From the IMG/VR virus record IMGVR_UViG_3300042475_004926, positions 1-58,924 of that record: a stretch of 58,924 nucleotides of DNA; one strand, given 5' to 3'. Source of the DNA: a virus. Below, one piece after another: positions 1 through 58,924 of the stretch. The notes under the pieces are model-generated. The model was not told where the DNA came from and made no database searches. It saw nothing but the letters and a program-made list of their open reading frames with translations. The first letter of the stretch is position 1. Each line of letters begins with the position of its first letter. Made by a program: the position numbers and the translations under genes.

Positions 1-139
1 AGAGCCACTAAAAAGGATGTAAAGGGAAACCCTTATCCCGTGTTTCAATGTAATGATTGCAACAAAACCTACTCAGGTAAGAAATATAATCTTGACACAC
101 AGAACTAAACCGTTAACCACCTTAACCACCCTTAAAAAT

Positions 140-532
140 ATGCCCCAATTTTACCCTAACCACGTCCCTGATGATGTTTCCCCCTATATAAGTGGTTATT
201 TAACGGCCGCAGAATGGTGTTGTCTGGGGGAAAATGGAGGGGAAACCCCTAAAATGGGTCACGGTTTCACCAATAAATCCAAAGAAAAAGCCGCACGGGA
301 TGTAGAAAGATTCTTAAGCGAAAACCAAGAGGATATTAATATCTTTCTAGAGTCTGGGTTTAGCGAAGAACTGGTAGGTCATAACTTCTACCTAAACCGT
401 AATCATCATGGTTCTGGGTTCTGGGATGAGAACGGTTGTGATAAGGCTGTATTAGACCGACTTTCGGAGTCCTCAGAAAAATTTGGTGAGTGCAACGCTA
501 TGTCCATACGAGGATGGATTTACTTAGACTAG
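140..532 (+). CDS. Conserved phage protein of unknown function (HGSGFWD motif)
   Basis: About 130 residues. The second half carries a HNFYLNRNHHGSGFWDE segment that resembles the H-DFWLTRNGHGAGFWD motif seen in a small protein common in tailed phages; no function is known to me. I chose the ATG at 140 because the frame upstream (from 53) lies in GGTTAACC-like repeats and does not look coding. A TTGACA hexamer at 92-97 may be a -35, but no good -10 follows. It is the first of a series of single-gene rightward units. The start is uncertain because no Shine-Dalgarno is visible. Confidence 0.6.
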   Translation: MPQFYPNHVPDDVSPYISGYLTAAEWCCLGENGGETPKMGHGFTNKSKEKAARDVERFLSENQEDINIFLESGFSEELVGHNFYLNRNHHGSGFWDENGCDKAVLDRLSESSEKFGECNAMSIRGWIYLD

Positions 533-600
533 AGTTAAACTAAGTTAAACTCAATCTAACCTAGTTAAGTAGGGAGTGTGACAGTTCCTTAACTGTCCAC

Positions 601-629
601 TAGACTTTCCCCTTAAACAATGCCATAAT
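601..629 (+). promoter_or_regulatory. sigma70-type promoter for the gene at 657
   Basis: TAGACT, 17-nt spacer, CATAAT. It is weaker than the other promoters of this array but sits in the same position relative to its gene, and the shared leader AACATACCAAAGAGGGAACCG follows. Confidence 0.5.
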
Positions 630-656
630 AGTAACATACCAAAGAGGGAACCGATT

Positions 657-974
657 ATGACTACTGAAAACTCCCCCACAAAAGTAATTTTTCGTAAATG
701 GGTAAAATACTCAAATAGTATTATAGCCATTTTTCCAGAAATCGTCAGTTGCGATAACCCCTATTACTGTGAATCATGGGAATATGTAGGGGGGCATGGT
801 GGATGTGACCCCCATTGGGTCGTTAGTGATACTGTACCTGCTAGTCCAGACGAATATGCTTGGTATAAGAAATTCCTAGAGGAACACTACGGGTATCAAC
901 TCAAGGTGATAACCAGAAACCGTCGGGAGTTCCTAGAAACCAGAAAAGCTGAATTAGCGACATACGCATTCTAA
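657..974 (+). CDS. Small phage protein of unknown function
   Basis: 105 residues. The layout (FRKW...IIAIFPE...GGHGGCDPHWV...EYAWYKKFLEEHYGYQLKVITR) resembles a family of about 100-residue proteins common in phages, with a central cysteine/histidine-rich stretch and a C-terminal helix-strand ending in a basic tail. I know of no assigned function. The ATG follows a clear AGAGGGAA Shine-Dalgarno, shared with the next gene. It is monocistronic, with its own promoter. Confidence 0.75.
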   Translation: MTTENSPTKVIFRKWVKYSNSIIAIFPEIVSCDNPYYCESWEYVGGHGGCDPHWVVSDTVPASPDEYAWYKKFLEEHYGYQLKVITRNRREFLETRKAELATYAF

Positions 975-984
975 ACTCAACTCA

Positions 985-1043
985 GGGTTAACCAAAATTT
1001 AACCAAGTTAACCCTTGACAGACCCGAAAAACACTGCTATAAT
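985..1043 (+). promoter_or_regulatory. GGTTAACC palindrome plus consensus promoter
   Basis: A 30-nt imperfect palindrome (985-1014), with GGGTTAACC at one end and GTTAACCC at the other around an A/T core, abuts a TTGACA (1015-1020), 17-nt spacer, TATAAT (1038-1043) promoter. The same unit recurs almost unchanged upstream of the next two genes, so it looks like an operator-promoter module. Confidence 0.8.
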
Positions 1044-1070
1044 GGACACATACCAAAGAGGGAACCGATT

Positions 1071-1379
1071 ATGTTTACTTACCACTGGTATCTAGAAACA
1101 CTGTTAACCTGTGAATTACAAGAAATCTATGCGCAAATCTTAACCTGTGAGCAGTTACTAGCAGAAGATGGATTAGAAATTTCTGACTTAGAAAACCCAC
1201 TGAGGGAAGTACACTTGTACTACTGGGATGACAAAGTATTCTATCAGAATTTATCCCAAATGACAGTCAACCGAGATGTATTGATAGATGCTATAGTGGA
1301 ATGGGTAGAGGCATTCCCACCTAATCAAGAGGATGTTACAGAGTTCTATCTAAGCCCGTATGGAACATTTAAGTTCTAA
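1071..1379 (+). CDS. Small protein of unknown function
   Basis: 102 residues, acidic, rich in aromatic residues, no membrane segment and no motif I recognise. The ATG lies behind an AGAGGGAACCGATT leader identical to that of the gene at 657. It has its own promoter and stands alone. Its size and setting suggest an early host-interaction protein, but nothing in the sequence shows that. Confidence 0.7.
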   Translation: MFTYHWYLETLLTCELQEIYAQILTCEQLLAEDGLEISDLENPLREVHLYYWDDKVFYQNLSQMTVNRDVLIDAIVEWVEAFPPNQEDVTEFYLSPYGTFKF

Positions 1380-1390
1380 ACCTTAATTAA

Positions 1391-1449
1391 GGGTTAACCA
1401 AAATTTAACCAAGTTAACCCTTGACAGACCCCCGAAAAAGTGCCATAAT
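1391..1449 (+). promoter_or_regulatory. GGTTAACC palindrome plus promoter
   Basis: Palindrome at 1391-1420, identical in sequence to the one at 985, followed by TTGACA (1421-1426), 17-nt spacer, CATAAT (1444-1449). Confidence 0.8.
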
Positions 1450-1475
1450 GAAAACATACCGACAAGGAAAAAAAA

Positions 1476-1805
1476 ATGAAAGAATTTAAAGAATGGTTTG
1501 AGGAAAATCTCTCCGAGTATGCTGAGGATATTGTAAATCATGGGGTGGATTGTGGTTTTCCCGGTGTAACAACATATTCGGAATGTGTCGAGTTATGGGA
1601 AAAATATGGACAGGAAATCTGGGATTATGCAGTTGAACAAGCGGAACAATTGGGCTGTAAAAACGTGGCTGAGATGATTTCCTCTTTCAAACGGGCTGAT
1701 ATGTTAGAATCTCTAGATGAGTTTTATAATCTCATGGTGTGGTATGCCTGCGAAGAAATCGCCCGTGAAATAACCGACCGGCAGGATGAAGATTCCTTAG
1801 ACTAA
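1476..1805 (+). CDS. Acidic small protein of unknown function
   Basis: 109 residues, strongly acidic (many Glu/Asp, ending DRQDEDSLD) and probably all-helical. No domain recognised. The ATG is preceded by GACAAGGAAAAAAA, a good Shine-Dalgarno. Charge and size would suit a DNA mimic or an inhibitor of a host enzyme, but that is speculation. Single-gene unit with its own promoter. Confidence 0.7.
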   Translation: MKEFKEWFEENLSEYAEDIVNHGVDCGFPGVTTYSECVELWEKYGQEIWDYAVEQAEQLGCKNVAEMISSFKRADMLESLDEFYNLMVWYACEEIAREITDRQDEDSLD

Positions 1806-1815
1806 CCTAAATCAA

Positions 1816-1874
1816 GGGTTAACCAAAATTTAACCAAGTTAACCCTTGACAGTCCAGAAAAACACTGCTATAAT
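1816..1874 (+). promoter_or_regulatory. GGTTAACC palindrome plus consensus promoter
   Basis: Palindrome at 1816-1845, then TTGACA (1846-1851), 17-nt spacer, TATAAT (1869-1874). Third near-identical copy of the module. Confidence 0.8.
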
Positions 1875-1903
1875 AGTAACAACCAATCAAAAAGGAAGCC
1901 AAA

Positions 1904-2296
1904 ATGTTATTCATACTAAGCGAAAGATTCCAAGACAACCTAGTGCGTGAGGGGGTATACTTTAGTATCTATAGACTGGATGATGTAATATACCTAGTCC
2001 CAACTTTAGAATTTTTTCAAGAATTAGAGGAAAATCCAAAGTTTTTCGATAAACCTGTAGATTACTTATGGTTTGACTTGTTAGAGGATGCCTTATGCGA
2101 CGAATGGTTATCTCCTCGTGTTGAGGGTATGGAAGATTACTTTTTCCTGACTGATGATTATTACTATGATTATGATGGTGAGGTAAGTATAATTTATGAC
2201 CGATTATGGTTCATAGACATTGCCAATCATTTCCCTTATTCATTGGTAGAAATTCTTAAAACCAAAGGTTATATTGAATTGTACCGGTTTAAATAG
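1904..2296 (+). CDS. Acidic small protein of unknown function
   Basis: 130 residues with many Asp, Glu and Tyr, including a run DDYYYDYDGE in the middle. No known domain and no transmembrane segment. AAAGGAAGCCAAA precedes the ATG. A further GGTTAACC palindrome (2305-2335) follows the stop codon, this time without a promoter directly attached. Confidence 0.7.
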   Translation: MLFILSERFQDNLVREGVYFSIYRLDDVIYLVPTLEFFQELEENPKFFDKPVDYLWFDLLEDALCDEWLSPRVEGMEDYFFLTDDYYYDYDGEVSIIYDRLWFIDIANHFPYSLVEILKTKGYIELYRFK

Positions 2297-2335
2297 TTAA
2301 CTCAGGGTTAACCAAAAATTTAAACTGGTTAACCC

Positions 2336-2382
2336 CTGCAATACTCCCTAACCCAACCAATAGGGTAGGGAGTTCATTGCAG
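2336..2382 (+). repeat. Long CTGCAAT...ATTGCAG hairpin, copy 1
   Basis: Inverted repeat CTGCAAT-ACTCCCTA with TAGGGAGT(TC)-ATTGCAG and a second inner CCC/GGG pairing. The same hairpin and about 40 nt after it recur at 2961. It follows a gene and could end transcription, but there is no T tract. About 120 nt beyond it I see no convincing gene. Confidence 0.6.
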
Positions 2383-2499
2383 GTGCGTGTAACGGTTAGT
2401 TCACCTATACCTATACGGGTTATGTGGAGGTAAAGATAGACGGCGAAGTGTACAAGTTTCCATTATACCCACTGATAAGAAATTCTAATGGTTGAGGGA

Positions 2500-2529
2500 T
2501 TGACAATACCCAGTAAACCCTGATATAAT
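2500..2529 (+). promoter_or_regulatory. Promoter for the gene at 2557
   Basis: TTGACA, 18-nt spacer, TATAAT, followed by the AACATACC leader shared with other genes of the array. Confidence 0.8.
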
Positions 2530-2556
2530 AGTAACATACCTACAAGGAAACCGATT

Positions 2557-2952
2557 ATGTCTCAATTTAGAATCGTCTATCAAGTAGTTTCACTAAAGTC
2601 AGCAGTCGATGGGGAATATTCGGAACAAGGATTTTATTTTAAGGGTTATCACTGCGAATATGACCCAAACCTAGAAACACTAGATATAGAAGAAGATTAC
2701 TGGCAAGAAATATCGGAGATAGGCTTGGATGGTCTAATCAGATTAGCACACAGTTTAGGGATAGTCGCTAACAACGACGACGACTCAACAAATTGGTTTT
2801 CCAGTGAAGACCCAGAAGACCCAGACCCAGACAAATACTACCAAATATCCTACTCCCTACATCTTCGCTCAGAGCGTTACGAGTCTCTATTCCGACGAGT
2901 TAATCTGTTATTGTTTGAATATGATTTTGACTACTGTGTACTTCACGAATAA
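2557..2952 (+). CDS. Acidic small protein of unknown function
   Basis: 131 residues with a very acidic middle (a run around EDPEDPDPDKY near residues 88-98) between mixed alpha/beta flanks. No domain recognised. ACAAGGAAACCGATT gives a Shine-Dalgarno for the ATG. Own promoter; followed by the second copy of the CTGCAAT hairpin. Confidence 0.7.
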   Translation: MSQFRIVYQVVSLKSAVDGEYSEQGFYFKGYHCEYDPNLETLDIEEDYWQEISEIGLDGLIRLAHSLGIVANNDDDSTNWFSSEDPEDPDPDKYYQISYSLHLRSERYESLFRRVNLLLFEYDFDYCVLHE

Positions 2953-2960
2953 TTAACCCA

Positions 2961-3006
2961 TGCAATACTCCCTAACCCAACTAATAGGATTAGGGAGTTC
3001 ATTGCA
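2961..3006 (+). repeat. Long TGCAAT...ATTGCA hairpin, copy 2
   Basis: Second copy of the hairpin at 2336. Stem bases are conserved while the loop differs (CCAACTAATAGGAT against CCAACCAATAGGG), as expected if the stem is what matters. Confidence 0.6.
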
Positions 3007-3060
3007 GGTGTGTGAGTGGGTAGGTTCACCTATGCCTATACGAGTTATGTGAGGGTAGAG

Positions 3061-3108
3061 ATGCAAGAACGGGTACAACGGTTACTAGATAAAACCAAAA
3101 ATAAATAA
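3061..3108 (+). CDS. Possible 15-residue peptide
   Basis: MQERVQRLLDKTKNK, starting after GAGGGTAGAG, a good Shine-Dalgarno, and ending just before a hairpin. A short basic amphipathic helix. Very short, so it may be chance; there is no homology evidence. Confidence 0.25.
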   Translation: MQERVQRLLDKTKNK

Positions 3109-3114
3109 ATCCTA

Positions 3115-3141
3115 AAGGCTACCCTCAGATAAGGTAGCCTT
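3115..3141 (+). terminator. Stem-loop, probable terminator
   Basis: AAGGCTACC, 9-nt loop, GGTAGCCTT: a perfect 9-bp stem followed by ATCAATTT. The T tract is weak. Confidence 0.5.
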
Positions 3142-3249
3142 ATCAATTTCATAAGCAAGACTTATATAAGTTAAACTATCTAACGGATAAGCTAATCTTA
3201 TATTAGTTACCGTTATCAATCCCATAAGAAAGATTAATGATTGACCTAC

Positions 3250-3279
3250 TTGACAGACTCCCTATAATGTTGCTATAGT
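3250..3279 (+). promoter_or_regulatory. Promoter for the gene at 3323
   Basis: TTGACA, 18-nt spacer, TATAGT. Confidence 0.75.
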
Positions 3280-3322
3280 AGATACATGAAAGAAAACAAA
3301 CCCACCCCAACAAGTACCTACC

Positions 3323-3664
3323 ATGATTTACCATTATCAAATAGGTTTCCCTAAAGATTTCCAGTTTCCTACAGCTAAACGTAGCCTGCGGTACACCCCC
3401 CATGCACGGATAGAGTCCAAAAGAGACGGTGTAATTAATTTACCGTCTGTCATTAACCCCTCAAGCGGTAAGTTGATAGAATTAAACTTGACCAGACAGT
3501 TTCCTCGATATGTTTACCGTTTCCCATACTCAAACACCAAAGACTTAGTTATGGTGTTTTCTGCCGAAACCCCCCTACACTGGACAGTCGTTACGGTCTG
3601 GTTAAACGATACTACCGATTCCCATAAAAGCCTAGACCGTACACGGTACGCTACCCCTGCCTAG
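3323..3664 (+). CDS. Small basic protein of unknown function
   Basis: 113 residues, basic, mostly predicted beta, no domain recognised. The last codons (RTRYATPA) lie in a 142-bp sequence repeated at 4000, so the C-terminus is inside a duplicated segment. Single-gene unit with its own promoter. Confidence 0.65.
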   Translation: MIYHYQIGFPKDFQFPTAKRSLRYTPHARIESKRDGVINLPSVINPSSGKLIELNLTRQFPRYVYRFPYSNTKDLVMVFSAETPLHWTVVTVWLNDTTDSHKSLDRTRYATPA

Positions 3665-3778
3665 AAAAAATAGTCAAGAGTTAATCCCAACCCATTAGTA
3701 ATTATTATAACCCTGATAAGTTATTCTAATATATTAACTCTTGACAGACCCTAAAAAGTAAGGCATAATAGAAACATA
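3637..3778 (+). repeat. 142-bp direct repeat, copy A (contains a promoter)
   Basis: Nearly identical to 4000-4141 and of the same length. It spans the 3' end of the gene at 3323, the spacer and the promoter of the next gene. Confidence 0.85.
3741..3769 (+). promoter_or_regulatory. Promoter for the gene at 3794
   Basis: TTGACA, 17-nt spacer, CATAAT; lies inside repeat copy A. Confidence 0.75.
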
Positions 3779-3793
3779 GAACGGAGATGTGCA

Positions 3794-3940
3794 ATGAACA
3801 AAATTTATACACTGGCAGTAATTATTTTATTGGCTCCTTTTATTCTGATGGTGGTTAATCTCTCTCAGGAATCACCACTGACGAATAATAAAGTCTGTAT
3901 GGACTTGGAAGTGGTCAGTGGTGAATGCAAACCCTACTAA
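3794..3940 (+). CDS. 48-residue secreted or membrane-anchored peptide
   Basis: Starts MNKIYTLAVIILLAPFILMV: a short basic N-terminus and a hydrophobic helix that could be a signal peptide or a membrane anchor. The tail is short and polar with two cysteines (VCMDLEVVSGECKPY). ACGGAGATGTGCA provides the Shine-Dalgarno. It sits between the two copies of a 142-bp promoter repeat. Function unknown. Confidence 0.6.
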   Translation: MNKIYTLAVIILLAPFILMVVNLSQESPLTNNKVCMDLEVVSGECKPY

Positions 3941-3962
3941 GTGAGACAGGACGGAACTAACT

Positions 3963-4061
3963 ATGGACTTAATCTCAATCACAACCGTATGTTCATCAAC
4001 CGTACACGGTACGCTATACCTACCTAGAAAAAATAATCAAGAGTTAACCCCAACCCATTAG
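3963..4061 (+). CDS. Possible 32-residue peptide, probably a repeat by-product
   Basis: MDLISITTVCSSTVHGTLYL..., behind AGGACGGAACTAACT, a usable Shine-Dalgarno. Its second half is read from repeat copy B in a different frame from the gene at 3323, so it is most likely a product of the duplication. Confidence 0.25.
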   Translation: MDLISITTVCSSTVHGTLYLPRKNNQELTPTH

Positions 4062-4141
4062 TAACTATTATAACCTTGATAAGTTATTCTAATACATTAA
4101 CTCTTGACAGACCCTAAAAAGTAAGGCATAATAGAAACATA
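4000..4141 (+). repeat. 142-bp direct repeat, copy B (contains a promoter)
   Basis: Second copy of 3637-3778, with only scattered substitutions, mostly outside the promoter hexamers. Confidence 0.85.
4104..4132 (+). promoter_or_regulatory. Promoter for the gene at 4209
   Basis: TTGACA, 17-nt spacer, CATAAT, identical to the promoter in repeat copy A. A GGGTTAACC (4148-4156) and GGGTTAACC (4170-4178) pair follows in the leader. Confidence 0.75.
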
Positions 4142-4208
4142 AGCAAAGGGTTAACCCACTCACTTCACCGGGTTAACCAAATTCAAACCAAAACAAGAGG
4201 TACTTTAA

Positions 4209-4571
4209 ATGTCTAACTATCAACTAGCTAATCTTATCTTAGGTGAGACGGTTCATCTCAGTATTTCTGTTCTAATGTTCTTTGCATCGGTATCAGCTTG
4301 TATCCACTTCATTGACGAGGTTTTTAAACAAACACAGCCTAAAACCCCCCCTGAATTTTTTGTAGGGGTAGAAACCCCTCCGACCATCGTTGAACCTGTC
4401 CCTGCCCCCCTTGAACCTGTCCCTGCCCCCCTTGAACCTGTCCCTGATTTTACCCTTGCAAACCTGTATACTATCAGGGAATTGAAAGCTATGGCCAGCA
4501 AGAGAAAAGTTAAAAACTATGGACGGTTAACAAAAATCCAATTAGTTGAAGCTTTAACCTCAAAAGACTAA
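4209..4571 (+). CDS. Membrane-anchored protein with a C-terminal SAP/Rho-N-like domain
   Basis: 120 residues in three parts. Residues about 15-35 form a hydrophobic segment (HLSISVLMFFASVSACIHFI). A proline-rich linker follows, with EPVPAPL repeated in tandem. Residues about 85-120 (YTIRELKAMASKRKVKNYGRLTKIQLVEAL) match the helix-extended-helix pattern of SAP or Rho N-terminal domains, which bind nucleic acid. This suggests a tether between the membrane and DNA or RNA. The domain call is by pattern only. Own promoter and AAGAGG Shine-Dalgarno. Confidence 0.65.
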   Translation: MSNYQLANLILGETVHLSISVLMFFASVSACIHFIDEVFKQTQPKTPPEFFVGVETPPTIVEPVPAPLEPVPAPLEPVPDFTLANLYTIRELKAMASKRKVKNYGRLTKIQLVEALTSKD

Positions 4572-4625
4572 CCCCTATAAGGATTTCCTATGGTTGAATG
4601 ATAAGAAATCCTTATTAATTAGGGC

Positions 4626-4655
4626 TTGACAACCTAGACCCAACTTTGCTATAGT
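4626..4655 (+). promoter_or_regulatory. Promoter for the gene at 4686
   Basis: TTGACA, 18-nt spacer, TATAGT. Confidence 0.75.
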
Positions 4656-4685
4656 GGACACATACCAAACAACAGAGCAAAAATT

Positions 4686-4919
4686 ATGATTCCTAACTTA
4701 GAAACAGTTCAATCCAGTGCAATCCTAGCTATCGGGTATGATGACAACACTTTAAGAATCGTGTTCAATAGTGGCCGTGATTACCTGTACCACGATGTAC
4801 CACAGGATGTATTCCAAGACTTAGAATTGGCTGAATCAATCGGTCGCTATTTCAATACTCATATTCGAGACAATTTTGAATCGTCTGAATTGGTTCAAAC
4901 AAGAGTAAACCGACGCTAG
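4686..4919 (+). CDS. KTSC-domain protein
   Basis: 77 residues forming one KTSC domain: SSAILAIGYDDNTLRIVFNSGRDYLYHDVP, then LAESIGRYFNTHIRDNF. These match the family pattern of SS at the start, F-SG-Y-Y--VP, and an S-G--FN--IR end. KTSC domains occur alone in phages and bacteria, or fused to RNA- or nucleotide-related enzymes; the function is not settled. Last rightward gene of the array, followed by a terminator. Confidence 0.85.
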   Translation: MIPNLETVQSSAILAIGYDDNTLRIVFNSGRDYLYHDVPQDVFQDLELAESIGRYFNTHIRDNFESSELVQTRVNRR

Positions 4920-4976
4920 ACATCTTAAACGGGGTTAGATTGGGTTAAACCCACCTAACCCCCCCATTAAATCCAA

Positions 4977-5000
4977 AACCCACCCAATCAAGGGTGGGTT
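4977..5000 (+). terminator. Terminator ending the rightward array
   Basis: AACCCACCC, 6-nt loop, GGGTGGGTT followed by TATT. It lies between the rightward array and the converging nrdB gene, so it may act from both sides. Confidence 0.65.
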
Positions 5001-5017
5001 TATTGCAGGGGGTGGGA

Positions 5018-5779
5018 CTATACGGTTCCGTAGCGGGGGATATGACTACGGTGGGTCTCAAAGAATCCTACCATGATAGCGGCACTGGTATCTTTAAACT
5101 CTATATACTTTCCCTCATGTAGTAGTTTGTAAGACTGGTCAAGATAGCTTTTCTGTTGCCCGTAAATGCCATCTATAGAGCCATCTAAGTCACTGGTGAG
5201 CCATTCCATCGTTTCCTGTCTTAGGTCGTCTAATTCAGGCGTTATTTGTTGACCTAGCATTTTTGACATAGTACCATTGGTACGGGCATGGATAGCCTCA
5301 TCTCGACTAATCTCGGCGGCCACACTAGCCAACTGTACACCGCCTAGTCTACGGTAGATGGTTAGTACGGGAAAGAATACAGATTGTTCAGCAATCCAAG
5401 TGACTAAGATGGGGTGGTATTTCTCACCCATCTTGAACCATTTTTGGATGATTTCTTGAGATTCCTTTTCTATCTCCTCTTTAGTCTCACGGTCACATAG
5501 AGTTAAGTTACGGTAGCAATAATCTAATTGCTCATCGTGTTTTTGCTCATCCTTAAAATTAGAGGCCAACAAACGTAAGCCATCTTCGCTTAACCAATGC
5601 TTTTCCCGTCTGGCTCCTTCTTTAATCCATTCGCCAACGGGTAGTTCTAATAACCGTGCCTGAAGTGCTTTCTGTACGGTCTTTTCTGCCCCGTGTACAC
5701 AGTTTCCGGATTGTATCGGCATTACAGACCAGTTTCTCTTGGCCTTGAATAGTTTACCGAAAATCGTTTGCTCTGACAT
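5018..5779 (-). CDS. nrdB: Ribonucleotide reductase, diiron beta subunit
   Basis: 253 residues of the ferritin-like RNR small-subunit fold. Iron ligands are visible as E-x-x-H in FKDEQKHDEQ, a Glu in WIAEQSVFFPVL, and E-x-x-x-D-E-x-x-H in EISRDEAIHARTNG. Shorter than host NrdB (about 320-370), as in many phages. It should generate the radical used by the catalytic subunit at 8925-10475. The two are separated by other genes and have different promoters. Class is inferred from these ligands and from the paired tyrosines in the alpha subunit. Confidence 0.85.
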   Translation of the reverse strand: MSEQTIFGKLFKAKRNWSVMPIQSGNCVHGAEKTVQKALQARLLELPVGEWIKEGARREKHWLSEDGLRLLASNFKDEQKHDEQLDYCYRNLTLCDRETKEEIEKESQEIIQKWFKMGEKYHPILVTWIAEQSVFFPVLTIYRRLGGVQLASVAAEISRDEAIHARTNGTMSKMLGQQITPELDDLRQETMEWLTSDLDGSIDGIYGQQKSYLDQSYKLLHEGKYIEFKDTSAAIMVGFFETHRSHIPRYGTV

Positions 5780-6057
5780 ATCTCTTATCCTAATCTAGGG
5801 TCTGTTATTATTTTGGGTGTATTGTCAATCTTAGTCTATCCTTGACCATTGTCAAAGGAAGTCCATGTATAAGCAACGGTTATAGCTATAGATAAGAAAT
5901 TCTAATGGTTGAGGGCTTGACAATACCTGATAAACCGTATAAACTTTCCCCTAGTACAACCATACTATAGTGTAGCCTGCAATAGACAGTTGGGAAACTA
6001 TCTATTAGTCAGGTTTGTTGCAGGGGTAGACTTAGTACAACCATATTCCGTTATAGT
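5780..6057. other. Intergenic region upstream of nrdB
   Basis: No gene seen. It holds TTGACA hexamers on both strands (for example 5920-5925 on the + strand, with TATAAA 15 nt later) but no clean promoter for nrdB, and a CCTGCAA...TTGCAGG inverted repeat. Confidence 0.6.
5976..6024 (+). repeat. CCTGCAA...TTGCAGG hairpin, copy 3
   Basis: Outer arms CCTGCAA and TTGCAGG match the hairpins at 2336 and 2961; the interior differs (AATAGACAGTT...AACTATCTATT). Confidence 0.45.
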
Positions 6058-6353
6058 AATGTTAACTTTTATTAACATTAATTTCCTGTTTCACAGTGGG
6101 TAAGACGGCTTAACACCATTCTACAAGCTAACACGGGCTAACTGCCCGCTTATCCCTAGTTAAAGGGGGTTTAACCCTGATTGATTAAGCTTGGTTTTTA
6201 CTTAACCAGTTTTTGTTGGGTTAAACCCAGTATAACAGAGAGTAGATTAAATGTCAAGAGGGTTAAGAAAAAACTTTTAGACTTTAACCTTAGTATAAAA
6301 CTACCGAAAATGTTAATAAATTTCAACAAAGGTGGGTCTAAAGCAGAACCCCC
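6058..6353 (-). promoter_or_regulatory. Promoter-leader cassette, full copy 1
   Basis: Reading leftward: upstream part with a TGTTGA...TTAACA inverted repeat, then TTGACA (-35) and TATACT (-10) 17 nt apart at 6229-6257, a GGGTTTAACCC palindrome at about +1, and a leader ending in an AATGTTAA...TTAACATT hairpin at 6058. The leader contains GTG-AAA-CAG-GAA-ATT-AAT-GTT, the micro-ORF MKQEINVNKS-stop. It points toward nrdB. Confidence 0.8.
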
Positions 6354-6391
6354 AATCGCTCATCCTAAATGTGTAATCTAGCTCATGTATT

Positions 6392-6556
6392 ATGAAACCC
6401 TGTCAGATAATTATGACCCTTGCCTCTATAGGCTTTGTTTTTTTAGGTGTACTATCTATTAAAGAACCCGATAAGTACGCCCCAAAATTAGTAGATGCCA
6501 CTACTACCCTTATTGCTGGGGTTCTAGCCCTATCTATCCCTAAAGGTAGTCCTTAG
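6392..6556 (+). CDS. 54-residue membrane protein
   Basis: Starts MKPCQIIMTLASIGFVFLGV, a hydrophobic helix, then a charged hinge (KEPDKYAPK), then a second helix (ATTTLIAGVLALSI). Two short transmembrane helices with a short hinge would suit a small holin, but so would other phage membrane peptides. No Shine-Dalgarno is obvious. From 6557 to 6880 I see no other gene. Confidence 0.45.
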   Translation: MKPCQIIMTLASIGFVFLGVLSIKEPDKYAPKLVDATTTLIAGVLALSIPKGSP

Positions 6557-6880
6557 TCTGGATTGGTTAATCCTTAGTTTAACCCCCTTTAAAGCTTCTT
6601 TGTAGAGGTTAACTACCTTAAACCTGTCTTTCCCTTGTTCCGCTTGTTTTAATCCCGATTAAACTCTACGGTAGACCCCCCATACCCCTCTTTTAAGTAT
6701 CCCTAAAAGCGTCAGTTATTCCTCATCCAAATTTTTTTTATTTTTTAACTTTTTGGTCTGGGCGAACACAAAGCTATACCCAGTGCGGCTTTTGGCTACA
6801 CTGGGTTATATTGTTTGGGCGGACTAAGGGCTAGGCGAGGTTGAACAGGGTTAGCCTGGGCTAATAGAGTCCTAACGGGG

Positions 6881-7735
6881 TTAGGATAGGGTCAAACCTG
6901 GTAAACCCAAACTATACTTCAGAAAGTACCCTAATTCGTAACACTCAGCTTTCCACTCTGCTAAAGTGGGGAAGTCATTAGTCCTCAAGTAGATTTGGGT
7001 TTCAGGAACTACCCCATGCAAAGCATTGAACATCTCATCTTGTTCCACATCAGTAAATAAGCCTTCATAACCAGGACGGTTAATTTTTACTAAATGGGGA
7101 ATACAGTTACCTTGCTCCATTACCTCCTGGATTAAAACTTGTTCATGCTGGTTTCTTATTGCCAACATTACTACGTCCTTGCCTTCTCGCAGTAACCGGG
7201 TTAATTCTCGTCTGACATAGGGTAGAGAAAAATGAGGGTCAATGTCTTTCATTTCTTTCCAAGCCAGGGTTTCTATTTCCCCCAAAGTTTTGGCTTGGGC
7301 AAATATACGGTCTACCATTAGTTTGGTGATTGTACCTAGTGTTTTCCCTGTTCCATTAACATAGTCTGGCGTTTCAATTCCTGAAATACCATAGTGGTCT
7401 GCTAAGAACCAATACAGATGGATTTCTAAGTCTTTGGGGAAAAACTCATTGAACTCAAACTTTGTGGCTTTTCCTTCAGGGGTGTGCATCGCCCCTTTCT
7501 GTAAACCAAATTTTCGCTCCAGGAATTGTTTAAAGTCATTAATTGGGTGAATCCAAGAAAAATTTAGACAAGATTCTAAAATCCGTTGGAACTCCGATTT
7601 CCCAGAGCCAGACTCTCCAAAACAGATAACCAGTTTCGGTAATGGTTTTAAGTCAGCAAATTCAGGTTTTAACATCGTTGGTACTGGGGTTTGTCCTTTT
7701 AACATTTTTTCAGCGTTATTTTTGAGCATTTTCAT
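6881..7735 (-). CDS. P-loop nucleotide kinase, dNMP-kinase-like
   Basis: 284 residues. Walker A is GESGSGKSE at about residues 40-48, in the strand-loop-helix context of phage deoxynucleoside monophosphate kinases. Later segments (TLAWKEMKDIDPHFSLPYVRRELTRLL, then VVMLAIRNQHE, then LVKINRPG) fit that fold, where R and H residues contact the nucleotide. It would phosphorylate dNMPs for replication. The substrate cannot be read from sequence. The ATG lies next to the end of an IsrB element remnant. Confidence 0.6.
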   Translation of the reverse strand: MKMLKNNAEKMLKGQTPVPTMLKPEFADLKPLPKLVICFGESGSGKSEFQRILESCLNFSWIHPINDFKQFLERKFGLQKGAMHTPEGKATKFEFNEFFPKDLEIHLYWFLADHYGISGIETPDYVNGTGKTLGTITKLMVDRIFAQAKTLGEIETLAWKEMKDIDPHFSLPYVRRELTRLLREGKDVVMLAIRNQHEQVLIQEVMEQGNCIPHLVKINRPGYEGLFTDVEQDEMFNALHGVVPETQIYLRTNDFPTLAEWKAECYELGYFLKYSLGLPGLTLS

Positions 7736-7842
7736 CGAAAAATTGGGTCTGAAACCCCGCCCTCCACTATCGCTAAAGGGCGGCTTTTCATAAGTCAGTG
7801 AGAAACAATTAAACCGTTAGAACGACGAATTAACTGAATCTT
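7733..7842 (-). mobile_element. Right-end remnant of an IsrB element
   Basis: Closely matches 44882-44993, the 3' end of the intact IsrB element. It encodes the last 15 residues of IsrB (KIQLIRRSNGLIVSH-stop), the GC-rich hairpin CCCGCCC...GGGCGG and the TTCGATG end. Everything upstream in IsrB is gone. It lies between the genes at 6881 and 7853. Confidence 0.85.
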
Positions 7843-7852
7843 CTGCATATCC

Positions 7853-8125
7853 TCAACAGTTTTTACCCCTTCTAGCATAGAAAAATTTTAATTCCTTTAA
7901 CTCAGCCAATTCCTTTTCCATACTTGAGATTTCTTTTTCTTTTCGTTTTAGGAAATTTTCTTTAGCTTCTTCGATTGACTCAAAAACGTCTCTCCCCAAC
8001 TGAAGATAGTCTTTCCCACCAAAACTGTATCTCAGATGGACATAGGAAGATTCACCCTCAATATCCCCTTCTGCCTCGTATACCCCATTAGTCAGGCAGT
8101 ATTTCGTCACATAGAGTTTAGCCAT
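7853..8125 (-). CDS. Small protein of unknown function with a C-terminal coiled coil
   Basis: 90 residues. The N-terminal half looks beta-rich (LYVTKYCLTNGVYEAEGDIEGESSYVHLRYSFGGKDYLQLGRDVF); the C-terminal half is a charged Lys/Glu helix (EEAKENFLKRKEKEISSMEKELAELKELK). The gene follows a promoter-leader cassette about 195 nt upstream. AAAGGTGAAAA precedes the ATG. Function unknown. Confidence 0.65.
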   Translation of the reverse strand: MAKLYVTKYCLTNGVYEAEGDIEGESSYVHLRYSFGGKDYLQLGRDVFESIEEAKENFLKRKEKEISSMEKELAELKELKFFYARRGKNC

Positions 8126-8167
8126 TTTTCACCTTTAGATTGGGTTTATAGTAGAACACCTGTACTA

Positions 8168-8347
8168 GACATTAGGTTTGATTTCTTGCTTCACAGTGGG
8201 TAAGACGGCTTAACCCCACTCCACAAGCTAACTGCCCGCTTTTCCCTAGTTAAAGGGGGTTTAACCCTGATTGATTAAGCTTGGTTTTCACTTAACCAGT
8301 TTTTGTTGGGTTAACCCCAGTATAACAGAGGGTAGATTAGATGTCAA
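8168..8347 (-). promoter_or_regulatory. Promoter-leader cassette, copy 2 (leader and promoter only)
   Basis: Promoter TTGACA-17-TATACT at 8319-8347, GGGTTAACCC at about +1 and the conserved leader, ending GTG-AAG-CAA-GAA-ATC-AAA-CCT-AAT-GTC-TAG. The leader lacks an internal ACACGAGCTA-type segment seen in other copies. The -35 overlaps the stop codon of the upstream gene. It drives 7853-8125. Confidence 0.8.
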
Positions 8348-8576
8348 GGGGGTAGGGTACGAAATATTTACAACCGCTTTCCCAACCTTCTTCATCCCAA
8401 TCCCCACTGAAATTCCACTTTTCAGGGTCTAACCCATATTTTTTCCAGATTGGACATTTTGAAACAGATTCGGGATGCGAACAATAACAGGCATGACCTG
8501 GGACGATATGACCGTAACCACAGGGCGACGGTTCTAGACTCCCTTCAGCCGCATGATAATAAAGTGGTAAGAACAT
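8337..8576 (-). CDS. Cysteine-rich small protein of unknown function
   Basis: 79 residues with cysteines in CGYGHIVPGHACYCSHPESVSKC and a later GCKYF, plus nearby histidines, a pattern that could bind zinc. The tail is Trp-rich (KWNFSGDWDEEGW). No family recognised. It is the second gene of a two-gene leftward unit with 8601-8822. Confidence 0.6.
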   Translation of the reverse strand: MFLPLYYHAAEGSLEPSPCGYGHIVPGHACYCSHPESVSKCPIWKKYGLDPEKWNFSGDWDEEGWESGCKYFVPYPLDI

Positions 8577-8600
8577 TTGTACTTTGCGCTGGGTTGAAAA

Positions 8601-8822
8601 TTAGGTCGTCTGGAGTTGGGTAGTGATTACTATGTCACCTTCAGGATTTACAAGGGTGGAAAAGATTAATTCACCTTCATACAACATATCCCGCATCTCC
8701 GATGGTATCACAGCTATTGCACTTGTCCCGTTCCCATTCCCCGCTTCCGTTGCTTGTAGATGCAAAGCGAACAGGAGAAGACGGGATATATTTATTAATT
8801 CTTCTTTAGTGAAGTCTTCCAT
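8601..8822 (-). CDS. Small protein of unknown function
   Basis: 73 residues: an N-terminal helix (FTKEELINISRLLLFALHLQATEAG) followed by beta-strand-like segments. No domain recognised. First gene after the promoter at 8852. Confidence 0.6.
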   Translation of the reverse strand: MEDFTKEELINISRLLLFALHLQATEAGNGNGTSAIAVIPSEMRDMLYEGELIFSTLVNPEGDIVITTQLQTT

Positions 8823-8851
8823 GTCTAAATCTTGCTCTTGGTGTTTTAACT

Positions 8852-8880
8852 ATTTTAACAGGGTTCAAAGGGTTTGTCAA
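8852..8880 (-). promoter_or_regulatory. Promoter for 8601-8822 and 8337-8576
   Basis: TTGACA, 17-nt spacer, TAAAAT on the minus strand; a GGGTTAACC site abuts the -35. Confidence 0.75.
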
Positions 8881-8924
8881 GGGTTAACCATTTTTAAAAC
8901 AGGTTAACCGTTAAAGAACTAGAG

Positions 8925-10475
8925 TTAGTCTCCGCCGCAAGCCTCACAGTACCCGTCACCAATGTTGCACACGGGTTGAACAGGGGTTGGGGTCGGGTCG
9001 GTTTCTCCAAATAACTCCGCAAATAAGTCGTCTACTTCGTCCATTTCTTTCGAGGGAAGATAACCTAATTTTTCTAGTGCCTCATCTGAAATATAGCCAG
9101 ATTTGTCATTTGCCTGTTGAAGGGTTGAGAGGCGATAATAGGTCGTTTTGATGTCCGCATCCATAAAGTCGTCAATGAACTGTTCATTGACAGGGCAAGT
9201 ATCCCAAATGTTGGCAGAAATCGAATGACCTAATCCAGTGGAATCCATCAACCGTTGCCATCCGTTCAGTAGTCTCCATTGAACGTCCCACCCTACTTCC
9301 GACGCAATTTCTACATCGGGATGAAAAGCGAACATTTGTGAACCAAATGTTTCGGATGTTCTTTCAATTTCCCGACCTAGCGGTGGGCTGATTTCAGGGG
9401 TGATTGCATACCCGTAGCGGTCGAAGTTTTTTGTGAAACTCGTTGCAGTTGGAGCTACAGTAAAGATTCTATCCATATTGTACTTACGTCCCACTACCGC
9501 CGCTTCCATGAAGCCTAGAGCTATTTTATGGACTAGGTAGATTGGTCTCGAACACCCCCCAATGAAATAGTCATTCCCTTCGTTCTCTTTGATGATGTCC
9601 TCCCGGAACCCTGAAGTTAGGATTTCGTATTCCTCTAAAGCATCGACAAATTCAGCGTATTTTACTTTTTGAGTCGCTAAAAACGATGCTAATCCAATAA
9701 CCCCCAATCCTATTTGTCGGTCTTCTTCAGGACTCAGGTATTGACCTGTCTCTCCCACACCGGTGATTGCATGGAGTTGGCACAGCCATTCTGCCCCTTC
9801 CCGATATGCTTGTGGGAAGTCTTCTGGCTCCAGTAATCCGTAATTTTCATTAGAGATTAGACAGGTAGCACGACTTTTTAAGGCCACTTCCGTACAGACT
9901 TGAAATAGTAGGCGGTCTCCGTTTTTGTCCCATATCTTTTTGGCTAACCAGATATTTCCTTTGTCCACCGCTTCAGCCAGTTTTTTCTTGATTGGGTGGT
10001 TCCGAATCCCTTCGTCCACATACACTGTCTGCTTTACCCACGCATTTGCAAACTCGTTTGCGTCAATAAATGCCTCAATGTCCGGGTGGTCGTAGTCTAG
10101 GTAAATGTTGCAAGCTCCGTTTTTGAAAATTCCCCCACGACGGAGAATTTCATTCATCTTAGAATAGAACTCCATAAAACTTACTGGCCCGGATGCCGTT
10201 AACCCTAACTCATTCTGAGTCCCCGCAGGTCTTAGATTCGATAGATTAATTGCTACTCCAGCCGCATTTCTTAATCCGTGACTCGTAAATAACCAAGAAT
10301 CTTCGATACCGTCTTTACCTTCCATACTGTCTTGGACATCGAACACAGTACAGCTAACAGGGAGTCGCCCTTGAGGTTGTTTACCCCAGTCCCTTACCCG
10401 TCCGGTAAGGGCTAATCCATAGGGTACTGTATTAAATAACTCTTTCTTTTTCTCGTTTCTTTCTTGTTCAAGCAT
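8925..10475 (-). CDS. nrdA: Ribonucleotide reductase, catalytic alpha subunit
   Basis: 516 residues, reducing ribonucleotides to deoxyribonucleotides. The first redox cysteine is in PVSCTVFD; SGPVSFMEFYSKMNEILRRGGIFKNGA follows; the active-site run is FQVCTEVAL (radical Cys and Glu), the second redox Cys is in ATCLISNENYG, then VAPTATSF. The tail has a C-E-A-C pair. TTYYRLST matches the paired tyrosines that carry the radical in class I enzymes, consistent with the beta subunit at 5018. The usual Asn two residues before the radical Cys is Gln here. There is no N-terminal ATP cone, so allosteric activity control is probably absent. Confidence 0.9.
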   Translation of the reverse strand: MLEQERNEKKKELFNTVPYGLALTGRVRDWGKQPQGRLPVSCTVFDVQDSMEGKDGIEDSWLFTSHGLRNAAGVAINLSNLRPAGTQNELGLTASGPVSFMEFYSKMNEILRRGGIFKNGACNIYLDYDHPDIEAFIDANEFANAWVKQTVYVDEGIRNHPIKKKLAEAVDKGNIWLAKKIWDKNGDRLLFQVCTEVALKSRATCLISNENYGLLEPEDFPQAYREGAEWLCQLHAITGVGETGQYLSPEEDRQIGLGVIGLASFLATQKVKYAEFVDALEEYEILTSGFREDIIKENEGNDYFIGGCSRPIYLVHKIALGFMEAAVVGRKYNMDRIFTVAPTATSFTKNFDRYGYAITPEISPPLGREIERTSETFGSQMFAFHPDVEIASEVGWDVQWRLLNGWQRLMDSTGLGHSISANIWDTCPVNEQFIDDFMDADIKTTYYRLSTLQQANDKSGYISDEALEKLGYLPSKEMDEVDDLFAELFGETDPTPTPVQPVCNIGDGYCEACGGD

Positions 10476-10541
10476 ATTTTTTGACTAGGGTAAAACCCTA
10501 GTTTGATAGGGTTTTTATTGGCTGATTATGGTTGTCAGGGG

Positions 10542-10838
10542 TCATTTTTCAATACCCCATTTCTCCGCTAATGCTTTCTGGGTGAACAATTGGGTTGCTA
10601 CCATATTACAGTACATATCGGAGTACATTCCTTTTAGTCGGTTGACAATTTTCTGTAAGTCTTCTTTCGGGAATCTAATGTGTGTTGCTGACGGGTCTTT
10701 ATCCATCGAGAACTCTGCCTCTATTGCTCTCAGCAGTAGCGATAGTTTTAATTGGTACTCTAGTGGCAGGTCTATTTGCGCTTCGACTAGCTTATGATAA
10801 TCATTATCATCTGGTCTTTCTGGTTCTAATACAGCCAT
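10542..10838 (-). CDS. Small acidic protein of unknown function
   Basis: 98 residues, helical, with leucine-rich segments (YQLKLSLLLRAIEAEF; DLQKIVNRLKGMYSDMYCNMVATQLF). I chose the ATG at 10838 because the longer frame begins at the TTG of the promoter -35 and would translate the promoter. It is first in a leftward unit ahead of nrdA, which starts 67 nt downstream after a CTAGGGTTTTACCCTAG stem-loop. Function unknown. Confidence 0.65.
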   Translation of the reverse strand: MAVLEPERPDDNDYHKLVEAQIDLPLEYQLKLSLLLRAIEAEFSMDKDPSATHIRFPKEDLQKIVNRLKGMYSDMYCNMVATQLFTQKALAEKWGIEK

Positions 10839-10869
10839 TTCAAGTTCTGGTTTTTGTTGGGTTAACCCC

Positions 10870-10898
10870 AGTATAACAGAGAGTAGATTGGATGTCAA
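10870..10898 (-). promoter_or_regulatory. Cassette-type promoter (short copy)
   Basis: TTGACA, 17-nt spacer, TATACT and the GGGTTAACCC palindrome, without the long leader. Drives 10542-10838 and probably nrdA. Confidence 0.85.
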
Positions 10899-10944
10899 GG
10901 GGGTCTAGAAAAAACTTTTAGACTTTACCTTAGTTAAAGGTGGT

Positions 10945-11112
10945 TTACCCCTTTCTGCCTTTTTTAAAAGCTTCCTCTACAGTCCTCGAAGCGGAATCTC
11001 TCTTTTTTTGATTGTCTTTTACTGCCCCAAACGCACGCTCTACTACGTTAGGACTCGATTTTTCTCTCTCTCTACGGTCAGGGCGACCGTCTCCACCGGT
11101 TGGCTTTACCAT
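10945..11112 (-). CDS. 55-residue basic protein of unknown function
   Basis: Starts MVKPTGGDGRPDRREREKSS and ends KKGRKG; very basic. AGGAAGAAACTAAG before the ATG is a good Shine-Dalgarno. It contains two similar units, VVERAFGAVKD and TVEEAFKKGRK. It lies 67 nt after the gene at 11180 in the same direction. The charge suggests nucleic-acid binding, but nothing more specific. Confidence 0.5.
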   Translation of the reverse strand: MVKPTGGDGRPDRREREKSSPNVVERAFGAVKDNQKKRDSASRTVEEAFKKGRKG

Positions 11113-11179
11113 CTTAGTTTCTTCCTGTATTCCATTATTGGACTGTCCACATCTGGTTTGGGCGGAAAATCACACTCCC

Positions 11180-11887
11180 CTAAAATGCCCTTACTTTTTG
11201 ACTTTCTACTACTTTAGCAGTCTCCACCACATAATCTTTTATCGAAAATTCATCTTTGAATCTCCCTCTCGCTCTGTCAGATTCCTCCACTACATGAACC
11301 CATCCCATCTTTTCACACTCCTCTTTTACCTTCCGTCCTCCCCCGTATACTGTGAAATAGATTTCTCTACTCTGGGCATGACGACAAGCCGTCTCATACT
11401 CCTCGTATGTTGCTTGGATTCTTTCACTATATCCATGTGTACAGTAGGCTTTCCACCCTTTCGGTACTCCTAATAAGGCGATTTCTTCAAACTCCGTCGG
11501 TACATTCAGGTCTACTAGGATTTTTATCCCCGCTTCCCCCCAATAACGGGATAACCATCTTTTTTGGAATATCTTCTGGATTGCTATTGCTTTTGGACTT
11601 TGTAAGGAAATCGTATAGTTTACTTCCCCCACTAAAGTTATCTCTGTTTCAATCAGTTTTGAGGGATTTTTCCAATGTCCCGACATTCGATAGTCATCAG
11701 TGTAATGGAATATTGTTCCCTTTAACTTATTCGTTCTTGCCTTTGCTCCCCAGATGTTTATTGGTAACTCTGGCCATTTTCCTTGCATATCTAAGCTCAA
11801 GACGGGTATTCCCCATTCATTATTTGTTGGGAATATCCAATTAATCACGTTATTCCCTATTGGATTTAATATTTCTTTAATTGTCAC
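11180..11887 (-). CDS. Protein of unknown function, possibly DUF4417-like
   Basis: 235 residues starting at a GTG behind AAGGGGAAAAAG. The middle (YWGEAGIKILVDLNVP...LLGVPKGWKAYCTHGYSERIQATYEEYETACRHAQSREIYFTVYGGGRKVKEECEKMGWVHVVEE) has the order of a predicted alpha/beta domain seen in small phage and plasmid proteins (DUF4417); I give that match from memory with low certainty. No catalytic motif is obvious. From 11888 to 12122 I see no gene. Confidence 0.55.
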   Translation of the reverse strand: MTIKEILNPIGNNVINWIFPTNNEWGIPVLSLDMQGKWPELPINIWGAKARTNKLKGTIFHYTDDYRMSGHWKNPSKLIETEITLVGEVNYTISLQSPKAIAIQKIFQKRWLSRYWGEAGIKILVDLNVPTEFEEIALLGVPKGWKAYCTHGYSERIQATYEEYETACRHAQSREIYFTVYGGGRKVKEECEKMGWVHVVEESDRARGRFKDEFSIKDYVVETAKVVESQKVRAF

Positions 11888-12122
11888 TTACTTTTTCCCC
11901 TTTTTCAACTGTTTTGGGCGTAGTCAGGGAAGAATCCACCACCCTATTTTACCCCATTAGTATTTGAAGTCTTCGTTGTTGTTATACTAAGTCCGCCCAA
12001 ATCTATTTATAGGAGATAGGGAGTTAAATGCTCTTGATTTGACCACCCTAGAAAAAGAAAAAAAAAGTAACCCCCCCCCGCTCGATTCCTAAAATGGTTC
12101 ACCCTGTTTTAGACTTTTTTCT

Positions 12123-12575
12123 ATGTCTTATCCTGTTTCTGCTGAATATATTTTTCGTCCTCGTCAAAGTACCGAACTACTTTGGGGTACTTTTGTTCTT
12201 CGTGATTCGGACGGCAAACAACTTTGTGCCGTAGTCGCTACTTCCGGTGCTACTGGGTTTCAGAATCACACCCACTATAGGACTAAAGGTAAGGGTTTGT
12301 TACCCCCTTATAGTGAATACACCATTTCTACTGAAGGTTATTTTCTTGCTACCAAAGGTATTGAAGGTATGTTTTTCCCTATTTTACCGTCCCCTGTCCC
12401 CGGTTATGGACGGTCTGAACTGGGTCTTCACGATGATGCCAATGTCCCAGGTTCAGCAGGGTGTATTGTTATCGAAAATCGTGCTACTTTCCGAAACACG
12501 GTAGTTCCACTATTGTCCGCCACACTAAAACAGGGGATTAGAGAAATCCCCCTTAAAATCACATACCAGCGTTAA
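12123..12575 (+). CDS. L,D-transpeptidase-like (YkuD-fold) protein
   Basis: 150 residues. The C-terminal part reads SELGLHDDANVPGSAGCIVIEN, matching the H-x(n)-GS-GC signature of YkuD-type L,D-transpeptidases and related peptidoglycan enzymes, where His and Cys catalyse the reaction. No signal peptide is visible, so it would act after lysis, from the virion, or need a holin. It overlaps the convergent ClpP-like gene by 17 nt. It may help in cell-wall cleavage together with the endolysin at 42068. Confidence 0.65.
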   Translation: MSYPVSAEYIFRPRQSTELLWGTFVLRDSDGKQLCAVVATSGATGFQNHTHYRTKGKGLLPPYSEYTISTEGYFLATKGIEGMFFPILPSPVPGYGRSELGLHDDANVPGSAGCIVIENRATFRNTVVPLLSATLKQGIREIPLKITYQR

Positions 12576-13026
12576 AGACTATTGGGGGTGGTATTTCATT
12601 TTCCATCCTAAAGAAGAATTTCTCTGCTAACCCCGTGTCCGCAAAACAAATACCCTTTTTCAACCATTTGCTAAACTGCTCAAAGGGTATTTGGGGGTTA
12701 ACTTTCTGTAATTCTTTTACTAACTCTATCTTTTTGTCAACTATTATTTCCGCTTCTTTCTCTGATAGTAGGGTTTTACTCGCTACTGGCTCATGGAGCA
12801 ATAGGAATCCACCCTTTTCACAAAATCTTAATTCTGATTTTATTAGTAGTGCGAATACCCCGCCCGCACTTATAGCCCTTCTGACCAGTACAGGTGTACT
12901 ACACATTTGGGCTAACTCTATCGCTATATCTAACTCTCCCCCTTTAGTGTCCACAATAATAGGAGTTCTACCCTCTTTTTGGGCTTCTTCAAGCTCTTTT
13001 AGGGTAGAACTTTTTAGATTCTCCAT
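12559..13026 (-). CDS. ClpP-like serine protease
   Basis: 155 residues. TKGGELDIAIELAQM, then SAGGVFALLIKSELRF (nucleophile Ser in the ISAGG turn), then GGFLLLHEPVA (catalytic His) follow the order of the ClpP/crotonase fold, and EAEIIVDKKIE fits the handle helix. Phage ClpP-like enzymes usually mature the capsid, but this gene lies with replication genes, not capsid genes, so the role is open. I prefer ATG 13026; the longer frame starts with TTG. It follows 13037-13360 closely and is probably co-transcribed. Confidence 0.7.
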   Translation of the reverse strand: MENLKSSTLKELEEAQKEGRTPIIVDTKGGELDIAIELAQMCSTPVLVRRAISAGGVFALLIKSELRFCEKGGFLLLHEPVASKTLLSEKEAEIIVDKKIELVKELQKVNPQIPFEQFSKWLKKGICFADTGLAEKFFFRMENEIPPPIVFNAGM

Positions 13027-13036
13027 TATATAGGGA

Positions 13037-13360
13037 TTATTCCACAATAGCAACCGTTTTTTCCCCAGGGAATAAGTTTACCGTTTTCCCATTCACGGAT
13101 AAGACCAACTTGGTATTTTCTACTGCTCGAACTACGCCTAGCAATAACTCTGCTTTTTCTCCTGTCCAAGCAAAGTACACCACTTTGTCCTCTGGGTGAA
13201 TCCTTTTCCCTTGTATTTCCCAGTATTCAGGGGTAGATAATTCTTTGGGGACTTCTTCGGTTTCTTCAAAATTTAAGCTTAGTTCTTCCTCTTTACGCAA
13301 TTGTGCATCCAGAAGTTTGCCCGCATGATACGAATAGCTTAAAAGTTCCAATTCTTCCAT
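13037..13360 (-). CDS. Small protein of unknown function
   Basis: 107 residues. ATG 13360 follows AGGAGGTAAA, a near-perfect Shine-Dalgarno, so the longer frame is wrong. The N-terminal half is acidic and helical; the C-terminal half has strands (KVVYFAWTGEKAELLLGVVRAVENTKLVLSVNGKTVNLF) that look like a small beta-barrel. A TTGACA at about 13413-13418 suggests a promoter. Function unknown. Confidence 0.65.
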   Translation of the reverse strand: MEELELLSYSYHAGKLLDAQLRKEEELSLNFEETEEVPKELSTPEYWEIQGKRIHPEDKVVYFAWTGEKAELLLGVVRAVENTKLVLSVNGKTVNLFPGEKTVAIVE

Positions 13361-13499
13361 TTTACCTCCTGGGGTTTTCTTTGTTTTTTCATGATAGACC
13401 GTGTGAACTCCTTTTGTCAAGTCATCAATTTATATTGAGCGTTAAGACTTTCTTAAGAGTAGCACCCACTCTACTAAGGCAGACCATGTTGGTAAACTT

Positions 13500-14087
13500 A
13501 TGCTACGAATTTTTATTTATCTATCCCTTATTTTTTGGGAACTGCTCATGATAGCTGTTTTCCTTTTTCAAGCTCAAGATAATAATCCCCCCACCCTGAA
13601 CCCCCCACCAGCGAAGTTTTGCTATCCTGGTACGCCCTTAAATCTAACCTACAATTTGGATACAACCATTTTCTTTCTTGAAAAATATAGCCTTCAGTCT
13701 TCTCCATTAGAGCTTACTAAAGGCTGTGTTATGAGTGCGGGGACTCTAAATGCTCTTACTCAATCTGTCTCCGTCTTTTTAAAACATCGGTTCCCTCAAG
13801 CTCTTATTGTTCGTTCTAATGAGAATGTTAGGGCTGATTTAGGTTTCACTAAGGGTTTAATTACTCCGGTTTTTTGGGAGAAAACTAAGATTTTAGTCAC
13901 TATTACTCAGGTTTCTGGTTCCTACCGCTTATCCGTTATTGTTTCTTCTAATAAGGCAGGTGGGAACTTACTTTCCCCTCCCCCCGATGATGATTTTAAA
14001 TCTATTAGTGATAACTACGCTCAATATTTGGATGTGTTCACTTTGAAACTTTTAACAGATTTGGGGCAATATTTGAGTGGCAAATAA
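13500..14087 (+). CDS. Membrane-anchored or secreted protein of unknown function
   Basis: 195 residues. Residues 1-25 (MLRIFIYLSLIFWELLMIAV...) form a hydrophobic segment like a signal anchor. A proline-rich stretch follows, then a mixed alpha/beta domain. No family recognised. It overlaps or nearly abuts the next rightward gene, a polytopic membrane protein, so the two may act together at the envelope. Confidence 0.6.
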   Translation: MLRIFIYLSLIFWELLMIAVFLFQAQDNNPPTLNPPPAKFCYPGTPLNLTYNLDTTIFFLEKYSLQSSPLELTKGCVMSAGTLNALTQSVSVFLKHRFPQALIVRSNENVRADLGFTKGLITPVFWEKTKILVTITQVSGSYRLSVIVSSNKAGGNLLSPPPDDDFKSISDNYAQYLDVFTLKLLTDLGQYLSGK

Positions 14088-14094
14088 TTTGGAA

Positions 14095-14502
14095 ATGGCA
14101 GATGTAAAGTCCCAAATCGGTAGGGAGTTCTTTGTGGGGGTTGGCGTAATCTATTTTTCTACGACCCTGGTTCGTCTATTTGGTGGACTTAGTGATGACC
14201 AACTCCAACAGACTTATTTACTTTTATTGTCTAGTCTTGTCGATTTTAGTATACCTGTTTTAAGCTTTTTTCTCCGAAATAAACTACAAAAGTCTGAGCC
14301 TATTCTCAAAGCTAATGCTCAAACTTTAATTTGGGTATCTCGTACTTATCCTTTGGTTATTACCCTAGTAAATCTGGTTAGAGTTGCCCCTTTACCACTT
14401 TTAACCTCGTTCTCTACTTATTTTACTATGGTATCGTCTGTCCAAGCTATCTTTGGTTTGTGGACATCTTGGATTTTACATACTTTCTACGAGAAGCATT
14501 GA
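14095..14502 (+). CDS. Polytopic membrane protein, holin candidate
   Basis: About 135 residues with three or four hydrophobic segments: FFVGVGVIYFSTTLVRLF, TYLLLLSSLVDFSIPVLSFFL, YPLVITLVNLVRVAPL and TMVSSVQAIFGLWTSWIL. Small size, several helices and closeness to a peptidoglycan enzyme fit a holin, but the endolysin is far away (42068), so this is an inference. A GTG at 14077 is an alternative start. Confidence 0.55.
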   Translation: MADVKSQIGREFFVGVGVIYFSTTLVRLFGGLSDDQLQQTYLLLLSSLVDFSIPVLSFFLRNKLQKSEPILKANAQTLIWVSRTYPLVITLVNLVRVAPLPLLTSFSTYFTMVSSVQAIFGLWTSWILHTFYEKH

Positions 14503-14702
14503 GTTCTTAAGAAATATTCACCGTTAAAAGTCATGATATAGACTTCATGACTTGTTCCGATTAACGCCACTGGACGTATTAACCCTAACTTGGCTAAATA
14601 CCTTAATTCAAGGTTCTTTGTATCCCCCAAGATAAACCCCGCTTTAAGGATTAACTTTAAAAGACGGGTATTGATTTCTGGATTTTGCTTTTTCTTACTC
14701 AT
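14487..14702 (-). CDS. Small protein of unknown function
   Basis: 71 residues. The ATG overlaps the end of the upstream gene (GATGAGTAA), which indicates translational coupling. It has a helix-turn-helix-like order (INTRLLKLILKAGFILGDTKNLELRYLAKLGLI) followed by two strands, which could be a winged helix. No firm family. Confidence 0.55.
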   Translation of the reverse strand: MSKKKQNPEINTRLLKLILKAGFILGDTKNLELRYLAKLGLIRPVALIGTSHEVYIMTFNGEYFLRTQCFS

Positions 14703-14961
14703 CGCCAAAAAGGTTGTCTAATTTTTCTAGATAAATTCTCATTTTTAATCCCATTTGGGACAGTCTGAAATATGCTTCTGGTTTGGCAAAATAAATAACC
14801 GGTTCCACCACTTCTACTGCTCCCAACTCAATACCAAATACTAAGGCTAATTCTAAGTCATCTAATTTTAGCTCCTCTAATTCCTCCATTCTAGCCATTT
14901 TATTTGGGCTTAACGCAATTAGAAGTCTAATGACATTTGCATTCACATATTCAATCCACAT
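14695..14961 (-). CDS. Small protein of unknown function, possible winged helix
   Basis: 88 residues: helices (VNANVIRLLIALSPNKMARMEELEELKLDDLELALVFGIELGAV) and then strands, resembling the layout of its downstream neighbour. The pair may be small DNA-binding proteins. Stop and start overlap with 14487-14702. Confidence 0.55.
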   Translation of the reverse strand: MWIEYVNANVIRLLIALSPNKMARMEELEELKLDDLELALVFGIELGAVEVVEPVIYFAKPEAYFRLSQMGLKMRIYLEKLDNLFGDE

Positions 14962-15027
14962 TTTTACCCCTTGCTTTTCAGAACTACTTTGGGCGAAAAG
15001 GGGGCATCGAAACCCCCTTTTTAAGAC

Positions 15028-15879
15028 CTATTTAGTTAAAGAACCACCAGTTGCTTTCAAAATCTCAGGCATTGTTCGGAGTTTTCCTAACGGTAATCCT
15101 TTGGGTTGAGACGGGGTTATTGCTGGACTGTCAGGGGACTTACGAATTGTGAAGTCGATGTCCACCCCAGAGAACCATGCTACTGATGCGGGGAGGTCGT
15201 ATATCCCCACTGAATAGCAGAACATCGCACGAGTCCAGAGGTGGGCAATCTGGAAGGCCAAGCAAAACCTCGCTGAATCTTCTTTCTTTACGATATAACG
15301 GTACTCGTCGTGAATCGTGATACATAGGCGGGCGTTAATATTGTACTCTCGACATAGATAGGATGTGGCGGTTAGACAGAGGTGCATGAAGTCTACACCA
15401 CTGCTCTGGACGCACCAGTTCACTTTGCTGGTTAGGAAATCTCTTTTACCAGTGAAGCGGGGGTGCAAAGCGTCACTTAAGGTTCTCCCTAAAGCGGGGG
15501 TTCGGGGGTCGCTGGAGGTAGCAACCCTTTCCATTTCATTGAACATTGTAGACTCGCTACCCAATTTCCATTGTCCTTCAATTTTCTTCCCCTTGGTTTT
15601 GGTGAACATCTCTGAGGCAATCTGTTTAGCCTGAGAGGAAGTCAAAGATTTTCGGAACTGTCTCAGATAATTAGTCATCGCAGTTAACCCGGCTCCATAT
15701 CTCCGGCTGTAGACCGAAATTTTTGCCTCATCTCTGGTCACACCCAGCAATTTTGCGGTCATTGAATGGACATCACTGCCATCCTCCTTGCGCCCCGCTA
15801 GGGTTTGGAAACTGGCAGGGGTTCCCCCAATAAGCCCTACCTTTGAATCACCAAATAAGTCGGATAACCATAACTCTTG
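15028..15879 (-). CDS. POLG-type DNA polymerase, 3' exon (palm, fingers, C-terminus)
   Basis: 283 residues continuing the reading frame of 16778-18652 once a group I intron is removed. It begins QELWLSDLFGD, the second half of polymerase motif A. Motif B is present as R-x3-K-x3-Y-x3-YG in RDEAKISVYSRRYGAGL, and motif C as ITIHDEYRYIV. The end (LPASVAWFSGVDID, then TPSQP, then a GGSLTK tail) follows mitochondrial DNA polymerase gamma almost step by step. The 3-residue HDE and flanking segments are POLG-like rather than T7- or PolI-like. Translated alone it would lack the first catalytic Asp. Confidence 0.93.
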   Translation of the reverse strand, partial: QELWLSDLFGDSKVGLIGGTPASFQTLAGRKEDGSDVHSMTAKLLGVTRDEAKISVYSRRYGAGLTAMTNYLRQFRKSLTSSQAKQIASEMFTKTKGKKIEGQWKLGSESTMFNEMERVATSSDPRTPALGRTLSDALHPRFTGKRDFLTSKVNWCVQSSGVDFMHLCLTATSYLCREYNINARLCITIHDEYRYIVKKEDSARFCLAFQIAHLWTRAMFCYSVGIYDLPASVAWFSGVDIDFTIRKSPDSPAITPSQPKGLPLGKLRTMPEILKATGGSLTK

Positions 15880-16777
15880 CATTTGTATTACGAATAGCCC
15901 GCTTCCGACTATTCTCTGTAAGTTTCCCTACAGATTTGACTATATCTTCACGGTTTCCCGTGTCCCCCATTTCGAGCTTGCTTAAGCCCTACGATACTAG
16001 GCCTTTAGACTTTAAGAGTTTGTGGTACAGCTTACCTCTCTTTATACATGAGACTGTATTTTGGCTAACAGAGTATTTCTCGGCTATACCAGATTGAGTC
16101 CCATCATCCAAAAAGATTTCTATAACTTCCTTATCCTCTAGTTTATTGAGCTTTTCTCTAGTCGATGAAGATTCCTGTACAACCTTTCCCACCGTGACAC
16201 CTGAAACTCCCACTAGCTTTCCTATCCGAACGTTAGATAATCCTTGGGCTTTAAGTTCCAATACCCTATCTTTAATACGTTCTCTTGTTTCAGCAAATTG
16301 GTTTATACCTTTCATTCTTCTGACCTTTCTTCCCTCTCCCTTCAAAACAAAATCCATGCGGTTATTGTGAGAGTAGGTACACCATTCTAAGTTATCAAGA
16401 CAATTATTAGTTTTGCAGTCGTCTATGTGGTGAACTACTGGGAACCCTTCAGGGTTTGGTAAAAAAGCGAAAGCAACTAATCGGTGTATGGTTTTCTTAG
16501 ACCATTTACCATTGTCATCTTTGACGGTCACTCGGTAGTAACCCCACTTATCTGGTACAGGCTTCAGGTATTTTTGTGTTAGGTGGGAGTAGATACGACC
16601 CGTTTTAGAGGCACTGTAGTATCTAAAACCGGGGATTGTAGCTAGGCTTTCCTGCTGATTGTCCATAACCTTTAACTTTTTAAACGCTACCCTAATTGTA
16701 TCCTAAAAGGGTCGTGGTGTAAAGGCTTAACTGGATTTTCCAGCAGTTAAAGGGATTTAACGACAGCCATTGTGTTA
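15880..16777 (-). other. Group I intron in polymerase motif A
   Basis: 898 nt separating GADVDS from QELW. The 5' exon ends GACAGU and the intron has GCUGUC at 16767-16762, which pairs perfectly with it to form P1 with a U-G wobble at the splice site. The last intron base is G (15880). AAGATATAGTC (15948-15938), typical of the 3' strand of P7, follows an ACGGGAAACCGT hairpin. The TAA at the 5' splice site stops translation of unspliced RNA. An HNH gene occupies 15989-16666. Confidence 0.88.
15989..16666 (-). CDS. Intron-encoded HNH homing endonuclease
   Basis: 225 residues. N-terminal NUMOD4-like segment (IPGFRYYSASKTGRIYSHLTQKYLKP), then an HNH domain (IHRLVAFAFLPNPEGFPVVHHIDDCKTNNCLDNLEWCTYSHNN, with HH, N and N in the usual places), then two helix-turn-helix units (LSNVRIGKLVGVSGVTVGKVV and SGIAEKYSVSQNTVSCIKRG) for DNA binding. 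It lies wholly inside the group I intron and should cut intron-less polymerase alleles at motif A to spread the intron. Confidence 0.9.
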   Translation of the reverse strand: MDNQQESLATIPGFRYYSASKTGRIYSHLTQKYLKPVPDKWGYYRVTVKDDNGKWSKKTIHRLVAFAFLPNPEGFPVVHHIDDCKTNNCLDNLEWCTYSHNNRMDFVLKGEGRKVRRMKGINQFAETRERIKDRVLELKAQGLSNVRIGKLVGVSGVTVGKVVQESSSTREKLNKLEDKEVIEIFLDDGTQSGIAEKYSVSQNTVSCIKRGKLYHKLLKSKGLVS

Positions 16778-18652
16778 ACTGTCAACATCAGCACCGATTT
16801 GCAAATAACCTTCAGGAATCCGAATTGTGGTTTTAATCTCGCTTCCTATACGGTTCTTTTTGCTGTTAGATGCTGTCAACCAAGTGCTTTCTACTGCCCG
16901 TCCCGTGACTGTCCCTGCTACCACCATCTGGGGAATAATATATCCCGTTTGGTTGTCTTTGTTCATCACAACAAACTGGGATTTTACCCGACTTTGTACT
17001 GATACCCAGTACGAACAGGAAATTGCCGCTTCAAGAGCTTGTTTTGCTTCAGGGAAATCAGAGTTTAGCACCCCTTTCTCCATTTCAGCTAAGTAATCTT
17101 TGGATAGCGGGCAACCCACATTTGAGTCATCCCCGTCTTTATGGGGTATAGGGTAGTACACCTTAGTCGCTACAGTTTCCCCCACTTCTTCCCCAACATC
17201 ATTTAGATAAATAGGGTCTAAATTGGATTCGACTTCTTCCCCAACTGGTGTCACAAAGCCCCATTTTCTTTTGGGATGGTGGTAGAGTGGGTAGTCAAAC
17301 CATTTTAAACGAAGTAAGTAAGGAGTACACTGGGTTTTCACCGTTAGATTGATTTTTTCCCCCTTAAATAGTTTCCGATACCACTCTGGCTTATCCTTCA
17401 TGATTTTTGCCCGGGAAGAAGGCATAGTCCAATCCAGATTACATAACCACGGGTCTAGTTTGGGGTCAAGACTCCCGTTTAAGAATCCCTCAACCGCTTC
17501 ATCTGTCAATAGACGCAAATGTTTCTCAACACGGGTTTTTTCTTCAACAAATTTACTTTCGGCTCTGTCTATATAACCGAACCACGATTCACGGGTAATA
17601 GGCAGGATAGCCGTACCCATTTCTAGCATCCCAAAGAAAGTCACGTTAGATGGGCATTTTTCCCGAAATCTTGCCCACAATAGCTTATAAAGTTTGAAGG
17701 TAATCTCAGTGTCTTTCACACAATAGTCAGCTAATTGTTGAAAGCGGTTTCGGATTTCCAATAGAGTTCCAGTAACAAAATAGTCTCGGTCGTCTTTGGA
17801 CATTTCGACACCCAGGTACAACCGAGCGGCATCTTTTAATGAATTACCAGAGCTAACATCAAGCCATGCAGAGGCATAATCTAATCTAGCGTCCTCACCA
17901 TTAGCTTTTGCTTTGGCATTTTTTATGCTCAGTGGACGTTGTTTAGAAGAAAGCCCCCCCACGCATTGGTGCATGGACATGACATCCCAAAATCGGAGTC
18001 CACCTAACTCTAGGCTATAGGGTTCTAAAGTTCTCTGCCGGTCGTACTGTATATTCCACCCAGCTACCAGTTTAGGGCTATTTCCTAGTGGACAGAGGAC
18101 ATCACTGCCGTCTGTTGCCAACTTCGGACTAACCCAAAAGTACCAAGCTACTGGTGAGACAGCACTAGCCATCACAGGGTAATTTGAACTTCTTACAGCA
18201 ACTTCCACGTCATACACCAGTCCATCTTCTGCTGGGTACGGAACGGGGTAGGGTTCTTCACCTGGTTCATAGCACGTCCAACCTGGACGTAACAGAATTT
18301 CGGGGGGTCTCGCTGGAATAACGGCTCTGGCCATTTGTTCTGCGATAGATAAATAAGGTTGGGCTTGGGATTCTGCTATTTTATTGAAATGTTCTTCCAG
18401 GTCTGCCCCCTGGAGTGGGGGTAACTCAAATTCAATGTCTTCTGGTACATCGACTTCCACATTATCCAGTCCAAATCGGGCTAATTCAGCTTTAGCCAAT
18501 TTAACACTACCGGCGAAGGGCTTTTGACGTTCCCCGCCGAATAGTTGCTTCCGCATGGATTCAGGGATAAGTGGGATTCCTACTTCGTTTAACCTTGGCA
18601 TTAGACCGTTATAAAAATGTTTACTTTGACTAACATTGATTTCTTGCTTCAC
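16778..18652 (-). CDS. POLG-type DNA polymerase, 5' exon (exonuclease, spacer, start of palm)
   Basis: 625 residues. The start, NEVGIPLIPESMRKQLFGG, matches the N-terminal domain of polymerase gamma. Proofreading exonuclease motifs are intact: D148-V-E150 in LVYDVEVA, N/D in GWNIQYDRQ (D204), and Y310-x3-D314 in DYCVKDTEI. MSMHQCVGGLSS and FFGMLEMG are POLG hallmarks. Near the end are PHKDGDDSNVGCPLSKDYL, then AGTVTGRAVESTWLTASN and GADVDS with the catalytic Asp (D622). The spliced product would be about 908 residues against 1239 in human POLG. The GTG start lies in the micro-ORF of a leader cassette. Confidence 0.95.
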
Positions 18653-18816
18653 AGTGGGTAAGACGGCTTAACTCCACTCCACAAGCTAACACGAGCTAAC
18701 TGCCCGCTTTTCCCTAGTTAAAGGGGGGTTTAACCCTGATTGATTAAGCTTGGTTCTCACTTAACCAGTTTTTGTTGGGTTAACCCCAGTATAACAGAGG
18801 GTGTGGCAGATGTCAA
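18628..18816 (-). promoter_or_regulatory. Promoter-leader cassette driving the polymerase
   Basis: TTGACA-17-TATACT at 18788-18816, GGGTTAACCC at about +1, then the conserved leader. Here the leader micro-ORF (MKQEINV) does not stop but runs on as the polymerase N-terminus. The stop codon TGA of the upstream gene lies inside the -35 hexamer. Confidence 0.85.
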
Positions 18817-18968
18817 GGGGTTCCAGTATTAGAAATTGTTATTACTTTGGGGGGGCTTGGGGCGGTGATAAGTTTTTCTGATTGTAGAACCCATACAAGA
18901 CCTACTGCCCCTACCAGTGCCAAACTTTTTAGCACGTTGACCATGCTTGGAACTTTAGTGCTTAACAT
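18813..18968 (-). CDS. 51-residue single-span membrane protein
   Basis: Starts MLSTKVPSM behind ACGGAAAA; hydrophobic helix VLKSLALVGAVGLVWVL and a short polar tail. The longer frame begins inside the upstream gene and is rejected. Its TGA stop overlaps the polymerase promoter. Function unknown. Confidence 0.5.
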   Translation of the reverse strand: MLSTKVPSMVNVLKSLALVGAVGLVWVLQSEKLITAPSPPKVITISNTGTP

Positions 18969-18993
18969 TTTTCCGTAATTAAAGACTTTCACT

Positions 18994-19545
18994 TTAATCT
19001 TGGGTGGTTTCAGTTTCTTTTGGTAGTTCACCACCATAGAGTCGTCTTAACTTCTCCCCTAAGACTTTTTTTGTGACGGGGTGAATGAACCGTGACTCCG
19101 TTAAGCTCATTGAATTTGCTGTTTCTACTTCTATTTTCAGTTGTATGACCTCAAATATGTATTTGTCCGTTGTTTGTTTTCTGGCAAATGCCCCATATTT
19201 AGTCGGGCAGGGTCTGCTAATCACCCAATTCTGGTACTCCAAGAGTTTTTTAATTAGCGGTTTAAGTATCAGACAGTAGGGTTCTATGTCTTCTAGGACA
19301 TCTGCCGCATTCTGATACCTTACAAACAGCTTAAACTGTTTACTCCTTTTTTTCTTCGTTACCGTTCCTCCGATATAACTCTGCATTAGATACAGGTAAT
19401 CCGCACTCTTATGGTAAAGCTCTATGCTGGGGTAGACAATATCTCTAGCTGTTTCTACAGTTAAACCTACCGATGCTTTTGCCTCAATTACCCCCGCTAC
19501 ATACGCTACGACAACTGGTGGATGATTCTTTAATATTGATAACAT
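18994..19545 (-). CDS. LAGLIDADG-like protein, probable free-standing homing endonuclease
   Basis: 183 residues. VVAYVAGVIEAKASVGLTVE resembles a LAGLIDADG helix and the strand after it, with E in place of the usual D-G; basic segments (GGTVTKKKRSKQFKLFVRY) fit the family's DNA-binding strands. Only one clear LAGLIDADG helix, so it would act as a dimer if active. It sits just upstream of the intron-bearing polymerase, a common position for homing endonucleases. The E/K residues in the motif leave activity uncertain. Confidence 0.6.
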   Translation of the reverse strand: MLSILKNHPPVVVAYVAGVIEAKASVGLTVETARDIVYPSIELYHKSADYLYLMQSYIGGTVTKKKRSKQFKLFVRYQNAADVLEDIEPYCLILKPLIKKLLEYQNWVISRPCPTKYGAFARKQTTDKYIFEVIQLKIEVETANSMSLTESRFIHPVTKKVLGEKLRRLYGGELPKETETTQD

Positions 19546-20036
19546 TTTGCTAACTTTGGGTTAAACCCTACATCGAATATCTTACTTAATCTTACCATAC
19601 TTTCGTTCCAGGATAGACTCTCCCCATTTACTTCCTTACAGGGTACAAGGACTCCCTTTGACCAATACCCGTTGGCATTGTGACAGGTTTTAATAGGGTA
19701 TCTGCTTTTCCAATGTTCTATTTTACTTCTTAGATAGTCAGGTGTTGTGAATAATAGATTGTCCCCGCAAACCAGAACTAACCGGTCTGCTTGGCAACTT
19801 ATCACCCAACCCAACTTGTCTTGGGGTAATTCTATCTCTAAATAAAAGTTTCGGGTCTGTTTAGCTTTGAAGTCACTCTTTATTTCTAAGGAGTATTCCC
19901 CCACAAAACAATCTATCCCCCTTCTTTGGTCAACCATCTCCGCCAATTTGAGAGGTTTTCCTAACCCCTCAAGCATCTGGATTACCCGTTGCTCAACGGC
20001 TTGACCTTTTTTAAGCTGTTCTTGAAAAGTGTACAT
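19530..20036 (-). CDS. PD-(D/E)XK-fold nuclease
   Basis: 168 residues. GQAVEQRVIQMLEGLG supplies the first Glu helix; RRGIDCFVGEYSLEIKSD supplies D and E-x-K of the PD-(D/E)XK active site; strands follow (LGWVISCQADRLVLVC). The layout resembles small restriction-like and homing nucleases such as those of cyanobacterial introns, but I cannot tell homing from DNA processing. It overlaps the LAGLIDADG-like gene by 16 nt, so they are co-translated. Confidence 0.65.
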   Translation of the reverse strand: MYTFQEQLKKGQAVEQRVIQMLEGLGKPLKLAEMVDQRRGIDCFVGEYSLEIKSDFKAKQTRNFYLEIELPQDKLGWVISCQADRLVLVCGDNLLFTTPDYLRSKIEHWKSRYPIKTCHNANGYWSKGVLVPCKEVNGESLSWNESMVRLSKIFDVGFNPKLAKCYQY

Positions 20037-20040
20037 TATG

Positions 20041-20607
20041 CTAACTCAGGGCTACAATGGTTGAACCGAAATTGTCAGAAATAAACGTCAGTAGGTCTGC
20101 TCTATTTTTCTGTCCTGCTATTAGGTTTTTTTCTATGTCGAACATGGCCAAGGTTCCATGGTGAAGTAGCCATTTATCAAGCAAATCCGCCTTAGAGACT
20201 TTGAACACCCTTACATACTCTTCGTAATTTCCCCCCAATATTAAACTTTGGCACAGAACGTAGGCATGGTAATTTTTTAACAGGAACGCCGATAGCTCAT
20301 AATTCGAGCTAAAATTGTACCCTACATAGTAAACACTACCTTCGACTTCTAAGGGTAAAACCTCATACCACCCTCTTGTCTCCTCTAAGGGGTAACAACG
20401 GTTACGCCAGTCAAAATATTTTTCTGCAACTGTTTTATAACCTATCCCCACTAATGTTTCTATGGTATCACTATACAGTGATAGTTTTCCCACTAATGGC
20501 ATTTGTGCTTCTTGTAGAGTTTTCAGGAAAGTTTCAAACTCTCCCCCTATTAGCATCTCTGTTAGAATTACGATTCTTTCTGTCTCTTCGTCAAATATTG
20601 GTTCCAT
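20041..20607 (-). CDS. Protein of unknown function
   Basis: 188 residues, largely helical, acidic, no motif recognised. It is the first gene after the promoter at 20639 and lies 4 nt ahead of the PD-(D/E)XK gene. Its 5' leader is a 10-bp hairpin (ATAGAGTTGT...ACAACTCTAT, 20613-20640) ending close to the ATG, which might limit expression. Confidence 0.6.
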   Translation of the reverse strand: MEPIFDEETERIVILTEMLIGGEFETFLKTLQEAQMPLVGKLSLYSDTIETLVGIGYKTVAEKYFDWRNRCYPLEETRGWYEVLPLEVEGSVYYVGYNFSSNYELSAFLLKNYHAYVLCQSLILGGNYEEYVRVFKVSKADLLDKWLLHHGTLAMFDIEKNLIAGQKNRADLLTFISDNFGSTIVALS

Positions 20608-20638
20608 AAAATATAGAGTTGTTTTTCTTTACAACTCT

Positions 20639-20667
20639 ATATTATCTAATTTTTCACTTTCTGTCAA
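20639..20667 (-). promoter_or_regulatory. Promoter for the 20607-18994 unit
   Basis: TTGACA, 17-nt spacer, TAATAT on the minus strand; transcription would start in the 10-bp leader hairpin. Confidence 0.7.
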
Positions 20668-20680
20668 TAGGTGTTTTCAC

Positions 20681-21370
20681 CTATTTTTGTATGGTTTTCA
20701 CTATCCTGTCCACTATTTCCATCGGTTCTAACTGAGGATTAACTATTTCCAGCACTTTTCCTGAATTATGGTCACAGCACATACGATAGCTTACTAGCTT
20801 TTGGTATTCTTCGTATTCCGCTATTAGTGCTTCTTTGAATCTAGGGGTTAGCTCCTCATACCCCCGACCCCTTCCCTGTATTCGGGATACCAAAAACTCA
20901 AACGGGGGGTTTAAAAATACCCTTAAAGTTTCTTTGGGGTAATCGTGCGGGTTATGCCCCTGAAGTGCGCTGGATACCACAATCATCCTTTCTTCCCCTA
21001 AGTAGTAGTCCGAGGCGTAGATGGATTTAATGTCTTCAAAAGTGGTGTCTTGGATTACGTTGAACCCCTTTTCCCACCAGAATCGTCCTACCATTAGTTG
21101 TGTTTTAGCGTTTTGGAGTTGTAACTCGCTTAAATGTATTGCCTCTTTCGACTTTGGCTCTGGGTTAAGAGGTATATAGGGGTTATTCTCCCACAACTCT
21201 GGCACTATTTGGGTCATTCTTTGCCACATTCCTAGTGCGTTCAAGGGGGTTCTTAAGCTTTCTACCAAAGTGCTTTTTCCTGAACCCCTTAGCCCTGAGA
21301 TTACGATGTACTGTTGGGCTATAGGATTTTCACTAACTCTCACGGGGGTTACAAGTTTTAGTTTTCTCAT
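20681..21370 (-). CDS. Deoxynucleoside kinase family protein
   Basis: 229 residues. Walker A is GLRGSGKST; QDTTFEDIKSIYASDY corresponds to the D-R-(T/S)-IYED region that binds the base; RIQGRGRGYEELTP matches the R-I--RGR-YE lid of the dCK/dGK/dNK family. It phosphorylates deoxynucleosides for the dNTP pool. The usual catalytic E-R-S is changed, so substrate and activity need testing. It is followed by a promoter and read with the helicase upstream (15 nt apart). Confidence 0.75.
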   Translation of the reverse strand: MRKLKLVTPVRVSENPIAQQYIVISGLRGSGKSTLVESLRTPLNALGMWQRMTQIVPELWENNPYIPLNPEPKSKEAIHLSELQLQNAKTQLMVGRFWWEKGFNVIQDTTFEDIKSIYASDYYLGEERMIVVSSALQGHNPHDYPKETLRVFLNPPFEFLVSRIQGRGRGYEELTPRFKEALIAEYEEYQKLVSYRMCCDHNSGKVLEIVNPQLEPMEIVDRIVKTIQK

Positions 21371-21385
21371 CCTTAATTCTCTCCT

Positions 21386-22984
21386 TTATTTTTTGATGTA
21401 GACTTGTTTTTTAGCTCTGGTTACTGCCACATAAAGCAGTTTCTTCCAGTTTGGGGCTGAATAAATGTCCTCTCCATCTACGAACACTGTGTCCCATCCA
21501 GAGCCTTGCGATTTATACACGGTAATCGCATTGTTATAACTCCAGTGATAGGTCAGGAAACATAGGTTTTGCCATTCTTTATAAGCACCGTACAGTGCTT
21601 TACAATTTTTTTGCAAAACATTTCCAATTGCAATTACTTCGTCTTTGTACTGTGTCTCTATAAAATCCAGAATTTCTGAAGCTAATTCCTCTATGTCCAT
21701 ATTTCGGTCATACCCCGATTTTCCAGTAATCATTTCTTGTACTCGGTAAAGCACGTTCGTTACAAACTGTATGTCTTCCTGAATACTTTTTGAACGATTT
21801 AAAGTGTCCACCATTTGTTCATGTTTTGATGGGTCAACAAAAATCAATCTCCATGCCGCAGGTCTGTCTAATGACCGCACTTCGGTATCCCAGACTTCAA
21901 CAGGATAGTTTTTCCGTTGCTGGAAGTTTAAAGTGAAATCCACCACTTCTTTTGCATCGAATATATCCAAGCCTTTTTCAGGCAGGGGGTCGCAAAAGTA
22001 TTTTACAGTTTTTTGACTGAATACGACTTCCACTTCTTCTCCATTGGTAAAGGATATTTTTCGCACTTGGCCGTTTTCAAACTTTTGGTAGAGATTTCTT
22101 TTTAGGGATAATAACTGCTCCCCACTTGAAAATGGTTTGTCATCGATTCCCCGTAAAGCTCGGATTAGGTTATTATAGCTACAGACTTTTTCGTTTCTGT
22201 GTGCTAGAACCTTATATTCCTTTTGGGCTAACGCATATTCTCTGATTTTTCCGAACCAATCTCCTTCCGATAGAAGAAAGACATTGTGATACTTTTCTTC
22301 AAGTTCCTCCTGCGTGGACAGTATATGCTCCAATGTTGGTTTTTCAGGAGTTTGGACTTTGATTAACTTTCTAAGGTAATCGGCTACCTTTAAAGCCCCA
22401 GCATCAAATCTCACTACCTGTTCTAGTATTGAAGAACTTTTAATCCTGAACACTGAGCTTGGTTTTTTACCAGGTGGGGGTAGTTGACACTCATCTCCCA
22501 CCCATAGGATTTTCGATTTTATTTCTGTTGCCTTTTGTCGGATTTTTGTTTCGATTTCCAAATCTAAAACAGATACTTCGTCTACAATTATTAAGTCGTA
22601 GGTGTTATCCATTTTTGTAGACCCAGTATCCAGTATTTGGCTTTCCGAGTCTCTGATGACTCTGGAACCTTTTACCTTGTAGTTTCCCCCAGTTTCTTGA
22701 ACTACCAGCCCTAGAATGGCATGGATAGTTGACACATCCGCCTGAAAGGTTAATTTTTCTTTCAATACTTTGGCCGCCTTGTTTGTCGGGGCGAGCATCA
22801 CCACCTTGATTTCAGGGTGCAATGAAATCCAGTGCGCTATAAGCGTGGATTTTCCAGTACCCGCCGCACCGATTAGCAGATGCTCTCGTTTATTTAACCC
22901 CATTCTCCACCAGGTTTCTAGTTCCTTTGTGGCCATAGCTTGGTCATTGGTAAATGTTTGGACTGATGGGGTTAATTGGGTCAT
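21386..22984 (-). CDS. SF1B DNA helicase (RecD/Dda-like)
   Basis: 532 residues. Motif I is GAAGTGKST, Ia is APTNKAAKVL, motif II is IVDEVSVLD, motif III is WVGDECQLPP, and motifs V-VI are YKSQGSGWDTVFVD and LYVAVTRAKK. This order and the UvrD_C_2-type ending are those of Dda/RecD2, 5'-3' helicases. It probably works at the replication fork or in recombination with the POLG-type polymerase. Driven by the cassette promoter at 23011. Confidence 0.9.
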   Translation of the reverse strand: MTQLTPSVQTFTNDQAMATKELETWWRMGLNKREHLLIGAAGTGKSTLIAHWISLHPEIKVVMLAPTNKAAKVLKEKLTFQADVSTIHAILGLVVQETGGNYKVKGSRVIRDSESQILDTGSTKMDNTYDLIIVDEVSVLDLEIETKIRQKATEIKSKILWVGDECQLPPPGKKPSSVFRIKSSSILEQVVRFDAGALKVADYLRKLIKVQTPEKPTLEHILSTQEELEEKYHNVFLLSEGDWFGKIREYALAQKEYKVLAHRNEKVCSYNNLIRALRGIDDKPFSSGEQLLSLKRNLYQKFENGQVRKISFTNGEEVEVVFSQKTVKYFCDPLPEKGLDIFDAKEVVDFTLNFQQRKNYPVEVWDTEVRSLDRPAAWRLIFVDPSKHEQMVDTLNRSKSIQEDIQFVTNVLYRVQEMITGKSGYDRNMDIEELASEILDFIETQYKDEVIAIGNVLQKNCKALYGAYKEWQNLCFLTYHWSYNNAITVYKSQGSGWDTVFVDGEDIYSAPNWKKLLYVAVTRAKKQVYIKK

Positions 22985-23010
22985 AGTTGTTACTTGAAAT
23001 GGTTGAATCC

Positions 23011-23135
23011 AGTATATCAGAGAGTAGATTAGGTGTCAAGGGGTTTAGAAAAAACTTTTAGACTTTAACCTTAGTAGAAAACTACCGAAAATGTTAATAA
23101 ATATCAACAAGGGTGGGTCTAAAACAGAACCCTGT
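23011..23135 (-). promoter_or_regulatory. Cassette copy 5 (promoter and upstream part, no leader)
   Basis: TTGACA-17-TATACT at 23011-23039, preceded by the conserved upstream part (CTAC/GTAG hairpin and TGTTGATA...TATTAACA inverted repeat). The leader is replaced by 27 nt ahead of the helicase ATG. Confidence 0.85.
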
Positions 23136-23155
23136 TTTGACAATGTGGAACTTAA

Positions 23156-24172
23156 TTAGTCCTTTTGTTTTAATAAAAACTGGTTGGATATTGCTTTGAA
23201 GGAGGTGTATTCTCCCTTAAAGCTTCTATAAACCAAACCTTCTCGTTTAGACTGTGGGTTAAGCACGGAAGAGCCATCTGCCGCTTGGATTAGCTCGTCT
23301 ACATTGGGGGGTAGGGTAGCAAACTCCTCTAGTAGGGGGACGGTATCAATACCTGCCTTTTTTAGCATACTCAGATAAGGGGCTTTGAAAATATCAAGAC
23401 GTTCCCCCGTATCAAGATTGATTAGGTTAAACACAAATAGCTGATGCTGTCCCAGTTTATAAGGGTTTCCTTGGATTTTGCCTCCCACAATTTCCCCTTG
23501 TAAGGCGGCATTAAAAGGCAGGGAGAGTAAAAAATCTTTAACCTTGTATTTATGGTAAGTCATCCAATATACGTTACCCTCAGTCTCCTTAAGCTCTAAA
23601 TTACGAGAGCATACACCATGTTCGTCATTTTGACGGTAAGCCGAAAAGCTAGTCCCGTCTAGTTTTTCAGTCACGGTGTAGGTTTTTTCGGATAAACTGG
23701 AATACTGGCTTTTTAGGTTTTGGATGCGTTCTTCATCCGTTTTAGGGAGGAAGCTGGGGAAATTACCCTTAGCATCACCTCCTAATGAAGCACTAACGGG
23801 GGGTTCCCATTTTTTAACCCCTAGACGGTCAGACAAGTCAAAACCTACGGGGAGATACTCTGAACCAGAGAGTAGCTTGTAAAGAGGCAAAGCTAACCCT
23901 TGGCTAATTTGCCCTCTTAACTTTAAGGTTTTAATGCGAAACCCCTTCTCACCCGTTGCAAGAGTTTTAAAACTAGAACTTCGCAAAAACTCATAAATAG
24001 GTAATTCGGGCAAAAAGGAATCAATTTCAAAGTAAACACACTGGTCTCCTACTTTAAATTCACCTTTCTTTACTGCTACTTTCCATCCCTTAATGTGAGC
24101 TAGTTCAATAGCGGCGGCATCGGGGATGGGGGAAAGATTTTCAATAACTTCGAGGCTGGCTAGTTTACGCAT
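23156..24172 (-). CDS. RNA ligase, Rnl5/DraRnl (TIGR02306) type
   Basis: 338 residues. The N-terminal part (ASLEVIENLSPIPDAAAIELAHIKGWKVAVKKGEFKVGDQCVYFEIDSFLP) is the OB-like domain found before the ligase core in the Deinococcus DraRnl family. The nucleotidyltransferase motif I is EKLDGTSF with the AMP-accepting Lys; later EIVGG and EGLVYR match motifs III/IIIa and IV; FKAIS gives motif V. It seals nicked or broken RNA, perhaps repairing tRNA cut by host defence. The neighbouring strand orientation suggests co-transcription with the methyltransferases upstream. Confidence 0.88.
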   Translation of the reverse strand: MRKLASLEVIENLSPIPDAAAIELAHIKGWKVAVKKGEFKVGDQCVYFEIDSFLPELPIYEFLRSSSFKTLATGEKGFRIKTLKLRGQISQGLALPLYKLLSGSEYLPVGFDLSDRLGVKKWEPPVSASLGGDAKGNFPSFLPKTDEERIQNLKSQYSSLSEKTYTVTEKLDGTSFSAYRQNDEHGVCSRNLELKETEGNVYWMTYHKYKVKDFLLSLPFNAALQGEIVGGKIQGNPYKLGQHQLFVFNLINLDTGERLDIFKAPYLSMLKKAGIDTVPLLEEFATLPPNVDELIQAADGSSVLNPQSKREGLVYRSFKGEYTSFKAISNQFLLKQKD

Positions 24173-24247
24173 GGTGACTCCTTAATTAATTTTTGGCTAA
24201 AGATAAATGGGTTTTAGGGTTCCCATTGAAACAGGTTAGAAATCAGG

Positions 24248-25084
24248 TCAACTTTTATAATTACGGATTATTAGCTCTTTTCCCGTTTTCCCATTGGTCA
24301 TTCCATATCCTAACTCCCATGCTATTTTCTCGTACTTTTCTTCTGGGTATAAGTTTCTGACCGCTTCACTATCATCATAGGTTATTATTACTGGGTTTGT
24401 CAAGCCATGCACCACTTCTTTTAATCTCGCATGGGGGAAACCAGTGTGAAGACTACCGTTAACCCCATACAGCTTAGATTTCTCAGCCGATAGGTACGGG
24501 GGGTCTAGAAAGACAAACTCCCCCTGTTTTGCTTTGGTGGATAGGCAACTTTCATAATCTATGTTGGTGATTACAGTCCCCTCCAATAACCCTTTCAGCT
24601 TCGCCAATCGTTCGATGGAACTGATTGTGAAACGCTTATGGAAAGCGTCTTTGGAGAATCCCCCGCTTTCTAACGTTCCGCTAAAAGTTACACGATTCAA
24701 AACATACCACCGTGCCGCTCTGTTCGTAAACCCTAAAGTTTCAGGGCATATATTTTTTAGGAACTCAAAGAACTTTTTCTCTTTTGTTAAAAAGTTCTTT
24801 TTAACACTATACCATGCTTCTACCCCTTTGATGAGATTGTCCAAATCATCCCTTACAGATTTCCAGAAAATGTAGACTTCTGGGTTTAGGTCGTTAATCC
24901 ATAGTTCAGCTTTGGGGTATTGTTGCCGAACATACAGCATTACCGAGCCTCCCCCTACCATAGGTTCCACAAAAGCATCAATTTCTTGGGGGAAAAATAG
25001 ACTAAGAAAGTCTACTGCCTTTTGTTTACCACCGGGGTAGCGTAGGGGGGATTTGATAAATTGGTTAGACTTCTTTTTGGACAT
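24248..25084 (-). CDS. DNA adenine methyltransferase (Dam/D12 class)
   Basis: 278 residues from the ATG at 25084, which follows GAGGTTGGT; a longer frame runs into the upstream gene and is rejected. FIKSPLRYPGGKQKAV is the SAM-binding motif I region of D12-class N6-adenine methylases and VFLDPPYL is the catalytic DPPY motif. The target cannot be read from sequence. No matching restriction enzyme is nearby, so it probably protects phage DNA. Confidence 0.9.
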   Translation of the reverse strand: MSKKKSNQFIKSPLRYPGGKQKAVDFLSLFFPQEIDAFVEPMVGGGSVMLYVRQQYPKAELWINDLNPEVYIFWKSVRDDLDNLIKGVEAWYSVKKNFLTKEKKFFEFLKNICPETLGFTNRAARWYVLNRVTFSGTLESGGFSKDAFHKRFTISSIERLAKLKGLLEGTVITNIDYESCLSTKAKQGEFVFLDPPYLSAEKSKLYGVNGSLHTGFPHARLKEVVHGLTNPVIITYDDSEAVRNLYPEEKYEKIAWELGYGMTNGKTGKELIIRNYKS

Positions 25085-25358
25085 ACCAACCTCTAATAAT
25101 TTTGGTTCCTTCAAGGATAAAAACAAACACCGCATCACAGTCAAACTCCGCATCACAGTAGACGTACTCGTTTAGGGCGGATACACAATTTTCTAAACTA
25201 GAACAGGCACAATTGCAGTATTCTGTACCATCTTCCATTACCATCACTGGCGAATAAGGAAAACGACTGTCCATATAACCATAGAACGAGGTTAATTTAA
25301 AGCTTTCAAGGCTTTTTAGGGGGATTAGTTCTTTATTTAATCCTTTATGTTGGTTCAT
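25065..25358 (-). CDS. Small protein of unknown function
   Basis: 97 residues from ATG 25358. Contains C-x-C-x-C (YCNCACSS) and further cysteines, which could bind metal. Overlaps the Dam gene by 20 nt and the stop of a 17-residue leader ORF by ATGA, so translation is coupled on both sides. No family recognised. Confidence 0.55.
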   Translation of the reverse strand: MNQHKGLNKELIPLKSLESFKLTSFYGYMDSRFPYSPVMVMEDGTEYCNCACSSLENCVSALNEYVYCDAEFDCDAVFVFILEGTKIIRGWYVQKEV

Positions 25359-25408
25359 TTTAAACAACCTCTATTACTAAGTATTTCCAACGATATTGTT
25401 TCAAACAT
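25355..25408 (-). CDS. 17-residue leader peptide, translationally coupled
   Basis: MFETISLEILSNRGCLK behind AGGAGTAAAA, the best Shine-Dalgarno of the neighbourhood, with its TGA overlapping the next ATG. The downstream gene has little Shine-Dalgarno of its own, so reinitiation is likely. Confidence 0.4.
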   Translation of the reverse strand: MFETISLEILSNRGCLK

Positions 25409-25428
25409 TTTTACTCCTATTTTTTTTT

Positions 25429-25459
25429 GGGGTCTAAGCTTGTCTTAAACTTAGACCCC
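25429..25459 (-). repeat. 10-bp stem-loop between genes
   Basis: GGGGTCTAAG, 11-nt loop, CTTAGACCCC. On the leftward transcript it is followed by A residues, not T, so it may be an mRNA stability hairpin rather than a terminator. Confidence 0.5.
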
Positions 25460-25467
25460 ATTTAATT

Positions 25468-25740
25468 TTAAGCAAACCAGTCTAGTAGGACTTTGAATCC
25501 TACCACACAAAGTAGGGGGATTTCCATTCCAACATATTCGGGAACTTTTACCAGTTGGGCAGTGTCTCCAAACATTAGATGGTTTTGGTTTTCTACTTCT
25601 ATTTGACCCAAGCCCTGTATTACCCACCCATCCTCATAGGATGGCATTTTATAGCATAGACACTGGGTTTTTTCAACACTGAAAAATGTGTCTAAAGCGG
25701 GGGTCAGAGTCGTTTTTAAGGGGGTTAAACTGTTAATCAT
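25468..25740 (-). CDS. Small protein of unknown function
   Basis: 90 residues with predicted strands and a C-terminal hydrophobic stretch (VGMEIPLLCVVGFKVLLDWFA). No family recognised. It lies 23 nt after the C5 methyltransferase in the same unit. Confidence 0.55.
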   Translation of the reverse strand: MINSLTPLKTTLTPALDTFFSVEKTQCLCYKMPSYEDGWVIQGLGQIEVENQNHLMFGDTAQLVKVPEYVGMEIPLLCVVGFKVLLDWFA

Positions 25741-25763
25741 GGTTTAATTTTTGAGTGTAATTG

Positions 25764-26771
25764 TTACCAATCTGTCGGATTCAAAAAGCTTAGTTCTGGT
25801 TCAGCTTCTTGGAGTCCCAACAAAACGTTTCGTGCTACCATTTTCACTACTGGGATGGCTACTGAATTGCCAAATTGTTTATAGGCTTGAGTGTCGGACA
25901 CTACAATCTTAAAACTTTCTGGAAAACCCTGTAGTCTTGCCCATTCCCGTGGTGTCATGACTCTAATATACTCTGTGTTAGCTTTACTGTCAAGTCCTCC
26001 TCTCTTTTTTATTGACGGGTCATAAATTAAGTTTCGTTCCCGCCCTTGTCCTCCAACCATTATTGTGTTAGAAACACCGTAGGGGTCTAGAATCTGATAC
26101 CCGAATCCATTGTCTTTCCCTTCGTGTCTGGACTTATGCGCCTTTAACCCTTCCCAATACCTCTGGGAAATGTAGTATTTAGGGGATACTTCTTGTTCTA
26201 GAATCTTTTGGACATAGTTATTGTGCGGTACGGGGTATGGGTAGTTGAATAAGGGAATATTTAAGTCCCCCCGAAATCCCACAATAAATACTCTCGGTCG
26301 GTTTTGGGCTAATCCAAAACCTTTGGCATTCAATATTCTCGGTTTAGGTACAAAGTACCCTAAGTCCTCTCTCAAGGCTTTCAGTATGGTCGTTAATGTT
26401 CTCCCTTTGTCATGTGTAATTAGACCTTTTACATTCTCCAAGATAAATGCTTTCGGTCTTTTGGCTTTTAGGATTCTCACTATGTCCAGAAAGAGTACCC
26501 CTCGGTCATCTTCAAATCCTAACTGCTTACCAGCCTGTGAAAAGGCTTGACATGGGAATCCCCCACACAATATGTCGTGGTCTGGCACTAGGTTCTCATC
26601 CTGCTCCCGAATGTCGGAGTTTTCAGGTTTATGGGCGTAATTGACCCCATAGGTTTGTTGACAGAATTTGTCTATTTCAGAGGCAAATACACACTCCCCC
26701 CCTAAACTTTCTAGGGCTATCCGAAATCCGCCAATGCCCGCAAATAAATCGATAAACTTGAAATTACTCAT
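25764..26771 (-). CDS. DNA cytosine-5 methyltransferase
   Basis: 335 residues. Motif I FIDLFAGIGGFRIALE, motif IV GGFPCQAFSQAG with the catalytic Cys, motif VI ENVKGL, motif VIII QNRPRVFIVGF, and motifs IX-X RLQGFPESF and QFGNSVAIPV are all present and in order. It is a complete C5 methylase. No restriction partner is seen; the likely role is self-protection against host restriction. Confidence 0.95.
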   Translation of the reverse strand: MSNFKFIDLFAGIGGFRIALESLGGECVFASEIDKFCQQTYGVNYAHKPENSDIREQDENLVPDHDILCGGFPCQAFSQAGKQLGFEDDRGVLFLDIVRILKAKRPKAFILENVKGLITHDKGRTLTTILKALREDLGYFVPKPRILNAKGFGLAQNRPRVFIVGFRGDLNIPLFNYPYPVPHNNYVQKILEQEVSPKYYISQRYWEGLKAHKSRHEGKDNGFGYQILDPYGVSNTIMVGGQGRERNLIYDPSIKKRGGLDSKANTEYIRVMTPREWARLQGFPESFKIVVSDTQAYKQFGNSVAIPVVKMVARNVLLGLQEAEPELSFLNPTDW

Positions 26772-27201
26772 TTACTTTCATTTCTTCCACAATTTGGGCT
26801 ACTTCTGCCATTTTAGCATACAATACATGGTTTTTTTCTGTACAGGAATCTAAATCCTTAGACCATTCACAAACCATGAAAGCTTGTCGCTTGAATTTTT
26901 TCAGTCTTTGATACTCAATTAATTGGTTCTCAATTTCTTCATCAAAGAAAACCCCGTCTTCCCCTGAATAATCACCCTGAAACCGGTAGCAGTATTTCTC
27001 ACTAAGCGAATTGAAATAAGGCTTTCTGGCGACGAGAAATTCTCTGTCTCCATATGTTTTTTTGTCATTCAAACATTTTACTTTGGCTTTCTTTGGTGTT
27101 GTTCTTATTACCTCAAATACCCGAAAGTAGTTTTCTAAAAAGGCAGAACCGAGTCCGTACCTGATTGACGCTATTTTGTCCCCTTCTTGAAGTTCTTTCA
27201 T
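26764..27201 (-). CDS. Protein of unknown function, paralogue of the next gene
   Basis: 145 residues. Begins KELQEGDKIASIRYG...YFRVFEVIRTTPKKAKVKC, a beta-barrel-like start very similar in layout to the neighbour at 27204. The rest is charged and helical. It overlaps the methylase by 8 nt. Function unknown. Confidence 0.6.
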   Translation of the reverse strand: MKELQEGDKIASIRYGLGSAFLENYFRVFEVIRTTPKKAKVKCLNDKKTYGDREFLVARKPYFNSLSEKYCYRFQGDYSGEDGVFFDEEIENQLIEYQRLKKFKRQAFMVCEWSKDLDSCTEKNHVLYAKMAEVAQIVEEMKVNE

Positions 27202-27203
27202 AC

Positions 27204-27653
27204 TTATTTCTCTCCTGTCAGTCTTTGTTTAACTGGTTTTACATCTAGGTTTAATTCTTCCATTAGACTGATAAGTTTTAAAACCGCATTTTCTCGGTCT
27301 ACTCCGTCTAAGGTAGGTAGATTTCTAATTGTTTTCTCCAGTATATCTACCCCATATTTCAGTGCGAAGGTTGTTCTTTGTCCTTTTTCTAAATTCCCAC
27401 ACTCCTCATCATAGAGATATAACATAGAAAATTTACCCACAGCACAGGATACTTTCCCGTACCAGTTTGCATATTTTCTCCCATTATTCTGTTTTATCTC
27501 TCTTTTTACTTTACACTCACCATTTGGCCAGGTTGAGTTTACTACCTCAACATAGGCTAAGGTTTTAGTGACCCTTTTTACTTCAAATAATAGGAAAGAG
27601 TTATTTATTGTCTTGACTCCTAATCGGTCTCCTACTTCAAGTTCATTTACCAT
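27204..27653 (-). CDS. Protein of unknown function
   Basis: 149 residues: LEVGDRLGVKTINNSFLLFEVKRVTKTLAYVEVVN, then basic strands (CKVKREIKQNNGRKYANWYGK) and a C-terminal helix. Same N-terminal layout as 26764-27201, so a tandem duplication followed by divergence. GGAGTAAAGAA precedes the ATG. First gene after a full promoter-leader cassette. Confidence 0.6.
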   Translation of the reverse strand: MVNELEVGDRLGVKTINNSFLLFEVKRVTKTLAYVEVVNSTWPNGECKVKREIKQNNGRKYANWYGKVSCAVGKFSMLYLYDEECGNLEKGQRTTFALKYGVDILEKTIRNLPTLDGVDRENAVLKLISLMEELNLDVKPVKQRLTGEK

Positions 27654-27682
27654 TTCTTTACTCCTGCCACTTTCCGTTTTAA

Positions 27683-27975
27683 AATGTTAACTTTCATTAA
27701 CATTAATTTCTTGCTTCACAGTGGGTAAGACGGCTTAACACCATTCTACAAGCTAACACGGGCTAACTGCCCGCTTTACCCTAGTTAAAGGGGGTTTAAC
27801 CCTGATTGATTAAGCTTGGTTCTCACTTAACCAGTTCTTGTTGGGTTAAACCCAGTATAACAGAGAGTAGATAAAATGTCAAGGGGTTTAGAAAAAACTT
27901 TTAGACTTTAACCCTAGTAGAAAACTACCATAAATGTTAATAAATATCAACAAAGGTGGGTCTAAAGCAGAACCC
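27683..27975 (-). promoter_or_regulatory. Promoter-leader cassette, full copy
   Basis: TTGACA-17-TATACT at 27854-27882. Upstream part: CTAC/GTAG hairpin and TGTTGATA...TATTAACA repeat. Leader: GGGTTTAACCC, a CGGGC-AGTTA-GCCCG hairpin, the micro-ORF MKQEINVNES-stop and a terminal AATGTTAA-6-TTAACATT hairpin. It drives the unit from 27653 leftward. Confidence 0.85.
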
Positions 27976-28080
27976 TTGTCAACCCTTAGCCGCATAGGGG
28001 TTTTTCTATGCTCTTTTGGGTTTGTATTTATTTTCCCCTATACTCGCCCATTCTAAAGCTGTACCCTCCTTTTTAATAAA

Positions 28081-28320
28081 GTGCGTTGGCTTTATTTCCC
28101 TACTTCGTCAATCCCTAGTAATGGCACTTTTATCTATTGTCAATTAGCCGATAGTGTCATTAGTGGTATGCGACCCACAACTCAACCTGCTGATGGCACT
28201 TTACTTTATTGCCAACTTCAAACTTCTTTAATAACAGACTGGCGACCATCCCCACAGCCAGCAGATGGTACTTTACTTTATTGCTCTCAAGATATTAACC
28301 AATTTAATAGAACGCCATGA
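28081..28320 (+). CDS. Repetitive small protein, possibly tail or virion associated
   Basis: 79 residues starting at GTG. Three repeats of the pattern P-x-DGTLLYCQL (NGTFIYCQL, DGTLLYCQL, DGTLLYCS) with WRP linkers. Its TGA overlaps the ATG of the next gene, so the two are coupled. The start is uncertain. Confidence 0.55.
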   Translation: MRWLYFPTSSIPSNGTFIYCQLADSVISGMRPTTQPADGTLLYCQLQTSLITDWRPSPQPADGTLLYCSQDINQFNRTP

Positions 28321-29189
28321 GTCAACCAAATCTGATTAACTCTGATAACGTCGGAAACTACTATATGGGTTTTCGTTCCGATTTATTTGCTTATGATAAT
28401 CGCATTTCTGGCGGTAATAACGCACCCAACTTAAGAGACTTAATTAATCAGTTAGGGTCTGGATTAGCCGTTTCTAACAGCACAGCAAATATTAGTTTTA
28501 AATTGCCACAGGCTTTTGATACTTCTAACAATCCTACTAGTACTCTAAATGGAAGATTCAGGGAAAATTTGCTCTTTTCTAACAATAGCTCAACCCTGAA
28601 TAGTGCTATGTTTTATCAGGTTTCGGGCGGGGGTGTTGAATTAAATTTAAGTAGTGCTGGTGCTTGGTATTTTGTTGTTAATAGCTTTTCGGTCTCAATG
28701 TTCAGATGTAATACCAGTGGCAACGCATTAGATAACTCTAATTACATTTTTAGACAGGTAGGATGGGTTAAAAATCCCTTATACACTGGGACAGACTACC
28801 CACTAAATGCTTATTATTATTTTTTAAATTCTAGCTCTACCCAAAGGGGGGGTGGTCGTCCTGCTTTACCCAATAACACTGCTAGAACGGTTCTAAGAGT
28901 ACCCACTGGAACAAGTGCCGACCCCATTGCCAATTACTCAATAACTTGTCAAACTTCTACACCGGGGGCAAATACTACCGACTTAGTGATTAGGGACGAT
29001 GCCAGTCCCAATAGAGCTATTGGTGTAGCATCCAATCTTTTAAAAACATCTTTAGCCATCCCCGTTGGACAAGTTTATCGCAATACGGGGGTAGACCCTG
29101 ATGGTAGTAATAATCCATTTTGGATTTGTGTAGGGACTATGGGTAGCGAGAGAATACTAATGAGAGTCTGGACTCAAGGATTAACTTAA
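28317..29189 (+). CDS. Probable structural or tail-fibre protein
   Basis: 290 residues, rich in Asn, Ser, Gly and Thr with predicted beta strands throughout and few charged residues, a composition typical of phage receptor-binding or fibre proteins. No specific family match. Coupled to 28081-28320 by an ATGA overlap. Confidence 0.5.
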   Translation: MSQPNLINSDNVGNYYMGFRSDLFAYDNRISGGNNAPNLRDLINQLGSGLAVSNSTANISFKLPQAFDTSNNPTSTLNGRFRENLLFSNNSSTLNSAMFYQVSGGGVELNLSSAGAWYFVVNSFSVSMFRCNTSGNALDNSNYIFRQVGWVKNPLYTGTDYPLNAYYYFLNSSSTQRGGGRPALPNNTARTVLRVPTGTSADPIANYSITCQTSTPGANTTDLVIRDDASPNRAIGVASNLLKTSLAIPVGQVYRNTGVDPDGSNNPFWICVGTMGSERILMRVWTQGLT

Positions 29190-29225
29190 TTTTTGGGTAC
29201 TGTCACTAACCCCACCCTTCCTAAC

Positions 29226-29531
29226 ATGACTAAAACTATTCGACAAACCTTTTCTAATTGGAGGAAATCTTCTAATGGACAATCGGCTATCCAGATTCTC
29301 AAACGTAGTCAAAGATTCCTTTGCCCAAGCTGTCTCCAACATCTTCCCCAAGACTACCACGTTCACCACTTATTCCCAATTTCTAAGATGGATTCTTCCA
29401 ACTCTTATTTAGCTATTGATATTAACAATTTAGTTCTCCTTTGTCCTAAATGCAATTTATCTCAGGGTGCAAAAATAGATACCCGTTTTTCTGATTTAGA
29501 ACCAGAGAGTAGGGTATCTATTGATGGTTAA
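29226..29531 (+). CDS. HNH endonuclease
   Basis: 101 residues. FLCPSCLQHLPQDYHVHHLFPISK, then INNLVLLCPKCNLSQG: two C-x-x-C zinc pairs around H-H and N, the standard zinc-finger HNH order. ATG 29226 is preferred to an upstream non-ATG start. It may be a free-standing homing nuclease. A 17-nt match to the IsrB left end lies just upstream. Confidence 0.8.
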   Translation: MTKTIRQTFSNWRKSSNGQSAIQILKRSQRFLCPSCLQHLPQDYHVHHLFPISKMDSSNSYLAIDINNLVLLCPKCNLSQGAKIDTRFSDLEPESRVSIDG

Positions 29532-29544
29532 CCTGCTTTTTGCC

Positions 29545-29682
29545 TTACTCAAATTGGTCAATTAAAAGACTCATTTCGCTAACCACATTCTCACTTGCTT
29601 TTAACGCTTCTTTTCTAATTGCTTGAATTTCAGCCATACTTTTTGCTATTCTCTGCTGTTCAGATTTGGGTGGAATAGGCAC
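29545..29682 (-). pseudogene. Remnant of a type I restriction specificity subunit (HsdS C-terminus)
   Basis: 46 codons in frame from GTG 29682, beginning VPIPPKSEQQRIAKSMAEI and ending in a stop. IP-PP-SEQQRIA followed by a helix is the hallmark end of HsdS target-recognition domains. A TGA lies just upstream and no other HsdS part is present. The rest of 29683-29873 has no clear gene. Confidence 0.65.
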
Positions 29683-29873
29683 TCCTCAAAAACTGCTAAA
29701 AGATTGTTAGAAGGTCTTAATTCCTGAATTTGGGGGAGTTTTTCAGGTAACAGGCTGTCTTGGGGAAATAACAATCTTTGCTTTTTCATCTTTAATTTGG
29801 GGTGATTTGGTTTAATTATTTATTTAGTGTGACATAGGGTTCAGAATATGTCAAGGGGTTAGTGAACAATTAT

Positions 29874-30059
29874 TTATTTTTTAGTCTTCTGGAGGCAATC
29901 TGGGTGTCTCTGAACCCACCCAGATTCATCAGGGTAAACTACACCAAATATATGGCAGACACATTGGTTTCTTAAATTTGACTTGAAGAATTGGCAAAAA
30001 TTCCCCTTGCTACTGGCACAAGTTTTTTCACCGCAATCAATATCTAAAATCAGTTCCAT
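29874..30059 (-). CDS. Cysteine-rich small protein of unknown function
   Basis: 61 residues with seven cysteines (CGEKTC, FC, CVCH, C), possibly metal-binding or disulphide-rich. Resembles 8337-8576 in composition only. Confidence 0.5.
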   Translation of the reverse strand: MELILDIDCGEKTCASSKGNFCQFFKSNLRNQCVCHIFGVVYPDESGWVQRHPDCLQKTKK

Positions 30060-30121
30060 TTGGTCTACCTCAAATAAGTTTGACTATCCGATTCTAACTT
30101 TTGGAGTTTAACCCAGTTTTC

Positions 30122-30628
30122 TTAGACTAAACCATAGACAGTATTTTTCAGAAGACTCAGAGCATCTTCCTCCTGTTTTAGCGTGAAGAAATTTATTCCT
30201 GCCTCCTTAGACCAGAAAGGATGTCCCACCATATCTGGAGTTCCAACCACGATAATAGTCTTAAAAGGGAAAAAATGACTCAAGGTGGGGATACTAGGGA
30301 CGATTTTATTCAAACCCTGGGCATAACCAATTTCAAAGGAAGTACCATGCCCGCTTCCCCAAGGTAGGTAGGCATAAATAATATTTGCTTTTTCTACCGC
30401 AGAAATGTCATCGTTGTAGATTTGCCCAGGATTATACCCGTTTAATTCAGTTTCAGAGTTGTTAATGGGGCGGTCTAGGGCTTCGAGAGTTTTGGATTTA
30501 TCCATAGGGTCTAAGACTTCTACTGGCCAAACCTTAACATAGCTTTTAAGTTCATTACGCCAACCAGTGGCTTGTGGGTACGTTAACCCGTGGATACGTC
30601 CAGCCAGATAGATTTTTACTTGGGTCAT
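30122..30628 (-). CDS. Nucleoside 2-deoxyribosyltransferase-like protein
   Basis: 168 residues. KIYLAGRIHG opens the fold, YNDDISAVEKANIIYAYLP holds the Asp-rich loop, and GTSFEIGYAQGLNKIV carries the Glu in the usual position. These fit nucleoside 2-deoxyribosyltransferases, which exchange bases on deoxynucleosides. Would contribute to nucleotide salvage. Confidence 0.75.
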   Translation of the reverse strand: MTQVKIYLAGRIHGLTYPQATGWRNELKSYVKVWPVEVLDPMDKSKTLEALDRPINNSETELNGYNPGQIYNDDISAVEKANIIYAYLPWGSGHGTSFEIGYAQGLNKIVPSIPTLSHFFPFKTIIVVGTPDMVGHPFWSKEAGINFFTLKQEEDALSLLKNTVYGLV

Positions 30629-30649
30629 TAAAATTTCTCCGTTTTTTCC

Positions 30650-30678
30650 ATTATATACTTTATGTTTCTGGTTGTCAA
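30650..30678 (-). promoter_or_regulatory. Promoter for 30122-30628
   Basis: TTGACA, 17-nt spacer, TATAAT. Confidence 0.85.
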
Positions 30679-30701
30679 GTGGGGATTAAAACCAATTAAA
30701 G

Positions 30702-30897
30702 TGCTATTGACGGGAATTGAACCCGCAAAATAGTCCTAAATCTTCTGGCGAAACGCCCTTCCCTTACCCATAGCTTTTACAGATTTGGTGGATTCGCAAA
30801 TTCCAGTTGAACCACTAACTAAAGGTTAGTTAATGTGGGTATTCCTTTTCGGTTGGAGGTTTCCGTTTCAAACCTCTGGCTACCAAGCCACAATAGC
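30702..30897 (-). ncRNA. 196-nt RNA with tRNA-like ends, possible tRNA with an insertion
   Basis: The 5' end GCTATTG pairs over 7 bp with CAATAGC at the 3' end, followed by a discriminator A. GCGGG-TTCAATT-CCCGT is a standard T arm directly ahead of the 3' acceptor strand, and TGGC-TTGGTA-GCCA is a short D arm. Between the arms lie about 130 nt with several hairpins (GAGGTTT...AAACCTC; ACTAAC...GTTAGT; GGCG-TTT-CGCC) but no normal anticodon arm. A GAA after TT (tRNA-Phe-like) sits in the first hairpin. It has its own strong promoter with an 18-nt spacer, like the true tRNA at 52134. Confidence 0.5.
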
Positions 30898-30903
30898 ATT
30901 CTT

Positions 30904-30933
30904 ATTATATCTTGGGCTAATAGGTTTTGTCAA
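30904..30933 (-). promoter_or_regulatory. Promoter for the tRNA-like RNA
   Basis: TTGACA, 18-nt spacer, TATAAT, ending 6 nt before the 5' end of the RNA. Confidence 0.8.
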
Positions 30934-31044
30934 GTGGGTAGGGGGGTAGGTCGGTTTTTTCTTGGTTGACCCCTGCTTTCCCCCGCACTGCCCCAGTTGA
31001 GATAGGGTGTAATACAAATGTACTAAACATAAAGTTTCACCAGC

Positions 31045-31165
31045 AACTAGGGGGGTAGGTAGGGGGGTTCTTGGTTTTTTCTTGGGCTATCCCCTCACTT
31101 CCTTAGTTTAACCCAGTAGAAATAGGGCATGGATATTTAGACCTATTTCTAAAGACATAGCATTA
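31045..31165. repeat. Dispersed repeat around antirepressor-like genes
   Basis: GGGGGGTTCTTGGTTTTTTCTTGGGCTA and the roughly 100 nt after it, including ACCTATTTCTAAAGRCATAGC, recur at 32427-32530, with a partial third copy at 30945-31000. Part can fold as CCCCC/GGGGG around the T-rich core. The repeats flank 31168-32365 and may have mediated recombination. Confidence 0.6.
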
Positions 31166-31167
31166 TG

Positions 31168-31743
31168 CTAAGGGGTTTTCAACTTTTTAGAATATTTTGC
31201 CAATGCGTCATAGGGTTTTAACCCGCATTCCATGTAAGCTATTAGGCTTGTTTGGATATTGTCTAACTCCTTAAGTTTTCTTAAGTCTGCCAAATCTCTC
31301 GTACCGTTCTCTAGTCCAATCAACTGTTGCATTTTATGGACAAACAAGCCATACTCGCAATTTTCCGTGAAACCGTTTGCTTTTAATTGGGCAGTCAATG
31401 GTCTAAAGTCCTTTTTAGTCTTGAACCGTTCCTCTAACCACTCCTGCCGTTGTTCTGTCTCAAACTTAACACCAAAAGCATCACAGAATAATTGTTGAAG
31501 CGATAAACCAACTAATCCGTCCCTGAAGGCTTGAGCTTTGACATTACCTGCTCGGTCAAGTTTGGCTAACACTCGTTCAAACTCCGGTAACGAGATTGAT
31601 AGTGTGGTGTTTTTATTGAACTCAGTTTTGGTTTTGGATGTCTTGAAACCTTCTCCCAGTAAGCGTTTCAGGTCTTTGACGGCGACGGCTGGAAGTCTCA
31701 GAGTATAGCTATTATCCGTGTTACATCCGTTGCCATGAAACAA
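31168..31743 (-). CDS. Antirepressor-like protein, N-terminally shortened
   Basis: 191 residues. NSYTLRLPAVAVKDLKRLLGEGFKTSKTKTEFNKNTTLSISLPEFERVL aligns with the N-terminal domain of the neighbour at 31721 but lacks about 12 residues of its middle and the start. The C-terminal half differs. I see no good start codon, so it may be truncated or a fusion. It overlaps its neighbour by 23 nt. Confidence 0.5.
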   Translation of the reverse strand: MFHGNGCNTDNSYTLRLPAVAVKDLKRLLGEGFKTSKTKTEFNKNTTLSISLPEFERVLAKLDRAGNVKAQAFRDGLVGLSLQQLFCDAFGVKFETEQRQEWLEERFKTKKDFRPLTAQLKANGFTENCEYGLFVHKMQQLIGLENGTRDLADLRKLKELDNIQTSLIAYMECGLKPYDALAKYSKKLKTP

Positions 31744-32365
31744 CCACCGACCTTTTCTCGCAATGTTTTTTTATCATATCGAGATAGCTTTTTTGCGTTT
31801 CTCCGAATAAATGTATTCGCATTGAATGGGATGGATAATAGTCCCCATAAACCAAAACCTGTCCTAACGCATCTTTCCACTGACGAACCGATTTGACCTC
31901 TATCACTTCCGTAGCAGTCAGTATGTCTATTCTTCCTGCTAGTGTACTGATTTCGGTTTGCCCATTTAGTTCTTTGCTTAATTTAACCTGGATTTCTTTT
32001 TCTATCTTCCCCTGTGCTGTTTTTACTTTTTTGTGGATGTCTATCGATGGGTCTATTTTTCCCAAAATCTCTGTCGCTCTAGAGTTTCCCTGTGCAGACA
32101 ACAAAAAGATAATTTTTTCAAAATCACATACCCTGACAGCCAAGGTCACGTTTCGGTTAAAATCACTCTTGACTTTCGTGAAACTGAACCCCATACCCAG
32201 TAAGCGTTTCAGGTCTCTTGATGCCGTATTGCGGTTGGTCATAAATAGGTCTGAAATCTGTGGAATCGCAACCCCGTAACTTCCATCCTCGAATAGTAAA
32301 CCGTCAATCTCGAATGTCCCAAACGGAACTTTGGCTACTAGAGCTTTTTTTACATCATCGGACAT
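31721..32365 (-). CDS. Antirepressor-like DNA-binding domain fused to a PD-(D/E)XK-like domain
   Basis: 214 residues. Residues 1-110 (FGTFEIDGLLFEDGSYGVAIPQISDLFMTNRNTASRDLKRLLG...) form a domain shared by several genes here. Residues about 150-200 (AGRIDILTATEVIEVKSVRQWKDALGQVLVYGDYYP) carry D and E-x-K spaced as in PD-(D/E)XK nucleases. The fusion suggests a regulator with nuclease or binding ability. Function not established. Confidence 0.55.
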   Translation of the reverse strand: MSDDVKKALVAKVPFGTFEIDGLLFEDGSYGVAIPQISDLFMTNRNTASRDLKRLLGMGFSFTKVKSDFNRNVTLAVRVCDFEKIIFLLSAQGNSRATEILGKIDPSIDIHKKVKTAQGKIEKEIQVKLSKELNGQTEISTLAGRIDILTATEVIEVKSVRQWKDALGQVLVYGDYYPSHSMRIHLFGETQKSYLDMIKKHCEKRSVVVSWQRM

Positions 32366-32397
32366 TTTGAATCTCCTGTGATTCTAAAGACTCTATC

Positions 32398-32426
32398 ATC
32401 CTAGCTTAAAAAACTCACTCCGTCAA
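32398..32426 (-). promoter_or_regulatory. Promoter for 31721-32365
   Basis: TTGACG, 17-nt spacer, TAGGAT. Confidence 0.65.
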
Positions 32427-32820
32427 GTAGGGGGGTTCTTGGTTTTTTCTTGGGCTACCCCCTCACTTCCCCCATTAAACCAAGTTCAAACAGGGTATGA
32501 GTATTTATACCTATTTCTAAAGGCATAGCTCTAAGAAAACCTATCAACTGGGGGGGTTATCCCAGTTTTTCTATGTCTGACCCTGTCCCTCCGGTTTGAC
32601 CCTGCCGTAGATGGTTTCCATTATGGGAATCCCCGCAACGCCCGTGCTGGAATGGTTTGGCGATGTTGATGTCCTTTAAACCAATTTAAACCAATTAACC
32701 CAAAATGTACCAAATTATACATTTATTATTTCTTAACAGGTCAAATGTTTGTTCTAGAGTTTAATTTGACCTCAGAACTCTTGCACCAAACTTGACTGGG
32801 GATTTTCTCCCGTTATAAAA
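32427..32820. other. Intergenic region
   Basis: Begins with the second copy of the dispersed repeat (to about 32530); the remainder has no convincing gene on either strand. Confidence 0.5.
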
Positions 32821-33050
32821 AATGTTAACTTTCATTAACATTAATTTCCTGTTTCACAGGGGGGTAAGACGGCTTAACCCCACTCCACAAGCTAACACGA
32901 GCTAACTGCCCGTTTACCCTAGTTAAAGGGGGTTTAACCCTGATTGATTAAGTTTGGTTCTCACTTAACCAGTTTTTGTTGGGTTAATCCCAGTATAACA
33001 GAGAGTAGGTTAGATGTCAAGGGGTTTGAGAAAAAACTTTTAGACTTCGG
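32821..33050 (-). promoter_or_regulatory. Promoter-leader cassette, copy without a nearby target gene
   Basis: TTGACA-17-TATACT at 32992-33020, GGGATTAACCC, conserved leader, micro-ORF MKQEINVNES-stop and the AATGTTAA...TTAACATT hairpin. The next leftward gene starts at 32365, over 450 nt beyond the leader. Its upstream part diverges after about 33045. Confidence 0.8.
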
Positions 33051-33546
33051 GCAAACTTTATTTTAAAGTCTAAGCACTGAGTTTTAGGTGAGGGACTAAA
33101 CATCGACAACGATGGCTAAACATTTGCTAACAGGGGGGGGCAAACCAGTCAAGAATCGGGAGGAGCAGGCCAGAACCCCCAAAACTTGTTTAAGGCTAGG
33201 GTTCCGACCTTGCCCGATTAAGACTGTCTGCCCATGTAGAATGGGCGAACTTGGTGTATGTGTTTACCATTTGATTCTAGCAAAATTGAAAAAAGATGTC
33301 AAGGGGGCTAACAGATGAGTTTGGTAAAATAAGTTTAAATTGGCTACGGGGTGAAATTAGGGGGTGTCCCGTGAAAAAAAAGAATGAACCCCCCCACCCC
33401 CCTAGTTGGCAGGGTAAGACGGGGAAAACCCTAGTCAGACTAAGGTTAAAAAGAGGTTCAGGAGACAATTAGAGGGGTTATCCCATTCTTGAAAAATGTC
33501 TCGAACCCCCCCCAGTTGTGTCCTAACCCTGTCAAATAACGGACAA
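33051..33546. other. Intergenic region
   Basis: No reliable gene. It contains a TTATCCCATTCTTGAAAAAT...CGAACCCCCC block (33478-33512) repeated at 33900-33930. Confidence 0.45.
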
Positions 33547-33570
33547 TAAAAAACCCCTTTGGAAGGGGTC
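33547..33570 (-). terminator. Terminator after 33592-33813
   Basis: ACCCCTTCC-AAAGGGGT followed by TTTTT on the minus strand. Confidence 0.75.
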
Positions 33571-33591
33571 TAGGAGGTTTTGTGAATTGGT

Positions 33592-33813
33592 TTAAGATTT
33601 CAGCCCAAAATACTGGATTTTCCCCAGACTGGAACCCTTATGGGATAAGGCTTCTGGGCTATTTCCTTCGAGAAATTCCCCGACTGATTTATGGGACTTG
33701 TTGAGAGCAGAACATACTTGGGTTTGGCTCATCCTATAGCTACCGTCAGTTAACTGATAACCATCCAGTACAAGAGAACCAAGTTTAAACGTAGCCTTAA
33801 TAGCTTTGGACAT
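33592..33813 (-). CDS. Short antirepressor-like protein
   Basis: 73 residues: FKLGSLVLDGYQLTDGSYRMSQTQVCSALNKSHKSVGEFLEG matches the N-terminal domain of the family at 31721 and 33939. No C-terminal domain, so it is truncated or a stand-alone binding domain. It has its own promoter and terminator, so it is probably expressed. Confidence 0.55.
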   Translation of the reverse strand: MSKAIKATFKLGSLVLDGYQLTDGSYRMSQTQVCSALNKSHKSVGEFLEGNSPEALSHKGSSLGKIQYFGLKS

Positions 33814-33846
33814 AGTATTTCAGGGGGATTAAAGATGAATAGACCC

Positions 33847-33875
33847 AGCCTAACAAATCTGAAAGGGTATGTCAA
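33847..33875 (-). promoter_or_regulatory. Promoter for 33592-33813
   Basis: TTGACA, 17-nt spacer, TAGGCT. Confidence 0.65.
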
Positions 33876-33938
33876 GGGTTTCAAGGTACAACTAGGGGGT
33901 TATCCCATTCTTGAAAAATCTCAGAACCCCCCCACTTG

Positions 33939-34415
33939 TTACCCCAGCCCCATCGAAAACGGGTTCCAACAAAGAGCAGCAAGTTTGCAACCTGCTTTAG
34001 CCAATTTAGCTTGTAGAATCATAGCATTGGTTCTGACTTGACGAGAGTAAGTAGAGAGCTTTATAGCTTCCAGAGTGAAAAATAGTTTATGCTCTGGGAT
34101 TAGGGAAATCTCTTGTAAACCCCCATTAGATAAGGCTTTTACTTCTTTCACGCAATTTTCAAACGACCAAAACTCGTTGCAATCTGAATCGTTGTAATGT
34201 GAAGGCCATCCAGGTGGGATTTCACTTAAGAACTGATACAGACTGCCCTTCTCGTAATCCAGCAATTTAGCCAAACCAGATACAGAGATACCTGTTAAAC
34301 CAGATTCTGGCTGATAGAATAACTCTACTCCTTTAAAAGAACCAGACTGAAAAGGGATTCCTTCAATGGGCTGAATGGGGTTAGAATCAAACACTTGCGT
34401 TAGACGGTTATCCAT
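33939..34415 (-). CDS. Antirepressor-like protein
   Basis: 158 residues. FKGVELFYQPESGLTGISVSGLAKLLDYEKGSLYQFL matches the shared N-terminal domain; the C-terminal helices (LSTYSRQVRTNAMILQAKLAKAGCKLAALCWNPF) resemble those of 52246-53085 around its AFASIGIDTWI segment. Phage proteins of this sort usually regulate lysis-lysogeny or early genes. Confidence 0.5.
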   Translation of the reverse strand: MDNRLTQVFDSNPIQPIEGIPFQSGSFKGVELFYQPESGLTGISVSGLAKLLDYEKGSLYQFLSEIPPGWPSHYNDSDCNEFWSFENCVKEVKALSNGGLQEISLIPEHKLFFTLEAIKLSTYSRQVRTNAMILQAKLAKAGCKLAALCWNPFSMGLG

Positions 34416-34442
34416 GCTAAAATTGGGTACTGGAACAGTTTT

Positions 34443-34471
34443 ATCTTAGCAAGTCCCAAGGTTGATGTCAA
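34443..34471 (-). promoter_or_regulatory. Promoter for 33939-34415
   Basis: TTGACA, 17-nt spacer, TAAGAT; it overlaps the end of the gene at 34468. Confidence 0.7.
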
Positions 34472-35253
34472 GAGCTTGCTAGGATTTTCTCTTTTTGGGT
34501 TAACTGATAACTGATTGCTGACAACTGACAACTGACAACTGATAACCGACTATTGTCGCAGACTACCCGAAAACCGTAATCGTCGTCGTAGTTGCGGCGG
34601 CTGTCGTAGAAACGGAAAGCGGAACGGCAGTAATCCGGATTGCTGAACCAAGAACCGCCCCGCAGACATTTTTTAGTCCAAGAACGATTATCACTATCAA
34701 TCCACGCCGTGCCATCATCCTGCGCTCCAATATAGTCCCCGTGCCAATTGTCTTCGCACCACTCCCAAACATTACCACTCATGTCATACAGTCCCCAACC
34801 ATTGGGCTTTTTCTGTCCTACAGGATGAGTTGTACCATTAGAATTTCCACCAGACCAAGCGTAATTTCCTGACTGATTATCATTATTACCAAAATAATAG
34901 CGAGTAGTAGTCCCCGCACGACAAGCATACTCCCATTCAGCTTCTGTAGGAAGACGATAATTTTTCCCTGTTATTCGACTCAATTTCTGACAAAAAGCTT
35001 TGGCATTGTTCCACCTAACCTGTTCTACTGGATTTTGGGGTCTGTTTTTAAAGCTTGAGGGATTGTTCCCCATTACTGCTTGATATTGTGCCTGAGTGAC
35101 AGGATATTTCCCAATAGCAAAACTGTTGACTTGAACTTGGTGTGGAGGCTTTTCATCCTCGCTTTCAGAAGAACCCATGAGAAAGTTACCTGCTGGTAAG
35201 CCTACCATTTCTAGTGTTACCCCATTGGCTAGTTTTTCGGTAAATTGGTTCAT
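34468..35253 (-). CDS. FGE-fold (C-type lectin-like) DGR-type variable protein 1
   Basis: 261 residues of the formylglycine-generating-enzyme sulfatase family: MVGLPAGNFLMGS, then YPVTQAQYQAVMG, RLPTEAEWEYACRAGT, GLYDMSGNVWEWC and RGGSW...CRSAFR...GFRVVC. The C-terminal fold is the one diversified by retroelements in cyanobacteria. The variable region is at 34558-34665. After GFRVVCDN the reading frame runs through a host-type ACTGATAACTGA repeat before stopping. It contains 27 residues (DNWHGDYIGAQD...) absent from its neighbour. Role probably ligand or receptor binding. Confidence 0.85.
   Translation of the reverse strand: MNQFTEKLANGVTLEMVGLPAGNFLMGSSESEDEKPPHQVQVNSFAIGKYPVTQAQYQAVMGNNPSSFKNRPQNPVEQVRWNNAKAFCQKLSRITGKNYRLPTEAEWEYACRAGTTTRYYFGNNDNQSGNYAWSGGNSNGTTHPVGQKKPNGWGLYDMSGNVWEWCEDNWHGDYIGAQDDGTAWIDSDNRSWTKKCLRGGSWFSNPDYCRSAFRFYDSRRNYDDDYGFRVVCDNSRLSVVSCQLSAISYQLTQKEKILASS
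34558..34665 (-). repeat. Variable region 1 (DGR-type)
   Basis: Compared with 35302-35411, differing codons keep their third base and change mostly in the first two (TTC/GGC, AGC/AAC, GAT/GTT, TTC/TGC, TAC/ATC, GAC/AAC, AGC/AAC). That is the pattern left when AAC or AAT template codons are mutated at adenines. Both ends (CTGCGGGGCGGTTC and GGTTTTCGGGTAGTCTGC) are invariant. Confidence 0.75.
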
Positions 35254-35295
35254 TTTCTTACTCCTAAGTGTTTTGTTCTGACAACTGATTACTGA

Positions 35296-35919
35296 TTAAT
35301 GGCAGACTACCCGAAAACCGTTAAAGTAGTTGCGGGGGACGCGGCGGTTGTTGATGAAACGGCAAGCGGAACGGCAGTAAACCGGATTGTTGCCCCAGGA
35401 ACCGCCCCGCAGACAACTATCTTCGCACCACTCACAAACATTGCCGTGCATATCGTACAATCCCCAAGCATTGGGTCTTTTCTGTCCTACAGGATGAGTT
35501 TTATCCTGAGAATTTCCGTAATACCAAGCGTAATCTCCTAACTGATTATCATTATCACCAAAATAATAGTGAGTAGTTGTACCTGCTCGACAAGCATATT
35601 CCCATTCTGAATTTGTAGGTAGGCGATAGTTTTTCCCTGTTATTTCACTTAATTTTTGGCAAAAATCTTGAGCATCGTCCCAACTAACTTGTTCTACTGG
35701 ATTTTGGGGATTATTTTCAAAGTAAGAGGGATTGTTCCCCATTACTGCTTGATATTGTTCCTGAGTAATGGGATATTTGCCAATTGCAAAACTGTTTACT
35801 TTAACTTGGTGTTGAGGCGCGTCATAGTCCGACGCATCACCCATGAGAAACTCACCTGCTGGTAAGCTTACTACCCCCAGTGTGACTTGATGGGGTAGTT
35901 TTTCGGTAAATAGGTTCAT
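35296..35919 (-). CDS. FGE-fold DGR-type variable protein 2
   Basis: 207 residues, paralogue of the gene at 34468, about as long as the core domain. Same motifs: LPAGEFLMGD, YPITQEQYQAVMG, RLPTNSEWEYACRAGT, GLYDMHGNVCEWC, RGGSWGNNPVYCRSACR...GFRVVCH-stop. It ends directly after the variable region. Leader ACACTTAGG before the ATG is shared with protein 1, so the duplication included the leader. An IsrB left-end stub forms its 5' untranslated region. Confidence 0.85.
   Translation of the reverse strand: MNLFTEKLPHQVTLGVVSLPAGEFLMGDASDYDAPQHQVKVNSFAIGKYPITQEQYQAVMGNNPSYFENNPQNPVEQVSWDDAQDFCQKLSEITGKNYRLPTNSEWEYACRAGTTTHYYFGDNDNQLGDYAWYYGNSQDKTHPVGQKRPNAWGLYDMHGNVCEWCEDSCLRGGSWGNNPVYCRSACRFINNRRVPRNYFNGFRVVCH
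35302..35411 (-). repeat. Variable region 2 (DGR-type)
   Basis: Partner of 34558-34665. One codon longer in the segment after CGC-CGC. No third, template-like copy and no reverse transcriptase were found in the window. Confidence 0.75.
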
Positions 35920-35938
35920 TTGTTAGCCCTAAGTGTTT

Positions 35939-35992
35939 TGCCTAAACTGGTCTAGGCAAGCCCCGTCCCTTTTAGGGTGGGGTTAGTGACCA
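35939..35992 (-). mobile_element. IsrB left-end (omega-RNA) stub
   Basis: GGTCACTAACCCC...GACGGGGCTTGCCTA-GACCAGTTTAGGCA matches the left end of the IsrB element at 46204-46258, including the two GC-rich hairpins. No IsrB gene follows. It is transcribed from the promoter at 35992-36020 and forms the leader of the gene at 35296. Confidence 0.8.
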
Positions 35993-36020
35993 ATATAACA
36001 AACATTTTAGTTAATGTCAA
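35992..36020 (-). promoter_or_regulatory. Promoter for 35296-35919
   Basis: TTGACA, 17-nt spacer, TATATT; the -10 touches the omega-RNA stub, so transcription begins inside the stub. Confidence 0.75.
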
Positions 36021-36023
36021 GTC

Positions 36024-36350
36024 CTAAGTCAAAACCCCTTCAGGCATTTTGCTGGCTTTAATTTCAGTGAGTTCATCTACGGAAAAGCCGTCAAGACCTT
36101 GTAAAGCGACGTATAAATCCATATTAGTGGAGTCAAAGGTATCATTCTCTTTGTCGTAAAACACGCCGATATGACCATAAAGACCAGTAGCCCGGTCTAG
36201 TTCACGAACAAAGATGGATTTTAGGACAGGGATAGCCTTTGGGACAGTAGAATCTACCTTATATTCAGCAACAACTGGTTTGTCAGGGTGTGTGTCCACG
36301 TTGGTAGAAATACTTACTGTACCTAAAAAATGGGATAGGGTAGCTTTCAA
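36024..36350 (-). CDS. Protein of unknown function
   Basis: 108 residues, predicted strands in the first two thirds (TVSISTNVDTHPDKPVVAEYKVDS...SIFVRELDR) and a C-terminal helix. No family recognised. Third gene of a leftward group after 36392-37828. Confidence 0.55.
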   Translation of the reverse strand: MKATLSHFLGTVSISTNVDTHPDKPVVAEYKVDSTVPKAIPVLKSIFVRELDRATGLYGHIGVFYDKENDTFDSTNMDLYVALQGLDGFSVDELTEIKASKMPEGVLT

Positions 36351-36391
36351 GAAATTAATCCTCCGAGTTAAAATTTGGTCGTTCGAGACTA

Positions 36392-37828
36392 CTAATATAT
36401 TGTAGCAGGTATTGGTTTTAGATGTTGAGGGACTTTAAGGGATTCTATAATCCCCAAAGTTAGAGCAAAATGTTCCTTATCTTTAAAATAAAATTCCGCC
36501 ATATCTTTAGGACTAGCAAATCGTTCTATACCCATTGAAATTACTTCTGTGGAGGGGGAATTTTTATAAATTTTACCCACATAGGGGTGAACCCAGTTTC
36601 CGGGGTAAGCCACTTCGCCAGCAGGATAACCCTTTATTTGCTTAAGTTCATCTGAAGTTCTATTTTTAGCTAAAAATTCCTTAGCTAAGTTGGCAAATTT
36701 AGGGTCAGACCCTTCCAGCAGGTGTGCCGCTTCATGAAAAACTGAGGGTTTAACATCATTGGAACGGGTTACAGATATAGAAAGATAATTATTTTTTTGG
36801 GGTTCTTGTGCATCGAATCCAGCCCAACTTCTTTTTTTTTCGCTGAGTCCAATACGGGGGACTAAGTTGTTCAGAATCCCCCCTGTAAGTTTATGAAATT
36901 CAGCCAAAGCCTTACTAATTACAGGAGTGTGAGTTTTATAGATAGGGTCTTCAGTATTGGCTGGTTTAAGATTTTTAGTGTATTCACCTATTTGAAAATT
37001 AGTTTGTCCCACTAGGAGGTCAGAGTTTACAGAATTATTATTATCAAGCAGTTCTTGATACAATAAGTTCATCTGTTTCTCAAGGTAAATATCAAGAGAC
37101 TGCTTCAGTTTACGTTTTCTAGCAAAAAGTTTTTGGGCTTTTTCAACGTCTTCAAGGTTTTTAGGGTCTAAAGATTTTATCTCCGCATTGATTTGGGCAT
37201 CTTGAGTTTCAAAAACTTTGACAAGTCTATCCAGTTTAAACTGGGAGATTTTAGATTTTGCAGAATTAATAGTATCAGTGTACTCTTTGGAAACCTGTTT
37301 AGGAGTAGTTGGTTTTGGCTCTGCGGGTTCTGGTTTAGGGTCTAAGTTTTTTTGAGTGGAGCCATACTTAGAGCTTATTTCTTGTCCTCTCTGGGTATAT
37401 TCTTCCAGGGTTAAATTCTTTTTCTCAACGGGTTTAGTACCTTTTGCTACAGTTGGTACATAATCAGTTGGTGTAGGTTTAGCCGATTCAGGTTTGGAGG
37501 AATCCAATAATTGTTGTTTTAAAGCATCACGAACCCTTTGTCTAAATTTGGCGAAAGGGGAGGGTGGTTTAGTTTTTTTAGCCTCGGAAGAAGTGGGTTT
37601 AGTGGCTTTTTTCCTATCTTTTTGGGGCTTAACCACATCAGGTTTAGTAGCCCATTTACCAGTCAAGGGGTCACGTTTGTGCTTAGAGGGGTCAAAAATA
37701 AAAGCTTCCCCTTTGACATTAGTACCTTTAACAACCCCCATACCATCTTTAATATTACCGCCACGGGATTTCTGGGGGTCTAGGGGGAAATTAGGGGAGT
37801 TTAATTTTCTACTTTTGCGTCTGGCCAT
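36392..37828 (-). CDS. Zinc-metallopeptidase-like protein
   Basis: 478 residues from ATG 37828 (MARRKSRKLN...); a longer frame overlaps the divergent gene at 37960 and is rejected. The first 200 residues are basic and proline-rich with many Lys, and the next 100 form coiled-coil helices. The C-terminal domain has SVFHEAAHLLEGSD (H-E-x-x-H zinc site) and STEVISMGIERF (possible third ligand Glu). This arrangement occurs in phage morphogenesis and polymorphic-toxin proteins, so it may be a virion-delivered peptidase. Substrate unknown. Confidence 0.65.
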   Translation of the reverse strand: MARRKSRKLNSPNFPLDPQKSRGGNIKDGMGVVKGTNVKGEAFIFDPSKHKRDPLTGKWATKPDVVKPQKDRKKATKPTSSEAKKTKPPSPFAKFRQRVRDALKQQLLDSSKPESAKPTPTDYVPTVAKGTKPVEKKNLTLEEYTQRGQEISSKYGSTQKNLDPKPEPAEPKPTTPKQVSKEYTDTINSAKSKISQFKLDRLVKVFETQDAQINAEIKSLDPKNLEDVEKAQKLFARKRKLKQSLDIYLEKQMNLLYQELLDNNNSVNSDLLVGQTNFQIGEYTKNLKPANTEDPIYKTHTPVISKALAEFHKLTGGILNNLVPRIGLSEKKRSWAGFDAQEPQKNNYLSISVTRSNDVKPSVFHEAAHLLEGSDPKFANLAKEFLAKNRTSDELKQIKGYPAGEVAYPGNWVHPYVGKIYKNSPSTEVISMGIERFASPKDMAEFYFKDKEHFALTLGIIESLKVPQHLKPIPATIY

Positions 37829-37959
37829 TATAAAATTGGGAAAATGATGCTTCTGTTCAGGACATTGGGCGTATAGGGTTTTATCAATACCAATCCTGTT
37901 AAGCATAGATTTTCCCCTATGCGCCCAAAGATTAAGGTAGGGATTGCGGGGAAACCAAT

Positions 37960-38358
37960 ATGGAACCAATAAAAGTTAACATATTAATAAGACAAGGAGC
38001 CAGCTATAGGGGTAAATCTTTACTATTGGCGGGTGACTATAGTGACTGGGAGTTCGCTTGGCAAATTAAGAGAAAACATAAGGGAACACTATTGGCAGAA
38101 GGAGACTTTGAAATAGTTAATGATGATTTCCTAATAGGGAGCGTCAACTATGAGAACCACACATTAATAACTCCAATTATGGTTTATCAGACCACAACCT
38201 TATTACCGGCGGCAATGGGGAATATAGTTGGGAGGGATGCTTGGGTATATGACTGTGAAATGAAGTCCCCCGATGGGCTAATTGTACACAGATTTTTTGA
38301 AGGATTGGTTAATGTTAGCCCAGAAGTGACTACGGAGGTAATTCCCGATGGCAATTGA
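37960..38358 (+). CDS. Protein of unknown function, possible virion protein
   Basis: 132 residues, beta-rich: KVNILIRQGASYRGKSLLLAGDYSDWEFAWQIKRKHKGTLLAEGDFEIV, a pattern like small phage beta-sandwich proteins. The start overlaps the divergent frame of the metallopeptidase-like gene. Coupled to the next gene (overlap of 11 nt). Confidence 0.5.
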   Translation: MEPIKVNILIRQGASYRGKSLLLAGDYSDWEFAWQIKRKHKGTLLAEGDFEIVNDDFLIGSVNYENHTLITPIMVYQTTTLLPAAMGNIVGRDAWVYDCEMKSPDGLIVHRFFEGLVNVSPEVTTEVIPDGN

Positions 38359-38500
38359 ACTGAATGGGGAAATATTATTTTCTAATGAGACTAACGGGGT
38401 GTATGTAGTTACCACTCCTGAGACTTTAGTTCAAACAATAACACCCACAAATAATGTCTTTTATGTGACAACAGTTTTTGTCGGGTTAAACCCAGTATAA
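38348..38500 (+). CDS. 50-residue protein of unknown function
   Basis: Starts MAIELNGEILFSNETNGVYV and ends FVGLNPV-stop. Its ATG overlaps the end of 37960-38358, and its stop codon lies in the -10 of a leftward cassette promoter, so its last 7 codons were supplied by the cassette. Confidence 0.5.
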   Translation: MAIELNGEILFSNETNGVYVVTTPETLVQTITPTNNVFYVTTVFVGLNPV

Positions 38501-38522
38501 CAGAGAGTAGATTAGATGTCAC
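38494..38522 (-). promoter_or_regulatory. Cassette promoter, antisense to 37960-38500
   Basis: GTGACA, 17-nt spacer, TATACT, with GGGTTTAACCC at +1. It points left, through the rightward pair, toward the metallopeptidase-like gene, and would give antisense RNA to the pair. Confidence 0.65.
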
Positions 38523-39826
38523 GTTGACATGGCGAAGTTTGGTTCTAGTCCTGAGTCTTCTGTTTCTAGGACGGAGAAATTTATTCCTTGACCAGCGCAG
38601 AATTTTGTAAACCCTTCTTTGACTGAGGAAGTGAGATTAGAGAAGTCAGCAGAAACACGGACGTAAGAGGCTTTTACTTTTTGCTCCATCTTGTTAAGGA
38701 CTTGTAACTGGATAGTATAAAGATTCTCCCAACCGGCTTTAAAAATATCCTTCTCAGATTGGGGGGGTTTTCTAAGTTTTAAAGAGTAAGGAGCGTAGTT
38801 TAATGGGTCATCAGAATAAACGAATTGGGAAACCCACTCGTAAAAGAGAACCTCACATTTGCCTTTGTTCCAAGCAGATACTTGTTTTCTACTGTAGGAT
38901 TTGCCTACTTGCCACGGAAAAATCTTTTCTAAAAGCTGAGTAATGCTGAGGGGGTTTTGACTTAGACTAGACCCCAAAGAATTACCCCAACAACCCTCGT
39001 GTACTATTGCTATACCTACACTGGAGTAGCATCTAATTGTTCCTACGTTATCATAGAAATTATACCAAGCTTTAAAAATACCTTTCTTATCAAGTTCATC
39101 CCTTAGCGTATAGAGAGCCTCTCCAAGTTCACCACAGGGGCGGTTAAATTTATTTTCGCTGAACTCTAGAATGGAGAACATATACTCCAGATAGGTGTTG
39201 GTGTGTTCACGCCAGTGAGCCAACGTCTTGTCGATATAGGCCTTTCTTCCATCCACATCTTCAGGAGGGATGCAAGAGTAAGCAAAAAAATCCTCATTAT
39301 GGATTAAATCATCCGCATTACGAATCTCGTAAGGTCTAATTCTTTTCGCTCCTTTCTCAACACATCTAGTTACATCATAAAAAATTTCGTTGGTGAAATC
39401 CATTGCAATTTGTAATTGTAATAGGACAGCACTCCCCGCCGCAACAGTCTGAGAGCCAGTTAGTTTTACGGCTTCTGTTTTCTTTTTGAAGGGAGTGTTA
39501 ACCATAGTGGTTAATACGGAACCCATAGCGGCGTTGTAAGCGGCTTGTAGACCCTTAGTGGAAGTAGCCTTAGTTTTCGGGGGGTTATAAACGGGTAAAA
39601 GTTTTTTTAGGAGTTTATAGATGTCCACGAAATGACGGCTGGTATAGCCAGTGGGTGTGACAACTTTCTCTACAAAAAGTTTAAATTCTTCGTGAACGGC
39701 GATAAAAGTGGCGGTATCCACAATTTCCGCCTCTAAAGCTTCGATAGAGACGTTATTAAAGTCTCTGAAGTCCATTTCGACTTCTACTGCGAAAGTTTTT
39801 AATATTTTGTTGGCTGTTCCTAACAT
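38519..39826 (-). CDS. Protein of unknown function, replication region
   Basis: 435 residues from ATG 39826, 28 nt after the cassette -10; the longer frame would cross the promoter. Mostly helical, with cysteines scattered and no nucleotide-binding motif that I can see. Segments such as KAYIDKTLAHWREHTNTYLEYMFSILEFSENKFNRPCGELGEALYTLRDELD look like helical repeats. It sits right after the SF3 helicase gene, so it may be a replication partner, for example a primase-related or loader protein; this is only from position. Confidence 0.55.
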   Translation of the reverse strand: MLGTANKILKTFAVEVEMDFRDFNNVSIEALEAEIVDTATFIAVHEEFKLFVEKVVTPTGYTSRHFVDIYKLLKKLLPVYNPPKTKATSTKGLQAAYNAAMGSVLTTMVNTPFKKKTEAVKLTGSQTVAAGSAVLLQLQIAMDFTNEIFYDVTRCVEKGAKRIRPYEIRNADDLIHNEDFFAYSCIPPEDVDGRKAYIDKTLAHWREHTNTYLEYMFSILEFSENKFNRPCGELGEALYTLRDELDKKGIFKAWYNFYDNVGTIRCYSSVGIAIVHEGCWGNSLGSSLSQNPLSITQLLEKIFPWQVGKSYSRKQVSAWNKGKCEVLFYEWVSQFVYSDDPLNYAPYSLKLRKPPQSEKDIFKAGWENLYTIQLQVLNKMEQKVKASYVRVSADFSNLTSSVKEGFTKFCAGQGINFSVLETEDSGLEPNFAMST

Positions 39827-39853
39827 AGGTGTCTTTGGGGTAGCAATAACTAA

Positions 39854-39977
39854 AGTATAACAGAGGGTAGATAAAATGTCAAGGGGGGTTGAGAAAAAAC
39901 TTTTAGACTTTAACCTTAGTAGAAAACTACCATAAATGTTAATAAATATCAACAAAGGTGGGTCTAAAGCAGAACCC
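39854..39977 (-). promoter_or_regulatory. Cassette copy 9 (promoter and upstream part)
   Basis: TTGACA-17-TATACT at 39854-39882 with the conserved upstream block (GTAG/CTAC hairpin, TGTTGATA...TATTAACA). No leader; the ATG of the gene at 38519 follows closely. Confidence 0.85.
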
Positions 39978-39993
39978 CTCCCCAGTAGAGATA

Positions 39994-41973
39994 CTAATCC
40001 TTCAGTTTTAAAAACTCCTTAGCGAGTTTATCTAAGACTTTGTGAAACCCTAGATAGATGTCTTTATCGTGTAAGTCTTGGAAATCTGAGATAATTTGGT
40101 TATATAGGGGGTCATAGCTTTTACTGCCTTCGTAGTAGCTCACGATTACGGATAAGTCTCTACGAAGTTCGTAGCCCCCAGTAGTGGTCAACCCCTTAAG
40201 CATATTTTCTATTATGTTGGCGGGGCTATTGTGCTGGGAAGCTAACTCCAAGCCTTTTAGGATTGCATTGTTTAATCCTGTAGCGGATACGGATTCTACT
40301 ATAGCGTAAGGATGACCTTTAGGTTTCCCCCTTTTCTCGAAATCGGACTTTAAATAGGGGCATAAATTACGATTTTTACCAACCATAAAGAATTTTTGAG
40401 CCTCTAGAAAGAACACTGCGAGTTGGTCATCAAAGTTAGCACTAGACTCGTAGTATTCACCAATCTCACTCCCAGAGTCAAGCCCTAAAAAAACCATACA
40501 GAATCTCCAGAAGTGAACCATATCCTTTGTAGCATTTTGAACTGTACGGATTCTCAGTTCTTTATGGAGAGCTACAATGGTTTCTTCCAGACGGTTAGGA
40601 TTGGTTTGAGCCATAGTAGCCCCATTCATCCTCAGCATCTGATTATAAGTTTCATCCGATAGCGCAGGAAATTTTTTAGGGTCACGGGGCAATACGGACT
40701 CAGTGTAACCTGCCACTTTGAGGAACTCTTCGGAGGACAAGTGGAGTAGCCAAAACCCCAAAACATCGGTAGTGGTATTAAGTTTTTTAGCCAGATAATT
40801 CCAATGATGCCAAGTTCGGAAATCAGGGCTACCGGCGGATAACCCAGTACCCACCATTTTCTTTAATTCTGTTTCCTGGTAAATAGAGAGCATATTTACC
40901 CTGTCCTTAATACCGTCATCAGCATTATACAAGTCACGAGCATTCCACTCGTTAGAACAAGCAATTATGACAGTTCGAGACTTAACGTTTATTGCGTCAA
41001 CTCCCTTATTTTCGGTGCGTAGTACGCCGTTACTAACTAATTGCTTAGTCAGCCCAGAGTGTAACATTTTTTGTTGGGTGGATTTGGTGAGGTCATCCAG
41101 ATAAGCCAGATGGGAGACAGCAATTTCCCCCCAACCAAATCTGCCAAAGTTATCAGCCATGGTTTGGATGTCATAGCCGCAATTTTTCAGAGCGTCCATT
41201 ACAAAAGTCATTAGAGCCGATTTACCCAAGCCCGGTTCACCCAAGACAATGCCCATAGAGCGAAACTTATGGTTAATGTCGATTCCCTCAACAGTTGTGG
41301 AATCACCACTTCCAACCACAATTCTCCCGACTAATAAGAGGAACATTTGACGTTCTGCTTCGGGAAAGATGGACAACAAATCTTGGGCTGTAACCTCCTG
41401 AATGCGGGGGTCAAACCAAGATTTCTGGGGAACTATATATTTCCCACCAGTACCACCCCTTAAACTGATGCCAGAATTGTATCGTTTGGTTTGCTCACCA
41501 GCCAACATTAAAAGAGCAGTATTAAAAACTGGTCTACGATTGTCCCCATTGTGAAACACTAAAGGTTTCCAGTATTCCCAAACTTGCTTGCTACAATGAA
41601 TCTTAATCGTGTTTACTGCGTCCTCCAGGGTGTCCTGGTGTTCCATTGGCACAATTTTCTTTTTCCAATGGAAATCCGAAGGTGGTTTGTAGCCATCCCC
41701 AGTGGAAGCTACCGTGTAGGGACAGTCAATATAAATTTTGTGTCCAGCTAAATCACCCTTTGGATGGGGGATAAGCTCTAGCCCATGTTGAGCCAGAACT
41801 CGCATTCCCTCCCGATAACGGGTGAAATCCCCCATAAACTGACCCTCATCATCAGAATCTCTAGGGGTTTTTTGTTCTTGCTGGTTCTCAAATCGGTTTT
41901 CATGGGGGTCACAACCCTCATGGTTGAATTTGTCCACGCTATATTTTTCTCTTGCAGTTAACTTTCTCGTCAT
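39994..41973 (-). CDS. SF3-type replicative helicase
   Basis: 659 residues from ATG 41973; the longer frame starts at the promoter -35. Walker A GEPGLGKSALM, Walker B HLAYLDDL, motif C SRTVIIACSNEWNARD (with the sensor Asn), then DGIKDRVNMLSIYQE (arginine finger region). This is the superfamily 3 order seen in D5/VirE-like phage primase-helicases. The N-terminal 200 residues do not show a clear primase motif, so priming may be supplied elsewhere. It would unwind for the POLG-type polymerase. Confidence 0.8.
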   Translation of the reverse strand: MTRKLTAREKYSVDKFNHEGCDPHENRFENQQEQKTPRDSDDEGQFMGDFTRYREGMRVLAQHGLELIPHPKGDLAGHKIYIDCPYTVASTGDGYKPPSDFHWKKKIVPMEHQDTLEDAVNTIKIHCSKQVWEYWKPLVFHNGDNRRPVFNTALLMLAGEQTKRYNSGISLRGGTGGKYIVPQKSWFDPRIQEVTAQDLLSIFPEAERQMFLLLVGRIVVGSGDSTTVEGIDINHKFRSMGIVLGEPGLGKSALMTFVMDALKNCGYDIQTMADNFGRFGWGEIAVSHLAYLDDLTKSTQQKMLHSGLTKQLVSNGVLRTENKGVDAINVKSRTVIIACSNEWNARDLYNADDGIKDRVNMLSIYQETELKKMVGTGLSAGSPDFRTWHHWNYLAKKLNTTTDVLGFWLLHLSSEEFLKVAGYTESVLPRDPKKFPALSDETYNQMLRMNGATMAQTNPNRLEETIVALHKELRIRTVQNATKDMVHFWRFCMVFLGLDSGSEIGEYYESSANFDDQLAVFFLEAQKFFMVGKNRNLCPYLKSDFEKRGKPKGHPYAIVESVSATGLNNAILKGLELASQHNSPANIIENMLKGLTTTGGYELRRDLSVIVSYYEGSKSYDPLYNQIISDFQDLHDKDIYLGFHKVLDKLAKEFLKLKD

Positions 41974-42007
41974 CACTGGCCGCAAATAATTTGTCCTTGT
42001 TGAACCC

Positions 42008-42036
42008 AGTGTAACAGACCCCCCCAGAATTGTCAA
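42008..42036 (-). promoter_or_regulatory. Promoter for the SF3 helicase (diverged cassette)
   Basis: TTGACA, 17-nt spacer (G-rich), TACACT. Confidence 0.75.
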
Positions 42037-42067
42037 GGGCTGATTTAAAGTGGTTTTACTTTAGTTT

Positions 42068-42910
42068 TCAAATGTTTTTCAAATGTTTTTCGTATGCAGT
42101 ACGGATACGCTCATCATAAGGTGGGCGATGTTGGTTGTAAGCCGGGCCATTATAAGAACGAGCAAACCCTTTAAAATCTTTTCGTCTCAGGGAAACCACC
42201 AAAGCATTACGAACTAAAAACTGCCCTAAAGCTTTTAACTGGTCTTTAGGGCTGTGCATGGCTTGGAAAAATTCTTCAACTGTAGGGTAGCCAACCACTT
42301 CATAGTTGAATCCCATAATCTGGAAAGCCCCAAAGGATGCTGATTGTAATGCCGCTTCCCGGTCTAAAAGCATAGCCGCCTCTAAGCGTAGGTATTCCCC
42401 CTCAGAACTACGGGAGTTCAGTAAGGGAGAGTATTTGCGAGTAGAGAGTTCAGGATGGGAAGAATCAAATTTACGGTTAGTCATACTAGAGAAAACGTGG
42501 GATTCAAATCTAACGACGGGTCTGCCATCATCCTGAAGTCCCCGACCAGAAGATTCAACTTCGGCAACTGCTTTCAATAAGGCGACCTCTAGATTAAGAC
42601 TTTTAGCCAAGGCTTGGAAATCTGCCTCCGCCACTGGACTCAAATCGTATTTAAGGGTATCCGCCGGTTTAGCAGTATCTGCCAACAGTTTTGTGATGAA
42701 ACTCTTACCGATAACTTGTTTTTCAAAATTATTAAGTTTATATTTCTCAGAGGCTTGTTTAAGGGCTAGTTCTGTCCCTTCCCCCCAAATACCGTCAATT
42801 TCTAATTTATAAAAGCCTATTCTGGCTAGTTCTGTCTGTAAGTCTTTTAAAGTCTCTGAATCAGCTTTTAGCTGGTCAAAGGTAACGGTTTTAGCAGGAT
42901 TCAAGGTCAT
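42068..42910 (-). CDS. Endolysin: peptidoglycan-binding domain plus N-acetylmuramidase
   Basis: 280 residues. Residues about 20-75 (LKDLQTELARIGFYKLEIDGIWGEGTELALKQ) are a PG_binding_1-type wall-binding domain. The C-terminal part (LKAVAEVESSGRG...RFESHVFSSMTN...SASFGAFQIMGFNYEVVGY...FARSYNGP) is the DUF3380 N-acetylmuramidase, with Glu in AEVESSG as the likely catalytic residue. It cuts glycan strands at lysis. No signal peptide, so a holin is needed. A terminator hairpin sits immediately before its ATG. Confidence 0.9.
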   Translation of the reverse strand: MTLNPAKTVTFDQLKADSETLKDLQTELARIGFYKLEIDGIWGEGTELALKQASEKYKLNNFEKQVIGKSFITKLLADTAKPADTLKYDLSPVAEADFQALAKSLNLEVALLKAVAEVESSGRGLQDDGRPVVRFESHVFSSMTNRKFDSSHPELSTRKYSPLLNSRSSEGEYLRLEAAMLLDREAALQSASFGAFQIMGFNYEVVGYPTVEEFFQAMHSPKDQLKALGQFLVRNALVVSLRRKDFKGFARSYNGPAYNQHRPPYDERIRTAYEKHLKNI

Positions 42911-42953
42911 AAAAAATCAAGTCCAGATTAAACAAGGGTCTAAATCTGGACTT
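42911..42953 (-). terminator. Strong terminator just upstream of the endolysin start
   Basis: CAAGTCCAGATT, 13-nt loop, AATCTGGACTTG, then ATTTTTT running into the endolysin ATG. Leftward transcripts should stop here unless read-through or antitermination occurs, so it may time endolysin expression. Confidence 0.8.
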
Positions 42954-42974
42954 GGGCGTTAAGTGGTTAGAGTT

Positions 42975-43250
42975 CTAGCCTAAAGTTTGGAAAACTACAT
43001 AAAGTTGACGTAACAATTCAGAATATACATCAACCTCCTCAGAATCTAGCTGATGATTACGGAGTACGGTGGTTAATGAGTCAATAGTGTTTTGAACATT
43101 ATCACAAAGCAGACCTGTATTTAGGTCAAACTCGGTAGGAAACTTACACTCGAAGTCAGATTCCTCGTCATCCTTAAAATCACATCCCAAATCATCGCAC
43201 TCACAGTCACCGCAATCGGTGGGAAGGAGTTCATTCATTTCTGATACCAT
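42975..43250 (-). CDS. Acidic cysteine-rich small protein of unknown function
   Basis: 91 residues from ATG 43250 (behind TGAGGAACATT). CGDCECDDLGCDFKDDEESDFECKF is very acidic with regularly spaced cysteines; the rest is a helical segment. Could be a metal-binding or DNA-mimic protein; no family recognised. Confidence 0.55.
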   Translation of the reverse strand: MVSEMNELLPTDCGDCECDDLGCDFKDDEESDFECKFPTEFDLNTGLLCDNVQNTIDSLTTVLRNHQLDSEEVDVYSELLRQLYVVFQTLG

Positions 43251-43316
43251 AATGTTCCTCAAGGGTAAAGTGTTTGTTTTAACGGGTCAACTTTGTGTTG
43301 GGCGGTTACTCCCTGT

Positions 43317-43345
43317 TTGACAGAGAGTAGATTAGATGTTAAGGG
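43317..43345 (-). promoter_or_regulatory. Decayed cassette promoter
   Basis: Keeps the cassette spacer but has TTAACA for the -35 and CAAACA where TATACT should be. It overlaps the end of the gene at 43339. Confidence 0.45.
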
Positions 43346-43605
43346 GTTACTTTAGCCAAAGCCAAGTAAGGGGCTAATGCTTTCAAAGGTAGAGTGACTC
43401 TTAAAGCTACCAGAGCTTGACATCGTAAGTCCTCTTTTTTGATACCCTTAGCAAGTTCTATGGCTTCGGGTATTAGTTCTGGGGGTAAATTAGGGGCTAA
43501 CGCCACTAACCCTTGGGAACGTTCGGCTTCCGTGTCGAAACTCTTTATAATTTCTAAAGCTTTCCGCATCAAATTCTCAGACATTTTAGACTTCAGTATT
43601 TCCAT
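43339..43605 (-). CDS. HEAT-like repeat fragment
   Basis: 88 residues with two and a half copies of a helical repeat: AERSQGLVALAPNLPPELIPEAIELAKGIKKEDLRCQALVAL, the ALAP-LP pattern found in long arrays at the end of cyanobacterial signalling proteins. Its stop is supplied by the decayed cassette (GTAACCCCTTAA). Probably a piece captured from a host gene. Confidence 0.55.
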   Translation of the reverse strand: MEILKSKMSENLMRKALEIIKSFDTEAERSQGLVALAPNLPPELIPEAIELAKGIKKEDLRCQALVALRVTLPLKALAPYLALAKVTP

Positions 43606-43657
43606 TAAAGAGATGGTGAAGGGGGCTTTGAACCCCCTTTGGATTAGGTATAAATGC

Positions 43658-44572
43658 CTACCAATCTAGGTCAATGTCTCCACGGCTGGGGAAATTTTCA
43701 GAGGCTACGACTAGGGACGCATTAACCTTAGTATTTCCATTTGCCATTTTGGTTTTGTTTACTACTCGGAGTAAGCAGGGTTTAGTAGGGGTGACTACCG
43801 GGCCAGCCTCAAGAGTACGGGCAATGGCTTTGTTGGACATAATCTTCATACCATCTTCAGTGGTGAGGGTGAAAAATCCACCATTGTCACTTTCTTTAAA
43901 TTCATACCCTACGATAGTGTATTCTGTACCGTCTTCCAAATCACGGAGGGGTGTAGCAGAACCACCACCAGTCGGGGGTTCAGCCAAATAAGTAAAGTAA
44001 GTACCTTTGCAGAATGCCTTACGCATTTTCAGGGCTTCGCCTTTACGTTTTTCCATGTCGGCTTCAACAAAACGTGCGGACAAGTCGAAGGTCAAACCTT
44101 CGAGGAACTCTTCGCTTTCAGGAAGGACAATGGTGATGCCACTGTCGGTGGGTATCGCATCTATGCCCTCGATATTGGCGAAAGCCATGTAGGGTACGAA
44201 CAAGGTTTGACTGAAACGAACTCCTAGATTGTAACCAGTTTCACCGTTTTCAGCAGGTTCGTCTTCAAACAAGCTGGGGTTTGCTTTTGCGTATGCCGAA
44301 CCCCGCAATAATGTGTTAGAAACTTTATAAAGGGTGGGGCTATAGAGTGCTTTGAACACCCCATTTTCCGCTTTTACTGTCAGAATGGAGCCATCTGGGT
44401 CGAACTTTTCACCAACTTGGTTTAGAATGTAACTGAGTTGGGTAGTCAAGGTTCGTCCAATCTTAGAGTTTGGAACATTGGTATAAACCTTGTCCCAAAG
44501 CTTACCAGAGTATAAGGAAATTACTTCATCAAAGGAAACTACGGAGGGTACTTGTGCAGTTGAGGTTGTCAT
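43658..44572 (-). CDS. Candidate single-stranded DNA-binding protein
   Basis: 304 residues, predicted beta-rich in the C-terminal half (TEYTIVGYEFKESDNGGFFTLTTEDGMKIMSNKAIAR; KPCLLRVVNKTKMANGNTKVNASLVVA), ending in an acidic tip DIDLDW with a final aromatic residue, as in SSB and T7 gp2.5. It lies in the replication region between helicase and exonuclease and has two tandem strong promoters, fitting an abundant protein. There is no family match I can name, so this is an inference from tail and place. Confidence 0.45.
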   Translation of the reverse strand: MTTSTAQVPSVVSFDEVISLYSGKLWDKVYTNVPNSKIGRTLTTQLSYILNQVGEKFDPDGSILTVKAENGVFKALYSPTLYKVSNTLLRGSAYAKANPSLFEDEPAENGETGYNLGVRFSQTLFVPYMAFANIEGIDAIPTDSGITIVLPESEEFLEGLTFDLSARFVEADMEKRKGEALKMRKAFCKGTYFTYLAEPPTGGGSATPLRDLEDGTEYTIVGYEFKESDNGGFFTLTTEDGMKIMSNKAIARTLEAGPVVTPTKPCLLRVVNKTKMANGNTKVNASLVVASENFPSRGDIDLDW

Positions 44573-44596
44573 AAATTTGTTGGGTTTTGTTTAGAT

Positions 44597-44812
44597 TTGG
44601 TTTTTGTTGGGTTAACCCTAGTATAACAGAAGGTATATTAGGTGTCAAGGGGTTTGAGAAAATTCTTTTTGGGCTTTTCTCTGCCGCTTTACCCTAGTTA
44701 AAGGGGGTTTAACCCTGATTGATTAAGCTTTGTTATCACTTAACCAGTTTTTGTTGGGTTAATAACCCCAGTATAACAGAGAGTAGATTAGATGTCAAGG
44801 GGTTTAGGTTAT
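44597..44812 (-). promoter_or_regulatory. Two tandem cassette promoters
   Basis: Promoter a: TTGACA-17-TATACT at 44620-44648. Promoter b: TTGACA-17-TATACT at 44770-44798, with a short leader that runs into promoter a. Each has a TTAACCC-type palindrome at +1. Both point to 43658-44572. Confidence 0.85.
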
Positions 44813-44943
44813 TTCTTTTTTCCTGTTTTTTCTGTTCAATCCAATCCTGGAGTACCGTCCTCCAATCTAGATGGACTACTTCATCGAAAAAATGGGTCTG
44901 AAACCCCGCCCTTTAGCGATAGCGGAGGGCGGCTTTATATGAA

Positions 44944-46041
44944 TTAGTGAGAAACAATTAAACCGTTAGAACGACGAATTAACTGAATCTTGCTAACAGC
45001 TATTTGTCCTAATCGTTTCCAATTGGTATCGCTTACAGATAGCTGTTTTTCGGTATCTCCACTTACATAACCAATCCCTTTGGGAGAAGAAACTAAATCT
45101 CCTTTACGGAACCCATGTCTTGTGGTAGAGCCACCATATTTACGTCGTTTACCACCTTTAGAAAAAACCATCAGGTGAAGTTGACGACGACTAATAGGAG
45201 GACGTTTGATGACAGCAAAGGGAGCGTTTGTTACTGTAACATAACCCTTCCAATCATATCCATGTCCATTAGAAGTATGGAATGGCAAATAATCTAAAAA
45301 TTGAAAACAGGCAAGAGCAATTCCATCGTTAGCATGACTTTCTGGTGATTGTTCTGCTTTATTTTTGGACTTTTCTAGTCGCAAATGCTTTCTGAGATTA
45401 GAGGTTTGCCAACCAAAGCGAGTATGGACTGTTGCCAATTGAGACAGTTGCTCAATAGCCCATTTTTGTCCAACCATAACCGGCGAGAAACCTTTTCCAG
45501 ACTTAGCCCCTTTTCTACCAGAAGTTAAATCAACATCGGCTTTGACATACTCAAAGTAAATGTCAGTAATTGGATAGATTTTGGTTAGTTCGGAAACGAC
45601 TCGAAGTTCAAGTTGACGATTAGCTCTGATTGAGGGAGCTAATTTTCCTGTTCTTCTATTTGAAAATCGTTTTTGTCGATGCGCTCTTAGATTAAAAGGA
45701 AGTTGGCGGTTAATCCGTCTTCCTCTACGTCCTCTTCGCATTAAGCACCGATTTTCCATGCGCTCTTTTACTCGTTTAAAAGGAAGTTCTAAGTGAGCCT
45801 TCCAAAGAGTAAAAAGAGAGGATTGAACGCCAATTCCAGAGAATAATTTACCCGGGTCAATACCAATGGCAATCGGTTGGGTTTTGTTATCGGAAGGTTC
45901 ATCGGTTAGCTGGACATAGAAAATATCTAAGTCGTTGAATTTGCCGATAGCTTTTCCTTCCTTAATCCACCGTCTAGCCCGACTGGGTTTGGTGGGCATT
46001 AACGGTTTTCCGTCTTTTGAGATAACAGGAACTCTTGCCAT
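44944..46041 (-). CDS. isrB: IsrB RNA-guided nickase (IscB family without HNH)
   Basis: 365 residues from ATG 46041 (MARVPVISKDGKPLMPTKPSRARRW): the PLMP motif and RRXRR region open the protein. RuvC-I IGIDPGKLFSG (D62), an Arg-rich bridge helix (RRGRRGRRINRQLPFNLRAHRQKRFSNRR), RuvC-II IYFEYVKAD (E164), RuvC-III SHANDGIAL (D239). Only about 75 residues separate RuvC-II and -III, with no HNH domain, which defines IsrB as opposed to IscB. The catalytic triad is intact. IsrB nicks DNA guided by an omega-RNA encoded upstream. Confidence 0.88.
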   Translation of the reverse strand: MARVPVISKDGKPLMPTKPSRARRWIKEGKAIGKFNDLDIFYVQLTDEPSDNKTQPIAIGIDPGKLFSGIGVQSSLFTLWKAHLELPFKRVKERMENRCLMRRGRRGRRINRQLPFNLRAHRQKRFSNRRTGKLAPSIRANRQLELRVVSELTKIYPITDIYFEYVKADVDLTSGRKGAKSGKGFSPVMVGQKWAIEQLSQLATVHTRFGWQTSNLRKHLRLEKSKNKAEQSPESHANDGIALACFQFLDYLPFHTSNGHGYDWKGYVTVTNAPFAVIKRPPISRRQLHLMVFSKGGKRRKYGGSTTRHGFRKGDLVSSPKGIGYVSGDTEKQLSVSDTNWKRLGQIAVSKIQLIRRSNGLIVSH

Positions 46042-46258
46042 GGAGATAATCCTTAAGAGTAAAGTTAATGTCCCTTTCCGCAACACAATCAAGATGTCTT
46101 GTCTAACAACGCTTTACCAATAAAGCTGAGAGGTAATCCGAACTAGGGAAGCATTCGGAGGTCTGTGCCAGATTGTGTCTCGATGCGGTAGTCTCTACTT
46201 GCGTCGCCTAAATTGGTTTAGGCAAGCCCCGTCGCTTTTAGGGCGGGGTTAGTGACCA
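46042..46258 (-). ncRNA. Omega-RNA region of the IsrB element
   Basis: Non-coding, directly upstream of isrB and downstream of the left end. GC-rich hairpins are visible: CCCCGCCC...GACGGGG and GCCTAAA-CCAA-TTTAGGC. The scaffold is expected here, with the guide 5' of GGTCACTAACC, that is, in the flanking gene sequence near 46259-46275. Read from the promoter at 46399. Exact ends are inferred. Confidence 0.65.
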
Positions 46259-46374
46259 GAGCCATCGAAGATTACCTTGAGTATGGTGTACTCACCACTT
46301 TCCAGACCTTGTTGCTCAACCTCTGTCAAAACTGGAGTTTGATATGTTTCGCACGGTGTAATTATAATGTACAT
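46249..46374 (-). pseudogene. Small gene interrupted by the IsrB element
   Basis: 41 codons starting MYIIITPCETYQTPVLTEVE. Its frame ends in the IsrB left end (GGT-CAC-TAA). If the element is excised at TTCGATG, the frame continues ...KVIFDEVVHLDWRTVLQDWI... into 44880-44812, an apparently coding stretch. The gene was therefore split by the insertion. Confidence 0.65.
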
Positions 46375-46398
46375 GGTTGAATCCTGAAGGTTAACCCC

Positions 46399-46427
46399 AG
46401 TATAACAGTTTGAGCGTTATTTGTCAA
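46399..46427 (-). promoter_or_regulatory. Promoter feeding the interrupted gene and the IsrB element
   Basis: TTGACA, 17-nt spacer, TATACT, GGGGTTAACC at +1. It overlaps the 3' end of the FEN gene. Confidence 0.75.
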
Positions 46428-47329
46428 GTCAACTCAGGACTTAGGAAGTCATAGTACCCATGTACTGTTACTCTTTGTCCGGATTCAACAAACCAGTCGT
46501 GGGCTTTCTTCAGGTGCTTAAAACTAGAATTGGGTTCACCAGAGTTAACCACTTGACGTACCTGTAGTGCGTAGTTAGCTCTTTGTAAAATATCAAATTC
46601 AGGGGGAGGGTTGAGTAGATTAATCACTTCGATAGGACTACCTTTGATGAGATTATCACTCTTATCGCCTTTTTCAACTTTTATATCCCAAATTTGGGGG
46701 GGAGAGTCAATTTTACGTTTTTCCCGTTTTAAGGTGTGAGCAAATACACCCGCCTCATCACGGAACCGAGGAGTCCATTGCGCCATACTGACCCAGAGAG
46801 AGGTGGGTTCCACAAAGGGTTCCAATAGGGCTTGGTCTAAGGTCATACTGTTGAGGACACCATTGTTAACCAAACCCATCCAGTCAGAGTCTATCGTGTG
46901 GAGAAAAACCAGTCTATTACTTTTGCTTCTTACAATGGCAGAGGCAATATCATCTGCCTCAAATTGGGGGAATCTTAAATAGTGAATAGGGCTGTTAGGG
47001 GCAGTTACATAATCTAACCCAGCTTGGTTAACCTCATACCATTCATCGGTTTTAGAGGGTCTACCACCTTTATACTCCGGGAATCCTCTCTCTCTAAGGT
47101 AGGCTTCTCTCCAGTAAGGGCTACTATCATCTACTACCACCACTGTATGGGGGAAATAAGGAAGACCAGTAAACCCCCGATTCAATGTAATAGCCCATGT
47201 AGCCTTTAACCAAGTTGAGGCAGTAGCGGCAGGAAGATTGGCTTTAATAAACTGGTACTGATGGTAAATCTGGTACACTGCTACCCTAAAGTCGTTAACA
47301 ATAATAGGAGCGTTGGTAAATTCAGACAT
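46424..47329 (-). CDS. 5'-3' exonuclease / flap endonuclease (FEN family)
   Basis: 301 residues. VVVVDDSSPYWREAYL...EYKGGRP holds the first acidic site and the K-x-x-R region, FEADDIASAIV and HTIDSDWMG the second acidic cluster, and GDKSDNL the Asp-rich helix-hairpin motif. This is the FEN order as in T5 exonuclease and the 5' nuclease of PolI. Because the POLG-type polymerase lacks a 5' nuclease, this enzyme probably removes RNA primers. Confidence 0.82.
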   Translation of the reverse strand: MSEFTNAPIIVNDFRVAVYQIYHQYQFIKANLPAATASTWLKATWAITLNRGFTGLPYFPHTVVVVDDSSPYWREAYLRERGFPEYKGGRPSKTDEWYEVNQAGLDYVTAPNSPIHYLRFPQFEADDIASAIVRSKSNRLVFLHTIDSDWMGLVNNGVLNSMTLDQALLEPFVEPTSLWVSMAQWTPRFRDEAGVFAHTLKREKRKIDSPPQIWDIKVEKGDKSDNLIKGSPIEVINLLNPPPEFDILQRANYALQVRQVVNSGEPNSSFKHLKKAHDWFVESGQRVTVHGYYDFLSPELT

Positions 47330-47436
47330 AGTTTTTAGTCCTTATAGGTCTCACATATAATATGCCTGCAATCCCGACTTTAGGTACAAATAAAAAATCA
47401 ACCACTGGGTGTTATCAGTAAATTCTCGTTAACTTC

Positions 47437-48000
47437 ATGAAACTTAATCCTCATAATCTCGCAGTCTATCCAGACAAATACGCCCAATTTGAGAGTGTAG
47501 TCACACAAATAAAAAAGTTTATGACCCTTATTGACGAAAAGATTATCCCCCAGTTCTTAGATGACACTGAGCCTTTGGGTGAAGTAACTGTAAATGGTAA
47601 GACCTATCAGGTAACTAGCCCAGAGAATCTTTTAGAAGAACAGTATATTGCCTATTTTGCTGGACGGAGCGAGGCTATGGATGCCTACATTAATATTTTT
47701 GGACAAGAGGATGAAAATGGTACTGTGGTGCTAGTACAGACCAAAGATGCCAAAGATGCTGTACGGAAAGCTAAATTGGAAGCCCAGATGTTAGCCCCCG
47801 CTCGAAAAATGATTGAGGCACTGCTTGGCCAACCAGTAGGAACCTTTAAAAGATTACGCTCTAAAACCATCATGGGTATTTATAACCATTTACAAACACT
47901 ACTGGATGAAATCGGGCAAACACCAGAACAGGATGGTGTTACCCCCGTTCAACAGGAGGAATTAGATGTCCCTTTGGATTCCAAAATCGAGCAAGAGTAA
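47437..48000 (+). CDS. Protein of unknown function, first half of a possible -1 frameshift pair
   Basis: 187 residues, mostly helical; ends VQQEELDVPLDSKIEQE. Near its end it has the heptamer C-CCT-TTG in frame at 47970-47976, and the -1 frame stays open from there into the next gene. This organisation is typical of tail assembly chaperones (gpG/gpGT), but there is no tape-measure gene in view, so the identity is unproven. Confidence 0.55.
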   Translation: MKLNPHNLAVYPDKYAQFESVVTQIKKFMTLIDEKIIPQFLDDTEPLGEVTVNGKTYQVTSPENLLEEQYIAYFAGRSEAMDAYINIFGQEDENGTVVLVQTKDAKDAVRKAKLEAQMLAPARKMIEALLGQPVGTFKRLRSKTIMGIYNHLQTLLDEIGQTPEQDGVTPVQQEELDVPLDSKIEQE

Positions 48001-48008
48001 ATCTCTAT

Positions 48009-48311
48009 GTGGAAACTCTAATCGATGTTTTACCCGTATTTTACAAAATGGGAATTAGCCGTAAACAATTACTATCTATGCCACATTGGGAAGTCATGAA
48101 TGCTTTAGCTGGTCATTATAAACATCGGGCTAGGGACATTCTTGACATGACCGATGCTGTTGCGTTAGGTTCTGGATTTGGTGAACCAGAGGAAAAAGAA
48201 AATGCCCGCAATATGATTGTTGGTAGAGCAGGTTTCCCCCGGATTAAAACCAAAGTCCCCAAGAAATTTACGGGTAAATCTTGGACTTCTGATTTAATGG
48301 GGGCTATTTAA
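48009..48311 (+). CDS. Protein of unknown function, possible -1 frameshift extension
   Basis: 100 residues from a GTG; no Shine-Dalgarno is evident. Helical (ETLIDVLPVFYKMGISRKQLLSMPHWEVMNALAGHY). The frame is open upstream to the CCCTTTG site in 47437-48000, so it may be made as a fusion. ATG 48048 is another start. Its stop overlaps the next ATG (TAATG). Confidence 0.55.
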   Translation: METLIDVLPVFYKMGISRKQLLSMPHWEVMNALAGHYKHRARDILDMTDAVALGSGFGEPEEKENARNMIVGRAGFPRIKTKVPKKFTGKSWTSDLMGAI

Positions 48312-48883
48312 TGTCTAGGTCTAAAAAAGATATTGTGGTGAATACGGAGGGAAGTCTACCAGATTTAGTAAAGGAGGCTATTTGTTTCTATAAGGGTTGC
48401 TACCCTGAATACTCATTCTCGGAAATCTGTCGAAGGGTAAATCGGAAGATAACTCCTTTGGATATTAATGAGGATTTAGTAGTCAGAGTTATTGAGGCTG
48501 AACCTAATTTGGTTGCTAAATACCGGAAGGGCGGGGCTGAAGCCGTCAAAATGGGCATGGAATTAAAGGAGTTAAAGTATGCTACTTTATATTCCCGGGT
48601 TCAGTTCTTGGCCGAGGTAATGGATATGGGTAAGTCTGGCTACAGTGACCAAAAAGTTACTGGTCGGGGTGACGTTATCGAATTAGTTTCTAAAAATCTT
48701 TCTGCCTCTTTGGAAGCACATAAACAACTTACTGCCATCATGTTTATGGTAGAGGGTGCTACTGAAGTAGTCAGTGAAGAAGACTATGTTGATGTCGCTG
48801 TTTACCCTCAATTCCTAGAACCCGCCCCAAATCAGATTGAGGCTAGTGCTGAATTAGCCCCCGATTCCGTTGAAAACGTTTAG
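48311..48883 (+). CDS. Protein of unknown function, terminase small subunit candidate
   Basis: 190 residues. The N-terminal part (LVKEAICFYKGCYPEYSFSEICRRVN) looks like a helix-turn-helix, followed by long helices (GMELKELKYATLYSRVQFLAEVMDMG) and an acidic tail. That order suits a terminase small subunit, but the large subunit is 5 kb away, so confidence is low. Confidence 0.5.
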   Translation: MSRSKKDIVVNTEGSLPDLVKEAICFYKGCYPEYSFSEICRRVNRKITPLDINEDLVVRVIEAEPNLVAKYRKGGAEAVKMGMELKELKYATLYSRVQFLAEVMDMGKSGYSDQKVTGRGDVIELVSKNLSASLEAHKQLTAIMFMVEGATEVVSEEDYVDVAVYPQFLEPAPNQIEASAELAPDSVENV

Positions 48884-48906
48884 TCACTAACAACCATAAA
48901 AACAAC

Positions 48907-49542
48907 ATGGTCAATATTGCCCACGGATTGAAACCCAAGAACCGCTATCAAGAACAGTTTCTACGGTCTTTACGGACAAATACCATTTCTATTGGTGTTG
49001 GTGAGGCTGGTACTGGTAAGACTCTGATTGCGATGTATTCCGCCCTTTTAGCTCTTAATAATCCAGATGACCCCATTAATAGTGTTTTATATGTAAGACC
49101 GTTTGTAAGAGACAGGGATGAGGTTGATATTGGGGCTATGCCAGGTGATTATGGGGAAAAAGTAGATTCATTGGGAACTCCCCTATGGACTAATCTTTCT
49201 GAAATTGCCCACCCTAAAGATTTCCAGAAGCTCCGTTCTACTATAGAAATTAGCCACATCGGTAATATTAAAGGAGCTAGTTTGTCTAATACCTTTATTA
49301 TTTTTGATGAGGCTGAGGACGCTACTGAACGTCTGTTTAAAGCCGTGGTAACTAGAATTGCACACGGTTCAAAGCTCTGTATTATCGGAGACCCCACCCA
49401 ATGTAGTTTGAAAACTGAAGCCTATTTACCAATTGCCGCAAACCGGTTGAATGATGTGGAAGGTGTTGGGGTAACTTTCTTTCCGAAGGGTACGTCGGTT
49501 CGCCATCCAATTCTGGCCAAAATTTTAGAAGCACTAGGTTAA
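48907..49542 (+). CDS. phoH: PhoH-family ATPase
   Basis: 211 residues. RYQEQFLRSLRTNTISIGVGEAGTGKTLIA gives Walker A, FIIFDEAED Walker B, and CIIGDPTQCSL the PhoH sensor motif; VRPFVRDRDEVDIGAMPGDYGEKVD is the PhoH-specific loop. PhoH-like proteins are widespread in cyanophages and are probably RNA helicase-like ATPases; a phosphate-stress role is possible but unproven. Confidence 0.93.
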   Translation: MVNIAHGLKPKNRYQEQFLRSLRTNTISIGVGEAGTGKTLIAMYSALLALNNPDDPINSVLYVRPFVRDRDEVDIGAMPGDYGEKVDSLGTPLWTNLSEIAHPKDFQKLRSTIEISHIGNIKGASLSNTFIIFDEAEDATERLFKAVVTRIAHGSKLCIIGDPTQCSLKTEAYLPIAANRLNDVEGVGVTFFPKGTSVRHPILAKILEALG

Positions 49543-49570
49543 TCTAAAGTTAATCCTGAATTAAATATTA

Positions 49571-49606
49571 AACCACCTTGACGGGTGGTTTTTTTGTTGC
49601 TATAAT
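49571..49606 (+). promoter_or_regulatory. Overlapping terminator and promoter, copy 1
   Basis: AACCACC-loop-GGTGGTT then TTTTTT: a terminator for phoH. Within it TTGACG (49578-49583) forms a -35, 17-nt spacer, TATAAT (49601-49606) for the KilA-N gene. The same DNA therefore ends one transcript and starts the next. Confidence 0.8.
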
Positions 49607-49635
49607 AAACAGGATACCTATTTCTGGACTAAACT

Positions 49636-50352
49636 ATGTCTAATTTATCTTATAACGGACAAATCATCGAACAGCGTCAGACCGATAACTATGTCAATCT
49701 GACGCAAATGGCTAAAGCTAATGATGTAGTGGTCTATGAATTTACCCGCAGTGAATTTGCCACGGGATACCTGAAAGCCTTACAGGAGTCCATTAACGGA
49801 AAATCTCCGCTTATAATGGTTAAAGGTTTCGGTGCTGATAAAACCACTTGGGGTCACCCTTTAGTAGCAATTGCTTTTGGTCAGTGGATTAGCCCAGAGT
49901 TCCATGTTTGGTGTAACCTAAATATTCAAACTCTGATGACTAACGGTACAGTTAGTCTGCCCCTAGTAGTACAACCTAAATTAGCAAGCGAAGAAAAGGC
50001 AGTTAAGGTAGCTGAGGCTGTCCACCACATTCAAACACTACTATCCGTCAATAACCCCCGATTAGCGCAATTCTTGATTGACCATGCTATTTCCGATTTA
50101 ATGCCAAGTCAGGCTACTTTAACTGGGGATTCCTTGCAAGGGGTTGTCGAGATTGCCTTAGAAATGGGATTTAACCCTTCCCATGATAATCGGTCTCAAC
50201 TTGGAAAATACGTTAAAAAGAGTTGTCGTCAACTAAGTCAACAAGAGAAACGGTTAGTCAACGGGGCAATGCGAGAGATAGCAGTTTATCCGGCAAATCA
50301 CCCAGAAGTGAGAGAGGCAATAGAAGGATTTTTCAGCACTATAAACGGTTAA
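49636..50352 (+). CDS. KilA-N domain protein 1
   Basis: 238 residues. The first 110 (NYVNLTQMAKANDV, FTRSEFATGYLKALQE, VKGFGADKTTWGHPLVAIAFGQWISPEFHVWC) are a full KilA-N DNA-binding domain. The C-terminal part is a predicted helical dimer region with a basic end. KilA-N proteins are usually phage regulators or antirepressors. It and the next gene are tandem duplicates with identical upstream regions. Confidence 0.9.
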   Translation: MSNLSYNGQIIEQRQTDNYVNLTQMAKANDVVVYEFTRSEFATGYLKALQESINGKSPLIMVKGFGADKTTWGHPLVAIAFGQWISPEFHVWCNLNIQTLMTNGTVSLPLVVQPKLASEEKAVKVAEAVHHIQTLLSVNNPRLAQFLIDHAISDLMPSQATLTGDSLQGVVEIALEMGFNPSHDNRSQLGKYVKKSCRQLSQQEKRLVNGAMREIAVYPANHPEVREAIEGFFSTING

Positions 50353-50371
50353 CGATACAAAATAAAACATT

Positions 50372-50407
50372 AACCACCTTGACGGGTGGTTTTTTTGTTG
50401 CTATAAT
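50372..50407 (+). promoter_or_regulatory. Overlapping terminator and promoter, copy 2
   Basis: Same unit as 49571: AACCACC...GGTGGTT, T tract, TTGACG (50379-50384), 17-nt spacer, TATAAT (50402-50407). Confidence 0.8.
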
Positions 50408-50436
50408 AAACAGGATACCTATTTCTGGACTAAACT

Positions 50437-51141
50437 ATGTCTAATTTATCTTACAACGGACAAATCATCGAACAGCGTCAGACTGATAACTATGTTAATC
50501 TGACGCAAATGGCTAAAGCTAATGATGTTCAGTTAAAACATTTCAATGAAAGTGAGTTTGCCAAAAAGTATCTGAAAGCCTTACAGGAGTCCATTAGTCG
50601 GGATTCCCGACTTATGGAAGTTAAAGGTTTCGGTGCTGATAAAACCACTTGGGGTCATCCTTTAGTAGCAATTGCTTTTGGTCAGTGGATTAGCCCAGAG
50701 TTCCATGTTTGGTGTAACCTTAACATCCAGACCCTAATAACTAAAGGGTCTGTAAGTTTAGCCCCCGTAGAACAGCCTCAGTTACCCCCGAATAAAGTAG
50801 CCCTAGAGATTAGTCGGGACGTGCGAGAAATTACGGATAACCTAACGGACAACCCAAGATTAGCCCAATTCTTAATTGACCATGCGATTTCTGGCATTAT
50901 GCCAAGTCAGGCTACTTTAACTGGGGATTCCTTGCAAGGAGTTGTTGAGATTGCACTAGAAATGGGATTTCAAGTTGACCACAGCAGTCGGTCACAGCTT
51001 GGGAAGTTTGTGAAAAAACTTTGTGGTCAACTTAACCAACCTGAGAAACGGTTAGTTAACGGCACAACACGAGAAGTTGCTTGTTATCCATCAAACCACC
51101 CTGAAGTGAGACAGGCTATAACAAACTTCTTCACTAAATAA
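50437..51141 (+). CDS. KilA-N domain protein 2
   Basis: 234 residues, paralogue of the gene at 49636. The KilA-N domain is nearly identical from residue 1 except for a block at residues 32-58 (QLKHFNESEFAKKYLKALQESISRDSRLME) where sequence diverges. That block would be the part that reads DNA, so specificity may differ. The C-terminal half is more diverged. Confidence 0.9.
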   Translation: MSNLSYNGQIIEQRQTDNYVNLTQMAKANDVQLKHFNESEFAKKYLKALQESISRDSRLMEVKGFGADKTTWGHPLVAIAFGQWISPEFHVWCNLNIQTLITKGSVSLAPVEQPQLPPNKVALEISRDVREITDNLTDNPRLAQFLIDHAISGIMPSQATLTGDSLQGVVEIALEMGFQVDHSSRSQLGKFVKKLCGQLNQPEKRLVNGTTREVACYPSNHPEVRQAITNFFTK

Positions 51142-51151
51142 TTAAACAAAG

Positions 51152-51177
51152 AACCACCTTAACCGGTGGTTTTTTTG
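51152..51177 (+). terminator. Terminator after the KilA-N pair
   Basis: AACCACC-TTAA-CCGGTGGTT then TTTTT; it resembles the two upstream units but has no -35/-10, so only the terminator function remains. Confidence 0.8.
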
Positions 51178-51232
51178 TGCCTAAACGATACCGCCCAAAA
51201 TATTTTTGAATCCCCCTGCCCACTGAGAAAAT

Positions 51233-52075
51233 ATGTACTCCCCCGTTGAAGCTTTTACCACTTGTGTTGGTTATTCGGATTTTTTGTCTTGGTCTTTACT
51301 TTTCAATCGTCCGCAGTTCGATAATCTGGTAGTCCTCACTACACCCCAAGACCTGAAAACCCAAGAGGTATGTTCCTTTCACCATGTTCAGTGTTATGCT
51401 ACTGAAGCTTTTTTTGCTGAGGGTCAAACTTTCGGCAAATCCCAGGCAATCGATGAATTTTTGAAGTCTGATGTCTTATCTAAAAGCGGTTGGCTAGTCC
51501 ACTTTGACTCTGATATTGTACTACCACCTCGCTCAATGAATCATATCCGAAAAGAGCTTATAGAAACCGATTGTATATACGGTATTGACCGAGTTAGTGC
51601 AATAGGTTTTGATAAATGGGCAGATTATGTTAGCGACCCTAAAGTATTTTATGAACAGGAAGTCTGGCTCAGATTAGACCGTTTCCCGATTATGCCCCGT
51701 GTCTATAAGGATGGGTATTATGTCCCCATTGGATTCTTTCAAGCTTGGTACGCTCCCAATAGTGAAAATTCCTACCCTACAGTCCATCAAAATGCCGCTA
51801 GAGCCGATATGCTATTTGCTATGCGATGGGGAGGACAGAAGCGCAAATTAATCGCTAATGCTGTAGGAATCCATTTAGAGTCAGAACATGGAAATCTAGG
51901 GGTTAACTGGAACGGACGAAAAACCCCCCCCTTTAAGTCTAGAGTAATTCCAGAACAAGGAGGAGAGTCTGTCTTAGAACTGTGGGAACAAGGGGGAGAG
52001 TCGGTCTTAGGAGTGTGGGAACAATTAGAAAAGGCTTTAGAAGAATTTAAGGATATATGGTTCAGTAACTATTAA
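51233..52075 (+). CDS. Glycosyltransferase (GT-A fold, family 2-like)
   Basis: 280 residues. LVVLTTPQD and WLVHFDSDIVLPP (the D-x-D metal and sugar-nucleotide site), then YGIDRVSAIG and GFFQAWY, are typical of GT-A enzymes. A tandem duplication of EQGGESVLELW/GVW occurs near the C-terminus. It could modify phage DNA, virion or host surface glycans; acceptor unknown. Confidence 0.65.
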   Translation: MYSPVEAFTTCVGYSDFLSWSLLFNRPQFDNLVVLTTPQDLKTQEVCSFHHVQCYATEAFFAEGQTFGKSQAIDEFLKSDVLSKSGWLVHFDSDIVLPPRSMNHIRKELIETDCIYGIDRVSAIGFDKWADYVSDPKVFYEQEVWLRLDRFPIMPRVYKDGYYVPIGFFQAWYAPNSENSYPTVHQNAARADMLFAMRWGGQKRKLIANAVGIHLESEHGNLGVNWNGRKTPPFKSRVIPEQGGESVLELWEQGGESVLGVWEQLEKALEEFKDIWFSNY

Positions 52076-52084
52076 CAGGCAAGA

Positions 52085-52113
52085 AAAAACCCCCTATACT
52101 CTAGGGGGTTAAA
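52085..52113. terminator. Bidirectional terminator
   Basis: AACCCCCTA-TACTC-TAGGGGGTT with A residues on the left and TTAAAT on the right. On the minus strand it ends TTTTTT and serves the tRNA at 52134; on the plus strand it follows the glycosyltransferase. Confidence 0.7.
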
Positions 52114-52133
52114 TAAACCAAACAAGGAACAAA

Positions 52134-52205
52134 TCTGGGTTGTGGGAGTCGAACCCACCTATGCCGTCTTATGAGGACGGTGCTTATCCGATAAGCTAAA
52201 CCCAG
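52134..52205 (-). tRNA. tRNA with anticodon CAU (Met or Ile2)
   Basis: 72-nt cloverleaf: acceptor CTGGGTT/AACCCAG, D arm AGC...AGC, anticodon arm CCGTC-CTCATAA-GACGG with anticodon CAT, T arm GTGGG-TTCGACT-CCCAC, discriminator A. No encoded CCA. CAU could be elongator Met or lysidine-modified Ile2; sequence alone does not decide. Confidence 0.95.
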
Positions 52206-52230
52206 AAGGTCTTTTGCTCCAGACCTCTTT

Positions 52231-52260
52231 ATTATAACTTAGCCGTTATGGGTTTGTCAA
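52231..52260 (-). promoter_or_regulatory. Promoter for the tRNA
   Basis: TTGACA, 18-nt spacer, TATAAT, overlapping the end of the gene at 52246. Confidence 0.85.
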
Positions 52261-53085
52261 GTCTAAACCAGAAAGAATTTCCTCAATCATCGGGATGTCT
52301 TCCCGTCGGTAGAAATACTCAGTGCTGACTCGTTTGCGTTTACCGTTTTTTAACCCGTAGACATGGCGTTTGGGGGGTTTTTCACCCATTAAGGTTTCCC
52401 ATGCTTGAGCAACTTGAAGGCGGATTTTGCGGAACTCTGTGTTAGTGAAGTCTAAAGCCTTTGCTTCTAAATAATCCTTTAGGGAGAAATCTTCTGGTAG
52501 ATAAAAGGGCAAACCCTTTAGTCCATTTTTCCACCCATCGATTTTTGGATAGACCGTGACTACTTTTTTGAAGTCCTGAATTTCTTCGCTCAACTTGTCA
52601 ACTTTCCCAACTAGGCAAGTCATGACCATTTCAATGTTAGCCAGACGGTCTGAGTCGGAAACAAAACCCGTGACCGACCTAATCCAAGTGTCTATTCCAA
52701 TTGAAGCAAAGGCTAAAAGACTTTTTCGAGCCACTGGATTAGCGGCTTTTGATTCAAAGCCGTAGTAGGAAATAATAGCGGCCGCCGCTTTGCTATTGAC
52801 AATGTTCGCAAGATTAACACTGTCGCAATCCCCTTTAAGCGTCTGGGAGAAAACCTTACCCTGGAAGGGTTTCAAGCATTCTGGCACTGTTTTTGATTCG
52901 GGGGTTTCTTGGGAAAGATTTGCAATAACCCGACCCTCTGAGAACATACTCCCACGTTGAACCCCGCATAATCGGGCTAACGCAGATTGACTCATACCAC
53001 AGGTTTTCCCGTCCGCACTGACGAAGAATTGCAATTCCATATCTAATTCGGGGACTTTAACGATTGTGGGTTTAACGGTTTCCAT
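52246..53085 (-). CDS. Antirepressor-like protein
   Basis: 279 residues. MELQFFVSADGKTCGMSQSALARLCGVQRGSMFSE matches the shared N-terminal domain of the antirepressor-like genes at 31-34 kb; AAAAIISYYGFESK and LLAFASIGIDTWIRS are a second conserved block typical of cyanobacterial phage antirepressors. The C-terminal third is basic (GEKPPKRHVYGLKNGKRKRVSTEYFYR). Confidence 0.6.
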   Translation of the reverse strand: METVKPTIVKVPELDMELQFFVSADGKTCGMSQSALARLCGVQRGSMFSEGRVIANLSQETPESKTVPECLKPFQGKVFSQTLKGDCDSVNLANIVNSKAAAAIISYYGFESKAANPVARKSLLAFASIGIDTWIRSVTGFVSDSDRLANIEMVMTCLVGKVDKLSEEIQDFKKVVTVYPKIDGWKNGLKGLPFYLPEDFSLKDYLEAKALDFTNTEFRKIRLQVAQAWETLMGEKPPKRHVYGLKNGKRKRVSTEYFYRREDIPMIEEILSGLDLTNP

Positions 53086-53120
53086 TTTATACCTCTTTGG
53101 TGTTTTCTGATTACTTTAAC

Positions 53121-53150
53121 AGTATAACTTAGTTTTTATGGGTTTGTCAA
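53121..53150 (-). promoter_or_regulatory. Promoter for 52246-53085
   Basis: TTGACA, 18-nt spacer, TATACT. Confidence 0.8.
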
Positions 53151-53157
53151 CTTCCTA

Positions 53158-53185
53158 ACAAAAAAAAAATCCCCAGCTAGGCTAG
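53158..53185 (-). terminator. Terminator after the MazG-like gene
   Basis: CCCTAGC-CTA-GCTGGGG followed by ATTTTTTTTTT on the minus strand. Confidence 0.8.
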
Positions 53186-53210
53186 GGTTATTAAAGTTGA
53201 GTCAGTTTAA

Positions 53211-53798
53211 TTAGCGATAATCTCCATCCCCTTTAATAGTACCTGCCAATTTTCGGGCAGATAGCTTTGCCATGTTCAAGTTCATTATACTGAGAAGGTT
53301 GTTAAACCCGAACAGGAGGGCTAACTCATCAAGAATGGCGAACAGGGACATTATCCGCACCTTAGACTGTAGGGTATCTAGGGATTGGTATGCTTCATCA
53401 CCTCGTAGTTGTTTTTTGTGAATACCAGCGAAGAAGCCAGCATAAATTACCGCTTTTTCAAACACTTTACTCAATCTCATGACAGCATAGCGTGACGAAT
53501 CTGGTCTGCCCAAAGAGTATTGTGAAAATAAGGTGGACAGTGGGGGGAGTCCCAGATGCTTAACTATTCGACACAAGTAGTAAACTACGTCCCCCAGTTC
53601 TAGGGCGATTGCCTTAAGGTTAGTGTCATCTTGAGCTATTTGGTCATTATAGCACTCGATGGTTTCAGCTAACTCATTAACCAAACCCAGAATGGAATAA
53701 GTCAGGGCTACTTCATCAGGGTAAACTGCTGTAGAGTCCGTAAACTCCATATATGAGTCTAGGTAAGCCAAATTTTCTGGTGTTAATTCAAATCGCAT
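53211..53798 (-). CDS. MazG-like nucleotide pyrophosphohydrolase
   Basis: 195 residues. GLVNELAETIECYND gives E-x-x-E and ALELGDVVYYLCRIVKHLG the E-x-x-D, the metal-binding helices of the MazG/all-alpha NTP-PPase fold. The end, MAKLSARKLAGTIKGDGDYR, is the family's lid with NLNMAKL. It hydrolyses nucleoside triphosphates, possibly dUTP or a modified dNTP or (p)ppGpp; the substrate is not shown. Confidence 0.85.
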   Translation of the reverse strand: MRFELTPENLAYLDSYMEFTDSTAVYPDEVALTYSILGLVNELAETIECYNDQIAQDDTNLKAIALELGDVVYYLCRIVKHLGLPPLSTLFSQYSLGRPDSSRYAVMRLSKVFEKAVIYAGFFAGIHKKQLRGDEAYQSLDTLQSKVRIMSLFAILDELALLFGFNNLLSIMNLNMAKLSARKLAGTIKGDGDYR

Positions 53799-53831
53799 AG
53801 GGTTTTAGGTCTTTCAGGTTTGTATGTTCCC

Positions 53832-53860
53832 AGCATAACATACCGCTTATGGTTTGTCAA
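53832..53860 (-). promoter_or_regulatory. Promoter for 53211-53798
   Basis: TTGACA, 17-nt spacer, TATGCT. Confidence 0.75.
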
Positions 53861-53943
53861 TACCTTTAGCCATAATTAAATCTTATCGCTAGGTTAAGCC
53901 CCCATCGCCCAATCTAAGACAGAAGCGATTGAGCGTAGAGAAA

Positions 53944-56577
53944 ATGGCAAAACCTGGAAAATTAAAATTATATTTACACCCTGGACAACAAGAAGTATTC
54001 GGAAACCCTGCCAGATTCAAGGTTTTGGTCTCATCGAGGAGATTTGGGAAAAATTTAGAAGAAAACACCCCTATTTTGACCAAAAATGGTTATAAACCGA
54101 TTAAGGAAATTTTCACTGGGGACACTGTATATAATGAACAGGGTTTACCTGTAAAAGTTTTAGCGGCTACCGAGGTATTTGAAGATGATTGCTACGATAT
54201 TGTCTTTGAAAATGGACAGGTTATCAGAGCAGGGAAAAACCATGAGTGGGTTTTGGAGCTAAACCGTAAGTTAGAGTCTAACACATGGACTACTGAGGAA
54301 ATATTCTATTACCATCAAAACATTCAAAAGGGAAGTAAAAAACTTAATTTATCTGTTCCTCGTAAAATTTTGCATCCGTGGGAAAGCTTTTTTATAGCCG
54401 ATGTAATCCCTGTTGGAAGACATCGAACTAAGTGTATTCAGGTAGAAGGAGGGATTTTCCTATGTAGTAAGAGTAATATCCCCACCCATAACTCCCGGCT
54501 ATTATTGACTACTTTAATCGAAAGGGCTATTAATTACAACGGCAACTATGATAAAGCTTCTCCCCCCGTCGTTTTGCTCGTTATGCCTAGCTTAAAACAG
54601 GCTAAACAAATCCACTGGGAACCACTTGTAAATATTCTAGATGGACACCCAGCAGTTAAAAGAATTTTTAAGTCTGAATGCAGAATCGTTTTTAAAGGAA
54701 ATAAACCAGACATCATCCTCAGAGGAGCCAATGAAGATAACGGCGATAATATGCGGGGGTTGAAGATATATTTTGCTGGATTAGATGAGATGCAAGATAT
54801 AAAACCCATTGTATGGACGGAAGTGATTCGCCCTGCTTTAGTTGATACTAAAAATAGTACATCTTTAATTATTGGCTGTGTTAATCCTAATACAAAAGTA
54901 CTAACTCCCACTGGAATCAAGGAAATTAAAGATTTTGACTCCGATACAAAAGAGAAAGAGTATTTACCCATTTCTGAGGACATCTATGGAATAGGTAGAG
55001 AGTTCCACAAAGCAGATGGCTTCTTTAACAATGGTATCGTGGAAACGAGAAAAATCTCAACCAACTATGGGTTTACTTTAGAATCCTCCCTGAACCACCC
55101 TATTTTAACCAAAGATGGATGGAAGAAAACGGGTGAACTGGAAGTTGGGGATAAGGTAGCCATAGACTATGGGATGGAAGTCTGGGGGAACATTGACCCC
55201 CTAGCTGATTTTGAAGGGACTGGGACTGAGATAAACGGCTTAAGTATTTCAGGTGGGATGACTGAGCAGTTAGCCCATTTCTTAGGGTGGGGCATAGCAC
55301 AAGGGAATTTTGCCAGTGCTTTTCATAATAGCGATGATTTAGGGAAATTCCTGAACCTGTTAAAGCACTTAGGTATGCGAAAGTTTTTCCCTAATAATCA
55401 GGTGATACCCTCTTGGTTGTGGAACGGAAAAAGAGAGTGGGCTGTGTCTTTTATAAAGGGATACATAGTAGGGGCGGGTTTGAGGGATGACCAAAAAAGA
55501 ATAGTCCTCAGAAGCCCGTCAAAAGAGCTTTTAAGAGAGATGCAATTACTACTGACTAATTTAGGGGTAGTGGCGTGTCTTGGAGGGGATGGGCTGGTTT
55601 TAAACGGGTTTAACCCCGGTGAACCCTTAAAAAATCAAGACTATTACTGGGATACAATCAAAACCCTTGAACAATCAGAATGTCAGACTTTTGATTTCAC
55701 CATTCCAGAAACCCATTCTTTCTGGTCTAACGGGTTTATCAGTCATAATACGCCCAAAGGGGCAGGTACATTTTTCCATAGTCTCTACCTACAAGGTGGT
55801 GAAGTTCCTAATTGGGCTAGTTTTTTAAAGACAGTTTATGATAATCCCTTTATTCCCCTTGATGAAATCCAAAGAACCAAAGAGTCATTACCCGAAAAAA
55901 TCTTTAGACAAGAATTTTTAGCATCTTGGGAATCTTTTGATGGTCAGATATTCTCAGATTTAGATAAGAGACACTTACTGGATGATGATGATTTACCGAC
56001 AAAATTTGACCAAGTATATATCGGAGTGGACTGGGGAGATGTGAATCCTGCCCTAGTAGTGGTGGGAAGACGAGGAGCCGCTTATTTTGTGATTGATTGT
56101 TGGGAAAATCCCAACCCTAAAGCGGCCATTGAACAACGAGTCCACAATGAGAAAGCCATTGAGTTAGCCAGAACGCATGGTGTCAACCGTGGATATGCTG
56201 ACCCGTCACAACCAGGAAGAATTTTAACCATGAGAAAAGCGGGTGTTCCCAAGTTAATGGAGGGCTATAATAGGGTATCAGAAGGTAATGGGGTGGTTAA
56301 CACTTTATTACACCAAGATAAACTTTTTATTGCCAAATCCTGTAAAAGGGTTTTTGAGGACATGACTGCATATCACCGAGAGTCTAAAGAAGGGAATGTT
56401 ACCGAGAAAGTGGCTGAAGGGCAAAGAGACCATTTTTGCGATGCTTTGCGTTACGTTTTGGCTACTTTGGAGCATCGGAATATTGAGAATATCATCGATA
56501 GTATGGGTGCAAATACCCTAATACCCAGTGTCCCCCAAGATGATAGTCTCTACGGGAATTATAATTCTGGCTATTAA
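53944..56577 (+). CDS. terL: Terminase large subunit with two inteins
   Basis: 877 residues from ATG 53944 (TTG 53929 is another start). Exteins joined: LYLHPGQQEVF...VLVSSRRFGK + SRLLLTTLIE (Walker A split by intein 1), then FAGLDEMQD (Walker B), then SLIIG + TPKG (motif III split by intein 2), then IGVDWGDVNPALVVVG, YADPSQPGR and DHFCDALRYVL (RNase H-like nuclease with D residues). After splicing the enzyme is about 439 residues, the usual TerL size. It packages DNA with the portal downstream. Splicing is required because intein 1 breaks the ATP-binding loop. Confidence 0.95.
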   Translation: MAKPGKLKLYLHPGQQEVFGNPARFKVLVSSRRFGKNLEENTPILTKNGYKPIKEIFTGDTVYNEQGLPVKVLAATEVFEDDCYDIVFENGQVIRAGKNHEWVLELNRKLESNTWTTEEIFYYHQNIQKGSKKLNLSVPRKILHPWESFFIADVIPVGRHRTKCIQVEGGIFLCSKSNIPTHNSRLLLTTLIERAINYNGNYDKASPPVVLLVMPSLKQAKQIHWEPLVNILDGHPAVKRIFKSECRIVFKGNKPDIILRGANEDNGDNMRGLKIYFAGLDEMQDIKPIVWTEVIRPALVDTKNSTSLIIGCVNPNTKVLTPTGIKEIKDFDSDTKEKEYLPISEDIYGIGREFHKADGFFNNGIVETRKISTNYGFTLESSLNHPILTKDGWKKTGELEVGDKVAIDYGMEVWGNIDPLADFEGTGTEINGLSISGGMTEQLAHFLGWGIAQGNFASAFHNSDDLGKFLNLLKHLGMRKFFPNNQVIPSWLWNGKREWAVSFIKGYIVGAGLRDDQKRIVLRSPSKELLREMQLLLTNLGVVACLGGDGLVLNGFNPGEPLKNQDYYWDTIKTLEQSECQTFDFTIPETHSFWSNGFISHNTPKGAGTFFHSLYLQGGEVPNWASFLKTVYDNPFIPLDEIQRTKESLPEKIFRQEFLASWESFDGQIFSDLDKRHLLDDDDLPTKFDQVYIGVDWGDVNPALVVVGRRGAAYFVIDCWENPNPKAAIEQRVHNEKAIELARTHGVNRGYADPSQPGRILTMRKAGVPKLMEGYNRVSEGNGVVNTLLHQDKLFIAKSCKRVFEDMTAYHRESKEGNVTEKVAEGQRDHFCDALRYVLATLEHRNIENIIDSMGANTLIPSVPQDDSLYGNYNSGY
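54052..54492 (+). other. Class 3 mini-intein in the Walker A motif of TerL
   Basis: 147 residues, from NLEENTPILTKNG to IPTHN, with extein Ser next. Residue 1 is Asn, not Cys or Ser. The W-C-T set of class 3 inteins is present: Trp in NHEWVL (block B), Cys in TKCIQVEG (block F), Thr in IPTHN (block G). There is no endonuclease domain. The block F Cys would start splicing in place of residue 1. Confidence 0.8.
54877..55749 (+). other. Class 1 intein with decayed LAGLIDADG domain in TerL
   Basis: 291 residues. Starts CVNPNTKVLTPTG (Cys1), block B SSLNHPILTKDGW, and ends ETHSFWSNGFISHN with Thr next. The two LAGLIDADG helices AHFLGWGIAQG and SFIKGYIVGAG lack the acidic residue at the usual catalytic position (Q and A). 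Splicing residues are intact but endonuclease activity is probably lost. Confidence 0.85.
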
Positions 56578-56634
56578 GGGGCAAGGGGTTAGGCCGCTCA
56601 TGACCTAAGTAGAAGACCTAACCCCGCCCACCCT

Positions 56635-58518
56635 ATGCGATACCCTGAGAAAGTCCCGTTTAATCAGTTAGAAACTTATCACCCCGATGTACTGGCTAAA
56701 AAATACATCTATGAGACTGCTGACGATTTGTTAGCGGGGGGTAATAAGATTAGGGAAAATCTGGAGAAATACCTCTGCAAAAAGCCAGATGAGGATGCAG
56801 AAGTCTATAAGTACCGCAAAAAGATTTTTACCTACACACCTATTTTAGGGCAATGTTTAGCCCAATTAATGAATCGGATGACTGCTTCAAACCATGTTAT
56901 TAATGGTTTGGGAACTCAAGGAGACGAGGGGAAGTTCTGGGCTAAATTTAGGGAATCCGTAAATGGAAATAACCAAAAAGAAAAGAACTTTATTAAAGAA
57001 GTATTTTACAGACTTTTGAAGTATGAACGAGTTTATGCAGTAATTGATATTGAATATACTGAGAACCTACCTAAAAACCGTAAGGAACAAGATGAACAAG
57101 GTTTAATGCCTTATATTGCCCTATATGACCCCTGTAAGGTAGTCCACTATGACGAAAAGGATGGACGGTTACAATGGATAAAAATTAGAGAGTTAATGAC
57201 TGAATATGACCCAGTGGGTATCCCTAGAGTATACCTAAACTGGACTTTTATTGATGATAAAGAAATAAATATTTATTCGTGTCCAGTAGAATTAGCAAAA
57301 GATGGTACACCTAGTCCTGTCATGGGTTTTGACTTAGAAACTAAAGAATACATGGTCAGTAAGAAATCAACTATTGAACATGGTAGAGATATTATTCCGG
57401 TAGTTAAGATTCAAGCCCCAGAGAATCTATGGGTAGTCAAAGAAGCCATTTATTTGGTTCTAGAACACATCCGAGTTCACAATAATCTTTCCTATACTGC
57501 TAATTTGGCTGGACAGATTCAAAGACTATTTACTCCGATGGCGGAAACTGTTGATAAAATGGTGGACATTGAAGAAGCCAAACAACAAACTGGTAATCAT
57601 AGAGTTTTGATTGGGTCAGGATTTAGCTTTAATGAGACTACTGGTTCAGCGATTTCCACTATTACAGGCTATTTACAAGGTATTGAATCTAGAATCAAAG
57701 ATTTAGTATTTAGTAACGGTATTTCTGCTGGTACTGATAGACCAATGCAAGAGTCTGGTGTGGCTAAAAGTATGGACTTTATCAGCCAAGAACAAGCTTT
57801 GACCGCCTACGGTGAGGAATTGTTAAGATTCTTAGAGAACTGTTATAAGTTAGTAGCCTTAGCCCACGGTTTACCCCCTGATAAAGCCGAAATGATTTCA
57901 GTTTCAGGGTTGAATGAGTTCGTTCTAGATTCTGTTGATGCTAAGGTAGACCGCCTTGCCCGATTGGAAAAACTAGAAACACCAATCGCTGACACTGCGA
58001 TGAGATTGGTAACTGAAGATTTACAACGAGCTTTAACTCCTAATGCTTCTATTGATGAACAAAATACTATTCAAAATGAAACTAAGGAATCCTTCAAACC
58101 AGAAGAACATTTTGAACTATCTATGGAGGAATTAAGTTCTTTAGTTCTGAATCAGATTGTATCAGTTAAGACAGCACAAGAATTGTTAGGATTTGACCCT
58201 GAAGCAGAATGGGAAAACATATCTGAACAAATGCGAAATATGCAAGAGATTCAGGCAGAAGCAGAACCAGAACCAGAAGCTGAAGGTGAAGGTGAAGGTG
58301 AAACAGTAGCAGTTGACCTTGATATGCAAATCCAGGAAGTGGCAAGTGCTTTATCTATGGCCACTGATGCTACTGTAGTTGAGGTTCTAGACGGTGTAGG
58401 ATATGTTGAGGGAGGAGATAACCTACAAGGGATTTTAGATACCTTAATGGCTGAATTATCGCAGAAGTTGGAAATCCCCCTAGAGGAGGTTAAATCTATG
58501 GTTTCGGGGATGGAATAA
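56635..58518 (+). CDS. Portal protein (DUF4055-like)
   Basis: 627 residues. Begins YPEKVPFNQLETYHPDVLAKKYIYETADDLLAGG; mid-part RLFTPMAETVDKMVDIEEAKQQTGNH and GYLQGIESRIKDLVFSNGISAGT. These match DUF4055-type phage portals. A Glu-rich linker (EAEPEPEAEGEGEGE) near residue 545-560 precedes the C-terminal helices. It forms the packaging channel that docks TerL, 57 nt upstream. Confidence 0.75.
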   Translation: MRYPEKVPFNQLETYHPDVLAKKYIYETADDLLAGGNKIRENLEKYLCKKPDEDAEVYKYRKKIFTYTPILGQCLAQLMNRMTASNHVINGLGTQGDEGKFWAKFRESVNGNNQKEKNFIKEVFYRLLKYERVYAVIDIEYTENLPKNRKEQDEQGLMPYIALYDPCKVVHYDEKDGRLQWIKIRELMTEYDPVGIPRVYLNWTFIDDKEINIYSCPVELAKDGTPSPVMGFDLETKEYMVSKKSTIEHGRDIIPVVKIQAPENLWVVKEAIYLVLEHIRVHNNLSYTANLAGQIQRLFTPMAETVDKMVDIEEAKQQTGNHRVLIGSGFSFNETTGSAISTITGYLQGIESRIKDLVFSNGISAGTDRPMQESGVAKSMDFISQEQALTAYGEELLRFLENCYKLVALAHGLPPDKAEMISVSGLNEFVLDSVDAKVDRLARLEKLETPIADTAMRLVTEDLQRALTPNASIDEQNTIQNETKESFKPEEHFELSMEELSSLVLNQIVSVKTAQELLGFDPEAEWENISEQMRNMQEIQAEAEPEPEAEGEGEGETVAVDLDMQIQEVASALSMATDATVVEVLDGVGYVEGGDNLQGILDTLMAELSQKLEIPLEEVKSMVSGME

Positions 58519-58533
58519 AGTTTTGCAAAACCC

Positions 58534-58562
58534 TTGACAAACTCTGATAGACCGATAACATA
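58534..58562 (+). promoter_or_regulatory. Promoter for the gene at 58613
   Basis: TTGACA, 16-nt spacer, TAACAT (or AACATA at 17). Confidence 0.5.
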
Positions 58563-58612
58563 TAAACAGGGGTCAATAACCCCTAAACAATTTAGACTTT
58601 GAGGTTATCCGT

Positions 58613-58777
58613 ATGTTGGCTTTAGGTTTCATCGCACTAACCCCTGTAGTATCTTGGCTGGTTTGGGAGAACTTGAATGTGATTTCCAGACTAATTTTGC
58701 TTAATTATATAGTCTATGGGGTTTTGGCATTAATTTGTGTAGCTACTACTATATGGCTATTTCAGATATTATTCTAG
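58613..58777 (+). CDS. 54-residue membrane protein
   Basis: Starts MLALGFIALTPVVSWLVWEN and ends with a second hydrophobic helix (LLNYIVYGVLALICVATTIWLFQILF). Two transmembrane helices; holin-like in size. Preceded by GAGGTTATCCGT. Confidence 0.55.
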   Translation: MLALGFIALTPVVSWLVWENLNVISRLILLNYIVYGVLALICVATTIWLFQILF

Positions 58778-58835
58778 TATCTGGGGTCTAGCCCCATCGC
58801 CCAAGCCCAAATTAGAGCTTGGGTTAAAACTTTTA

Positions 58836-58924
58836 ATGAAGAAACGAAATAATAAAAGAAAGGGGTCAGCAGTTCAAGACAAAGTAAAAACTGTAGGGGG
58901 GGCGTATAAACAAAAAGCCTTTGG
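58836..58924 (+). CDS. Partial gene running off the window
   Basis: 29 codons seen, MKKRNNKRKGSAVQDKVKTV..., very basic. In phages the gene after the portal is often a head or minor capsid protein, but too little is visible to assign it. Confidence 0.4.
   Translation, partial: MKKRNNKRKGSAVQDKVKTVGGAYKQKAF

Follow-up and report, generated by a model that had tools for sequence, protein, structure and literature searches.

Two FGE-fold genes and their variable regions

On the minus strand of the window, the whole 58,924-base linear fragment of viral DNA analysed here, two neighbouring genes encode stand-alone proteins of the FGE/C-type lectin (CLec) fold. Gene A (34468-35253, minus strand) specifies 261 amino acids with a match to the FGE-sulfatase family (PF03781, E 3e-55), and gene B (35296-35919, minus strand) specifies 207 amino acids with a match to the same family (E 2e-43). 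The nearest solved structure to gene B by sequence is Treponema variable protein 1 of Treponema denticola (TvpA, 2Y3C; E 2e-31), a DGR variable protein that has the FGE-like CLec fold of A and B but is cellular and has its own DGR. The variable region (VR) of gene A spans positions 34558-34665 (minus strand; 36 codons, one fewer than in B and in the host templates), while that of gene B spans 35302-35412 (minus strand; 37 codons, equal in length to the host templates). Each VR lies at the 3' end of its gene, about 29 codons (A) or one codon (B) before the stop, and overlaps the C-terminal part of the FGE fold, so that both genes combine a CLec/FGE-type fold with a 3'-terminal VR in the manner of DGR variable proteins.

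The two VRs have common 18-base ends, CTGCGGGGCGGTTCYTGG and GGTTTTCGGGTAGTCTGC. The 3' end, GGTTTTCGGGTAGTCTGC, lies at 34558-34575 in A and at 35302-35319 in B (both minus strand) and is identical in the FD4 and G048 host templates; the 5' ends, CTGCGGGGCGGTTCTTGG in A (34648-34665, minus strand) and CTGCGGGGCGGTTCCTGG in B (35395-35412, minus strand), also form the 5' start of host templates. A sequence-only reading of the window had singled out two FGE-fold genes with invariant VR ends, and the open reading frames, the PF03781 matches and the shared ends all agree with it. That reading had also counted seven aligned codons that differ only in their first two bases. The constancy of the third base was upheld, but the count was too low: when 36 codons are aligned, with a one-codon gap placed in A, 14 differ, and base 3 is kept in 13 of them, the sole exception being a TCT/TCC pair. 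Upstream of the VRs, where 70 of 169 aligned codons differ, base 3 is kept in only 27/70 (Fisher p = 5e-4 against 13/14). The VRs of A and B thus share a recent silent background that the rest of the two genes does not.

Comparison with a host template (G049) placed most of the changes on template adenines: 15/30 adenine sites and 3/70 other sites are changed in VR-B (p = 3e-7), and 16/30 and 3/78 in VR-A (p = 2e-8), the non-adenine differences being few and mostly silent. As a positive control, the VR on the FD4 plasmid differs from its own template at 14/29 adenine sites and 0/71 others, and the pooled set of 54 distinct phage VRs differs from templates at 823/1556 adenine sites against 383/3718 others. 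These results agree with the earlier suggestion that an AAC/AAT template had been copied with adenine mutagenesis, since real host templates exist and A and B match them apart from changes that fall mostly at template adenines, as in DGR targets. Judged by their sequences, A and B are confirmed as FGE/CLec-fold proteins with DGR-type variable regions.

An account without any DGR, in which duplicated genes came to differ through positive selection on exposed residues, draws on known DGR variable proteins, where the variable residues make up the part of the fold that is exposed and binds ligand. We consider it barely credible. Changes concentrate on host-template adenines, VR silent sites match the host template, and pyrimidine-ending codons end in C in 20/30 and 22/31 cases in the VRs versus 27/107 and 28/92 in the cores.

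A cellular template and reverse transcriptase

In Crocosphaera and in a unicellular cyanobacterium, a pattern scan of genome contigs located templates that adjoin a reverse transcriptase (RT) and Avd. Plasmid p1FD4 of Microcystis aeruginosa FD4 carries an RT 86% identical to these RTs, together with a template, and two further Microcystaceae genomes have templates of the same length and register as that of FD4; template-bearing genomes of the family other than FD4 were treated as Microcystis-like. Reliance on host DGR machinery had been guessed from the window, and template, RT and Avd were indeed found in p1FD4 and other Microcystaceae genomes, with the RT carried by 7 of the 50 Microcystaceae genomes searched. 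From the template matches, the host of this phage is likely to be a Microcystis relative. No host template was found that matches A and B exactly, with CCG as its fourth variable codon, and no donor VR identical to VR-A or VR-B was found either; the source template is predicted to combine this CCG with GCT-TAC-CGT and a GTAGTCTGC end.

In the products of most of the host genes examined, a Ser/Thr kinase precedes the FGE domains, which number one, two or five. In one host protein (L112 1794-6785, genome G057), a kinase domain is joined to five FGE domains that each have a separate variable region; the internal VRs of this protein lack the 3' element described below and may be retired. On p1FD4, a second DGR target with avd (L047 8834-12900) has an IS66-type insertion in place of the RT. 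The locus at 8834-11319 of this plasmid was considered as an RT-less DGR and rejected, given the IS insertion after avd and the intact RT and template elsewhere on the plasmid.

The absence of an RT from the window, as previously noted, was substantiated by the lack of any RVT_1 match in the 58.9-kb record. It had also been proposed that the phage might carry an RT elsewhere, that is, that its own DGR RT and template sit in a part of the genome missing from the fragment. The record is linear and relatives reach 72.9 and 90.6 kb, so room for such genes exists, but no RT was found in those two relatives or elsewhere among 45 related viral records (22 and then 23 more, two of the latter re-examined). 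Likewise, a DGR RT query had no match in eight complete Microcystis phage genomes (Ma-LMM01, MaMV-DC, DL01, DL02, DH01, CH01, CH02 and Mic1), all eight of which have related FGE genes. Templates were sought in 2.9 million viral contigs with three patterns, the third added because the first two required AAC at the first codon, which is often missing in Microcystis templates; neither these contigs nor the viral relatives of the source record yielded a match, and a hidden third template-like copy within the window was discounted, since only A and B match. An RT in the phage is thereby ruled out on all records searched, and a phage-borne DGR appears very improbable. A complete DGR, with RT and template in the same genome as the target, was not found for this phage; the source record is a fragment, and absence from the whole phage is judged from its relatives.

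Sequences bordering the variable regions set the phage genes apart from their host counterparts. A conserved 3' element (GGGAG-ACTCT-TAACCC or CCCCAGGACTTTAACCC, in shorter form GGGAG-ACTCT or CCCCAGGACTTT) comes after every one of the 21 host C-terminal VRs, and 18 of the 21 have a CCCGCC..GGCGGG hairpin downstream. The ends of several host templates carry this element in a slightly altered form, the relation expected between an initiation site and the matching part of a template, and by analogy with Bordetella phage BPP-1 the element may be the initiation site needed for retrohoming. In BPP-1, the corresponding downstream elements are needed for efficient homing (PMC3240598), and loss of the downstream repeat impairs activity without abolishing it (PMC12875486). 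The shared 18-base ends are present in VR-A and VR-B, though neither VR has the 3' initiation element or the downstream inverted repeat. In gene A, the tail after the VR (34468-34557, minus strand) has the phage-type start GACAAT followed by TTATCAGTTGTCAG-type repeats, with no host GGGAG-ACTCT element, while gene B ends with CATTAA straight after its VR (35296-35301, minus strand), again with no host 3' element.

Both the 3' element and the hairpin are missing from 51 of 52 distinct phage genes. The one remaining case, a host-like FGE gene on a phage contig (L155 209-1165), has both in complete form; it is probably a fresh capture, although its position close to the end of the stretch leaves room for an assembly join instead. 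The phage-specific gene end TGYGACAATTAG, or similar, occurs in 71 viral stretches and in 0/50 Microcystaceae genomes, and recognition of the phage 3' end by a separate host DGR was rejected on this count; the phage-type VR end also takes the form GACAATTAG. Gene A retains the host-type linker between FGE core and VR (34669-34746, minus strand), while gene B has lost it next to the VR (CEDSCLRGGSW), as have most phage genes; deletion was seen in 0/20 host linkers listed.

Probable capture, inheritance and replacement of the variable regions

Several comparisons trace the phage genes to the host. The closest DNA to gene A is a host FGE domain (L100; 87.2% identity over 627 bases), any other phage gene reaching 83%. 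Phage proteins consist of the FGE domain alone, whereas in most host proteins it is fused to a Ser/Thr kinase. A tree of the cores nests phage genes among host genes in several places, with seven label changes, at least two of which are forced by well-supported branches, and one large clade from Ma-LMM01-like phages forms a monophyletic group whose genes have multiplied into arrays of as many as about six. VR-A and VR-B carry the silent bases of the host template.

The contrast between VR-A and VR-B had suggested that the phage proteins are actively hypervariable, an idea dropped after close phage relatives were compared. Where core silent divergence stays below about 15%, phage genes mostly retain the same VR, and the changes found lie mainly at codon position 3: L001 and L003 differ by 17 third-position changes upstream and by one silent change in the VR, and L022 and L024 (at 7480 and 2128) have VRs distinguished solely by four third-position changes. 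In the nearest relatives of the source record (L120-L125), the flanks are about 92-99% identical to it, and the FGE genes at the same place only 82-85%. Two of these strains, 99.5% identical over 16.8 kb, differ in a 300-base tract with 16 changes at all codon positions that extends into the 5' half of the VR, the mark of gene conversion. The 3' half of VR-A is largely common to the first FGE gene of L120, a likeness due to descent. VR haplotypes that differ at adenine positions between near-identical genomes were not seen in the phage relatives compared, and these sequence comparisons do not support ongoing VR mutation in the phage at the strain level. Two outcomes had been named as evidence against the original DGR reading, changes spread over all codon positions in related sequences and the lack of a template repeat in phage or any host; the first does occur at short range, which counts against active hypervariability of the phage proteins, and host templates were found.

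Inheritance is not the whole history of these regions. Across 52 genes, the silent distance of phage VRs to host templates averages 0.15 against 0.27 for cores to the nearest host core (p = 1e-6); non-independent rows and sparse sampling of hosts make this p-value too small, but the difference runs consistently one way. Constraint is not the cause, since very old VRs (L043, L034) drift freely at silent sites, and the younger silent sites of the VRs indicate replacement after capture. A simple frozen-fossil account, with a single capture and no later change, is weakened by this comparison. Fresh VRs lie between phage-specific borders in L018 and L174.

The explanation that best accommodates these findings, to which we assign a probability of roughly 0.6, is that A and B are captured and reshuffled phage-borne copies of host (Microcystis-type) DGR-written sensor domains, with inherited VRs, and that they possibly serve as decoys. 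Comparison shows host RT and Avd copying an AAC-rich template into the 3' ends of kinase-FGE genes, with random changes at template adenines. The second step, which is strongly supported, is uptake of the FGE domain without the kinase by phages, more than once, A and B descending from such captures. As the absences show, captured genes lost the 3' element and hairpin of host C-terminal targets, and many of them the linker before the VR, in phages that have neither RT nor template. The relatives show VRs that are now inherited under purifying selection, with gene conversion among FGE genes and not ongoing mutagenic retrohoming. Replacement by fresh host-written VRs occurred occasionally and is itself shown; its agent was most likely recombination with host or phage FGE genes. 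Counting against capture and recombination, the silent distance of the VR remains below that of the core even where both VR borders are phage-specific, because a VR-limited swap is expected from retrohoming and is awkward for ordinary recombination.

A possible, though doubtful, alternative is that the host DGR rewrites phage VRs in trans during infection, rarely and by way of the shared 18-base ends, with inheritance between events; diversification would then be left to the host. The younger silent sites of VRs fit this proposal, as do VRs that depart from a host template at 0-2 non-adenine sites and lie in genes with phage-only borders, such as L018 and L174, and the VR of L001, where 12/29 adenine sites and 0/61 others are changed relative to the G049 template. 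L001 and L165 are nearly identical upstream (2/160) and have different VRs, and the L155 gene on a phage contig retains the complete host 3' element and hairpin. Against rewriting in trans, VRs are conserved among close relatives, 51/52 phage genes lack the host 3' element, and only 7/50 Microcystaceae genomes searched have the RT. Furthermore, VR changes among relatives often fall in the 5' half and leave the 3' half intact, the reverse of partial retrohoming, which is primed at the 3' end and should change that end first. Recombination was seen directly; retrohoming in trans was not seen.

Relation to known systems and other features of the record

The closest parallels to A and B are cyanobacterial DGRs with remote variable proteins, comprising kinase-CLec proteins and solo CLec paralogs (Vallota-Eastman et al., 2020; PMC7517822), which have the same fold, a 3'-end VR, adenine-limited variation, targets far from the RT and the kinase-CLec architecture of the host genes. 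In those systems the targets reside in the RT-bearing genome, whereas here they are found in phages, without the host 3' element and with phage-specific borders. In phage DGRs such as those of Bordetella phage BPP-1 (mtd) and the Bacteroides hankyphage, too, the target is a phage gene that has a CLec-type variable region and adenine-based codons, but there the phage itself encodes RT and template and the varied product is a receptor-binding tail protein, while here RT and template are absent and the genes are host-derived. That DGR targets can be remote from the RT within a single genome is known (PMC7517822); surveys of DGRs search next to the RT and, by their own account, miss remote targets (PMC8144416). 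In the open-access papers searched, we found no paper joining Ma-LMM01 with DGRs and no description of phage target genes written by a host DGR. A phage gene set annotated as 'kinase' or 'hypothetical' in Ma-LMM01 and MaMV-DC turns out to have been written by a cellular DGR.

Kinase-FGE proteins have been proposed as diversified sensors (PMC7517822; PMC10907252), and the DGR-diversified putative antigen sensors of multicellular bacteria are variable CLec sensors fused to effectors, including kinases, in proposed conflict systems (PMC10907252). Those sensors are cellular, while the phage copies consist of the sensor part only, and this difference gave rise to the idea of a decoy. Captured domains would act as stand-alone ligand-binding domains, plausibly as decoys or dominant-negative partners of host kinase-FGE sensors, a role suggested by purifying selection, by arrays in several phage types and by the kinase-FGE source. 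If solo domains do block host kinase-FGE proteins, this would be evidence that the latter act against phages. The fuller proposition, that lytic cyanophages maintain target-only sensor genes that are rewritten in trans by the host DGR and whose products are diversified decoys against host kinase-FGE sensors, seems to us unlikely; if true, the phage would be turning the host's own hypermutation system against the host. A cultivable system is at hand in Ma-LMM01-type phages and the DGR-bearing strain FD4.

Several other features of the record were noted. Beside the FGE pair, a gene at 36392-37969 (in a relative, L124 13102-16401) contains one metalloprotease-like unit of the FHEAAHLLE/FHQMAHILE type, of which relatives have three, with no Pfam match. 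Two tandem KilA-N genes (49636-51141; KilA-N match in the first) have near-identical leaders and form another recently duplicated pair. A gene of the RRXRR family (44944-46092; PF14239) has about 120 end bases that are 94% identical to Ma-LMM01, the phages being otherwise unlike. The large terminase gene (53929-56577) is interrupted by an intein (PF14890, 2e-11, with a weak LAGLIDADG match), and two intein-like insertions can be discerned by eye in its ATPase part. Finally, a dispersed non-coding repeat, GGTTAACCCCAGTATAACAGAGAGTAGATTAGATGTCAAG, occurs with longer forms (e.g., 6058-6277, 27683-27902 and 32821-33040) and about 14 shorter copies, and is perhaps a repeated promoter or regulatory element of the phage.
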